Assembly: GCF_949628265.1 (NCBI RefSeq) | Contig: NC_088789.1 | Location: 4,642,886 to 4,706,885, forward strand | Reading direction: 5' to 3' | Length of the DNA stretch: 64,000 nucleotides | DNA from: Cloeon dipterum | Lineage: Eukaryota; Arthropoda; Insecta; Ephemeroptera; Baetidae | Shown: piece after piece, positions 1-64,000 of the stretch | How the letters are laid out: each line of letters starts with the position of its first letter | How positions within the stretch are numbered: the first letter of the stretch is position 1 | Position numbers and translations under genes: made by a program | The notes under the pieces: model-generated | What the model was told of the DNA's origin: nothing | The model's input: only the letters and a program-made list of their open reading frames with translations | Database searches by the model: none

Positions 1-280
1 TGTTTGCCGAGCGCAACAAGTCAGAAGAGTTTAATATTTGTAAGCACTGAAGGCATGCACTTGGAGAGAAGCGAGTAAAAATTCCCTTTCAGGGCGTCAA
101 AAACCCACTTCAGTCCGCAGGCGCCTCTTAAAGAGTCCGCAAACCCTTCAACTCATCCAGGCAAGGTGGTTTCGTTTTGATTATTATTTGAAACACTGAA
201 AATTGAAACCAGCTCAAAGTCAGCCGTTAGCAAAGGCCACCCATCGTGGACGGTTGAAGCGTTCAGGGAGCATTCAAAAT
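1..280. other. Flank 3' of the transporter gene; no gene seen
   Basis: This stretch lies downstream of the minus-strand transporter stop codon and probably contains its 3' UTR. I see no canonical AATAAA on the minus strand here and no coding exon on either strand. The short plus-strand frame starting near 203 is the antisense shadow of the transporter C-terminus. Confidence 0.5.
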
Positions 281-3200
281 TCAAACGGCGGCCTGCTCGC
301 TCTCGCGTTGCCGCTTACGCTCGATCAGCGGGATGAGGCCCCACATGGCTGCCCCCACGAGCAGTACGATGCCCAGGGTGGTGAAGATGAGTGAGTAGTT
401 GCCGAGCCTCTCCAGAGCGTAGCCGCAGACAGGCGGCCCAAGCAGCTGGAGCACGCCGTTTAAGAAGAGGGAGATTCCGAACGAGGACGCCAGTCGCTCG
501 GCACCCAGCATGTCAGCGAAAAGCACGGCCGTCACACCGACGTAGGTGCCTGAGCCGAAGCCGAAGATGGCGCACGCCACGGCCAGGTACACGTAGCCGG
601 CGGACGCGAACAGCGGCAGCAGAGCCAGGATCAGGCCCGAAAGGAACAGGCCGCCGATGTAGTAGTATTTGCGCGGCATGAAGTGCAGGTCCGACAGCGC
701 AGAGCCGCCGATCCGGCCCACCAAGTCCAGGGCGGCCACCAGCGAGAGTAGGAGGGATGCCGTCTCCTTGTCGCAGCCCAGGCTGATCGCGTACGCGGGC
801 AGCAGGATGATGAAGTTCGTGTACCCGATCGCGTTTGTTGAGTTTGACAGGAGTATGACCTGGAATTACAAAATGACAATTTTTATTTTAAAACTCAGAT
901 AAATATGATGTTTGAAACATATATGCAGGTTGGTTTTTAGGATTTTTCTGATCTTTCTATGATATTTTTTTAGTTAAATTTGCAGATGTAACATAAAAGC
1001 TGTTTTACATCAAGCAAAGTATAAGGGCTGCTAAATTTAGACTTGTTTACTCTCAAAAGCACTTAAATTTAGTAGCCAGTTATGACAGTTTTTCTAGATT
1101 TAAATATGCGATCTCACACCATATTATTTGCAGCTTAACATTCCTAAATACTAAAATATCACATGAAATTCTATATGTTACAAAAAGTGCGTTTTATTTA
1201 TTTATTTTAATTTTAAGAACCCTCATTATTTTGAAGAATATCATTGTAAAGAGGAAATATTTTGGCATCTGCATGATTTTAGGAATGGTGACAAGAAATC
1301 GAATATTTTAACTTTTAAGAATCATCAATTTCAATTAAAATCCAGACTATATTCCACTAATTGGAACATTATCAAAAACTTATCCACCAAATTATGTTTC
1401 CTTCCTGAGAGCTAATTTTACTTCTTAACACTAATAGCCACCCTTGATATTTTGAAATTCGAATACTAATAAAAGAGGTGTGAGTAATCGTTTTTTTTAA
1501 ATTAGGGTTTCCACAAGAAAAAACCTGCATGCGTGTAATTGAAATTCGCCGCGTAAATAGATTCGGGGTGAGCTCTACACTTTACTTACCAAATAGAGGG
1601 AATCTTTCAAAAGGGAAAGGTCCAGCAACTTGGTTGTCGAGTCTGCAGAGCCTTCCTTGTCATCATCAATCGGTGGTTTTTCCGTCTTCTTATTTTTCTT
1701 GCGTGAAAAACAGCTAAAACAGTTGCCGAAAGAGTCCCAGCAGGATTTGGTCACTGATTTCAACGTCAGGGTGGAGGCGAACATTTCATTATCACGAGGA
1801 TTCTGCTGCAGGGCGGCTAAAGTGCTTCCATGGTGAACTGTACTGATGTATCTGTGGAGGGAATAATCATTTATTTACGATGACATGTCCATTCAACACA
1901 TTATTTGGAATTTTTAAACTCCAATTAAATTTTGCTAGCTTAAGATAGACTAATATTATTATTTTAACAGCTCAGAAAGTTTTAGAAACTAAATTCTTAA
2001 TAAAAAATGACAAAAATAGTATTTTGTTGATTTAAAACTATTAATATTTAATTATCCATCAATTGAAACGATGTGCTCACCTGAATGAGGAAAGCGACAC
2101 GTTCGAGCTGAAGCTTCTGGACAAGCTGTGCTGCAGGTTTGACGAGCCACTGATGGTGGCGGACACGGCCTGGTTGTGCGCCGGCCGCAGGGACAACCGG
2201 AGCAGTCTCTGTTTAGCCGGGGGCAGCGTGCTGAAAAAGTCCCAGTCGAGCTTCTTGCCCTCGTTGCCCTGCTGCTGCTCGATGACGTCCCGAAGGGCCA
2301 GCGGGCTCGGACTGTTCTCCACGGAAGCCTTGTCGATGTTGGGACCGAGGAAGGAGGCACTCTGCGCCGCCATCCAGTCTCCGTTGTCCTGCTCGGGGCT
2401 GCCCTCGAAGTAGAAGAGCATCTGCGGATGACACGACTGCGCCTCATTCGGAATGGACGGAATGCTGATCGGCTGCGACACGGCCAGCTGCTGGGGACTG
2501 TTCGCCACCGCCTGGATGGCCAGCGGCTTTGTCTCCAGGTTGCCCTGGATGGCGACCGCGTCCGTTGTCTCGTCCTGCTCACTCTCGGGACGCTCCTTTT
2601 TCACTCTCTTCATGTGCTCTTTCACCGGGTGATAAAACAGTGCGCCGACTATAACGTTGAATGTGATACCGCCCATAATCAAAACGGCACCTCTGAAAAT
2701 TAACCACACGTTTTAGTTACAGGTGTATGAAAATTACTTGTAAATTAATTTGAAATATTTAATAAATTTGTGTAAAAATTGTTACGTGGTTTCGTCAATG
2801 CTAAATCTGTTAGCGCGAAGAGAAATTTCAAGTTGAATGCCGCCCACGAGAGTGCTATTTTTGTAGTATGATGTTGTTCGCGTCAGTGCCAATAAACCCT
2901 TTAAGAAATTTTGTTAACTCTCTTATCTGTCCGTCTGTCTGCCTTGGACTAAATAAAAATTTCTCGAAAGTTTACATAACAGAAAAGTGGAAAATTCCGG
3001 TTAACTTCCATTCATGTTTACTTTTGCTGATAAATCGCAGTTGTTTTTGTCGTCTTTTATTTACCTGTATCCGTAGTTTGTGAGGAGGTGTCTAAGGAAC
3101 GGCGGCAAAATGATGGATCCTATTGCACTGCCTGATATACAGATTCCGTTCGCGAGGCCTCTTCTTTTTTGGAAGTAAGAAGAAACGATGAAAACGCCAG

Positions 3201-3854
3201 GTGGAAAGGCGAGTCCAGCTCCAGTTCCAACCAAAACGCCAAAACTGTCAACACACAAATTTAATTTTAATTAAAATAAAAAATCCCTTTTGATTTTTTA
3301 TTTGTAGATTGATAGCAAGTAAAAATATGTCAAAGAACAACATAAAAAAGTACTGCAGATTTATATTAACTTTTAAATTTAAAAACCAAAAAGTTTTGAA
3401 ATACGAACGTTCCATTTCAGGTATGAAAATGAAACTCACCTAACGTAGAGATATCCGATGGAGTTGGCAAAGTAGCTTAGGATCATGCCAAAGGCGGCGA
3501 AAAGGCCACCCAAGATGGTGACGGTGCGGTAAGAGAACTTGGCCGACAAAACGCTGGCTACCGGGCCTGTGGGTAGACATGGGTCATGCGACATACTTAA
3601 TTAGTGTGCGGGTGGTGTGTGCTGACCTAGCGAACTGTAAAGGAAGTAGCAGAGGGCCGGAATCCACGCGGCGGCCGCCGGACTGGCTTGAAACACCTCG
3701 AGGAACTCGACGAACAGCACTCCAAATGACTTGACCGTGCCGGGCACCAGTATGTTGACTAGCACTGAGCCGGCCAGCACTAACCATCCCCAGCCCCCGT
3801 CCGGGGGCACCAGCTCGTACTCGTCTTCTTCCGCATACTTTATTGGTAGAGGCG
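281..3854 (-). CDS. Monocarboxylate transporter-like MFS protein (SLC16 family), 5' exon missing
   Basis: Six minus-strand exons join in frame: 3854-3627, 3566-3440, 3244-3065, 2692-2081, 1851-1590 and 859-281 (stop at 281-283). They encode about 662 residues. The first exon has the SLC16 signature DGGWGW just before the first membrane segment. Exons 1-4 carry the N-terminal helices. The long exon 2692-2081 and the next one hold a Ser/Gln-rich cytoplasmic loop. The motif LLDLSLLKD then opens the C-terminal half, which has further hydrophobic helices and ends in a charged tail. Family members carry monocarboxylates or related small molecules across membranes, usually with protons; the substrate here is unknown. 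The exon at 3854 starts with codon positions 2-3 and has an in-frame stop in the intron just upstream, so at least one more 5' exon with the start codon exists. I could not place it between 3855 and 4278, and it may lie beyond the neighbouring gene. Confidence 0.9.
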
Positions 3855-4231
3855 CTGCGAATCAAATGTCAAAATCGCGTTAACAGGTGTAAAACCAATA
3901 TTATTTTCTAAATGCATTAATATTGGGGTTGCATGCTGTTTTTTTTAATTTAAGAATCAAATTATGTGGTACAGATTTTTTAGTAGATATTATCCTTTTA
4001 CAGGGTGCATTTAGCAAATTTATATGTTTAAATAGCAATTATTTTTTAATACGACTGAAAGCAAAAATTAATGGATCAAATAAATACAGGTGGCTTAATT
4101 CAGCAAAAAGTAAACAAGTTCTTGTTCAAATGGGTTTTTATGTGTGCTCTGAATGCATTCCCGTTGTCAGCGCGCAAGCGGGATATTGGAAAAATTTCAA
4201 GACTATTTTTTATCAGAGAGTGAGCGCCTTG

Positions 4232-4268
4232 AGATATATAGTGGAAAGATCGAGAGTGATGCCGTTAG
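4232..4268 (+). promoter_or_regulatory. Putative TATA/initiator core promoter of the SMP-30-like gene
   Basis: A TATATAG box lies at about 4234-4240, and a TTAGTC initiator-like sequence lies about 30 bases downstream at about 4264. This would give a 5' UTR of roughly 15 bases before the ATG at 4279. The spacing fits a focused insect promoter, but no transcript start is visible from sequence alone. Confidence 0.35.
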
Positions 4269-4278
4269 TCTGTCGGCG

Positions 4279-5843
4279 ATGAGAGTTGCGGCGAGTGTTC
4301 TGCTCTTTGTGCTCTTCACCGGTGCTTGCGCCAGGGTCGCCAGGTGCGTTCACCCATTCTATTTGCAACCCGAGTCAACCTTGCTTTTGTTCTTTGACTC
4401 CTCTGCTGAGAGTCTTAATTAATTTACTAACATAAACAGACTCCAACTAAGGCTTCACATTTTAAGTAAAATACCACGGCATCTTTTTTAATTAAGTGTT
4501 TCACCTTGAAAAGTAAAAGATGCTTAGATTTTTACCATCAAGGTCGAGTTTGAAAGCTGCAAGCAGGTTATTTTCAGTAATTACACATTGCAATCGCTAT
4601 AATTTTTTCAGTACAAATTTTGCAACCGACAGAAACTTTCTACCTGCTATTCTTCCAAATAAAAAATAGCGTAAAAATCGGCAAGCAAGTGAAAGCATTA
4701 TCGCCTTTAGCGTTTGCTCCACATTCCCATCTCCCGCCGAGTCTGATTATCGGTGCATTTTTACGCAACTCTTGCAGACGCGGCGGCCGTTTCATCCATG
4801 GTGGGCGCGCGGTGGTCGTAGAAGCGGCCACGGAGCCCGTGGTGCACGCCGAGGGGCCGCACTGGCTGGCCCCTTACCTCTACTACGTCGACATCAGCAG
4901 CAGCGCCCTCCTGCGGCTGGACACGAGCTCAGGGAACGTCTCGCGGTGGACGGTGCCTCCCGGAAACGAGCCCGTCACCCTGGCGGTGCCCCTGAACGGC
5001 ACCGAGGGTGGAATTTTGATCAGCAGGGGACGCGAACTGCTCGAGTTCAACACCAAAACGGGGGAGGTGGGCACCAGTTTCGGTTTTGCGGACGTTGGCA
5101 GGCCGGGAAACCGATTCAATGATGGCAAGGCCGACCCTGCCGGAAGGTTGTGGGCAGGTAATTCTTTTTTCTTAAATAATATGTATATTTAGAAAGTTGT
5201 CTGTGCCATTTATGTAGGAACGATGGGGCCCGAGGAGCCAGGCACGGGAGTGGTTCCCGATCAAGGCAGCTTGTACCTTTTGGAAATTGGTGGTTTGACT
5301 TCCAAAGTTTCGGGAATTGACGTGAGCAATGGTCTCGCATGGAATTCTGCTCAAGATCTCATGTACTATGTCGACACTGGCACCGGCAGAGTTGACGTTT
5401 TTGATTTTAACCTCACAACAGCCGCAATAGGTATTCTTTTTTTAAATTTCAATGTCTCTTCACTCTAGCAAAAAAATTAATCCACAGATAACCGCAGGAC
5501 TGTGATTGATTTCGGCGCACAAAATGTGTCATGCACCCCAGACGGCATGGCCATCGACGCAGATGACTTCCTCTGGGTGGCCTGCTGGAGTGGTTGGCAG
5601 GTAGTCAGGGTCGACCCTGTGCGAGGCCAGGTGGTCGGCCAGGTTTCCCTGCCTGTGCAGTACGTGACGTCGGTTGCCTGGGGCGGCGACAATTACACTG
5701 ATCTCTACGTGACCTCTTCAAAGAGGGACCTCAGCCCCGAAGAGCAACAGCAACAACCGTTGGCTGGCAGTGTTTTCAAGGTCACTGGACTAGGGGTCAC
5801 TGGGCTGCCTGGCCAATCTGTGATACGGCCAACTCAAGAGTGA
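4279..5843 (+). CDS. Secreted SMP-30/regucalcin-like gluconolactonase-family protein
   Basis: Four exons, 4279-4343, 4778-5157, 5218-5430 and 5488-5843, give a 337-residue protein. Exon 1 encodes a signal peptide of about 18 residues ending GACA, then a short basic linker. The rest is a six-bladed propeller of the SMP-30/gluconolactonase/LRE family. Residues matching the family's divalent-metal site are present: Glu47 in AEGPHW, the Asn of VSNGLAW and the Asp in the TPDGMAIDA stretch. The substrate-loop motif RFNDGKADPAGR is also intact. Relatives hydrolyse sugar lactones or bind calcium. In insects, relatives include firefly luciferin-regenerating enzyme and fat-body anterior protein. Vertebrate regucalcin is cytosolic, so the signal peptide implies a secreted or luminal form. 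Exon 1 and exon 2 are separated by a 434 bp intron; later introns are 57-60 bp. The exact substrate cannot be inferred. Confidence 0.92.
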
Positions 5844-6047
5844 ATAAAAGATTTCGTTATCAAATAGAAGAGAACGAATTATGATTTTCAACGTTTTTGA
5901 TGACTTGATTGAGATTGAGTTGAAAAGATAAAATTCAAGATTGGTTTTGAGCAGCTATGTTATGTAAGTAACATTATACATGAAACGAACAAGAATGTAT
6001 GAAAGTACTAACTGCGAAATATTCGTATCGTAGTTTCCGGAAATAAA
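5843..6047 (+). terminator. Polyadenylation signals of the SMP-30-like gene
   Basis: One AATAAA overlaps the last base of the TGA stop codon (5843-5848). A second AATAAA is at 6042-6047, about 200 bases downstream. The second leaves a normal 3' UTR, while the first would leave almost none. Confidence 0.5.
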
Positions 6048-9000
6048 AAAATCGTACCATTTATATCTGTTGTACATTTTTTTGTGTTTGATAAAAATTT
6101 CATTATCCTGTTTCTGTTAGCTTCATTGCGCTGTCGTGAGTGAAAGTTCATAATTATTAGTACAAACCAGTAACCCAATGTTAGTCGTATTTAAAATGCC
6201 GTTTTAAATTAGAACCAGTATTTTTTAAGTGGGAGCAATTTAGTTTTTTTATTCCATGTCAAATCCTATTTTTGAATCCGAAATATTTAGACAAAAAGTT
6301 GTTTTAATCAATAGGCAATTTCTGGTTTCACCAATTCAATCTGCTACAATTAATCAATTTCAGTAATATTGGTAATATTATGTAATTTCTAACCGTTCAA
6401 ACTGTGCAGGTTGCATAAAATTCAAATGATTTCGTTGGGAGCTGCGTTTGATTCCGTAAACATAAATTAATCAAATTAATTTATCATCCAGCATACATTT
6501 AAAAAAGATAACAACTCTTATTTATAGAATTGATTAAAAGAGCCTCTTCATATGCGATTGCAACTTTGTGAATGAAAAGACACGATCTGCCGTTCCCCGT
6601 TTTGCAATCGCACATTTCGCACGATCCACGCTAATTGCGTAGCAGCTCTACGCCACCGAACGAAAACACGCACATCACAGCAATGCCATCAATTAAAAGG
6701 GACGACTAATAAACAGCTGAGACTTCTCAGCTGTTGGCGCAAATACAGACCCAGCACTGACGGTAGTTATCGCATTTGTTATTGACCTTCTCGCGGAGCG
6801 GCTGCATCATATTTGCGCAAGGAAAACTTCCGCTTCACAAACATTGTGGCTCATCAAGGGTAATTAATATTTTCCGATACCCAATGCAACGGATTTTGGA
6901 ATTCCGATCTGAGCGGAGCACGTGTTCCGCGCGATCTGCTCTCTGACCTTTATTCTAGAGTTCATTATAATAGTGAGCGAATGCACACCGCAATCTGGTT
7001 AATGCATGTTTCATGAGCGCGTTCGGTCGTGCATCAATTTCACCCTCTTGTGGTGCGGCACTTGAATATGTACTGCTGCTCTGCACTTGAGCCGCGCACA
7101 TTCAATCTGCAATGGCACATGCAGTGTGCGAAGTGGTCTCGCTTGCTGACCTAAAATTGGTTTCAGCATACATACACTCCAACACTGCTTGGCGCCATTA
7201 TGCGTTTTGGAAATAGCTCCGCTGGTATTTCAGCTCATCTAATGGAATTTGTCACAGAATTGCGACGTCAGGACTGAGCTGGCTTAAAATAAAAGATGAA
7301 CAGATATTTACCAAAAAGAACTCATTCAATCATTTTCCTCGGTGGCGCTTTTCAATGTAGTTGCGGGGAGCTTGGGATAATAAATTATTCTCTAAAATAG
7401 CGGATAGGGTAATACTGGTAATATATGGCGATAAAAAATGTATGAAAATAACGTAAAACCCGAAGCTTTATCATTGAGCAGTGTTATTTTTTTTGCAAAA
7501 TAAACAAAAATAAAAGGACACAAACTTTACTATACTTTGCAGCCTGTTTACTGTGCTACATCTACGTAAATTTTGGTTCTCATTGAATCCTAAAAGACTT
7601 GCTCAAGCAACGGCGCGCAAAAGTATCGCAATATCAATAATAGCATGTAACAATTATTTTTTAAGACCATTTTTCTGTTTTTTATGGTTTAAATTTTTCG
7701 TTCAAATAAGATGCTAATAATAATTATCTTTCTTATTGTGTTCCATTTTCTTGACATGAAATTGGGACTAGTACAGTTTTACTATTTTATTATTTTACTA
7801 CTTTTGATTTTTTTTTAATTTCACGTTGTGATAGGGACTTCAGAATAATTAGGTTGTCTCAATTGCGCAGCGCTTCATTTTCAATTCAACCAATTCTTTT
7901 TCCGCGGACATTGCCGCTCTCAAGTTATCGATAATTTTCCGAGACTGAGGCGCACAACGCTGCACACCGCGCGCAGCTGCCTCAGGTGTAAATATATTGA
8001 TAGGTCACAGCAGACGCCGCGATGCATTCAGCACTTTCATTTCAATGTCACCCAATGAGCACCTGTTAGGAGGCGCTCGAGTGTCGCGACTCGCGACCTT
8101 ATCCAAGACTTCATTAACAGAGCCAGTCAAGAATTAATCCCCGGTGTCCCACATTTGTTTTTTTTTTTGCAAAATTTCGCCCCGCGGAGTGAAGCTCCCG
8201 GGATGGCAAGGACGGCAGCCCATTGGCCGGGGCCGTTGCAGCTACAGCAGCGCGCCGGGAGAGTGAAAATGCATCTTCTATTTATGCACGTGTAGAATTT
8301 CAAGTGAAGTGTCGTTGGTGCGCACGCGGAAAACTTTTGTTTGAATATTACAAGAGGAAAAGTGTTCCGTACACTGGGTTCCAAAGCAAAACACAAGAAT
8401 TTTCCCTGCTGCGCAAAAAGCCAACGTGCTGGGAAAGCAAAAAGTGCAAGTGCTCCTACGGAGCAGCGACGAGAGCTCATTAACTTGGATGTGTCTGAAA
8501 AATGAGGCCAAGCCATAATGCGGAAAATTTCTACTAAAACTTTTAATGCAATCTTGATGCATTTTATGGAAATTGTTGTGCACAATTGCATGGAAAATTA
8601 AGCTTGTTAACCTGGTATCGTTGGAGTGATGGAAGTGTGTTGTTTGAAAAACTTTTAATTAAAATTAAATAAAAATACATTCATTAAGTCAATTTTGCAA
8701 CAATCGACCAAACATTTTCTATTTAAAATTTAATATTGAAAATTCACATATTATCACGAAATTACAAGTTTAAATTTTAATTTTGAATAAATTTCAGGAA
8801 AGTGACATCCTGTTTTACTTTCTTAAGTGATGCATGCACAATTAAATATGAAATTCAGAGTAAAATATTATTCAAGTCAACTGTTTAGATTGAATTATAC
8901 CGCTTCAAATTATTAAAAACCGACGAATGTTTAAACACACATTTTTCAAGTAAACCATATTTAGGTCAATCTGGACACGAAATATGGTTTTTGTTTTGAG

Positions 9001-11208
9001 CAAAACGCAAAAAGATAAAAAAAACTTCCTCCTTGGCAACATGTATTTCCCTGCGAGCTGTGGTGGAGTTGGCGCGCGCAATGTGTACTGATTGCCTCCA
9101 GCATTAACACTCATGAGCTGGCCGTTTTTCGGGTTATTGACTTGCAGCGTACGCAAAAGTCATTATTTTGCCCAATTCGTCCGAAAAGCAAGTCGGCGTT
9201 GCGCAATATCGGCTGAAGTCGCTGAGTGAGTGTGATACCTAATAAATGTGAACAGGAGCTCGTCAACAGCCAGTCAGAAACACATTAACCTTATATTTGA
9301 CTCCGGCGCGCGTTATTTCATCTCTCCGCCTGCCATTACGCACATCTGCTATGCACATATTGACCCTTTAACAGTGATGACGAAACCCTTTTAATTACTG
9401 TTGCGACGCTCGGCAATTGCCATTAATTAGTAAAGCAAAGAGAACTGATTAAAAAGGTTGTTTTGATTCGTCGCTGATTTAGATTGCCGTATTATTTTCG
9501 TTCAAATCAGCCAACTTTGATTATATTGAGTAGGATAAAAAATTCACGATTAAAGCCGCTTGGTCCGCACTTGGTACACGAGGAAGCCGGCTATTTTGAT
9601 TTCCGCATATATGGGTCAGTTTAAATCCGTGTCGGTGTTTTGCAGAGCGTGATTATTCAGAAAAGGACAATTACGACACTTGGCTCTCATCTCACTGGCC
9701 GAGTTGTTGTTTGCAACTCGCGTGGTCTACGTATGTGTGCAGCTGGCGCAAACAGGAACTAATTTAGCCGTGAAGAAGCCACACACGGACCAAGCTCAAT
9801 TCGCACATGCCAGTTTCTCAGGATTCCTCTGCCTCCGATGGCGAGTCTCGTTTTCAACGGCCTCGAGAGTCGAGATCTCGTTGTTTGGACCGAAAATTCC
9901 CATACATCGCCAATTATTATCAGCGTTGGCACTTTTCCAAGAGTGGTGCGCGCCTGTCGGTCTATCTGGGCCACAAGGTCAGAGTTTGGCCAATTTTCAC
10001 TATGTGTCTTCTTATCGCGAGTGAGCACGTGGACTGGCTTATTTCCTCCACATTCGTGATTCAAAACGTTTTTCTAGCGAAGGAAATCGTTCATGAAATA
10101 AGTTTGCCGTCACACAGGACACGACAAACGGAAAACGGGTGATTGTAAAGTTGCCCAAAAAAAATATACAACTCCATTCCAACAGCCAACACAAAAAACA
10201 CTTGGAAAATATACCCGCATTATTTGGGCTTCTCGCTCAATTGTATGTGCATGGACCGCTTGAAAAATCCCTTTGTGGGTAACGGTTACAAGGTAATTGT
10301 TATTTAAGCATAGAAAATCAGAAAATAAATATTATGTTGATTTTATTAATTTTTCTCCAAGGGCAAATAGGGCAACTCTAGCCCAATTTAATATTTTTTA
10401 CTTTTTCCAGTTGATATTACATCTTAAAACTTATTCCTTGGCTGAGCCGATCTTGAAATCTCAAACGTTGTTTTCCCTTTCTCTATTTTGTATTTCCTTA
10501 AGAGGAATTTTTATTTTGGGGTAGATAAAAGAGAGGAATTTTTAAAAGAACAGTACCTCAAGAAATATTGAATCACCTCTCTTTTATACAATTATGTTCA
10601 AACTGATATTATTTTGTCTGGATATGGCAATGTATGGGGCAAAATAGCCCTGCAGAACCATAATAAAGATTACTTTGAAACTAAAAGATTACGAACAATT
10701 TAACTGTGTCCAGCTAAGTAAATTATAAATCATAACTTCGTTTTTTTCTGCTTTTTCATTTTATTTTTTTCCAACTCTAAATTGAATAATTAAGACGCGG
10801 TATTTACACAGCCGGCCACACTCAAATTTTCTTGGAAATGATAGAAAGCCAATCTAACAGCTATACTATTTTTTTAATAAATTCAAACCCTCTTTCTAAC
10901 TGAGGGAAAAAGTTTTAAAATTAATCAATTGTATTTTTTTTTGTTTCAAAAAATATCTGTCTTAATCGTATGCAATGAACTTGAGAACACTCCATCTTGG
11001 TGCTAAAAGAGTCTAATTTAAAAATAAACCATCCGTGCGTGCGAGTTCAAGAGCGACACTCACTCAACCCATTTAATGCAACCCTCGCGCGTCACACTAA
11101 GCAGACCTGTCAGCGAAACAGGGTTTCTAATTAAACGCGCGTGTTAGGACGTGTTAATTGCGGTGACAACATGGCCGAGGTGATAATCAAACATACAAGC
11201 ATGCTTAC
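5850..11208. other. Long non-coding interval, no gene recognised
   Basis: About 5.3 kb of mostly AT-rich sequence separates the SMP-30-like gene from the unrecognised minus-strand gene. I see no convincing exon on either strand. The small open frames (for example 8127-8591 minus and 9680-10142 plus) lack splice context and family motifs. If the gene at 11209-13344 continues leftwards, this interval is part of one of its introns. Some segments (about 6500-7300, 7860-8130 and 9000-10140) are less AT-rich and could hold regulatory DNA, but I cannot support individual sites. Confidence 0.5.
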
Positions 11209-13344
11209 CTGGTGGCTGGTTGCCGGCGCTGAGCTGCCTGGGGGCGAGGAGCGGGCTGTCGGCCTCGCAGTCATCGCGGAAACACACTTGCGAGTTCTTC
11301 CGGTTGATTTTGGTTGCACTACCGCTGCTGTGTAGGATGCCCTTGCTGATTGAGATGGGGGCGGCGGGGGCCGAGCCGAGCACCATCGGAGGCTGCGCTG
11401 CCCTGGGCCCTTTGTTGGCCTGCTCGTAGGCGGCCGTGCTGGCGGTGCTGGGCACCCGCGGCAGCTCGGGCAGCGAGCCGCACACGCGGCCTGCCTCCTC
11501 GTCCTCCTCATCGACCTGCATGGCCACCTCCAGCGGAAACATGAGCTGCGAGCCGGCCTCCTGCAAATTTTGCATATGAATGAATGCGTGTTTTGCACTC
11601 TTCTTCTTATTGACTGCGACAGCCGCCGCGAGAAAGTGGGGGCCGCGGCGCATCGTTGCATCATGACGGAAGCCAGACACTCGTTGCAAGTGTCTGCACT
11701 TTATTTGCTCATGAATAGTTACGGTGCAACACACACACACACACACACACACATCGCGACTTTAGGTCAAGAACGGAAAAACAGCTGACGAGCCTATCAA
11801 GTTTTTCATCACTACACGATGCACCTCAGGGGTTGCATTTTCATAGATTCTTGTAATGTCTGAGTTGGCATAACATCTCGTCTTAAAGTCAAACAATTTT
11901 GCAGTCTTACTTCTAGTGAGGCCAACTTATTAGTTCAGATTTAATTTAAATTTCTTAAATAAAAGGGTAGAATTAAAGGTGGCCACCAAATGAGAACAAA
12001 TCGTGCAATTTTAAGATTGAAGAGGATAAACTCAAAATCATCTAAAACTCTTTGAGATTTTAAGACCTTTAAACTTGCATTACAAGCCAATTTATTTCAT
12101 AAGGGAAAGAGACAATATTTGAAATGATCTCGTTGGTATGTATGTAATAAGTTCTCCAATTATCCACAGCCTAGGGCCAAGAAAGTACATTTTCGTCCAA
12201 GGCAACCACGTCTTAGTTAAGCCCCAATCTATCTTTGTCATCGAAATTCTAGCCCTACTGAGACAAGTCAATGAAGAAATTTCCAGAGATTGAATATTAA
12301 ACCCCATTTTTAATTGCGGTTTTTACAACCCTGTAAACCTCAAATCAATGATGAAATGGTTTCTCTTGTGGGTGGGTATTTTTAATCGTGGAATAACTCC
12401 TTATTAATGCAGTCCCTTTTGTATCTTTGAATAATAATCGAGCCAACAAAAGAGAGAAAGGCTCTTTGTTTGGCAAACGCTCGCCAAGCTCATTTTCATT
12501 TGCAACGCCCGCTGGCATATGAGCATATCGCAATTGTTTCAAAAAGTAAGTGCAATGAGATAGTGGGTAATTAAAAATTTCAACGAACGTCACTGAGCTC
12601 GGCACTATCAAACCCGTGAAATCTCACTGCTGTTGTTGGGTCTTAACTGTTATCAATAAATTAATTTTTTATACCAGAGCTTTTCAAAATGAGATAGAAA
12701 CAATTCTTGCTCTTGACTTAAGTAAAACTGATTTTATTTCAAATGACAACAGCTGCTCTACGCAGTTAATTCGTAAGGGGCTTTATTTAAGTTAAAAATG
12801 AAAATTAATGTAAGTAATTCTGTTTGAAATTTGGAGCGATAATTATAGATTTATCAAATTAATCCACCTGTGTGATAAAACGAAAATGACTATGATAAGC
12901 TAATGGTGATAAGCTTTGCTAGGCGTTGAAACGAATAAAATTTGCACGCTTCATTGATAAAATTAAATATTATGAATTTACTCCCAAGAATCAACACAAG
13001 AGGACTTATCAGCAAATTATAGTATCTCAAAAATAAATAATGTAAGTTTGACGCATTTGTTCTTACATCTCGCAAATGTCTTTAGAAAAAATAAATACCT
13101 GGAGGACGAGGTTGGACGGTTCCTCCTCGACGGGCTCTTCGCTCTTGTTAGAGGAGGACGAGATGCAGCACTTGTCGCCCATCTCGTCAAAGTAGATGAT
13201 CTCGGGCGGCATGACCGACTCGACCAATTGGAGCCGGCACGAGAGGAGACCACTCTCCTCGCCCTCGCTGTCCAGCCAGCACGGCTGCTCGTCCGAGGAC
13301 CGCGAAGCCACGCACAGCGGGCCGCTCTCTTTCTTCTCCAGCAT
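11209..13344 (-). CDS. Unrecognised Ser/Pro/acidic-rich protein, two exons, incomplete
   Basis: Two minus-strand exons join in frame. Exon 13344-13099 (82 codons, phase 0) starts MLEKKESG and ends before GTATTT. Exon 11560-11209 (117 codons plus one base) ends before GTAAGC. Both have CAG- or TAG-type acceptors. The 199 visible residues are low in hydrophobics and rich in Ser, Pro, Glu and Ala. They include the acidic run DEEDEEAG and the stretch KINRKNSQVCFRDD, whose basic-x-x-V-x-F pattern resembles a phosphatase-1 docking motif. I do not recognise the family. The open phase at 11209 demands at least one more exon to the left, which I could not find. A splice acceptor ending CTCTAG lies 2 bases before the ATG, so a 5' exon is also expected; see 22636-22837. 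Coding potential is supported by GC-rich codon use and matching splice phases. Confidence 0.6.
11729..11753 (+). repeat. (AC)n microsatellite
   Basis: About twelve perfect AC dinucleotides lie in the intron between the two exons of the unrecognised minus-strand gene. This is a simple repeat, useful only as a polymorphic marker. Confidence 0.95.
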
Positions 13345-16300
13345 GGCTAGAGCTCAGGGACGATCTGAAACCGCACAGCGCACGAATGACATCAACATGA
13401 TTGGCCGGCAACAGCGCGGACGGCGACTGAACTAAATTAAAAGAGAATATTCCGGCTTGCTGAAATAATCTCGGTTGCGTAATTTTCATTGGAAATGTGG
13501 CGCGACACTCTTGGAGTTTTGCGTTTCTTTTAACGCACAAGCCAGGATGGAAATAAATGAGTCAAGCAAAACAGGATGTTCTGGCCGTTGCTACGCAAAT
13601 ATGGTGCAGCTTTGACTTCAATCAATATAATGGTTATTTGCCATTGCATTTCTTCCCAGCTGCAAAGCTATGACGAAACCATCCCTAATTAACTTGCATT
13701 GAAACCGTTAGCCTCTCTGATAGTAAAACAAGACACATTTTCTAACGATATTTAATTTTTGTTGCTTATATATGTGCCCTTGAAAACCATGAGAGATTTA
13801 AAGTAGTCTCTTCTAGGTTAATCCCAGTTTTTTTTTACTATTTTGGCGAAAGTTTTTAGCTAGGTGACCCTCTCTATTGATTACTAAAATACCTGTGGTA
13901 TTAAAAAAAATAAAGCTAGCTACTTCTCTTGTGTTCCTGTCTCGAGACGATTGCCGATAGTAATTAAAGTGGAGTTTTGCAGGGACGTATTATTTAATTA
14001 AAAAAACCTCAATACTTATGCATATGATATACAGATCAATATTATTTTCTGAATCCGCGAGTTTTAACTCTATTTTTTCACTTTGTGTGTCCTTCAGTGC
14101 ATTTCTTCACTGTTTGACTTTGTACTCAAGAGTATTAGGTGGGTGACCTTTTGAAGTGTAGTGTGTGTGTTGAGTGCTGATAACTTGCGGTAGCTGGTAA
14201 TATTGTTTCGCTCCCTGGCGATGCAAAGGGTTGCCTATTGCCGCTGAAGTTTATGCGCTCCTACTTGTTTGTTCAGAGTTCGAACTGCACGAAACACCAC
14301 TCGACTTGGGTTTTCTCTCAAGACTGACTTGTCTCCTCGGACGCAGACCTTTTTTCTTGCGCGTCAGGAACCGCCTTAAATTTTGTTGGTGGAAAAATAG
14401 CCGATAGATGAATCATGTCACTCTTTACCGCATAACAGCATCCTGTCACAAGGGTTGGCCTTGTTTTCTCGTTAAATCATTTTTGTGTTATTGTTCTTTT
14501 TACAAAAAACCAGATGTACGCTTTCAAATCTAAAGGCGATCAGTTTTTGTAATATCTTCTTTAAACATACAAAATGAGCGTTACCGGGTAAACTATTTTA
14601 TGTATGCCTGTGGTCGTAAAAAAAGATATTCTATTTCTTAAGGGATGCGCATTGGGAGGTCGTTCAGTGACATTTTCTCGCTATCTTTTCACTTTACCAA
14701 GAAAAATATATTCTTTTAGCTGTCAAGCTTTTTATCCATGGTTGCTAAGAATGTTCATTTAATTATCATTGCACAAGTATTGAGTTTATAGTGTCTCACT
14801 GGTTTCTTCTAATCAACTTAACTTTATGTTTATTGCGAAAATTTATTTCTATGCTAGCTAAAATAGCGTAAAGATATAATAAGTTTAAAAATTATTTATG
14901 TGTTTCAACCAAAATAGTTTATTGGCTCCTTAAAATTAGCTTAATTGCCTATCAATTCTACTATTTATTGCGAAATTTTATTTTATACCTGTTAAAATAG
15001 CATAGGGATATCTTACAAACAAACCATTGGTCAGGTCCTATTAAATCGTATGTGCTACTGTTTGCATTTATTTTAATTGAATTGTCAAAGATTAAGGCAA
15101 AAAAAAAAATTGGAATGCATTCGCAGAAGAGTGATTCAGTGAAATATATCGGATCGTTTTTCCAACGCAGTGATTCAAGTATAAAAATAAAGGGGTAGGT
15201 CGGCGACCCAAATAAATGTCGAGCCACTAACGGCATAATCACATTAAGTGGCGTGATCCCTGCCGACGACGAATTACCAGGAATTCACTGCCGTGCGCGC
15301 TCACCAAATACCCTCCACCTGCGACTCATGCGCCCATTAAAATCAGCCTTGTCCAATATATAGGACACTAGAAAAACTAGGTCGACTGTGGCAGTGGACA
15401 GAGTGATTTGTTTCAAATAAAAGAAAAAATCAGTAGGATGAATAAAACTGCCATTTCGATTAGTGGGCATGAATCGTGGAAAATGAAGTGTTGTCAATGA
15501 ACTTGAAATCCAGTTCGATCCAACACACTTGGATCTTATCAAGGTGGGACGTAGGTACGTTCACAACGCGTGAAAATCAACCCACAATCAATAATAAAAT
15601 ACCCAGCAACCAAGGCCATCGCGCGTTTTGACGAATCAAGCAAGAAAGCGAATGGAGTGGAGCAAATTCAATTGCACTCACAGAGTTCAGCCTGTAGTTG
15701 CTGTGCTCAACGAGGACCGCGCATCTCACGCAGAAAACTCACTTTTGCTCCCAGTGAACAGCACACGCGACTGACTAGCTCGGTAGTGAGAGCGTACAAC
15801 TGTATTATCGAGTATTAGTAGCTTTCACACGAAATGCACCAGTTATTTCCAGACGCACGATTTTGTCGTGATTTTCTTTCGCGTGCGTCATCGGTCCAGA
15901 GGTGCAGCGAGATAATTGTTTTCACCTCGCAGAAAAACGCATAAATAGCCGTGGAACAACTGCTGTAATTGTAAGTGCAGGAAAGAACTGGTTAAATGGG
16001 GTTCGAGCCGGCAACAATTTGACTGTTTGTCCGTGACACGAGCTAAAATTCAAATATTTGCATTGCCTCTTAGGAACGCTATTCAGTTAAATTATGAGCA
16101 AACATATTTTCTTTTACTGCGAGCGCTGCATCCCAATAATGAAACTCGAGATCTTTTAATGCTTCTGCAAACAATACATATACCGGCCCTTCGTGTTGCG
16201 GTAATTGTCGGCATTCAATTGCCTTGCCCTGTATGCGCGATCGTTGCATTATTTAACCCAGTTAGCGACGAAATTGGGTCGCCATTCTATTTTATTTGAG

Positions 16301-19300
16301 TACTCCGAGTTCTCTGGGGGTGTGTTTTTCCAGGACTTGCACTCGGTAGCAGCACGAAATGTGTACATCTGTGCGAGCGCTTTGAGCAGACACGACAGCA
16401 TTCTGTTGTTTGTAGAATACGCTGTGTGTGAGTGTGTGGCTAAGAATTCTTTCTGCCGGCGAACACGTGACCCAGGTCAGGAAATAACGCTAATGCACTA
16501 CAATTCAGGCACATTATAAACACACGTCAATCGGTATACTGACTGCAAACACGTGAGTGAACGCGGTGAAATCGAAACAGAGGCCCGCTGGGAACAACGC
16601 CTATTCAACCCCTTCCTGATTGTCTGCGTGGAGTGAGAGAGTGGTTTTATTCATCGGGTTCGTTTTGAATAATTTACCCGGTGTAATGCTCCATTTTGTG
16701 TTTATCACAGCTGGAGATTTACACAAATTCGCAAATCGAAGCTCATCAACTATCACTTCACCGTTTCTTCCTGATTGTCATGACCCAATTAATATTCTCT
16801 ATTGACATTACGTTATTCGCTTGAACAAAGGACCATTATTACAAAACCAGTCAAGGTTTCTACGCTTGAATAGATTATACAAACACTTCAATCAGAGAGC
16901 TGGCAAATTAGCGTGGAATTGCAAATTTTACGCAACACAACTCTGATAATTATCGTCGGTGTGCATTGATTTTTCATATAATTGAACCTGACAGTGCCAG
17001 CGAGAGTGCTATTGAGTTGTGCTTTTGTTCCATATTCATGAACACGCGAATCACATATGTAACGCGTTAATGCGTGGAGTGGTTCTGCCATTTATGGGAC
17101 AAGCTTGCTCTTGAGTAAAGCCAGTTTTTGCAAACTCGGTCGGCTTCACTGCTTTCCAGCTGCACCATTCAAATGATTAACTATTCTTGCGTTTTTGCCG
17201 TGATGTGTGACAACTTGCAAGAAGGGCAAGATTATTATTTTTGCAACGTATTAATGGAACTGAATTTACTATGAGCTGTGATATTTTTTATGCCATTTTA
17301 AAATCATTTATTTTCTAATATGAAAAATGGTGAACAAAAAGCGAATAGTAACTAGCCAACAACAATATAGTTGAAAAGTACGCGAACACCAACTTTCTGA
17401 CACTCTTCAGGAATAATTAATTTAATGTCAGACGAAGAGTTTGTGTTGTGCAAAACTGCTGTTCCATGCGCACACAGCAACGCACCATTTTCCGCTGCAA
17501 TGAGCAAGCTTAAATGAATTCTGCAAAGTTCAATAAATCCAGGGCTGAGTATACGATAATAGTAAAACGATCAATGCGGTCGCTGTCGTTTGAAAGAAAG
17601 CGACGTGCAGACTGCGAAAGTCGCTTTGCCTGCAGCAGAAGGATTTCTTCCTGTTTTCGATGGAAAAACGAGAAATCTAATACGCAGTCCGATACGCGAG
17701 TTTCAGCTCGTGTGTTTACTCATTTCAATAATCTTATCAGCAGCGAAAACCCTGCACGATGCACTCCGCTATGATTATGTGTATGTTTGTGTGTGTACTC
17801 CCCTTTAATATATTGTGTGGCCCTTTCAGCCAGACGGCGAGCAATAAAAGCAGAGAGCCTAGAGAACAAAAACAAACAGTTTTATGCACACAGTTTGGCT
17901 TGACATAGTGAATCACGCCGCTCGCAAAATTTTCCTCGTTAGCAATCAGATAAGATTTTTGTTGTCAGTCCGTGGCAAGAGGAAAATTACCTATGTTTAC
18001 GCTGAATAATTACAGCACTTATTTAAATGGCATTTTCGCATGTCTATAATTATTTAGAAAGACCAGTGAGTTCGTTTATCTCTTTGGTAGATTAAAGTGT
18101 TTAACTGTTCCCTTGAAATGATAAGCAAAACGAGGGATTCACATTAACTTTGACCTTGTTGATAGTTTTCTACTGAAAACTCTTTTATAAAATATATATT
18201 CTTATTCCTCTTTCATGACAATAAACGATATTTTCCACATTAAACTGATGATCAAACTTGGTCACCATTTAAAATCAGAATGGTTGTTGAGTAAACAAAA
18301 TTGCCTTAGCAACGCAACTAATGATTAATTAATTAATTTTTTTGTTTGCTGGAAACCATAAAATTAGAATCTTTGCATCGCAATGGAAGAAAATAACAAA
18401 CAAGGCCTGTCCTATTGAGATTGGAGCAGTATATGGAGCAACTCGGGTTCTACTTGAGTTTCATCAGTCTATAAAAAGATGTAGACTTGTTAAAAAATGA
18501 AGCAGCATCGTACCTTGCGTAGAAAAGGAGATACGCTAAAACTACCAAATTTAGACACTGTAATGAATCGAAAAAAAATCTTTCACAAATTGAAGCAAAA
18601 ATATCAAAATGCTCTTTGCTCTTCTGCTACACTCCTAGATCTGAATATTTGAATGGAATAAGCACATGATTGGAAAAAATGTGTTAATCTTATCAATGAA
18701 AATAGAATTGTTTGCTTTATAGTGACTCAAGTAACCCATATATATTCTTTAAGGTGGAGAAATAAAAATGGCATCATTAGGGAGGCTTTTTTATCAATAT
18801 TCAATTTCAGCTAGAGTCCAATTTCATTTGATGATAAAAAAAATCGGCTTGAGACCCAAACCACCAATCAGCGGATAATTCCACGGGTTATGTACACAAT
18901 GTCAAGTTATCAATTGATAGGTTAAAAAGGGAACCACCCTGAGGACAGAAAACAAGCTTGTTAACAGCTGCTTGGAACAATCGAGCCAGCGTGTCGACAC
19001 AACAAGCATGCATGTCTACACTCATTCATTTCTTGAAAAGAAGCGCACGCACCTGCGTGGAAGTCAACAGAAGCCCAAGGGACAGCTTACGCCAGAGGTC
19101 TCAACCTTACTTGATCGAGCTCTCTCGTAATAAAAAATACAGAGTGAGATATTCCACACTTGGTTTGCAGATAGTCGGAGATAAACTTGAACAAGCAGAG
19201 CTTTAAATTTATTGAACCGCTGCTGGCAGCAAACTAAATAATCCATCCAGCAATAAATAAACGGGCGGCTGCCACATGTTCCTTTGGCATCAATCTTTTA

Positions 19301-19337
19301 TTATCGTAATCACACATCAACAGAATGATCCGAAAGC

Positions 19338-19355
19338 GAGAGAGAGAGAGAGAGA
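19338..19355 (+). repeat. (GA)n microsatellite
   Basis: About nine GA dinucleotides in otherwise unique non-coding sequence. Confidence 0.95.
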
Positions 19356-20199
19356 CAAACACATTTATATATGCGTGCTTGTGTAAGCACAAACGGCGCT
19401 CGTCGACGAAAAGCAGTGACTGTTGCACTCACACTCAACCCGCTTGAGGCAGATGAACTATTAACCGTCGCTGGCTTCAATTACGAATGGCATATCATGC
19501 TCTAGCTTCACGTGTCAAAAGAGCGAGTAAAAAATAACAAATCATTTATCAGCAGGCAAAAAATTGGAATTTAAACAGTGACGCCAATTATAGCATCACG
19601 CCGGCAAAAAAATGAGGTCAAAGAGCAGTTTGCTTGCATGACTTGCAGGAAGTTATTCTTTAAGCTCATTATATTTAATCAGTTAAATTTAATTGCATAC
19701 CTCAACAAATTTTTAAAGTGAATAGAATTTAATTCATAGTGTTTTCCGTAGTTAGCGAAATATATTCTAGAATTCTAAAACGAAACTGAGGTAAACAGCT
19801 TTGAAAAAAAGCCGATTTATTTAAAGCAACAAGCAGGAGGAAACTCTTTTTGAACTCAGTTGCTTTTAAGAAAATTTCATCAAATATATTGCAATTGCTC
19901 CCATATTCCCGGCATTAGCAAATTGAGCGGAATGTTTGCTTTCACACACATTGACCCGACGCGCTAGCGTCATTTTCACGGTCAGATGCGAGAGTGGTGC
20001 GAGCGCTATTCTCATCGCAATTCTTTCCCTTCATATGTGGACATCCGCGCGTAAATTTGACGGCGTGCCAACAAACAGCACCTATAAGCTTATTAAAGGG
20101 CCGTTTGCGTCTCCAAGAGCGAAAAGCCGGTGCACGCTTTTACCATGTACTAGCTAATATAAACTTCTCTAGAAAAGACTGTGTCATCGCCCCGAAGGG

Positions 20200-20272
20200 T
20201 ATAAATAGCGTGCGGACTCCCCATCAACTCGATACTAAGCTCACCATATGGACAAAATTGATTTATTAATTT
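20200..20272 (+). promoter_or_regulatory. Candidate core promoter and short first exon
   Basis: A consensus TATAAATAG box starts at 20200. A start codon lies at 20248 in the context CACCAT. It is followed by eight codons and a strong donor, T|GTAAGG, at 20273. This arrangement is typical of insect genes with a very short first coding exon. No matching second exon with a recognisable product was found downstream, so it may be a non-coding transcript or chance. Confidence 0.25.
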
Positions 20273-22635
20273 GTAAGGAAATATTTTTCCCACTGATATT
20301 TTAGTAAATTTTCAGAATGGAAGGAAACCACTTTTGTCGTTCTACCTTTACTGATTTTATGAATTAACCTATGCTTCAGTTTCTGGTGCTGTTTCAGAAG
20401 GAAATACAAATAGAAAATGGCGATCATTTCTGCCAGCCATGAGGGGTGACCGACGCCACGATAACAATAGTGCAAGTATGCCCGAAAAATGAGACACATC
20501 ACAACTTAAATCTACCACCCTTTTAAATCATTTTGTTATAAAGGCGTCTTAATAAATTCTTTTTAGAGAAATTACTCGCCATAATCGCCTTTTATCAGCT
20601 AAATAAGGGTTGTCACAACCAGTGAAGCCTTTAGTTATAAATTTAATTGGGATATATTAATCTCAGTGGTTCTACAAAATTAAAAAAATTTAATACAATT
20701 CACACATCGCTTAAAAGAGTTGGTATTTTTATCTAAAATAAAAAAATGGAAACAGTAGTGTTCTGCATAAAAATTGCGAAATGAATATTTACAATCAAAA
20801 TGTTAATAAGGAAAACATTTGCTTTGAAGTTGTGGTGGCTAGAAATTTAAAGTGTTGTTATTGAATCATATATATCATACTCATAAATAGAACACACCGT
20901 AAAATTTGAGATAATCAAGAACAAGAGGTCTATTTCGAAGCAAAAGTGGTTGATTAAATTGTCTGAAGGATTTATTTCAATAAATTTTTGGATTTTTCTG
21001 AAAGAGTTTTAAATTAATCCACAGTATTTTTAATCTGTATAATTTAGTTTGCGGAACACGTTCATGTTATTTCTAGTGAACGCTGTTGAGCAAATATTTA
21101 GTTCGTAACAACTTCCGTGATTGATTTGCAAACAGCTGGGGCGGAACTGCACGCGTGAAAATGCAAATCAACTATCATTACGCGCTTGCTAACACGGTCA
21201 CGAAGATTTGCTCATTGTGTGGAGGCACTACACTTTTTAACTGCTCACGAGAAGACCGTGATAGGTGGCAGAAGCTGTGGAAAATTGCAGCATCACAAAG
21301 TGTGACAAATCGTGCCATCGGGAGCGCGTACAACAGTCATCCGTTGTTTACTCATTATTATTAATGCGCGTGTTTTGTTTACTCATTAATAAATCAAAGC
21401 AAGTGGATAGCGAAGCAAACTGCTTTCGCTTTCAGCGCCATAGGGGATTTCGGCCAAGGGTGTTTCGTTTAAATTTAGTGTTACGGCGTGTGGAAAAAAT
21501 GCTCAAATCAATCGGCGTTTTTTCCGCTGAGCGTGATTACGTTCGCCCCCTACAGACAATAATCAGCTCTAATTATTACCTAGCAAAATGTGTGCGGGAA
21601 AATGGCTTCATGGAACACAAGAAGTCGATAATTGACCGGCACGCGTGTTGCCAGGCGAAACAGACTGGTTCGGTAACAACCGCGCCGGTGAAATAAAATA
21701 TTGTTAAGTCATGCAAATTCTGCGTGCACAGCACTTTTTGCTCATCCTGGGGTTTCCTTTGGGGTTCCCATCTTGATTTGCAACCAAAAATAGCTCAAAT
21801 TTCCGCGTTCTATACTTATAGCACTGTAAACAATGGGAGCAGGTGCGTGGGTGATTCAGCGTGGGTAAAGCTTATCTATCAGAGGCTTTCCTCGTCACGC
21901 TCTATCAGACGACTTCACAGATCTTTTGAAACCAATTTTTAAATGAACACAGAATAATTAAAACATAGCTTCTTCAAAAAAGGAGCCGAGCTAGTGCTTT
22001 GGAAATACTAAAGTCGAGTAAAATTTTACATAATTATATATTGAATTTGGAAAAAAATAAAAAGCTGAACATGCTCAACGCCAATATTGATATCGCAAAT
22101 TAAATTAGAGCATTTTTATTTAAAAACTGACATGTTTAAAATTTATAACATGTTAAATGTTTCTTTTCATTATGCAATCGGAAAGATTTTTGTATGGGTC
22201 AGTTTTGATTTGGAATCAAATGGGTCTAACTAGAATAGTAAAATAATCGTAATTTCTATCTTTTCACCTTGACAGAAAAAATGATTGTCCCAACTGAAAA
22301 TTTTAGAAAAGGATAGTTCCAGACCAAAGTGGCTTCATACAAATAAAATCAGCTGACATCATGGGGCGCTTCCCGTGACCTGTATTCGATGACAGCGAGG
22401 GTGGCAGGATTTCACAGTGCAAGAAATCCCGTTTCTACGATCTGTCACCACATTACAAAGCCCAGGCCGAGTTGCCGACGGTGCGAGCCGAAAATTCGTA
22501 TCAAACGCGAGCGGAAATCAATAGGAACGGTGGCGAAAAAGGCCGTTGACCCCGCGAGGGCAAGACCGGCGAATGCACACCACCCTGTCCGTGTCAGCGA
22601 ACGTGCTACATACGAGCAGGCGTGATCGTACTCAC

Positions 22636-22837
22636 CATTGCGTGGGGCCGCGACTGTGTTGTGAGAACGCACGCTGCGTCCGGTTGGGCAAGGACCGCGG
22701 TCGCTCGCTCGCTTGCTCTCGGCCTGCAGGGTCGATATCTTGTGGACGCCTCGCAATGGAGGCGCTCGGCAACAGACATCTCGGCTCCACACCGCGCCGC
22801 GCGCCGCCGCACTCGCCGAGCAAAACGCGTGCTGCAA
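22636..22837 (-). other. Possible 5' exon of the 11-13 kb minus-strand gene
   Basis: A GC-rich open stretch on the minus strand ends in a strong donor, CAATG|GTGAGT. The exon ends in a phase that joins to the acceptor before 13344 and keeps one frame: the junction codons read Asn-Ala and then the Met-Leu-Glu start of the downstream exon. It could therefore be a 5' UTR exon or give an N-terminal extension of about 67 residues from a start at 22837. The extension is Arg/Ser/Ala-rich and looks more like GC-rich leader than protein. Confidence 0.35.
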
Positions 22838-22841
22838 CCCG

Positions 22842-22849
22842 TGACGTCA
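22842..22849 (-). promoter_or_regulatory. Perfect CRE palindrome (TGACGTCA)
   Basis: A full CREB/ATF-type palindrome lies just upstream, on the minus strand, of the candidate 5' exon at 22636-22837. It sits inside the only strongly GC-rich block of this 10 kb region, which supports a promoter here. Confidence 0.4.
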
Positions 22850-22949
22850 GCCTTCGCGGCCTCTTGGAGGCGCCACTTGATGGATTTCTTGCTGCCTTGC
22901 TTGACAGAAAGGACAGAAAGAGAGCGGTGAAAACAGACTTGAATTAAAA

Positions 22950-23511
22950 AGTTTGAATTTTGATTTATATCAGCTACTTGCAACTCACAATTTTTAAGTT
23001 CTATTTATACATTTTCTTGATTGTTCTTTATTCTTTCAGTGAAAGTTTGATAACACTCTCATTGAATCAAATTAAATTGGTCTGATTTTTGATGGAATAT
23101 TTCATGAAGTAATTTATCAATTTTTATGAGAAATCAATGTTTACTGAAATATTTTCAGTTATTACAATTATTATTATCTTAAAATAGGGAATAAAAAAGG
23201 TTTCATAGATATAGTGTGAACTCAATTTTGTTGTTTCTTCACCAAAGGTACATAAATCCTAAATCTGTCTGTTTTTCTTTAATAAAATTCAGAATTTTAT
23301 GTTTTAAAATATCGTTGGCTTTGGATAAATTTTTATTTCAACAATTAATTCATATTTAATTTACTTGCTTGAAACTAGATGCTATAGATATGCGGCACGA
23401 CGAAAAACTGACTTTGTAACACATTGATAAATGTATCGTTTTATTCTACCTAATTGCAATCACAGCTATGCAACAATAGAACCAAATATAGGAACACAAG
23501 AATTGAGCCTA
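22950..23511. other. AT-rich spacer, nothing recognised
   Basis: AT-rich sequence between the GC-rich putative promoter and the first base with homology to the esterase repeat units. No open frame or repeat was recognised. Confidence 0.5.
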
Positions 23512-24059
23512 TTTATGGAAAATAATGCTATAACCTTCACAACAGCCAAAGTCACATATATCTTTATCATTATCAAATAAATACAATAATCATTTCAGCA
23601 ATATAGTATTCTTCAGTATTCTTGAAGATATTATTTAACAGAGACCACTAGAAATAGGTCTCTAATCTAATCTAAAGAGATTGTGCTTTTTGCCAAAAAA
23701 AAACAGGAATAAAAACATGGGAAAGTCACATATAGATTTTATAGCTAGAGTAGCAAAATCAACCTGCCTCTATCTCAGACTTTTATATGACTTTCAAGAG
23801 AAAATACAAATAACGCTCATAAAGTCATTATGCATCACCATCCTGACAATTTTCAATCACAGGGAATCATTAGCATAAAAAGTTCATTCACAACACATGA
23901 CTTACGATCCGCTTTTATCAGGGAGCGGATAGCGCTACACCAGCCAATGATATCTTTAAATGTCATATCTTACTTTTTATATACATATTTTTCTCTAGAA
24001 TATTGCAACACTCGGGCAGCATCTATAAGCAGTATCTTGCGAACTCGGGGACCGACACG
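23512..24059 (+). other. 5' flank of COE-1, related to the flanks of COE-2 and COE-3
   Basis: This flank aligns by eye with 28008-28962 and 32926-33880. Shared blocks include CCTTCACAACAGCC, the TTTCAGCAATATAG block and the stretch leading to CACCAGCCAATGA. It is about 400 bp shorter than the flanks of the other two copies; the missing part corresponds to about 28190-28590. The last 40 bases before the ATG are also shared. COE-1 lacks the TATATATA box found upstream of COE-2 and COE-3; a different TATA-like run (TTTATATACA) lies near 23973. Confidence 0.7.
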
Positions 24060-26507
24060 ATGGGTACCGTGTTTTATCTTGCCACTTTATTCGCTCTCCT
24101 GGGCCTGTCTGGGTTAGCTTTCAGCTCAGCCATTCAGGTCGAGGTTGAGCAGGGTGTCCTGCAGGGTGCAGTGCAGACGAGTCACTCAGGAAAACCTTTT
24201 TTGGCTTTTCACGCAATTCCGTATGCTGCACCTCCAATTGGACCACTCCGATTCAAGGTGACCTTTCAATCGATTTTCGCTTGGTGCATGATAATATTTC
24301 CACTTAATGCAATTGCACTATTTCGAAATTAATGAAACAATGGTTTTTTATTTAAGATAAAAATTATCCTCTCTGCCTCCACTCTTTACCAGGTTTTTCT
24401 CGGAAACATTAAGGCCGATCATTTTTTTATTTCACTCATTACACTTGAATGAAAAAAGGCCTGCATTTTTCAATTTCTTATATACCGAAATATATTTTTT
24501 AGGATCCCGCGGAGACAAAACGTTGGGAAGGTGTACGCGATGCCACAAAAAAGGGCCCAGTCTGCATCCAGAGAGACGTTTTATTTTCTCATAGTGACGA
24601 AATCTTTGGACAGGAAGACTGCCTGTACCTAGACGTATACACACCGAATGTGCGCAACATGCTATAAATGTATCTGTACTCGTGACATTGTTATAACATT
24701 GGCTTTGAGTAGGTGTTGCGGAAAGGGGAAAACATAACCGGTTCATTGCCGGTGCTTGTTTACTTCCACGGCGGAGGATGGCTGTGTGGCTCAGCAGGCA
24801 CCTATGGACCCGACTACCTAATGGACCAGGACATCGTCTTGGTCACGCCGAATTACAGATTGGGGGTGTTTGGTACTTCGCCCGCTCAAGTTTTCCTGAC
24901 GTCCTGTTCTCATTGGTCACGTAGGCTTTTTAAGCACTGAGGACAAGACGTGCCCCGGAAACTTTGGCATGAAGGATCAGGTGGCCGCTCTGAAATGGGT
25001 CCAAAAGAATATTGGTGCTTTTGGGGGTGATGCAGGAATGGTCACGATCGCCGGGCAAAGCGCTGGAGGAGCAAGCGTTCACTATCACATGATCTCTCCA
25101 TTATCACAGGGTGCGCTACGATTTTACCTGTTGATTTAATGATCAAATTGTATTTCTTATCTTTCGCCTAGGTTTGTTTTCACGCGCCATATCTATGAGT
25201 GGTACAGTTTTCTCTCCGTGGGCTTTCGCACCGAATCCTGTATCTAACGCAAGAAAATACGCAATGGTTAATGGATGCTCTATTGATGATTCAGAAGAAT
25301 TAGTCGATTGCTTGATGAAAAAGGAGGCTTATGATTTGATCGATACACAGGACGTGTTATATGTAGTTAAAGAAGCGATCAAATGCAATTTTGTATTCAT
25401 TCGTAATGTATCTCTAGGACTGGGGAATGGATCCTATCCTGCCATTCCGTCCTTGCCAAGAGCCTCAACACGACGGGTTAATTTTCCTGCCTGCGGCGCG
25501 AGAAAAGCTGGTTGAGCGAATTGAATCATTGAGTCCATTTAACTCGATCCCGTGGATTGTTGGATACACTTCACATGATGGAGCGATTAGAACATCTTGT
25601 TAGTTTTAATCTTTTAAAAACTCTATTTGTTAAAGCTTATTCGCAAAACATTACAGCATTTTCGAGCTCTGCTCCAATAATGGAAGAAATTGACGCTAAT
25701 TTTGCCACCCTTGCACCGTTGATCCTGAATTATACTTCTGACCAGGGAGCATACTTGGCAGGTGTAATTAGACAGATTTATTTTGGTGGAATTAAAATCA
25801 ACAAAGAGAGCAAGGATATCTTTACTAAGGTAACACTAATCATATTGGGAGCAGCGTTGGTAAAATTAAAGATGTTTAGATGTACACTGAAAGGATGTTT
25901 GTGCACCCGATAATTAACTCTCTGAAAATTATGAGGAGCTACAGCACAGTCAGGCCGATATATATTTATCAATTCGGCTACAGGGGTAAACATTCGATGT
26001 CGTTAAAATGGGACCCTTTTTCGAATACTGATTATGGTAATTTTATGTAATTTTCTGAATGATTAATACATTTTTTTATCTTCAGGAGTTGCCCACATGG
26101 ATGAATTACAGTACATTTTCCCTGCTCCGAAATATTTTCCAACAATTCCTAAAAATGAAAACAGTGAGGACGCACGAGTTATGAAATTTATGACCAAACT
26201 GATTTCTGATTTCGGGAAAACTGGGTAATTAACAATTTTAAAACTTGATTTTAAATTACCTAATTTGATTTTTAGTTTACCGACACCTTCTAAAGATTCA
26301 TCAGAAGAGGGGGACTTAAAGTGGCACGCAATAAACAAAATATTCCCGCTTGAGGTCGCAAATCTCGACTCGTCGATGCCAACTGGCTATATAAAGCCAA
26401 CGGATTATTTTGAGAAGCCGTACAGATTTTGGCAATCGTTGAACCTGCAAGAGGATGGGTGGACCAAACAAGAAGATGTTTTCGTATCCAACCATGACGA
26501 ATTTTAA
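24060..26507 (+). CDS. Carboxylesterase COE-1 (alpha/beta hydrolase, GQSAG, HDEF tail)
   Basis: Ten exons join in frame: 24060-24257, 24503-24649, 24713-24872, 24925-25110, 25172-25362, 25418-25598, 25657-25829, 25880-26036, 26086-26224 and 26276-26507. They give 587 residues, normal for the type-B carboxylesterase family, which hydrolyses carboxylic esters. Exon 1 encodes a signal peptide and the RFK block. Exon 2 holds EDCLYLDVY, exon 3 the oxyanion-hole HGGGW, exon 4 the nucleophile elbow GQSAGG, exon 6 the acid-loop TSHDG (Asp in place of the usual Glu) and exon 9 the His motif [12 protein letters not shown]. Triad residues are therefore all present. The C-terminus is HDEF, a variant of the HDEL ER-retention signal, so an ER-lumen location is likely but possibly leaky. 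GQSAG is unusual: relatives COE-3 and COE-4 have GESAG. Exon 2 uses a weak GTGCGC donor. Exons 3-10 are identical to COE-2. Substrate unknown. Confidence 0.93.
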
Positions 26508-26937
26508 AATTGCATACAACACGCTGTAGCTCTAAAAGTTATTTCAATTGCATTTTGTATCAAATACGATAAAATGAGCTTTAAATTATGTTACTGTCAT
26601 TGTGTCATATTATGCTTACATCTGTTTAGAATTAAAACAAATAGACCTGAAAATTTGCATTATGTATTATTTCTGTTACAGTGAGCCTTTTTATGATTTT
26701 TCGCAATCTTGCAATTTAAAAAAAAATTCAGTAATCTTTGAAATTAATAACCTTGCAGATTGCCAAGAAAATTTCGACACTGGTGTACACCACCTGACAT
26801 CTTGACCTACCGTAATCGACCAGGAGATCAGCTTGCGTTGCATAACAACGCCATTTATTTATAATGTTAATCGTGTTCTCTTCTCGCGACTGATTTCCTA
26901 CGCTGTTTAGTATATCTTTTGCGCCAGCGTCAATATG

Positions 26938-27995
26938 ACGGCTGTCGCACTTAATTTTCTCTCTTTACTTGCCTTACTCAATGCACCACAGTCGGTTGCA
27001 AGTTGTTGTCGAGCAGGGTATTCTTCAGGGCACAGAAACGCGTAGCCACTCAGGAAACCCAATTTTCTTATTTCAAGGCATCCCGTACGCAGTTCCTCGT
27101 GTTAAGAAGCTCAACGCTCTCACACTGATGGCTGTCGCACTTTCCATTCTGCCTTCCCAACACTGCTATCTACCGAAGAAATGTGACTTGAGCTGTTTTG
27201 AGAATATTGTCACATGGTTTTAGAAGAAGGTAATCTAAGTAAATCACTTAAATAGTAGCATTTGGAATAAATTATTTATCAATTCCATTAATTTAACAGG
27301 CCATTTTGAATTTTATTTCTATTCCAAAAACTCAAAAGATGCTCTTTAAATTTTTATCTGCTTCATCGTAAACCATATTTGGACACCGGAATTTTGAAGC
27401 AGTTTCCCTATTTTCAGTTAAGTAATAAGTTTGAATTACACTCTGTAGACTAAAATAAAAGATCAAAATTATATAGAAGCAATTAGCTTTTGTAAAAATT
27501 AAAAACATAAATTTTAATTGTTTCACAATAATTTCAGTAAAGCAAAAAGACAAAAAAACGGCTTTATTTCTTGTGCAGATAACTGTGGTATTATGGCAAA
27601 GCAGATAAAACCCTTAACCTGGTTGAGCAGCTGGAGAGGAATTTCCAAGAGATGAAAGCGCACCAAACAAGAATTAGCTGGTCCACATGTTCGTTGCAAT
27701 GATGCGCTCCCTGGGCTTGAAGACTAGACTTATCATTTCTCTGCAGCCATTGTCGTTGAAACCAAGCAGCCACGATCTGTTGGCGGTGAATGCAAAACCA
27801 GAAGAAAGCAAGAGTAGCAACGAGGTGGACAAGAAAACTGATAAGACGGCCAAGGAGTCAAACAAGAAGAAGGAAAAGAGAACCCGCCAAAGAAGACAAC
27901 TAAAGTTGCTCCAAAAAGTCAACTGTGCAGCAAAAGAGTGGAAAATCATCTGCAAAACCAATAAGCGAGAGAAAAAGGGGATGGAGAGCAAATAC
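26938..27995 (+). pseudogene. Chimeric pseudogene: COE-4-like exon 1 fused to XPC exon 1-2 fragments (copy 1)
   Basis: The segment starts like COE-4 exon 1, from the ATG near 26938 through the HSGNPIF and FQGIPYA blocks. A 14-base deletion after the signal peptide breaks the frame. At about 27105 it switches abruptly to XPC exon 1 (KKLNxxTLMAVALSILPSQ), which ends in a premature stop in place of the Lys codon of the WFKKK block. An intron remnant follows, and then XPC exon 2 material (about 27590-27995) with frameshifts. XPC homology ends near 27995, where the flank of the next esterase copy begins. Flanking sequence from about 26640 also matches the COE-4 5' flank at about 36470. Several lesions make a functional protein unlikely. 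Confidence 0.88.
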
Positions 27996-28922
27996 TTATC
28001 TTTACTATATGGAAGACAATACTAATAACCTTCACAACAGCCTTTATCTTTATCATCCTCTCATTAAATACAATTACCATTTCAGCAATATAGTATTCTT
28101 GAAGTTATTATTTAACTGAGATCACTCGAAATAAATGTCGCAGAGATTATAATTTCTGCCATAAAGATTACAGAAATAAAAATGCCGGCCAAAATTCCTT
28201 AGTTGAAATGTTTAATCAAATTATAACTCGATGTCGAATTGCGTATTGTTTTGCTTTATGAAAATCAACTTATAGGGAATGAATGAAAACTTTTTTTAAA
28301 CAACTCCTTAAGGTGTGTACAACAGACGAAATAAAAAAGACAATATATTATCAACAATTTCACTGCTCGTTTTTTGCATGGAGCACATAACATTACATTT
28401 CAACCCTCTTCCCTAAAAATGTAATAAAAGGTACCAAGGTAATATTTAATAGCAGTGATTGCCTCATACTTATTGTCATCATTTTACAACTTTATTGTGC
28501 ACCATAAAATGATGAGACGCTGATTGTTCGGTTCAGATTTCTAGGTATGCGGAAACTCTTTGAAGCGGGTGGCAATATACACTGAGGCTATAGACGACAC
28601 GTGGAAACGGGAAAAACGCAGATAGATTTTATAGAGTAGCAGGATCAACATGCCTCTACTAACTCAGGCTTTTACATAACTTTCAAGAGAAGATATAAAT
28701 AATAAAAATAAAGCTCATAAAGTAGACAATTCAATAATGTTCTTCTCCATCCTGGCAATTTTCAATCACAGGGAAGCATTAGCATATAACATTCATTCAC
28801 AACATGACGCATGACACTTACGATGCGCTTTTATCAGGGAGACGATGGAGCTACACCAGCCAATGATCTCTTTAATTGCCATTTCTTACTTGTCTCAAGT
28901 GTATATTGCACCACCAGTGCAG

Positions 28923-28930
28923 TATATATA
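28923..28930 (+). promoter_or_regulatory. TATATATA box upstream of COE-2 (same at 33841-33848 for COE-3)
   Basis: An 8-base TATATATA lies 40 bases before the COE-2 ATG and is identical before COE-3. If used, the 5' UTR would be only about 10 bases. COE-1 lacks it at this place. Confidence 0.3.
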
Positions 28931-28962
28931 TGCAGTCTCTTGCGAACTCGGGGACCGACACG

Positions 28963-31425
28963 ATGTGTACCGGGTTTTATCTTGCATCTTTATTCGCTCT
29001 CCTTGGCTTGTCTGAGTTAGCTTGCGGCTCAGCCATACAGGTTGAGGTTGAGCAGGGTGTCTTGCAGGGTGCAGTGCAGACGAGTCACTCAGGAAAACCT
29101 TTTTTGGCTTTTCACGCAATTCCGTATGCTGCACCTCCAATTGGACCACTCCGATTCAAGGTGACTTTTCAACCTACTATCAATTCAATTTTCGCTTGCT
29201 TGGTGCATGATAATCTTTCCACTTTATGCAATTGCATTATTTCTAAATTAATGAAACAATGGTTTTTTATTTAAGATAAAAATTATCATCTCTGCCTCCA
29301 CTCTTTACCAGGTTTTTCTCGGAAAAATTAAGACCGATCGTTTTTTTATTTCACTCATTAGATTTGAATGAAAGTAGACCTGCACTTTTTCATTTCTTTT
29401 ATACCGAAATATTTTTTTAGGATCCCTCGGAGACAAAACGTTGGGAAGGTGTACGCGATGCCACAAAAAAGGGCCCAGTCTGCATCCAGAGAGACGTTTT
29501 ATTTTCTCATAGTGACGAAATCTTTGGACAGGAAGACTGCCTGTACCTAGACGTATACACACCGAATGTGCGCAACATGCTATAAATGTATCTGTACTCG
29601 TGACATTGTTATAACATTGGCTTTGAGTAGGTGTTGCGGAAAGGGGAAAACATAACCGGTTCATTGCCGGTGCTTGTTTACTTCCACGGCGGAGGATGGC
29701 TGTGTGGCTCAGCAGGCACCTATGGACCCGACTACCTAATGGACCAGGACATCGTCTTGGTCACGCCGAATTACAGATTGGGGGTGTTTGGTACTTCGCC
29801 CGCTCAAGTTTTCCTGACGTCCTGTTCTCATTGGTCACGTAGGCTTTTTAAGCACTGAGGACAAGACGTGCCCCGGAAACTTTGGCATGAAGGATCAGGT
29901 GGCCGCTCTGAAATGGGTCCAAAAGAATATTGGTGCTTTTGGGGGTGATGCAGGAATGGTCACGATCGCCGGGCAAAGCGCTGGAGGAGCAAGCGTTCAC
30001 TATCACATGATCTCTCCATTATCACAGGGTGCGCTACGATTTTACCTGTTGATTTAATGATCAAATTGTATTTCTTATCTTTCGCCTAGGTTTGTTTTCA
30101 CGCGCCATATCTATGAGTGGTACAGTTTTCTCTCCGTGGGCTTTCGCACCGAATCCTGTATCTAACGCAAGAAAATACGCAATGGTTAATGGATGCTCTA
30201 TTGATGATTCAGAAGAATTAGTCGATTGCTTGATGAAAAAGGAGGCTTATGATTTGATCGATACACAGGACGTGTTATATGTAGTTAAAGAAGCGATCAA
30301 ATGCAATTTTGTATTCATTCGTAATGTATCTCTAGGACTGGGGAATGGATCCTATCCTGCCATTCCGTCCTTGCCAAGAGCCTCAACACGACGGGTTAAT
30401 TTTCCTGCCTGCGGCGCGAGAAAAGCTGGTTGAGCGAATTGAATCATTGAGTCCATTTAACTCGATCCCGTGGATTGTTGGATACACTTCACATGATGGA
30501 GCGATTAGAACATCTTGTTAGTTTTAATCTTTTAAAAACTCTATTTGTTAAAGCTTATTCGCAAAACATTACAGCATTTTCGAGCTCTGCTCCAATAATG
30601 GAAGAAATTGACGCTAATTTTGCCACCCTTGCACCGTTGATCCTGAATTATACTTCTGACCAGGGAGCATACTTGGCAGGTGTAATTAGACAGATTTATT
30701 TTGGTGGAATTAAAATCAACAAAGAGAGCAAGGATATCTTTACTAAGGTAACACTAATCATATTGGGAGCAGCGTTGGTAAAATTAAAGATGTTTAGATG
30801 TACACTGAAAGGATGTTTGTGCACCCGATAATTAACTCTCTGAAAATTATGAGGAGCTACAGCACAGTCAGGCCGATATATATTTATCAATTCGGCTACA
30901 GGGGTAAACATTCGATGTCGTTAAAATGGGACCCTTTTTCGAATACTGATTATGGTAATTTTATGTAATTTTCTGAATGATTAATACATTTTTTTATCTT
31001 CAGGAGTTGCCCACATGGATGAATTACAGTACATTTTCCCTGCTCCGAAATATTTTCCAACAATTCCTAAAAATGAAAACAGTGAGGACGCACGAGTTAT
31101 GAAATTTATGACCAAACTGATTTCTGATTTCGGGAAAACTGGGTAATTAACAATTTTAAAACTTGATTTTAAATTACCTAATTTGATTTTTAGTTTACCG
31201 ACACCTTCTAAAGATTCATCAGAAGAGGGGGACTTAAAGTGGCACGCAATAAACAAAATATTCCCGCTTGAGGTCGCAAATCTCGACTCGTCGATGCCAA
31301 CTGGCTATATAAAGCCAACGGATTATTTTGAGAAGCCGTACAGATTTTGGCAATCGTTGAACCTGCAAGAGGATGGGTGGACCAAACAAGAAGATGTTTT
31401 CGTATCCAACCATGACGAATTTTAA
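28963..31425 (+). CDS. Carboxylesterase COE-2, hybrid of COE-3 5' and COE-1 3' parts (GQSAG, HDEF)
   Basis: Ten exons: 28963-29160, 29421-29567, 29631-29790, 29843-30028, 30090-30280, 30336-30516, 30575-30747, 30798-30954, 31004-31142 and 31194-31425, giving 587 residues. Flank, exon 1 and exon 2 are identical to COE-3; exons 3-10 are identical to COE-1. The gene thus reads as a crossover hybrid with a COE-3-type promoter and signal peptide driving a COE-1-type catalytic body. Triad motifs ([20 protein letters not shown]), the HGGGW oxyanion block and the HDEF end are as in COE-1. The frame is fully open, so the hybrid should be functional. An upstream in-frame ATG at 28927 would add 12 residues; I prefer 28963 because the homologous position in COE-1 is the only in-frame start there. 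Confidence 0.92.
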
Positions 31426-31855
31426 AATTGCATACAACACGCTGTAGCTCTAAAAGTTATTTCAATTGCATTTTGTATCAAATACGATAAAATGAGCTTT
31501 AAATTATGTTACTGTCATTGTGTCATATTATGCTTACATCTGTTTAGAATTAAAACAAATAGACCTGAAAATTTGCATTATGTATTATTTCTGTTACAGT
31601 GAGCCTTTTTATGATTTTTCGCAATCTTGCAATTTAAAAAAAAATTCAGTAATCTTTGAAATTAATAACCTTGCAGATTGCCAAGAAAATTTCGACACTG
31701 GTGTACACCACCTGACATCTTGACCTACCGTAATCGACCAGGAGATCAGCTTGCGTTGCATAACAACGCCATTTATTTATAATGTTAATCGTGTTCTCTT
31801 CTCGCGACTGATTTCCTACGCTGTTTAGTATATCTTTTGCGCCAGCGTCAATATG

Positions 31856-32913
31856 ACGGCTGTCGCACTTAATTTTCTCTCTTTACTTGCCTTACTCAAT
31901 GCACCACAGTCGGTTGCAAGTTGTTGTCGAGCAGGGTATTCTTCAGGGCACAGAAACGCGTAGCCACTCAGGAAACCCAATTTTCTTATTTCAAGGCATC
32001 CCGTACGCAGTTCCTCGTGTTAAGAAGCTCAACGCTCTCACACTGATGGCTGTCGCACTTTCCATTCTGCCTTCCCAACACTGCTATCTACCGAAGAAAT
32101 GTGACTTGAGCTGTTTTGAGAATATTGTCACATGGTTTTAGAAGAAGGTAATCTAAGTAAATCACTTAAATAGTAGCATTTGGAATAAATTATTTATCAA
32201 TTCCATTAATTTAACAGGCCATTTTGAATTTTATTTCTATTCCAAAAACTCAAAAGATGCTCTTTAAATTTTTATCTGCTTCATCGTAAACCATATTTGG
32301 ACACCGGAATTTTGAAGCAGTTTCCCTATTTTCAGTTAAGTAATAAGTTTGAATTACACTCTGTAGACTAAAATAAAAGATCAAAATTATATAGAAGCAA
32401 TTAGCTTTTGTAAAAATTAAAAACATAAATTTTAATTGTTTCACAATAATTTCAGTAAAGCAAAAAGACAAAAAAACGGCTTTATTTCTTGTGCAGATAA
32501 CTGTGGTATTATGGCAAAGCAGATAAAACCCTTAACCTGGTTGAGCAGCTGGAGAGGAATTTCCAAGAGATGAAAGCGCACCAAACAAGAATTAGCTGGT
32601 CCACATGTTCGTTGCAATGATGCGCTCCCTGGGCTTGAAGACTAGACTTATCATTTCTCTGCAGCCATTGTCGTTGAAACCAAGCAGCCACGATCTGTTG
32701 GCGGTGAATGCAAAACCAGAAGAAAGCAAGAGTAGCAACGAGGTGGACAAGAAAACTGATAAGACGGCCAAGGAGTCAAACAAGAAGAAGGAAAAGAGAA
32801 CCCGCCAAAGAAGACAACTAAAGTTGCTCCAAAAAGTCAACTGTGCAGCAAAAGAGTGGAAAATCATCTGCAAAACCAATAAGCGAGAGAAAAAGGGGAT
32901 GGAGAGCAAATAC
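31856..32913 (+). pseudogene. Chimeric pseudogene: COE-4-like exon 1 fused to XPC fragments (copy 2)
   Basis: Same structure and same lesions as the copy at 26938-27995, shifted by exactly 4918 bases: COE-4-like exon 1 with the 14-base deletion, abrupt switch to XPC exon 1, premature stop, intron remnant and frameshifted XPC exon 2 piece. Identity to the first copy shows it was carried along in the recent 4.9 kb duplication and did not arise separately. Confidence 0.88.
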
Positions 32914-33880
32914 TTATCTTTACTATATGGAAGACAATACTAATAACCTTCACAACAGCCTTTATCTTTATCATCCTCTCATTAAATACAATTACCATTT
33001 CAGCAATATAGTATTCTTGAAGTTATTATTTAACTGAGATCACTCGAAATAAATGTCGCAGAGATTATAATTTCTGCCATAAAGATTACAGAAATAAAAA
33101 TGCCGGCCAAAATTCCTTAGTTGAAATGTTTAATCAAATTATAACTCGATGTCGAATTGCGTATTGTTTTGCTTTATGAAAATCAACTTATAGGGAATGA
33201 ATGAAAACTTTTTTTAAACAACTCCTTAAGGTGTGTACAACAGACGAAATAAAAAAGACAATATATTATCAACAATTTCACTGCTCGTTTTTTGCATGGA
33301 GCACATAACATTACATTTCAACCCTCTTCCCTAAAAATGTAATAAAAGGTACCAAGGTAATATTTAATAGCAGTGATTGCCTCATACTTATTGTCATCAT
33401 TTTACAACTTTATTGTGCACCATAAAATGATGAGACGCTGATTGTTCGGTTCAGATTTCTAGGTATGCGGAAACTCTTTGAAGCGGGTGGCAATATACAC
33501 TGAGGCTATAGACGACACGTGGAAACGGGAAAAACGCAGATAGATTTTATAGAGTAGCAGGATCAACATGCCTCTACTAACTCAGGCTTTTACATAACTT
33601 TCAAGAGAAGATATAAATAATAAAAATAAAGCTCATAAAGTAGACAATTCAATAATGTTCTTCTCCATCCTGGCAATTTTCAATCACAGGGAAGCATTAG
33701 CATATAACATTCATTCACAACATGACGCATGACACTTACGATGCGCTTTTATCAGGGAGACGATGGAGCTACACCAGCCAATGATCTCTTTAATTGCCAT
33801 TTCTTACTTGTCTCAAGTGTATATTGCACCACCAGTGCAGTATATATATGCAGTCTCTTGCGAACTCGGGGACCGACACG

Positions 33881-36341
33881 ATGTGTACCGGGTTTTATCT
33901 TGCATCTTTATTCGCTCTCCTTGGCTTGTCTGAGTTAGCTTGCGGCTCAGCCATACAGGTTGAGGTTGAGCAGGGTGTCTTGCAGGGTGCAGTGCAGACG
34001 AGTCACTCAGGAAAACCTTTTTTGGCTTTTCACGCAATTCCGTATGCTGCACCTCCAATTGGACCACTCCGATTCAAGGTGACTTTTCAACCTACTATCA
34101 ATTCAATTTTCGCTTGCTTGGTGCATGATAATCTTTCCACTTTATGCAATTGCATTATTTCTAAATTAATGAAACAATGGTTTTTTATTTAAGATAAAAA
34201 TTATCATCTCTGCCTCCACTCTTTACCAGGTTTTTCTCGGAAAAATTAAGACCGATCGTTTTTTTATTTCACTCATTAGATTTGAATGAAAGTAGACCTG
34301 CACTTTTTCATTTCTTTTATACCGAAATATTTTTTTAGGATCCCTCGGAGACAAAACGTTGGGAAGGTGTACGCGATGCCACAAAAAAGGGCCCAGTCTG
34401 CATCCAGAGAGACGTTTTATTTTCTCATAGTGACGAAATCTTTGGACAGGAAGACTGCCTGTACCTAGACGTATACACACCGAATGTGCGCAACATGCTA
34501 TAAATGTATCTGTACTCGTGACATTGTTATAACATTGGCTTTGAGTAGGTGTTGCGGAAAGGGGAAAACATAACCGGTTCATTGCCGGTTCTTGTTTACT
34601 TCCACGGCGGAGGATGGCTGTGTGGCTCAGCAGGCACCTATGGACCCGACTACCTAATGGACCAGGACATCGTCTTGGTCACGCCGAATTACAGATTGGG
34701 GGTGTTTGGTACTTCGCCCGCTCAAGTTTTCCTGACGTCCTGTTCTCATTGGTCACGTAGGCTTTTTAAGCACTGAGGACAAGACGTGCCCTGGAAACTT
34801 TGGCATGAAGGATCAGGTGGCCGCTCTGAAATGGGTCCAAACGAATATTGGTGCTTTTGGGGGTGATGCAGGAATGGTCACAATCTCCGGAGAAAGTGCT
34901 GGAGGAGCAAGCGTCCACTATCACATGATCTCTCCATTATCACAGGGTGAGCTACGATTTTACTTTTTGAATTGATGGTAAAATTGTGTTTTTTATCATT
35001 CACCCAGGCTTGTTCACACGCGCAATTTCTATGAGTGGCACAGTTTTCGCCCCTTGGGCTTTCGCACCGAATCCTGTATCTAACGCAAGAAAATACGCGA
35101 TGGCTAATGGATGCACATTTGATAATTCAGAAGAATTAGTCGATTGCTTGATGAAGAAGGAGGCTTATGATTTGATCGATACACAGGACGTGTTATATGT
35201 AATTCTTAAAAGAATCAAATTTAATTTTGTATTCATTTGTAATGCATATTTAGGAGTGGGTAATAGATCCTATCCTGCCATTTCGTCCTTGTCAAGAGCC
35301 TCAACACGACGGATTAATTTTCCTGCCTGCCGCGCGAGAAAAGCTGATTGAGCGAATTGAAACATTGACTCCATTTAACTCGATCCCATGGATTGTTGGA
35401 TACACTTCACATGATGGAGCGATTCGAACAGCTTGTTAGTTTTAATCTGCTCCTTTTGTTAAAGCTTTTCTTATTCTAAATCATTTCAGCATTTTCTAGC
35501 TATGCCTCAATCATGCAAGATATTGACGCTAATTTCGCCACCCTTGGGCCTTTGACCCTGAATTATACTTCTGACCAGGGAGCATACTTGGCAGGGCGAA
35601 TTAGACAGTTTTACTTTGGCGGAAATAAAATTGACAAAGAGCACAAGGACATCATAACTAAGGTAACACTTTTAATAATGGGAGCAATGTTGATACAATT
35701 ATAGATATTTAGATGTACACTGAAAGGACGTTTTCGCTCCCGATTATTAACTCTCTGAAAATTATGAGGAGCTACAGCACAGTCAGGCCGATATATTTCT
35801 ATCAATTTGGCTACAGGGGTAAACATTCGATGTCGTCTAATTGGGACCCTTTCTCGGACACTGATTATGGTTAGTGAATGTAATTTTCTGAATCGATAAT
35901 ATATTTTTATATTTTAAGGAGTCGCCCACATGGATGATATACAGTACATTTTCCCTGCTCCGAAACATTTTCCAACAATTCCTAAAAATGAAAACAGTGA
36001 GGACGCTCGAGTTATGAAATTTATGACCAAACTGGTTTCTGATTTCGGGAAAACTGGGTAATTAACAATTTTAAAACTTGAGTTTAAATTACCTAATTTG
36101 ATTTTTTAGTTTACCGACACCTTCTAAAGACCCAGCAGAAGAGGGTGACTTTAAATGGCACGCAATAAATAAAGTATTCCCGCTCGAGATCGCGAATCTC
36201 GACTCGTCGATGCCAACCGGCTATATAAAATCAACGGAGGATATTGAGAAGTCGTACAGATTTTGGCAATCGTTGAATCTGCAAGAGGATGGGTGGACCA
36301 AAGAAGAAGATGTTTTCGTTTCCGACCATGACGAATTGTAA
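33881..36341 (+). CDS. Carboxylesterase COE-3 (GESAG, HDEL ER-retention tail)
   Basis: Ten exons: 33881-34078, 34339-34485, 34549-34708, 34761-34946, 35008-35198, 35254-35434, 35490-35662, 35713-35869, 35919-36057 and 36110-36341, giving 587 residues with the same phases as COE-1. It has the signal peptide, [14 protein letters not shown], the standard nucleophile elbow GESAGG, TSHDG and the His motif. It ends in a textbook HDEL, so the product should be retained in the ER lumen like vertebrate carboxylesterases. Exons 1-3 are nearly identical to COE-2; from exon 4 onward it diverges clearly from COE-1/2, with many third-position and some coding changes. It probably represents the older, less modified state of this subfamily. 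Substrate unknown; xenobiotic or lipid-ester hydrolysis is typical of the family. Confidence 0.93.
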
Positions 36342-36762
36342 AATTCCATGCATCACGCTGCAGCTCAAAAAGATATTTCAACTGTATTTTTAACAGATAG
36401 TTTTCGATAATAAGCTTTAAATAATATTACTATCGTTTTATTCTTTTTTCTTTTTAGATAAAAACAAAAAGACCTGAAAATTTGCATCATGCATTATTTC
36501 TGTTACAGTGAGCCTTTTTATGATTTTTCGCAATCTTGCACTTAAAACAAACGGTTTCTGTCATCTTTGAAATTTACAACCTTGCAGTTAGCCAAGAAAA
36601 TTACGACACTTGTGTACACCGCCTGACATCTTGACCTACCGCAATCGACAAGGAGATCAGCTTGCGTTGCATAACAACGTCATAATTTTTAATGTTAATC
36701 GTGTTCTCTTCTCGAGACTGATCCCCTACGCTATTCAGTATATCTTTTGCGCCAGCTTCAAT

Positions 36763-39104
<2,342 letters not shown>

Positions 39105-39194
39105 ATTAGCTGAAAAAATGATACATTTTTTGTGAGTAGCTCTTTCAAATCTATGAGAGCGCGAATTGGATTTTTTAAAATTTTAAATTAAATG

Positions 39195-39200
39195 AATAAA
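39195..39200 (+). terminator. Polyadenylation signal of COE-4
   Basis: AATAAA lies about 90 bases after the COE-4 stop codon, a normal distance for a short 3' UTR. Confidence 0.55.
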
Positions 39201-39426
39201 TCAAATTGGCAAAAAGTTATGTTCTGAAGCGAGTTTAATTCCAATTTAGCATTACAATGAATTAATTATTAAACAACTACACGATTAGACGATTTAATTC
39301 GATCTAAAACATAAAATTACAGGAGTTCCCTTAAGTGGTTATGCTTTCCACCTTGCATTCGTACAGAGCCAGTTGCCTATTCTGGAAGCTGTTTTGCCGT
39401 CTAGCGTTCACTTTTCCCGAAACTAG

Positions 39427-39462
39427 TTTTGGCGCGCAAGGCGCGCGCACTCTCTGACGTCA
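39427..39462 (+). promoter_or_regulatory. XPC upstream region with E2F-like site and perfect CRE
   Basis: TTTTGGCGCGC (E2F-type) starts at about 39427, and a perfect TGACGTCA palindrome is at 39455-39462. Both lie in a short GC-rich block about 400 bp before the XPC ATG. A donor (GTTAC|GTAAGA, about 39519) and an acceptor just before the ATG (TTTTAG, about 39854) suggest a 5' UTR intron between promoter and coding start. E2F and CRE sites are common at DNA-repair and cell-cycle genes; use here is inferred. Confidence 0.4.
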
Positions 39463-39860
39463 TGAAAACTCGCAAAACACGACCATGTGTCTGTTGTTGT
39501 TGAGAAAATGTGTGTTACGTAAGATGAGGCTCTGAATTGCCGCCTTTGATGTTTTTGTAGTTGTTATTTATCCCTGTCAAAAAGGTAAAACATGACAAAA
39601 ATATTACTTTAATTCTGCACTACGCTGACACTTATGAATCTTGTTTCCCTCTCTTAAAGCATCTCATAACGATATCGTTAATAGAAGTGAAATGTGTGCA
39701 AATACTTATACAAACTTACATGAATCACAGTGACAGCAGGGAGAGTGAAGTGTTCTCACTCTCGCATTCCACATAATTATTGTTTTATGAGGGACAAGAA
39801 AAAGATAATTTCAGTCATTTGATTATTGATTAAGTAAATGTTGTCATGTTTTAGATCAAA

Positions 39861-42800
39861 ATGCCGAAGCGAAAGACCGCCCCAAAAGCAGATGTCGTAA
39901 ATGATGACAAGAAAAAACCTAAACTTGACAACTTTGCCGTAACCAGAAGACAGTCAACTCGTAGAAGCACAGCCAAAGCCCAGGAGTTGATCAAGAAGCA
40001 ATCCGCAGAACCAGATTCTGAGCATGAGTCGGTGTCGCAAAGCTCAGATGAAGATTTTGTCGTTCCTAAAAACGAAACGAAGTTGAATGGCTTTGGCAAG
40101 GCATGTGTCGTCCCGGCAATCAATAGTTTCCTCTCTTCAGATGACAGCTCTGAGGACGAAGAAAAGCCGGAAATCACAAAACGAAACAAGAAGCCTGCTA
40201 AAAAGGCTGCTACAGTGCCTGCCAAGAAGGCTGCTGCGGCGCCTGTCAAAAAGGATGCTGCGGCACCAGCTAAGAAGACTGCAGCAGCGCCTGCAAAGAA
40301 TTCGTCTCGAAGCGTGCTGAGCTCCGACTCTGAAAGTGAATTTGAGGATGTCGCTCCTGTAAAGCCAGAAGTGGTTCAAGTGCCAAAAATTTTGGCCGAA
40401 GTTTCTCAGCTAACTGACAGTGAGTCTGATTTGGAAGATGTACCAGCTCAGAATTTGTTTGAGCTGTTTCCAATGCTTAAAAAGCAAAACGAAGTGAAAG
40501 TTGAAGAGAAAAAGGTCAAGGCTAAAGTGGAGGAGAAAAAAATCGACTCTTCGACCTTGAATGTGTCCCAGCTGCTGGCGATGGGAGAGACCCAAGAGCC
40601 AGTTCCTTCAACAAGCAAATCTGAGCCCAAGGAGCGGAACAATCGCTCCAAATCTAAGAAAAAACAGAAGGGCGCTGACTCTGACGGGTCAGATTGGGAA
40701 GAAGTGGAGCATGGACAGGAGCAGAGCTTCCCCAAGGAAGGCGTCGAGGTGAACATCGAGACGGAGACCGGGCTCAAGAAGAAAAAGACTAAAAGCATGG
40801 ACCTGGAGGCAATCATCAAGAGGAGGATCAACCAGATTCGCAGGGAAAAGCAGGTGGAGCTGCATAAGGCCTCGCTGCTGTGCTGTCTCTGCCACGGAAT
40901 GTACATCAATAAGAAGCTCAACTCTCCCACACTGATGGCTGTCGCACTTTCCATTCTGCCTTCCCAACACTGCTATCCGCCGAAGAAATGTGACTTGAGC
41001 TATCTTGAGAAAATTGTCTCATGGTTCAAGAAAAAGGTAATATAATAAGTAAATCACTTAAATAGTAGCATTTTTAATTATTTAATCCAAAATTTCAACA
41101 AAATTGTATTTCTAGTCCCAAAACTCAAAAGCTGCTCTTTAATTTTAATCTGCTGCATCCTGAACCATTTTTGGACGGCAGGAGTTTCCCTATTTTCTGT
41201 TAAATAATCATAGTTTGAATTCAACGATGTGGATTAAGAGACTAAAATTAAAGATCAAAATTAAATAGTATCAAAAAATTGAACTTTGTTCAAATCAACT
41301 TCTTTCACAGTAATTTCATTACAGCAAAGTAGACAAAAAACCAAATAATAATTCTTTTGTGCAGATAACTGTGACTGATGGCAAAGAAGATAAAAACCTT
41401 AACCTGGTTGAGCAGCTGGAGAGGAGTTTCCAGGAGATGAAAGCACCAAACAAGAAGTTGCTGGTTCTCATGTTTGTTGCAATGATGCGCTCCCTGGGCT
41501 TGAAGACAAGACTCATTATTTCTCTGCAGCCATTGTCGTTGAAACCAAGCAGCCACGATCTGTTGGCGGTGAATGCAAAACCAGAAGAAAGCAAGAGTAA
41601 CAAGGAGGTGGACAAGAAAACTGATAAGACGACCAAGGAGTCACAAAAGAAGAAGGAAGAGAAACCGTCAAAGAAGACAACTAAAGCTGCTCCAAAAAAG
41701 TCGACTGTGGAGCAAAAGAGTGGGAAAGCAGCTGCAAAGCCAAAGCGGCAGAAAAAGGAGAAGGAAAGCAAATACTTCTCAGGGAAATCCGAATCAAGCC
41801 CTGATGTGGAGCAGAAACTCAAATCCCTGCGTAAGAGAAAGACAGAAAAATATGCAGAGGCATCTTCTGAATCTGATATTGAGACAACCAAGTCGAGCAA
41901 GTCAAAGAAGAAATCCAATGCTGCAAAGAAGGAGGAAACCAGCGATGAAGATGATTTCAAACCAGAAGTGCTGAAAATCAAGAAAAATTCCAAGATTTCT
42001 GTTGCTGACAGAAGAATCCTTTCCACTGATTCTGAAAGATCAAACTCTCCTCAAGTCTCTAAAAAAGGCAAGGTTGGAATTGATTACTGGGCTGAGGTCT
42101 TTGCTGAGATGGAGGAAAAGTGGATTTCGATTGACATAGTCAGCGGAAAGGTTCACTGTGTTGAACATCTTTATGTACGTTATTATTAGTAGGATATAGG
42201 AGCTCATTAATAAATTTATAAAATTTTGCAGTCAAAAGCGTCAACACCTGTGTTGTATGTGATGGGCCTTGACCAGACGGTGAGAGATCTGTCCCGCCGC
42301 TACTGTCCACAATACCACACCTCAACCAGGAAGCAGCGAGTTGACCAAGCCTGGTGGGAAGAGGCTATCAATCCCTTCTATGGGAAAAAATCAGCATTTG
42401 ACAAAGAGGAGGAGGAAGAAATGAACAAGCATCTGCAAGACCGACCAGTTCCCAAAACACTCTCAGAGTAAAATACAGTTTATTTATTATTTAAAAATTA
42501 TTATTCATATTATATTAACCACGTCAGGTTAAAAAGCCATCCTCTTTACTGCTTAAAGCGGCACCTTTTGAAGTATGAGGGAATTTACCCTCCGGATGCG
42601 CCTCCTCTGGGCTGGTTCAAGGATGAACCAATTTTCGCCAGAGAATGCGTGTTTGTCCTCAGATCCAGGGAAACTTGGTTGAAGGAGGCCAAGGTGGTTA
42701 AGCCCAAACAGGACCCTTACAAAATCGTCAAGTCGAGGCCCAAGTATGACAGGGTAAGAATTTAAAACTAGTCTTTTTTCAAATTATTTACTGGCTGTGC

Positions 42801-44177
42801 TTTACAAATCTTTTTGCAAAACGATATGGCGTTGTTGTTTTGACGCAATCACTACTTAGTAATGAAAGTTTTTTATTAGAGGTCGCAGCCAGCCGCGCCA
42901 GTCGCAGCCGGCAAGTTTTGGGTCATGAGGGCAGCCGCTGTGAATCTGGTTGAGCTGCGCCAGCCACTAAGCTGCTTGTGAAAAAGGGTCAATAATTAAA
43001 TAATGCAGGAGATAAAACGTCTTCTGGCCCTTCGGGCCGATAAGCACTATCAAACTTAATGTTTAAAATATTGTCAGCTGCGCTAGCTGTCCTCAAATCT
43101 CCTGGCTGAGACCTCTAATTTAACTCTCATTTTTCTTCTTTGCAAAACCTCATAACTTAATGAAACTAATTAATGTAGTTTGTTGTACGAATATATAAAA
43201 ATAACGCCAATTTCGCTGTGGTAATAAAAATTAATAATAACTAACTATTGTTTTAGACCAATATGCCACAATGTCATTCCTTCAGAATTATTGGCTTGCT
43301 GAATTTAAATTGTGTCATTGCCATCGCCACATTAACTATAGAACTCCTTTTGAATGTTTTTGTTTTTGCAGATGAGTGGTCAGATGGTTGATGGTCAGCC
43401 ACTAGAACTCTTTGGTCCTTGGCAAACTGACGATTATGTTCCCCCTACTGCAAAGGATGGCAAAGTTCCTCGCAACGAGTATGGAAACGTTGAGCTGTTC
43501 AAGCCCTGCATGCTTCCAAAAGGAACAGTTCATATTCCAAGTAAGGATGCTGCATTTTTGTTGGTTGGAATCCATTTTCTAATGGTAAACTGTCTCTCTT
43601 CAGTCAGCACGTTGAACAAGGTCGCCAAGAAACTTGACATCGATTGTGCACCTGCCATGGTTGGCTTTGATTTTCACTGTGGAGGTTGCCATCCAGTTTT
43701 CGATGGTTTCATTGTTTGTGAGGAGTACAAGGACACGCTTCTGGATGCACATCGCCAGGTTTGCGCATTTTATCAGATTAAAAATTGCATTTTAACCAAA
43801 AAAATGTGGTTTAAATAGTTTAAACAAATCAGAATCAAATTAATAAGTTCAACCTGTGATAATGCTAAGAAGGGAAAGAATTTTGTTAAATTTAGTCGTG
43901 TATTTTAAAGGATGAAGAGGAAAAAGCAAAACGAGGCGAGGAGAAGAGGCTGAAGCGGATCTACGGCAATTGGAAGAAACTGATCAATGGCTTGCTGATT
44001 AGAGAGAAAATCATGAAAAAGTACGATTTTGGTCAAGGCTCATCTGGTAAAGAGAAAGAGAAAGGGCCAAAAGAGGCCGGCGAGTCGTCTTCCAATTCCA
44101 AGGGGACTGCTCGCAAGCTGAAGCAGCCTGTGAAGAGGAAGAAGCAAGAAAGTGAAGACTCTTCTGATTCATCCTAA
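39861..44177 (+). CDS. Xpc: XPC (xeroderma pigmentosum group C / Rad4 family) DNA damage recognition protein
   Basis: Seven exons: 39861-41036, 41365-42174, 42232-42467, 42528-42753, 43372-43540, 43604-43758 and 43911-44177, giving 1012 residues. XPC with Rad23 and centrin detects helix-distorting lesions and starts global-genome nucleotide excision repair in the nucleus. Residues 1 to about 310 are disordered and charged, with Lys-Ala-Pro repeats near 112-146. The transglutaminase-like domain begins at about 316, is interrupted by a Lys-rich insert (about 456-630) and resumes at DYWAEVF. BHD1 follows (HPLYCLKRHLLKYEGIYP), then BHD2 (FGPWQTDDY) and BHD3 (KVPRNEYGNVELF and GFDFHCGG). The C-terminus has NWKKLINGLLIRE, matching the centrin-binding helix. 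Introns are short except a 618 bp one holding a MITE. The 63 bp intron 5 is open and in frame, so retention would insert 21 residues. An AATAAA is at 44405. Confidence 0.97.
42879..43115. mobile_element. MITE-like element in an XPC intron
   Basis: A 237 bp GC-richer block has terminal inverted repeats of about 14 bp with one mismatch (GAGGTCGCAGCCAG and GAGGTCTCAGCCAG). It is flanked by TA on both sides, as for TA-targeting DNA transposons. It encodes nothing and contains an internal GGCCCTTCGGGCC palindrome. It sits wholly inside the 618 bp intron between XPC exons 4 and 5 and explains much of that intron's excess length. Confidence 0.65.
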
Positions 44178-45261
44178 GGTCTGTCACTTTTTCCTTTTGA
44201 AAGTATTCATTTGCTCAGGGTAGATTTACATTGTATTCCATGCTTAAAATCAACAATATGTGATTACATCACCTTTTTATAAGAGCAGCTTAGCAGCTTA
44301 AAATGTATATTTCATTTATTGATGTACAACTTTGTTTAATGAAATTTCTACAATATTATTGACGCGTAATTTTATTTTATTGCCGAACAACACGATACAC
44401 AGAAAATAAAATAATTTGGATTACATCGCAGTGTTACAGTTCTGATAAAATGCACAGTAAGCTATTCGATCTAGGATCTAGTGCCCAATTATATTTAGTA
44501 GTCGTTGCTAAAAGCGCTGTTAACTATGCATTACCTAGATAACATATTATATAGTATTGTGTATATTTATTCAGCGTATATATTGTCAACTGTCACATGT
44601 TGCAAGTAACAAGTTAGTCTTTATTGATCAAACCACGCAAATCGAAAAACCTGGAAACAACACTTAAGTGCAGATATTTGAGCTCCCTGCCTTTTTCCGT
44701 TGTTTTTGTAGATTTTTGGATTTTTCATGATCTTCTGATAAAAAATACAAAAAATGTGTGGAAATCACACTTTTTTCCGTAGAAATTTTACGAGCACTGC
44801 AAAAGAGTATTGCAAAAAAATAAATTCTTGCAGTGCTCAGCAAGGGCAAGATTCTATCAAAATTTGGGATGTGTCAAGTTCTGGAATCTCACCCCCACAT
44901 AGGACGGTTTGGATAAGGGACTAATTTAAAACCTCCCTCTACCATGCCAGAATACAAAACTATGAAACAGTGTGTTGGATTGCTAATGGTCTCTACAGGG
45001 TTTGACTTTGTGCTTCAGATCTCCTTTAACATTTAAAAAAATCTAACTATTGAAAAATCACAGTAACTTAATGATTGCACAGTGAAAATTGAAAAGACTG
45101 CAAAGAAAATTCAATCAGCCCCTCTAAATTGTGGTGCTTATAAACCTTAAAGAACGTGAAAAATTGTCCAGCTAGCTGAGAGACGTTTTGTCCATGCTCT
45201 CCTTCACAATCTCAAATCCAGTGAACTTGTGTGCCAATCGTGGTTCAATGCGTATACGAGT
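44178..45261. other. Convergent 3' region of XPC and Mlp84B
   Basis: The two genes face each other. A plus-strand AATAAA at 44405-44410 probably ends XPC about 230 bases after its stop. A minus-strand AATAAA at 44620-44625 could end Mlp84B after a 3' UTR of about 640 bases. The two would not overlap. No other gene is visible in between. Confidence 0.55.
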
Positions 45262-48200
45262 TTAAGCCATTGACAAAACGCCAGCGCCCATTCCGTAACC
45301 CACACCCTTGGGTCCATAGCGGCGGCCGTAGCAAGACTTGCAGTAAATATTTCCGTCAGGGCTGTCGTTCAGGGTGGTCGAGTCCAAAGAGCGGTTGCAG
45401 TCACCACAGGTGAAGCAGCGACGATGCCAAGTCTGTAAAATAAAAATTAGAGTTTAAAAAGCTGTGATGGTTTGAAGTGAGGAAGTGTGAAGTTTCACGA
45501 ATTCCTTTTCATGATTTATTTTTTTCCAAAAATCAAGCTACTGCGCTTTAGATAAACATTAAAAATACAAAGAGCTCACCTTGTTCTTGCTGATCATCTG
45601 TTCCGCTGCATAGACCATTTGACCACATCTAGGGCATCCTTGACCTTCAGGGGCCAAAGGTCCAATGTTCTGCTGGGGTCTGTGAAACAACGATTAGTTT
45701 TAATTTCCCGAGAAAAGATCCACACCATTATTGCATTTTTTGTTTTCTCTAATTTACTGAACCTCTGCTCACCGTGGGGCAGTGGTATTTTCACTGGAAC
45801 AGAACAGGGTGGGGGAGTGGCCATAGCCAAAGCCCTTGGGGCCGAAGTTCTTGCCGTAGCAGGCCTTGCAGTAGATCTCCTTGTCCGGGCCGTCGCAGGC
45901 CAGAACCGAGTCCAAGGGACGGTGGCACTGGCTGCAGTTGAAGCACTTCTTGTGCCACATCTGCAAATTTCGGCTGTGTCACTAACTAGTTTTTACGTAA
46001 AAAAAGGGAAAACTCACGGTGCCCTTGGCAAGTTGCTGCTCGGCAGCGTAGACCATGCCGCCGCAACGGGGGCAGCCCTGGCCCAGAGGAGCCTTGATCG
46101 AGGTTGTGTCCGGATTTGCGAACGGTCGCAGCTGAGAGATCTGCTGCTCGCTGCAGGATTTAAATTATTTTGTTGACGAGGACGTTACTTTCCAAGTTGA
46201 AATTAGCTTACTTCAAGCCATCGGTCTGCAAGAAGCCAGAGCCGCAGGCAAATCCGTAGCCGTGGGGGCCCCACTTCTTGCCATAGCAGGTCTTGCAGTA
46301 GACATCCTTGTCAGGGCCATCGCAAGCGAGGATCGAGTCCAGCGTCTTGGTGCAGTCGCGGCACTTGAAGCACTTACGGTGCCACATCTTTTGGGTCAAA
46401 TTTAGGTCTCAAATGAGTTCTTTTTTAAACACGTGACTCAGTAAAAGAACTGATTTTTTGCTATTTATTTTTCAAAGAAACGTAATCACAGAAAAATACT
46501 CACACTGCCCTTGGCGAGGACCTGCTCGGCGGCGAAGACTACGCCACCGCAGCGTGGGCAACCCTGTCCAGGGGGTGCCTTGATGCTCGTGGTGTCCACA
46601 AGGGTGGTCTTAGGAGCGACGGGCGCGTTGGAGCCATCCTCCAGCATCACGTCGCACTGCAGCGCACCAGCACCCTGGCCGTAGCCGTAGCCCTTGGGGC
46701 CAAACCTCTTGCCGTAGCAAACTGCCGAACGAGTTTATTAAAAAGTGCACTCTTTCCACTGCGCACCGGGAGGAAACTGCAGGACTGCGTGCATTGGCAA
46801 AAAATGACAAAAAGTGCGGTTCAGCTGTTTGACAAAAAGAGCTGAAAAGGCTGCACACGTAAGGGAACAACGAGACGTCCCAGTCGTCGGTTTCTGAGCG
46901 AAGAAAGTTGTCGGCACTAAATAATGGAAACATGCGAAGTGGCAGAAAAAAGTCGACATGCAAAAAACGAGAAAAGTTCATTGGAAGGACAATTTTGAAC
47001 CAGACAAGAATCTCTTTTTTAACTGCCTGACTGCATGTTTAAAAATGATGTGAAACCGATCGTGATTGTTTTGTTAATTTCGTAATGAAGATGATGTGAT
47101 AATTACCTTTACAGTAAATATCCTTGTCTGGTCCTTCGCAACAATTGACGGAGTCCAGGGTCTTGGTGCATGCGTTACACTTGAAACACTCCTTGTGCCA
47201 CGGCTTGAACAACCAGCAAACGGTTGGTCAGTAAGTCAGTCGACAAGAAAGAGTGTGTTCTTAATTATGTGCGTGTGTGCATTATGTTTGTGGAGAAAAT
47301 TAGGTTCAAGAAAAACGTCACCACGGAAAAAAAGGGGAAAATCTCATCCTCAGCACACACAGTATCGTTTTCAATTGTAGGTAGTCATTTTTAGCTTTTT
47401 GTATGTGCGGAGGATTTTCCTCGGTTTTGGTCTGAGGACTTCACCTTGTGATAAGGGTGGTGGCCTAAAGGTGTCTCTACCCTGTACCTCGTGCTTCTCC
47501 CGCATGGCTTGCAAAATGGTAGGCAACCACAGGAATGAGCCATCTGATTTAATATTTATTACACAACAAATTCTTTAAAAAAAATTAATGCAAAGTAAAG
47601 AAATTGTTTGACCAGCAACTACTTCAATTGAAATTAGAGAATTAGTTTCATATTTTAAAGAAACTCATTTTTTTTTGCAAAATTGCAGTGAATTATGTAG
47701 CGAGTCTTAAATTTACAAATAAGGAAAAAATAACACTTAGGTCAAGAAATTGTAGACATGGATTCAAAATGAAAATTAGTTCTGGCTTTGACATCATTGA
47801 CAACCTTCCAATAGTAATCTTCAAAAATAATTCAAATTGACCTGTCGATTTTGACGGCAAAGGCTTCTCATTCTGGTTCCTACGCATTAATTGGGGACTG
47901 CATCGAGGACAGTAAAAGGAATGCCAACCCTACGGGAGGATCGTGAGCGTGAATTACTATACAAATGTTTTTGCAAAAAATGTGGAGGAAAAATTTGGTT
48001 GTTTGAAAACAAAATTCAAAAAGAGTTTTGATTAGATAACAGATTTGAGGCTTACCCTTCCTCTGGCCAGCATCTGCTCGGCAGCGTAGACAATGCAGCC
48101 GCACCTGGGACAACCCTCGCCCTCAGGGGCCTTGATCTTGCCGGTCTTGACCACTCCGTTGGTGTGACCGTTCCTGCTAAAGGAATTTAAATGAGAGTAT

Positions 48201-51200
48201 TGCAGTAGTGAAGCTTCATCTCCATCCGATTAATAAGCGAAAGATTTGTGGTGAGAGATAGTCTTTCCATAGAGAGAGAATTGTCAATTTATTTCGTAAG
48301 AAACGGACGCCACTTTGAGATTACAATTCTCACATGCGCGGCCCTCGCTCATACTGCAGGGCTTGATCGTGTTTAATAATGTAAGTATGCCTGAAGCCGG
48401 CTGTGGAGATTAATTCTGTGATAGCGACCGTGAAGGCCCTTCCTATAATCCCCACGTACCTACTACAAAATCGGAACTTTTGAGTGTCAAAATCAATGGC
48501 GAAAGAAAAATGGAGCGAAGAAAAAATCGGTTTCAAGATGTTGGAAGGGCTAAAAAGAGAAAAATCTTTCTACCTGCGATGTGAGAGTTAATGGTTGTGA
48601 ATGGTATACTGAAGTGACTGAGTGTGCGATGAAGATGAAGAACATGCAAGCAGAAGCAGAAAGCGACACCAAAACAGAAAACACTAGTTTTGTCAGCTCA
48701 CCGTTTTAATCCTCCGGTTGGAAAAGGAATATCAAAAAAGAAAAATTTGGAATGGGGAGTTGGCCGAATACGACTTCAAATAAATTCGTCAATTTGACAC
48801 TTTTTATGTTGACTTTATTAAAATTTTAGACACATCCTTTAGCAATTAATAATGATAGTATTTAATTTTGCGGCAATACAAAATAAAAGAATTAAACGAA
48901 CAGTCTTAACCTACTACAAATTAAAAGTACAACTCTGCTGCGGTTAAGATCAATGAGCCAATCGCGAGTAAAACCCATAATTTTCACATGAATGAGTAGT
49001 TAATCGATTTTAATTGGCGACCATGCAATATAGCCCTATCTCTGGGTTAGGGAATGTTGCCTATACCAGGTCGACCATTTGAAAACTTTCAATCAGGGGG
49101 CACGGGGAATTTGATTTATTTTTTTTCTGGAGAGTGAAGAAGAACACAAGTGAAAAACGAAAAATCAGCCACGGTGCATCCTCTCAGGCAGGAAAGGGGG
49201 CTGCTCTCGTCTCCAATCTCATCTTAATTGCTACGGGAAATAAAAGGGGAAACGAAAAATCAAAGTCATGCTCTCTCATCATCTTTGCTTGATATGTGAG
49301 ACTTAAGAGAAGAGAGAAATTTGCAAGGAGCCAAATCTGCATGCAGTTTTTCCCTCTTATATGTACACATTTTGGCGGGTTTCCAAGAAGCCGGCGGAGG
49401 CGGAAAATTCCTCGCCCGCTTAGTCATACATAAAAATGACAAACTCATTAATCAGTTTTGATTCATTGCAAACTTCACTGCTCGAAGCGCGTGAATGTTG
49501 TCGCAAGTGAATCATTCAATTTACACCAATTCGGGAGTTAGTATATGGGCAGTGGACAGGAGATGCCATTCTAATGAACACAACAGTCACGACAGTGGGA
49601 ACGAGAATGCTAGGAAAGGCCCTCAAGAAAGATCGCTATTTCGACATTTTCTGCGAGCGGCCGTCGTGAAGAGTGTCTCCCGACAGCCCGTCTCTCAAAT
49701 TTATTTTTTCTAGCCTAATTTTAATGTGATGACGTGTGCTTGTGGAGGCGGATTAGTATTCTAGTGTGAAGAAAGGTGGCTGAAAAATAAATAAAGGCTG
49801 GGACACTCACGTTGCCTCCTCGGGCTTGCCCTCCAGGTGCTCGCCAGTGTCCATGCTGAGGCAGCCGGCGCCACCGCCGAAGCCGTAGCCCTTGGGGCCG
49901 TACTTGCGCGCGTGGCATACCTTGCAGAAGAGCTCACCCTCGTGCTCGGTGCAGTTGGTCGAGTCCAACAACTTGTTGCACAGTCCTACACACAGATGCA
50001 TTAATATTATACCAAAAATTATTAAATAAAAAGCGACATATATTTTTGTTTGCAAAGAACAGCAGCTTTTTTCGCTTTAATGTTATGAGCTAAATAAAAT
50101 TCAAACCACCAAACTCTATTTCGGAAATTTATGAAAATCTAAATGAACGAATTAATTTTCAATTTCATCTTTCGCATAATACTGTGGCTGGCTGGTGGTC
50201 TAGCCAACATTTAGTGCTCGAAAGAAATCTTCTGGAATCAAGTTCTGCGCTTGCGCCAGCACCATCAACACTCACTGTTTCATTAGCCTTACAGGATCTG
50301 AGCGAGCACGGTGTGCGTACAAGATAGTCTAGGGAGCTCAAAGATTTGAGGTAAAAATTATAAAATAGCAAGCTTGAAATTATTGAAGTGAATTTCGTCC
50401 TCGTTAACATTTAATTCATGTTTTTTTGTGAATCGCAGATTTGTTGTTAGCACACTGCAAGTGATAGAAAATTGAAACCTTAATACGGGGAGCAAATCAT
50501 TCTTGTATATTGCAACTTACTTTCATAAATTAATTATTCCTGCTAGACACGGAATTAAAAATGAAAATTGAGTCTCGTTTTTATGCATAAAATGCTTTGA
50601 ATATATTCGTTTTGTTATCTTCCCTATTTTACATATTTTTGCTATATCTTTCGAGTTCAATTCAATTCTTCGAATAAACGTATAGCAGAGAGTACACATG
50701 ATGTATCTGACTCTTTTTATACCAAACGAACACAACAGTACTATTTCTATGAAGGTTGCCCCTGAACAAACCAAAATTACAACTAAAATGTTATTTTAGG
50801 TATTTCAGCAATAGAAAATTGAAAATAAAAGGCATGAATCACGATTGAAATCTCAAGCAGTGTCCGAAAACAAATTCATCTTGAAATGAAATTACCAAAA
50901 AGTAATTCACAATTCTAATTCGACAAACAGAAAAATGTTTGATTCGATGATACTGAGAAATCAGTAAAACCATTGCTGATATTGCGTGAACTAATCCTCG
51001 AAGGTTAAGTTGAAGGCAAAATTGATCCAAAATAATCACTGAATGTTAAAGAACGAGTTCAAATTAAGTTGCTGTGCTTTACATAAAGTCGAGCGCCGTA
51101 ACCTTTTGCTCTAAATCTGATTTTATTTAAAAATAAAGAAATTCTCTGTCTCATAAAGCACACATTGCTGACCTTTTAATAAAAAAACTCATTTTTTACA

Positions 51201-51634
51201 GCTTGGTTCAGTTATTATTTCACTGTGAAAAAAATACAAAATTCGGATACTTTTCAATTAATTGCTTCCCTTAATCAATCTACTTTAAACGAGAGCATAA
51301 AATATTCGATTTCAAAATAAACAAGCTTATTTGCGTATCAAATTCCATTGTATGCAATCCTTGTTACATCCTCGTCGTGCCGGTTGCCTAGTTACAAAAG
51401 CAACAGGCGTTTTAAGGAGCAGCGAAAAAGAGATTTTAACGCTTGATCCTTGCACCTCCATAATTTTCCCTTTTTGCACTTTTTATTTATTTTGTTTCTT
51501 GAATAGAGGGGAGACTCACCACACTTGAAGCACATCTTGTGGAATTTGAGGCCACCGGCTACGCGCTCCTCAGCGGCGTACACGGACTTGCCGCATTTGG
51601 GGCATTTTGGATGCTCGACTGGCTTGAACGGCAT
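45262..51634 (-). CDS. Mlp84B: Muscle LIM protein with five LIM domains (Mlp84B type)
   Basis: Ten minus-strand exons: 51634-51520, 49985-49811, 48173-48056, 47203-47107, 46721-46504, 46387-46212, 46150-46018, 45960-45773, 45679-45580 and 45432-45262, giving 496 residues, nearly the length of the fly protein. It has five CRP-type LIM domains, each starting CPKC or CPRCG, with a WHK/FHK-type Cys/His zinc core, and each followed by a glycine-rich [12 protein letters not shown] linker. All zinc ligands appear present. In flies this protein binds Z-discs and muscle attachment sites and supports sarcomere integrity. Domain 3 ends [12 protein letters not shown] and domain 4 GHSPTL, as in the fly homologue. 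Exon 1 holds only the first half of LIM1 and is separated by a 1.5 kb intron. The TTTGCAG acceptor 22 bases before the ATG shows a non-coding 5' exon exists. Shorter isoforms with fewer LIM domains are known for related genes; none can be called here. Confidence 0.98.
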
Positions 51635-52379
51635 TTTGTCTCACTATTTATCTGCAAACACACGAACGGAAATATGGATCTCTTATAATCAATAAACAAA
51701 CACGGAAAGGCAGCAGTTTATTTCGAATCGGGAACGCTGAGGTTCATAATCCATTTAACGAGCTTGGAGATTCTCCAAGAAACGCGCGCGAGTCACGTTT
51801 CCGAGTAATGCTGGCCGAGCCGAAATCTGGTGTTTCGCAACGCGTGCGTAATTTGACGGCTGGTTGTTGGACCCCGTGCCCAACCTCGTAGTACACCGGT
51901 TATGTGTGCGCAATGCGAAAATGAGCAGCACCGGCGGCCACCCCCTGCGCGCCCATATTTGGTCGCGGACACCACTTCCCCTCGTTATGCTGGAGCTGCT
52001 GCGACCAACCTACTCCGGCGTCGGCAGCGGAGGGCGCGTGGGACGCACCCGAAATAGAAATGGGCCGGCTTACTTTCATGCCCACCAAATTTGGAGCCAC
52101 CGAGAAAATTCCCAATTCACAAAAATGCCGATTTTCCTTTTAAAGCCAAAGAATTTCATCCAATAAAAAGCTGACAGGGTTCGACTTCCTTCTGTTTTAA
52201 ACACCCACCAAAACAAATTCAAGTGTGAAATCTTAAAAATTTAATTTAATTCAGCTTGAAATTAAAAAAAGCCGAAGATTAAACAAAGAAATAAATAATT
52301 TGGAAAAGAAAATGTCTTTGAATGTAGTCGCGCTCCGGAGCTTTCTCAGGTCAGCTAGCTGCAAGAAAGGGTCGGTTAC

Positions 52380-52440
52380 CTGCTTAGGGTCCAGAGGTCG
52401 GAAAGAAGACGGTTCGATATCGACGAGTGCTGCAACAGCG
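52380..52440 (-). other. Possible 5' UTR exon of Mlp84B
   Basis: A good minus-strand donor (AAGCAG|GTAACC) ends an exon-like, less AT-rich stretch about 725 bp upstream of the acceptor before the Mlp84B start exon. This is the most plausible partner of that acceptor in the neighbourhood. The 5' limit of the exon is a guess, since no TATA box is clear. Confidence 0.35.
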
Positions 52441-52449
52441 AATGACTAG

Positions 52450-55400
52450 ACGCCGGCCGTGCATCTCCACTACTTTTGGGCAGAGTCTTTGCACACGGCA
52501 CTCTCGATATGAGTTTAGCCAGCGGAGCGAGCGGGTGAGCGAACGACTAGAAGAACCCTCTCGTGCTTATGATACAAATTTCTATTTGGAGAACAACTAA
52601 CGCCAGAATCATCATCATTTTCTCACTTTTCATTAATTTATGGATATCATAAATTTACGAGCCGCCCGACCGCGAGATCCACCTCCGACCTAATTATCAC
52701 GCCTCGTTGAAACGGAAAAGGTCGCATTCAGCACCGTGCAAATTACAAAACGTTTCATTTATTGAGTGGAATTGCTGGTTTTGACCTCCAGCATCTGAGC
52801 TTGGTTATATTGCTAAGTGTTTGTTTGTCAGTTCGTAGTTTAGTTATGAATGGAGAGCTATTTTGAGAAATGTTAACTTGAAGTTCTAGAAATTTCAATT
52901 AAACGTCAGATATTTTATTAGTCTTTTTTGAATTCTGCGGCGGTAAAACTTCACAAATTCCAATGCAGGTTCGACATTTAAAAAAAATGTTGATCGCCAG
53001 ATAGCAGTGTAAAAGTACGATAGCCGCTGCACCCTGGCTGCACCTTTAACCTCGCACTACAGCAGTTGAAGCGAATATGTTCTCTCCGGCCAGGATCGAG
53101 ATTTCGTGCGATAAAAATCTAGAAGCTTTGCTGTCGTAATAATCAGACTCAAACAAAGGAGTAAGAATCTGGTTGTAATACTTGTAATTTTCGAATTTGA
53201 TATTTTCATGTTATAAAGTATTTGCTGTAATTGCGACATTTCACAGTCTTAACGATACTTCCAATGCCACGTTTCCGCAATAAATTATAATTAATACTGA
53301 TGCATTTCTTTCACGGTTCCTTGAATCCCACATTACAATTATATTTTTAAAAATACCTTGCAGTTATTTTTTATTATGCAAAAAGTCAACATTATATTGG
53401 TTTTAACAGGCATAAGAAAATTTTAAAGGTTATGTATTCTGCCATTTCATATTATAAAACTTTTGTTTATCAAGTATTTTTTTACGTGAAATGACAAATA
53501 ATTTTGGATAATAATTTTTGATAGGATATGTTGAAAAAATAAATTTATATTTAATAGGATTTATTCTTTGATGTGAAAAGTCAACTACACTAAATGTAAA
53601 GCAAATTTAAAAATTTATAAAGGTAAAAGTTTTTTAGCCTCTCTTCTCAGCACTTCTTTGCGGATGATTTGGAATTAAAATTAATGGAATTATATGTACC
53701 TAACAATCGTTGGTAATTTAATCATATTTTGGTACAGATCTTGATTGTAAGCGACCTTTGTTTTTTTGCCTTATTGTCAAATTTTTTATTTTAAAATATC
53801 TTATTCCATTAAATAGGTCGCAACTGTAGTTTTCTTGTCGATTTCCAAAACATTTCCTTCTATTGACTAGTCCGGCCTGTTGAAAATCGTGTTATTCAAT
53901 TATTGTTGAAATTAAGAGTAAATTTCAAATTTGAATTAAAGCATCGTTTAACAATATTTGGCAACCAAATAACTTCATAATGGGATATAAGAGGTAGGTG
54001 AATGATCTGACGAGACCTTGGTCAAGTTCCTTTCGGTATTGGCTTTGTTATGGTTGTCGAGATGTCCGATTAATCAATTAATGTTCGCTCTCATCGGTGG
54101 CCGGCTGCGTCTGCTGCGTGCGCGGATGAGTCAGCTCTCGGACGCACCTCCCCGACCGCCTCTTGTGGGCTCTTCCGTACCCTGTGTGTGTGTGTGTTTA
54201 TGCTAGGAGCGTTTGCCATCAGTGTGACGCGAGCCTATTTTCGGACACACTCTCATCACGCATTAATAATAGCGCCGATAGCTTGGCTATTTTCGCAAAC
54301 ATCTGTTCTCATTGAAACGTCAATCAAAATACGCACCGCGTTCGTCTCGGACGCCCACCCTTTGGAGGACATCGCAGGAAATAGGCGATGAATAAGATTA
54401 GTGGTAAAAAGTGATTTAGGGCCTGGTGAAAAGCGAACAGATATGACGAATCCTTGAAGTTGTTTTTGGCACAACACTCCGTTCTTTGACTTTTCGACAT
54501 TCCTACGGTTTATCGAATTAAAAATCTCAATGAAATAGTTGTTGCTGAAACCAGTTTGTGCAAATTCTAACTACTTGAAACCTTTTTTGCCATATACATT
54601 GCTATTAAGTATTTAGCCAGTCTAAAAAACAAAAGATAAAAATAACAATTGAACAGTCCTGTGAAGATCACGATTTTGAACTGAAATCAATCAAATTGAT
54701 TGTTTTGAGTAAATTTTTAGGGTTGCAAAAATTACATACCTGAAATTTAAATAAAGAAATTATTTCAAAATAAAAATAGTGACAACTGAACACTTCAGGG
54801 ATGCCCCAACGAGGTCATTATGACCTCAATATGAAGAAAAATAAGTCCTGCAATAAACAGACAGTTCAATTTATATTTTATAAATTTTTATTTACTTTAT
54901 TATTCGGTTGCTACCTCTATACAACATCAATATGGAGCAGCTGGAGAAAAAATAGGAAAACCTTGTAAAAACTTCTTGGTGAAAATTTGGACGGATTTTA
55001 AAATTGAAAATGGCGAAAGCTGTGATCCATCAAGAAGTTCCTTTCACTCTTCTTCAACGGTCTCTTGTCCAAACACGTCGACAAGAAACTCTGGAGAAAT
55101 CTTTCGCTCATGCGTCTGTCCGACTGCGTGAAAAACTTAAGGGTGTGGCTCAGCATGTTTGAGGAAATGAATATCTCTGCTTGGCTAATCCGAACGGCTA
55201 ATTTTAGAGCCAATTGGCATTGTTGACAGGATGATGTGTTTATGAGTCTTACAATCGGTTGTCCCACGAAAAAATTGTCATCCAGTGACAACGCACCGCT
55301 TGTGGAGATTGAGGAGCTTCTAAATTGGACTTGCTTGGCGCTGCGGCCAAATCAGGAACGACGCGTCACGGCGCACGTAACAGCAAATTTGACTGAATCA

Positions 55401-58400
55401 TCCGCCGCGACGACGACAAAGCGGGGAAAGGGGTTTCTGGGGCGAAAGTATGTTCTTTTTTCTTTTCACAGAGGACAAAAATTGCGACCAATTTTATGAC
55501 GTATAATAAGTGTAAATAATAGAAATCTTGTAAATGAATTAAACCTTCGCAATGATATAATACATTTTTATTTCTCCAAGAGCCCAGAATTCTGGAATTG
55601 TCAAACACAAGAGTAGTATTTTTCTTCGAGTAAACCGCATTTACAATAGAGGTGAAAATGAGCAAAAATTGGAATGTTTTTCCGATTAGAACACTGATTA
55701 ACTCAAATATTTAGAAGAATGACTTGAAATTACTCGACGGAGGCATTTCTGAAGATGAAGAAATAAACGGACTTGTCCTCGTTGGTGGGTTGTACCTGAT
55801 ATCCTACGTGTAAGGACCCCCTCAAGACTAGGGTGCCAGTTGCAGCCGAAACATGTCGAAAACAATAAAAATCTTAACTTAAACCCACGAGGAAAAGTCA
55901 GTTTATTTATTCGTCTTCAGGAATTTTGCAGAAGTCTAGAATAAATAGATTTGATTTTATTGCGTTCTTTTTATTTAGAAATCTAACACTTGACGTCATT
56001 GCTTCGCGCCACGCAAAATTTGGCCCTCACATTTATTGTGTATAAAAACATTCAGAAGTCCTCACGCACCGGTGAAAATCCTCGTTTCATAACTCTCACT
56101 CTCTTGGCCACATCCTGAAAAATGTGTCAAATTTCCTCTAAGTATGCAACCCGTTTGTCAGAAGCGTGACACACGTGGGGCGGCGGCTGGCCTCAATTAA
56201 TCATTTCAAGCAGCGTGTGGGCACAAGATTTAGGGTTGTAATGCTGAGAGATTTTGTGTGCGTATTGTTGTGCGTTGCGTTTGAATGACAGCACAGCCCC
56301 GCCGGATAATAAAACGGTCGACAGGGGAGCAACCGTGCCAACTCGCACACAACGCACCCACTCTCGAGCTGACTCATTGTTTACAGCTATTTTAATTAGT
56401 CCGTGTTTGTTCAACAATCCAACACTGACTTAATTGTAAATTACTCAAATGGTTAAAAACGAGGTTTTCATATAGCAGCCTTTGATCCACCAAGGTGCTA
56501 TTTTCTATTGTGTTTTGTTTAAGATTTTGTTTCATTAACTCTAATTATATCGATTACAAATTTTGTGTTAAACATTAATTGAAAGTCGCGGACCCCTTAG
56601 AAAATATTTCGTATTTAAAAAATAATCTTTTGCCTATGAAATTTGTTCACATTACGTTCAAGAAAATGGTGCATATTGGTATCTGGCGGCGGTACATTTT
56701 TTTAAAATTTAATGTTTATTTTGTATTGAGTTATATGCTACAGCAGCATTTTATTTCATAGGCCACACTTCAACCATAAATCCCTCTTTGCCCTTATCTG
56801 CTCAACTTCACAATTTTGCAGTAAATTAATACAAAAAAATCACCGCGTATACGTGCCAAATTTTATTTTGGACTCTCGTTGAAATGCGAGCAAAAATTTC
56901 GTACAGTGGCGTAAAATTGAGCAATATTTCTCTCCCCTCATTGAGAAAACGTGGCAAGCGGACGATAAAAAACAGTCGCGACAAATCTTCGCCCGCAGCA
57001 GTTCGCATAAAAAGAGACGCTGGTCGCGATGCGCTGCGTGTGCCGAAAGGGCTGAAAATAGTTTGATAAGTGTGGAGCTGCTTCCAAGAACTCATGCCAC
57101 CGATTCATATAAGCAAACGGCAGGAAAGCGCGCGTTATAAATACTTAATAAAAGCCAGTCATACTCGCGTTTGTGCAATATTTTGCGGAATTTCGAGGCA
57201 GCTGCCTACTTTCCACAGATTGTAAGCAGAGCATTCTGCCTGAGTGCACTGCAATGTGCTGTGCACTACGGAAAAGTGCTAATTTTAGGGCGGCAGAAGA
57301 GTGCTGTGCGGCTGATTTATGGATGCGTTGGCCACAAAAAGCGGCACCTCTGCAAGTGGAGCGCTTAAAGCCCGCCGCCTTTAATTAAACTCGGCCCCAC
57401 CGCCGCTGGAATGCCTCGTCTTTGATCCGCACCAGTATATTATGTACTCTTTTCATTGAGTAACTAACTGCGTCCCATTCAGACCACCTGGAGACAAGTG
57501 TTGATTCACTGATGTAATTTCTGTCATTTTGAGAAATGATGGGCCCATATGCACTGCACGAGAAAATGTTTAGATATTACCGAGCCAAATATTACAAAAT
57601 AGTTGAGACTATGTGTTCCAACGAGAAGCACTTCTTGATTTGAATACCCGCGTGTTGATTTTAAAATTAGAATCGGAGCGAGTTGGCAAAAGACGCAGCA
57701 GATGGCACATTAGAATTGAGTTCAATTCCTATTCTGTTGCTTATTTAGCTCCTATTCAGTTTTAATAGAATAGACTATTAATTACGCTTTTAAATTCTAA
57801 TAAATGTTTTTTTAGATGAGGGCATTTTGGGAAAATTCGGCTTGTGATTTTATAGAAATAAACAGAAATATGCACAAAATCACAATCATTCCGGTCTCTA
57901 AACTTTCCATTGGTTTACAAATGAACAGTCGCCTTAATCACAGCTCAAGAGACCTTTTATCTCTTCACAATAGAATGGGAAACTCACAAATCAATTTAAA
58001 CATGATCCTTGTTCTATTTTAAATTTGAATAAACTCATGCATGACTTTAATCGGTTTAAAATATTTTGTTTGAACTATTATCAGTAATATGTTTATTATT
58101 TTCTTTCAAAAATATTTCTCAGAGTGTGTGGCCGGAGCAGATAAACAGCTCAAGTGTATTTGCACCAAAAATAGGGGGATTACGTGAGTTTCAAATTTAG
58201 AAGGGCGACAGCCAGACACTTTGTTTATCTCGACAGCCGTGAAATCTTCCAGGCCATAAATTATCTGCTCGTCGTCCAGTCGACGAGCATGTTTCTCCGC
58301 GAACCCTAGAAATAGAAGCCAGCGGAACAAGCTGAAAAGCCATTCCAGAAGCGGCCAGTGTAAACAGAGCGGGGTTGCGAAATGCGCTTAATGCGCTAAT

Positions 58401-58880
58401 GCAATGCAATAAAAATTATTGAGACAGGATAATGGGCTTCGGGGACAAGGTTAATTTTGCATGAAGCAAGAGGCAGGTGCGAGTAGGCGTGATTTATCTA
58501 GCACCGGCCAACAATATGCGCACGAAACAGGAGCAGCCGGGGACGCTTAATTTCGTCAGAGTCTCGACCAATTATAAATTGGCCAAAATTCGGTGTCACA
58601 GGCGACTAATCCATTCTGATTTTTGGCCCCGAGGCGCTGGAGCATCTTGTGCCGCTGTTCGGCGCCGGGCAGGTTATTTCTGGAAAGAAATTCGATGCGT
58701 CCGCCACTGCCTTTTATGTTCGTTGCAAGATGTAAATATTTGGACTCCAGCCAGTAGCGAGAGAAATGACAATCTGATGAAGTGCCACCGAAAGTGTCAG
58801 CCAGATTTTTTGCCTCCACTAAATCAAAGGGATTTTCTCATTAACTAAAAGACGTGTGTTTCGCGTATAGGTATAAATAT
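52450..58880. other. Non-coding interval between the two muscle genes
   Basis: About 6.4 kb with no recognisable gene on either strand. The open frames at 54018-54391, 54998-55291, 55236-55499 and 56193-56417 lack motifs and splice support. The interval contains an inverted repeat at 55742-55927, a (TG)n run near 54183-54198, and TATA-like sites at 56041 and 57136. Being 5' of Mlp84B and 3' of Mp20, it may hold muscle enhancers, but I cannot point to any with confidence. Confidence 0.5.
55742..55927. repeat. Imperfect inverted repeat / long hairpin
   Basis: A left arm at about 55742-55791 and a right arm at about 55882-55927 are imperfect reverse complements over nearly 50 bases (a shared core is AAATAAAC...GACTT.TCCTCG). 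A loop of about 90 bases separates them. It may be a MITE-like element, the remains of a retroelement end, or a transcribed hairpin. Confidence 0.7.
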
Positions 58881-58884
58881 CAAA

Positions 58885-58890
58885 TTTATT
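58885..58890 (-). terminator. Polyadenylation signal of Mp20
   Basis: A minus-strand AATAAA lies about 225 bases beyond the Mp20 stop codon, a normal 3' UTR length. Confidence 0.5.
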
Positions 58891-59112
58891 TCCCACTTTC
58901 GTTACAAATTACCCACGTTTTTCGTGTGTTCTCGTCTATCTTGCAATAAAATATATAATAAGAGACAAAACACAAAGCAACAGAGATAGGCAGTCATCGT
59001 AATATGTATGTCCGTTTCAAAATCTTACAAAAATTGCGTATTATGAATGTCATACACCCATCGAATGGTTCTTGTACATCCTCCTTCACATCACGAGAGT
59101 CGCTGGAAATGC

Positions 59113-60457
<1,345 letters not shown>

Positions 60458-60526
60458 GTTTGGGCTGAGTTGGGTGGGGTGGTTTCGCGAGTAAAGTGGT
60501 TGCAGAAGTGGCGCTTTCTGACTGAC

Positions 60527-60558
60527 TGCTCCTGAGGGAAGCTCTTCTCGGTTATATA
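60527..60558 (-). promoter_or_regulatory. Mp20 TATA box and initiator
   Basis: A minus-strand TATATAA (60558-60552) lies 31 bases before an initiator-like GCAGTC, with the A at 60527; this is the canonical spacing. The 5' UTR would be about 70 bases. Some 30 bases further upstream, at about 60588-60598, is a CArG/MEF2-like CCAAATATAA, which fits muscle expression. Confidence 0.55.
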
Positions 60559-60844
60559 GTTCCAGCAGGCGCCCCCTTTCGCACCAAATATAACCCGTAT
60601 GCTGATTATTGGAGGCACACGCCGCTTCTGAAACGTCACCAAAGAGTGTGGGCACCGCGCGTGTCGTCACGACCGAATCGTCATCCCTGCTCTTTGCATT
60701 TTGAGGTCTGACTCACTCGTTCTGCAATTTTTCTCCAACAGGCGCCGCTCAAATGTTCTAGAACTACTTCGCTCAATCGCGTTTGGACAAATATGGACAT
60801 ATTTGAAAAGCAATTCACGCATTCACGCGCGACTGCTCTATGAC

Positions 60845-61044
60845 ATGGCCGACCGTGAAATTATCGAAACTATACTCCAAGATGTTCCGCAGTTAGTAGA
60901 CTTAAAAAATAAACTGTTGAAGAATTTTTACTCTCGTATTCCAAAAATGTAATTTCTTGTCTCTTTTACGACGTAATTTTAAAATTTTACAGTGATCGTG
61001 TGAAAATAAAATTAAGGACTGAAAAATATGGCAAATTAATTTAA
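60845..61044 (+). CDS. Candidate small gene divergent from Mp20 (35 or 51 residues)
   Basis: A plus-strand frame starts MADREIIETILQDV. Unspliced, it ends after 35 residues (60952). If a 44 bp intron (60949-60992, GTAATT to TTTACAG) is removed, it continues as DRVKIKLRTEKYGKLI for 51 residues to 61044. The frame is also open upstream to 60701. The peptide is amphipathic and looks helical, but I recognise no family. An AATAAA lies at 61005-61010, which fits the unspliced form. The start lies about 320 bp from the Mp20 transcription start, on the opposite strand. The intron would be shorter than any other in this window. Confidence 0.25.
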
Positions 61045-61049
61045 GTGCA

Positions 61050-63965
61050 AATATTAAAAATATAAAATTAAAACCAAATTAAACCAAATTAAATTTTTAC
61101 TATGATCACATCAGAAATATTTATTATTGATGTCTATTTTTTATCAAAATCTAGGCACAGTCGTAGTACTTGTCAACTATAATAGTATAAAATGAGAGAA
61201 GACATCAAGGCTAGCGGAGGACCGATTATATTTCAGTGATCAAGCAATATATCTTACAGTTTAACAACAAGTTTTTTATCCTTTACCTCGTAAAAGGTTT
61301 TTAAGATATCATGTTTTAATGTACATAAAATATGGGGGAAGACTCCAGAACTCCATGGTAATGATATATTGTATTAACTGTGGAGCTTAAAACCAGAGAA
61401 GCTACTTTGGTCAAAGGGAATGAGCTGACCAACTATTAAGCCGTCCTTGAGAGAAGGCAATTTATTCCCCAATAGATCTGTAACAAACATTTTACGAATA
61501 TTCAGTCAAATGATATCCATCGCATTAATTTCATTTTGATATTAATAATATTTACTAGTTGATTGTACTGTTAAATTATTGGCATTTTCCTTGCGTGAAG
61601 GTTTGTCGAAGAATTTACAGAGAAATCATTTGCGCTAATTTTTAACGAATTATTACTAATACACTGACTTAATGAACTTGAGGACACTATTTTTACACTC
61701 GCACCCCGAGCATTCGGGTTAACTTGTGCTTGGCAAACGTTGCGTTTAAGTTGGACTACAGAGCAAAAATGATGAAATTGAAACAGTGCAAAAAATCACG
61801 TACAAACGGCGAAGACGCGGTGCGGCACTGCTATACTACAATTGCATGATTCTGTTATTCGTCTCTTTGTATTTTAAATTTTCTATTCTTGACCGTATAA
61901 GCAAATAATAGAAAATTAATTACGGAATAATTCCTCACTTCTAGATTATCGTTACCAAATATCATGATATTTCAGTTTAAAACGATTTTAAACAGTTGGC
62001 AAGTAGAGTGACGAGCTTGGGATGCAGCCTAATTAACACTCAACACTCACACTTTCCCATCAGTGCAAGCTACTGCAGCCGCCTCTCCAGGGGCTAATTG
62101 CTTCGGTTACTCTGCGTGAGACGCATGATGCTATATCTCTTTTCACGCCGCTGAGATGGTGAGCAAATCCATCATGCACAATCTAAATTTGAATCCGGTC
62201 CAGCGGAGCATTATGCGGAGTTTCGTCGCCAAGGATGAGCTGATTTTTTGCAACAGATATTTTGCCCGCAGCAAGTGATTTACGCGAGACACTAATCAGT
62301 CGCGAAGCCCCTCTTGCCTCCTAATTGCGGTTTATTTTGGAACCGCGTGCACGACATTGAATCTCGCGATTTCGCAATGCTCCAAATTAATTAGAATATT
62401 TGGCACACGCTGGTGATATACTTAAGATAATTCAACTCTGTTTAATATGGCTACGAAATTTGGATGGTTTATTTCTCAATGTTCTCTTAAAATAATTTTT
62501 AAGCAATTCAATTAAAATCATAAAAAGCAATTTGAGGAATGTTCCGTTGTTTAAATTAAAAATCGGACATTGTGTTTCCTCCTTGCCAAATTGTGACAAT
62601 TTTTGGTTCGACATTTCAAAACCTATTTCATTGAAATATTATAAAATTAGTACAGAATTTTTAATTTACACTGGCTGAGATCTTTTCAAGAATATAAAAA
62701 TATAAATTGAGTATTTGATATTGCGACGTAGGCCGTCTGAGGGGAAGATGTCACTTCAATTCAATATACCTAAGAATATGTCATTGTCAATTATTTAAGT
62801 GTTCCAATAAGATACGTGCCCTTCATTTCACACAAATATGATCAGCTTCTAATTCCCCGTCTACAAAAAAACAATTACCGCAAAATCACCAAAAACATTT
62901 TTTGCGCTCGATTCAATTTATGGTCCAAATTGAGAAATCGGCAATAACGTTGTAAGTTCCTCTAGAAGAGAATTTCCAATCGATGGTGATACTGTTAGTT
63001 AATATTCTGAATCTTAATTTCCATTAAATCAATGTTTTAATATTTAATATCAATATTTAAGGGCCGGATAGATTTTAAAATGTCACAGTTGATGCCAAGT
63101 TTATTATTATTATTTCGAGTGTTACAAAATAAAATACCGGTAGTTTTCTTAGGCATGGAAATGAGCGTTAGTGCACGAAATCGAGCGCATCAAGCTTAAA
63201 CAAATGGGGTGTGAAAAGTCAGCAACGATTTGTTGGTTCCGCTCCATTTAAGATTTTCAGCACATTTACTTTTCGAAACTGGTCGTGCCATCTTCAAGAT
63301 AGCTCTTAAACTTTTAGAACGAGAGCGCTTCTAAAAATAATACAGCTCAAGCATAAATTTAATAAAGTTCAATGTCAGCGCTATATTTTGACCAGTGCGT
63401 CGTGCCCGAGAGCTTGGTGAATATTCTGAATATATTTATTGGCTGGTGTAACAAACCAACTAAAAATAAAATTAGCTTTTAATTGGTGCTTCCAATGAAT
63501 TGTCTGGAAGTGCGTGTTTCCAAGAACTTAACTTAATTACATATTTTTTCTAACCGCCACAATTCTTTTAAAAGATCCATAATTTCAATTTGTATATGCT
63601 AACTATTATGTAAACTTTCTCAGTAAACTTGTGAGCTGCAAAAATGGTAGCAAGTAAAAAGTCAGGAGGCATTACAGATTTAAGTGTACTAATTTTTGTA
63701 CCCTCACCATCGAACCCTTAATTTATTCCTAAAAATAAATCAACAATAATAATTCCATCTATACTAAATGAAAATTAAGTTCATATTGTATAATTAACTA
63801 TACTAAATAATATTGTAATTAATATCGGTAAAACAAAAAGCTAATCCCTGATGAGAAGCTGCCCATGCCTATTTCGTTGGGTGTCAAATTCTTCAAGCAA
63901 TAAAATTTAGTATATATGCTCATAAGCGCAGTTACCCGTGCGTAATTTCCCCTAGCACCCTGTAG
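61050..63965. other. AT-rich non-coding interval, no gene seen
   Basis: About 2.9 kb without a supportable exon, RNA gene or repeat. The short minus-strand frame at 62432-62614 has no motif. A moderately GC-rich patch lies near 61980-62360 and could be regulatory. Confidence 0.5.
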
Positions 63966-64000
63966 ATTTGGCGTCGGCGCCGGCCAGCCCTGTGGCCCCG
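63966..64000 (+). other. Possible start of an exon at the window edge
   Basis: A pyrimidine-rich run ending CACCCTGTAG looks like a splice acceptor. It is followed by 35 very GC-rich bases that stay open to the edge in all three plus frames and differ sharply from the AT-rich sequence before it. The gene lies mostly outside the window and cannot be identified. Confidence 0.3.

Follow-up and report, generated by a model that had tools for sequence, protein, structure and literature searches.

Introduction

Gene multiplication by tandem exchange is common, and events of this kind are well known. Extra esterase copies are a known route to insecticide tolerance in insects. So are chimeric detoxification genes, as exemplified by CYP337B3 of Helicoverpa armigera: PMC6211633 describes a chimeric gene thought to have arisen by unequal crossing-over of two parental genes, argues for several independent events and shows that this P450 metabolizes fenvalerate. 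Sdic of Drosophila melanogaster is likewise a young, tandemly repeated family, for which PMC7475035 mentions gene conversion 30 times and unequal crossing over once.

Here we describe a locus of carboxylesterase genes (COE-1 to COE-4) in a 64,000-nucleotide stretch of the Cloeon dipterum genome, hereafter the window. COE-2 shows two traits expected of a hybrid of the CYP337B3 type, a parent, hybrid, parent order and a single in-register switch within a stretch of high identity. Unlike CYP337B3, COE-2 is an esterase known here from sequence alone, and its mature protein is almost that of one parent. Sdic comprises other genes. No esterase hybrid of this make appeared in literature titles or in the opening lines of abstracts, a scope that does not prove absence.

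Results

Gene models were spliced by hand and by homology. Each of the four predicted genes has ten exons, with every intron GT-AG and every frame open, and by these models the genes look intact:

24060..26507, + strand: COE-1, 10 exons, 587 aa, C-terminus HDEF (spliced model, all GT-AG)
28963..31425, + strand: COE-2, hybrid with COE-3 promoter and exon 1 and COE-1 body, 587 aa, C-terminus HDEF (spliced model, three-way alignment, Pfam COesterase)
33881..36341, + strand: COE-3, 10 exons, 587 aa, C-terminus HDEL (spliced model)
36763..39104, + strand: COE-4, diverged neighbour, 10 exons, 591 aa, C-terminus RDEL (spliced model)

Introns are mostly short (49-63 bp), intron 1 excepted. COE-2, the only one of these proteins scanned against Pfam, matched COesterase (PF00135) over residues 25-531 (E 9.8e-135). 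Its residues 27-519 match the solved carboxylesterase 7mp4, and in this alignment the segments bearing the active-site serine and histidine correspond. The motifs FHGGGW (133), GQSAGG (212), SHDG (346) and HMDE (468) are kept at the catalytic triad and oxyanion hole positions. The COesterase domain, the GxSxG serine and the acidic SHDG, histidine and HGGG segments are shared with insect PF00135 carboxylesterases, for example 'Carboxylesterase-24' (7mp4) and E3 alpha-esterase-7 (4fng), presumably a blowfly protein. The residue preceding the catalytic serine differs: it is Q in COE-1 and COE-2, E in COE-3 and COE-4, and C in 7mp4. The C-terminal tetrapeptides of ER-retrieval type are a feature of the COE proteins here, and the likeness to 4fng and 7mp4 concerns the other segments alone.

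A sequence-only reading of this DNA had reported that positions 24510-29670 recur unchanged at +4918. No mismatch was found, but the true end lies one base further: the maximal exact run covers 5162 bp (24510-29671 = 29428-34589) and is bounded by mismatches between 24509 and 29427 on the left and between 29672 and 34590 on the right. The run resolves into two units followed by a short common stretch:

24510..29427, + strand: 4918-bp unit, copy 1 (exact identity at +4918; the boundary slides within 244 bp)
29428..34345, + strand: 4918-bp unit, copy 2 (exact identity at -4918)
34346..34589, + strand: common 244-bp stretch at the right edge, inside COE-3 (same as 24510-24753 and 29428-29671)

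Genome-wide, these are the only two copies of the unit among the best 74 of 134 candidates scored. The surrounding 264 kb are assembled contiguously without N, at about 40% GC, and hold no other repeat of at least 400 bp at megablast sensitivity. The genome assembly consists of five contigs of 33-43 Mb and five small ones. Runs of five TTAGG or five TCAGG units had 0 matches, a weak negative given that the DNA search passes over simple repeats.

To locate the switch in COE-2, homologous segments of COE-1, COE-2 and COE-3 were aligned over 3451 columns, of which 3016 are identical and 435 variable, gap columns counted. COE-2 agrees with COE-3 at 154 variable columns, the last at 24509, and with COE-1 at 281, the first at 24754; none of the 435 departs from a single switch. 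The switch is thus confined to 24510-24753, the longest run (244 bp) in which COE-1 and COE-3 are identical. At the equivalents of 24509 and 24754, 245 bp apart, COE-1 reads G...G and COE-3 T...T, and COE-2 alone combines T (29427) with G (29672); a reciprocal deletion product, starting as COE-1 and ending as COE-3, would be expected to read G...T.

29428..29671, + strand: exchange interval of COE-2, covering exon 2, intron 2 and the start of exon 3 (flanked by the last site of COE-3 type, 29427, and the first of COE-1 type, 29672)

When the positions of the differences were shuffled 2000 times, the longest identical run reached at most 132 bp (mean 59), against 244 bp observed. The location of the switch inside this run is by itself modest support, since a randomly placed switch would fall there in about 7% of cases by length. 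COE-2 had been read as taking its promoter and exons 1 and 2 from COE-3 and exons 3-10 from COE-1. The promoter, exon 1 and COE-1 body hold. Exon 2 can be assigned by one base alone, its 7th (24509); beyond it, the three genes are identical through the rest of exon 2, all of intron 2 and 41 bases into exon 3. The COE-2 and COE-1 proteins differ at 7 of 587 residues. Because six of these lie in the first 22, COE-2 after predicted signal cleavage would be almost a second COE-1, placed behind the COE-3 promoter.

The 244-bp run lies within a longer tract of low divergence between the two parental genes:

24495..24990, + strand: homogenised tract in COE-1 (3/496 differences; equivalent to 34331-34826 in COE-3)
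34331..34826, + strand: homogenised tract in COE-3 (counterpart of 24495-24990 in COE-1)

COE-1 and COE-3 differ at 3 of 496 positions in the tract, against 326 of 2849 outside it, introns included, where a further 104 columns are gaps. Coding dS is 0.023 in the tract and 0.21 after it. The earlier description of the two genes as strongly different both outside and within the rest of their bodies therefore applies everywhere except in this tract. Coding constraint is ruled out as the cause of the low divergence, given the dS values and the absence of differences in the 115 bp of introns 2 and 3, compared with 57/317 in introns 4-9. Since the 244-bp run sits in a tract of about 500 bp with so few differences, in introns too, the exchange site was probably made by earlier gene conversion, as judged from the alignment.

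Between its esterase parts, the unit carries traces of other genes and a 475-bp upstream segment:

26935..27098, + strand: COE-4-type exon 1 remnant, copy 1 (homology up to 36940; a 14-bp deletion relative to COE-4 breaks the frame, the alignment bin at 26900 having 14 gap columns)
31853..32016, + strand: COE-4-type exon 1 remnant, copy 2 (offset 4918)
27103..28000, + strand: fragment of the downstream XPC/Rad4-like gene (name inferred), copy 1 (82% identical to 40910-41780)
32021..32918, + strand: XPC/Rad4-like fragment, copy 2 (sequence match)
28134..28608, unstranded: 475-bp segment upstream of COE-2, without counterpart upstream of COE-1
33052..33526, unstranded: 475-bp segment upstream of COE-3 (same 475 bp as 28134-28608)

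The broken COE-4-type exon 1 joined to the XPC-like fragment would be a relic of older rearrangements. Of three frames of the downstream XPC-like gene scanned against Pfam, only 43354-43818, a later exon, matched the Rad4 domain (PF10405); 39855-41045 and 41314-42189 had no match, nor did the one translated frame of the fragment (27678-28025). The 475-bp segment occurs at two places in the genome, 28134-28608 and 33052-33526, which were the two candidates scored (2/2). A mobile element as its source is unsupported, no genome copy outside the two units having been found at the sensitivity of the search. Rfam gave no match within the window at gathering thresholds.

The C-terminal tetrapeptides are HDEF in COE-1 and COE-2, HDEL in COE-3 and RDEL in COE-4; the N-terminal signal peptide is putative, by hydrophobicity only. 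In the cells of PMC7617889, HDEL is retained better than HDEF. By its tetrapeptide, the copied body (COE-1/COE-2) probably has a weaker ER-retrieval signal than COE-3, and these two enzymes may leak from the ER.

Discussion

The gene order is COE-1, hybrid, COE-3, and the hybrid begins as the downstream parent and finishes as the upstream one. An origin of this order by one unequal crossover between COE-1 and COE-3, proposed in the sequence-only reading, is supported by the single switch with 0/435 misfits within the parents' longest identical run, because homologous unequal exchange predicts such a site. We consider it likely that the hybrid carboxylesterase gene COE-2 is real and arose by one homology-directed tandem duplication of this type, its reality in the animal resting on one assembly.

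The same anatomy would be expected if the true locus were COE-1 followed by COE-3 and an assembler had walked twice through a loop at the common 244 bp, inserting one unit: precisely L-X-U-X-U-X-R would result, the copies showing no divergence and a hybrid lying at X. However, such an error is unlikely. The stretch that would have to collapse is identical over just 244 bp (some 500 bp if 99.4% identity is allowed), its surroundings diverge by 11%, and only short words would be confused by it; the 264 kb without N and the five contigs of 33-43 Mb suggest long reads. A duplication through replication-based template switching or break-induced replication, without reciprocal crossing-over, would leave an identical product that sequence cannot separate from crossing-over; we hold it to be very improbable, as ends in exact register in the longest identical run are explained equally simply by reciprocal exchange. 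That the three genes are all old and were made alike by subsequent conversion, without recent duplication, would be in keeping with the conversion that probably acted between COE-1 and COE-3 in the tract. Such tracts, however, must span all 4918 bp including the intergenic relic, end on both sides in the same 244 bp and leave zero residual difference, which is scarcely credible.

Under the favoured unequal exchange, an old duplication of a block [COE-A, COE-B, 5' part of an XPC-like gene] would have been followed by a deletion in the first block that brought exon 1 of COE-B up against the XPC-like gene, leaving COE-1. COE-1 and COE-3 would then have diverged (dS about 0.2), until gene conversion removed nearly all differences from about 500 bp within exons 2-4 and two introns. 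Exchange within this tract, between sister chromatids or homologues, would have added one 4918-bp unit. The product, if expressed as we infer, would combine the COE-1 enzyme body and its weakened HDEF end with the COE-3 promoter and signal peptide. The near-zero divergence had been taken to mean a very young event, one that may vary in copy number between individuals, or an assembly error; zero divergence fits a young age, but it bounds the age from above only, at about 0.1 million generations under the mutation rate that we assume.

A perfect repeat of 5 kb should now destabilise copy number, and alleles of 2, 3 and 4 genes in 4918-bp steps are predicted. It is conceivable, though doubtful, that a regulatory and sorting swap has been caught in the act here: the derived HDEF body would have been doubled, its copy taking over the promoter and signal peptide that serve the ER-retained paralogue, and conversion would earlier have built the recombination site, with copy number and secreted esterase dose varying among individuals in 4918-bp steps. 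The locus gathers block duplication, deletion, a conversion tract and exchange inside that tract in one place, and it would serve as a warning case if the duplication were an assembly loop. The two diagnostic sites allow copy-number variation to be tested by ordinary paired reads.

A single switch within COE-2

Self-comparison of the window showed that 24510-29671 recurs at 29428-34589, at an offset of 4918 bp and with 0 mismatches over 5162 bases. The sequence-only reading had placed this exact +4918 recurrence at 24510 to 29670, one base short of the measured run. Homologous segments of the three neighbouring carboxylesterase genes involved were aligned (COE-1 segment, 23719-27100; COE-2, 28609-32018; COE-3, 33527-36940), giving 435 variable columns among 3451 (gap columns counted). 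COE-2 matched COE-3 in 154 of them, none beyond 24509, and COE-1 in the other 281, none before 24754. This puts the switch at 24510-24753 on the COE-1 scale and at 29428-29671 on that of COE-2, an interval that takes in intron 2 with the greater part of exon 2 before it and 41 bases of exon 3 after it. No column (0/435) contradicted a single switch point, in agreement with the earlier proposal of one crossover in exons 2-3 of COE-1 and COE-3.

When COE-1 and COE-3 are compared without reference to COE-2, no identical run is longer than these same 244 bp (24510-24753); the next longest are 201 and 103 bp. When the COE-1/COE-3 difference positions were shuffled 2000 times, the longest run never exceeded 132 bp (mean 59). 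A random breakpoint over the homologous stretch would hit the 244-bp run about 7% of the time (244/3451), so the breakpoint position by itself carries modest weight. Stronger support for homology-directed exchange comes from the exact register and its 0 misfits. According to PMC6211633, CYP337B3 of Helicoverpa armigera is chimeric and thought to be the product of unequal crossing-over between its parental genes, in several independent events. COE-2 is a further case of such genes, set in an esterase cluster.

Age and origin of the duplication

The absence of differences in 5162 bp sets a 95% upper age bound of about 83,000-104,000 generations at 3.5-2.8e-9 mutations per base per generation, values for other insects. 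Two randomly drawn alleles would be free of differences with a computed probability of 0.006 if diversity were 0.1%, and of 2e-7 if it were 0.3%. Because this is so improbable, the exchange, if real, probably involved sister chromatids or homologues that were nearly identical, unless the copies have been homogenised since. An assembler that walked the loop twice via the shared 244 bp would give exactly the observed sequence. However, the 264 kb comprising the window and 100 kb on each side are contiguous and contain no N, which together with five contigs of 33-43 Mb suggests long reads, and such reads easily separate flanks that are 11% diverged. We thus regard an artefact as unlikely and a real exchange as the better account.

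At megablast sensitivity, self-comparison of the 264 kb gave five pairs of at least 300 bp, four of them belonging to the COE array and the gene downstream of it. One pair lies elsewhere:

L009:8402-8792 and L010:2995-3385, a direct repeat of 391 bp (99.7% identity) whose copies stand 4593 bp apart, to the left of the window at some 31 and 27 kb

Apart from remoter esterases and the sequence from which the XPC-like fragment derives, whole-genome searches listed parts of the 4918-bp unit only at this locus; only best candidates were scored (best 74 of 134 in one search), so that counts are lower bounds. When the unit itself served as query, its own positions were absent from the matches listed, so the copy count rests on the two other whole-genome searches. 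Among the matches listed, more carboxylesterase-like exon groups were seen (G000 C4 at 10.73, 23.19, 25.9 and 27.6 Mb; C3 at 6.17-6.32 Mb).

A probable earlier conversion tract

The 244-bp run sits inside a tract (24495-24990) where COE-1 and COE-3 differ by 3 substitutions in 496 aligned bases, vs 326/2849 outside (Fisher p 4e-20, an optimistic value, the limits having been set after the data were inspected). The tract has a synonymous divergence (dS) of 0.023, compared with 0.13 for exon 1 and 0.21 for the coding sequence past the tract. Introns 2 and 3 hold 0/115 differences and introns 4-9 57/317, although intron 9 taken singly has only 1/51. Because the tract's introns too are unchanged, selection on the protein is ruled out as the cause of the low divergence; we therefore infer from these patterns that gene conversion between COE-1 and COE-3 preceded the duplication. 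That the tract has three differences and the duplication none suggests that the conversion is older.

Products and regulation of the esterase genes

Ten exons with GT-AG introns and a product of 587 residues are common to COE-1, COE-2 and COE-3; the COE-4 product has 591. COE-2, the sole esterase scanned, matches PF00135 at residues 25-531 (E 9.8e-135), and its best solved-structure match is 7mp4 (E 8.9e-99). It keeps the FHGGGW, GQSAGG, SHDG and HMDE segments, which in this family form the oxyanion hole and triad, in agreement with the COE-2/7mp4 alignment. COE-2 differs from COE-3 at 52 residues and from COE-1 at 7/587 (2, 4, 9, 18, 21, 22, 69); a signal peptide cut near residue 23 would leave residue 69 as the only difference between the mature COE-1 and COE-2 proteins. 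COE-2 and COE-3 are identical over the 1001 bases preceding their start codons. The upstream kilobase of COE-1 aligns only in part (76.6% over the 371 bp adjoining the start codon, and further out 90.5% over 42 bp and 80.6% over 103 bp), and a 475-bp segment of the COE-2/COE-3 region has no match in it. "Hybrid" thus fits the gene, and its enzyme would be nearly a second COE-1 under COE-3's regulation.

The C-terminal tetrapeptide is HDEF in COE-1 and COE-2, HDEL in COE-3 and RDEL in COE-4. With COE-4 as sole outgroup, the ancestral final residue was probably L, and F a later change; at the residue before the active serine, E likewise probably preceded Q. In PMC7617889, HDEF reporters are retained more poorly than HDEL but better than HDEA, and HDEF binds the receptor slightly more weakly (23 vs 18 micromolar). 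By analogy with this poorer retention, we predict greater leakage from the ER for COE-1 and COE-2 than for COE-3, though the difference may be slight.

Older rearrangements and the downstream gene

Each unit copy carries joined remnants of older events, in the first copy:

26935-27098, COE-4-type exon 1 remnant, joined to the XPC-like fragment
27103-28000, XPC-like fragment, 82% identical to 40910-41780 of the downstream gene

Past the XPC-like fragment, 28008-28133 is homologous (76%) to 23514-23656 upstream of COE-1. The simplest history would begin with an old tandem duplication of a block whose end fell inside the XPC-like gene; about 4 kb of the first block would then have been deleted. 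The downstream gene is named XPC/Rad4-like because its open frame 43354-43818 matches PF10405 (Rad4 beta-hairpin domain 3); two earlier frames scanned gave no Pfam match and presumably belong to the same gene. It lies downstream of COE-4, at 39855-44177, its first frames having lysine/alanine-rich stretches.

Elsewhere in the window, short diverged direct repeats (74-84% identical; 45831-46389, 47109-47201, 48074-48137) occur within a 206-aa open frame and close to it, and an open frame at 4581-5192 resembles regucalcin/SMP-30 by eye.
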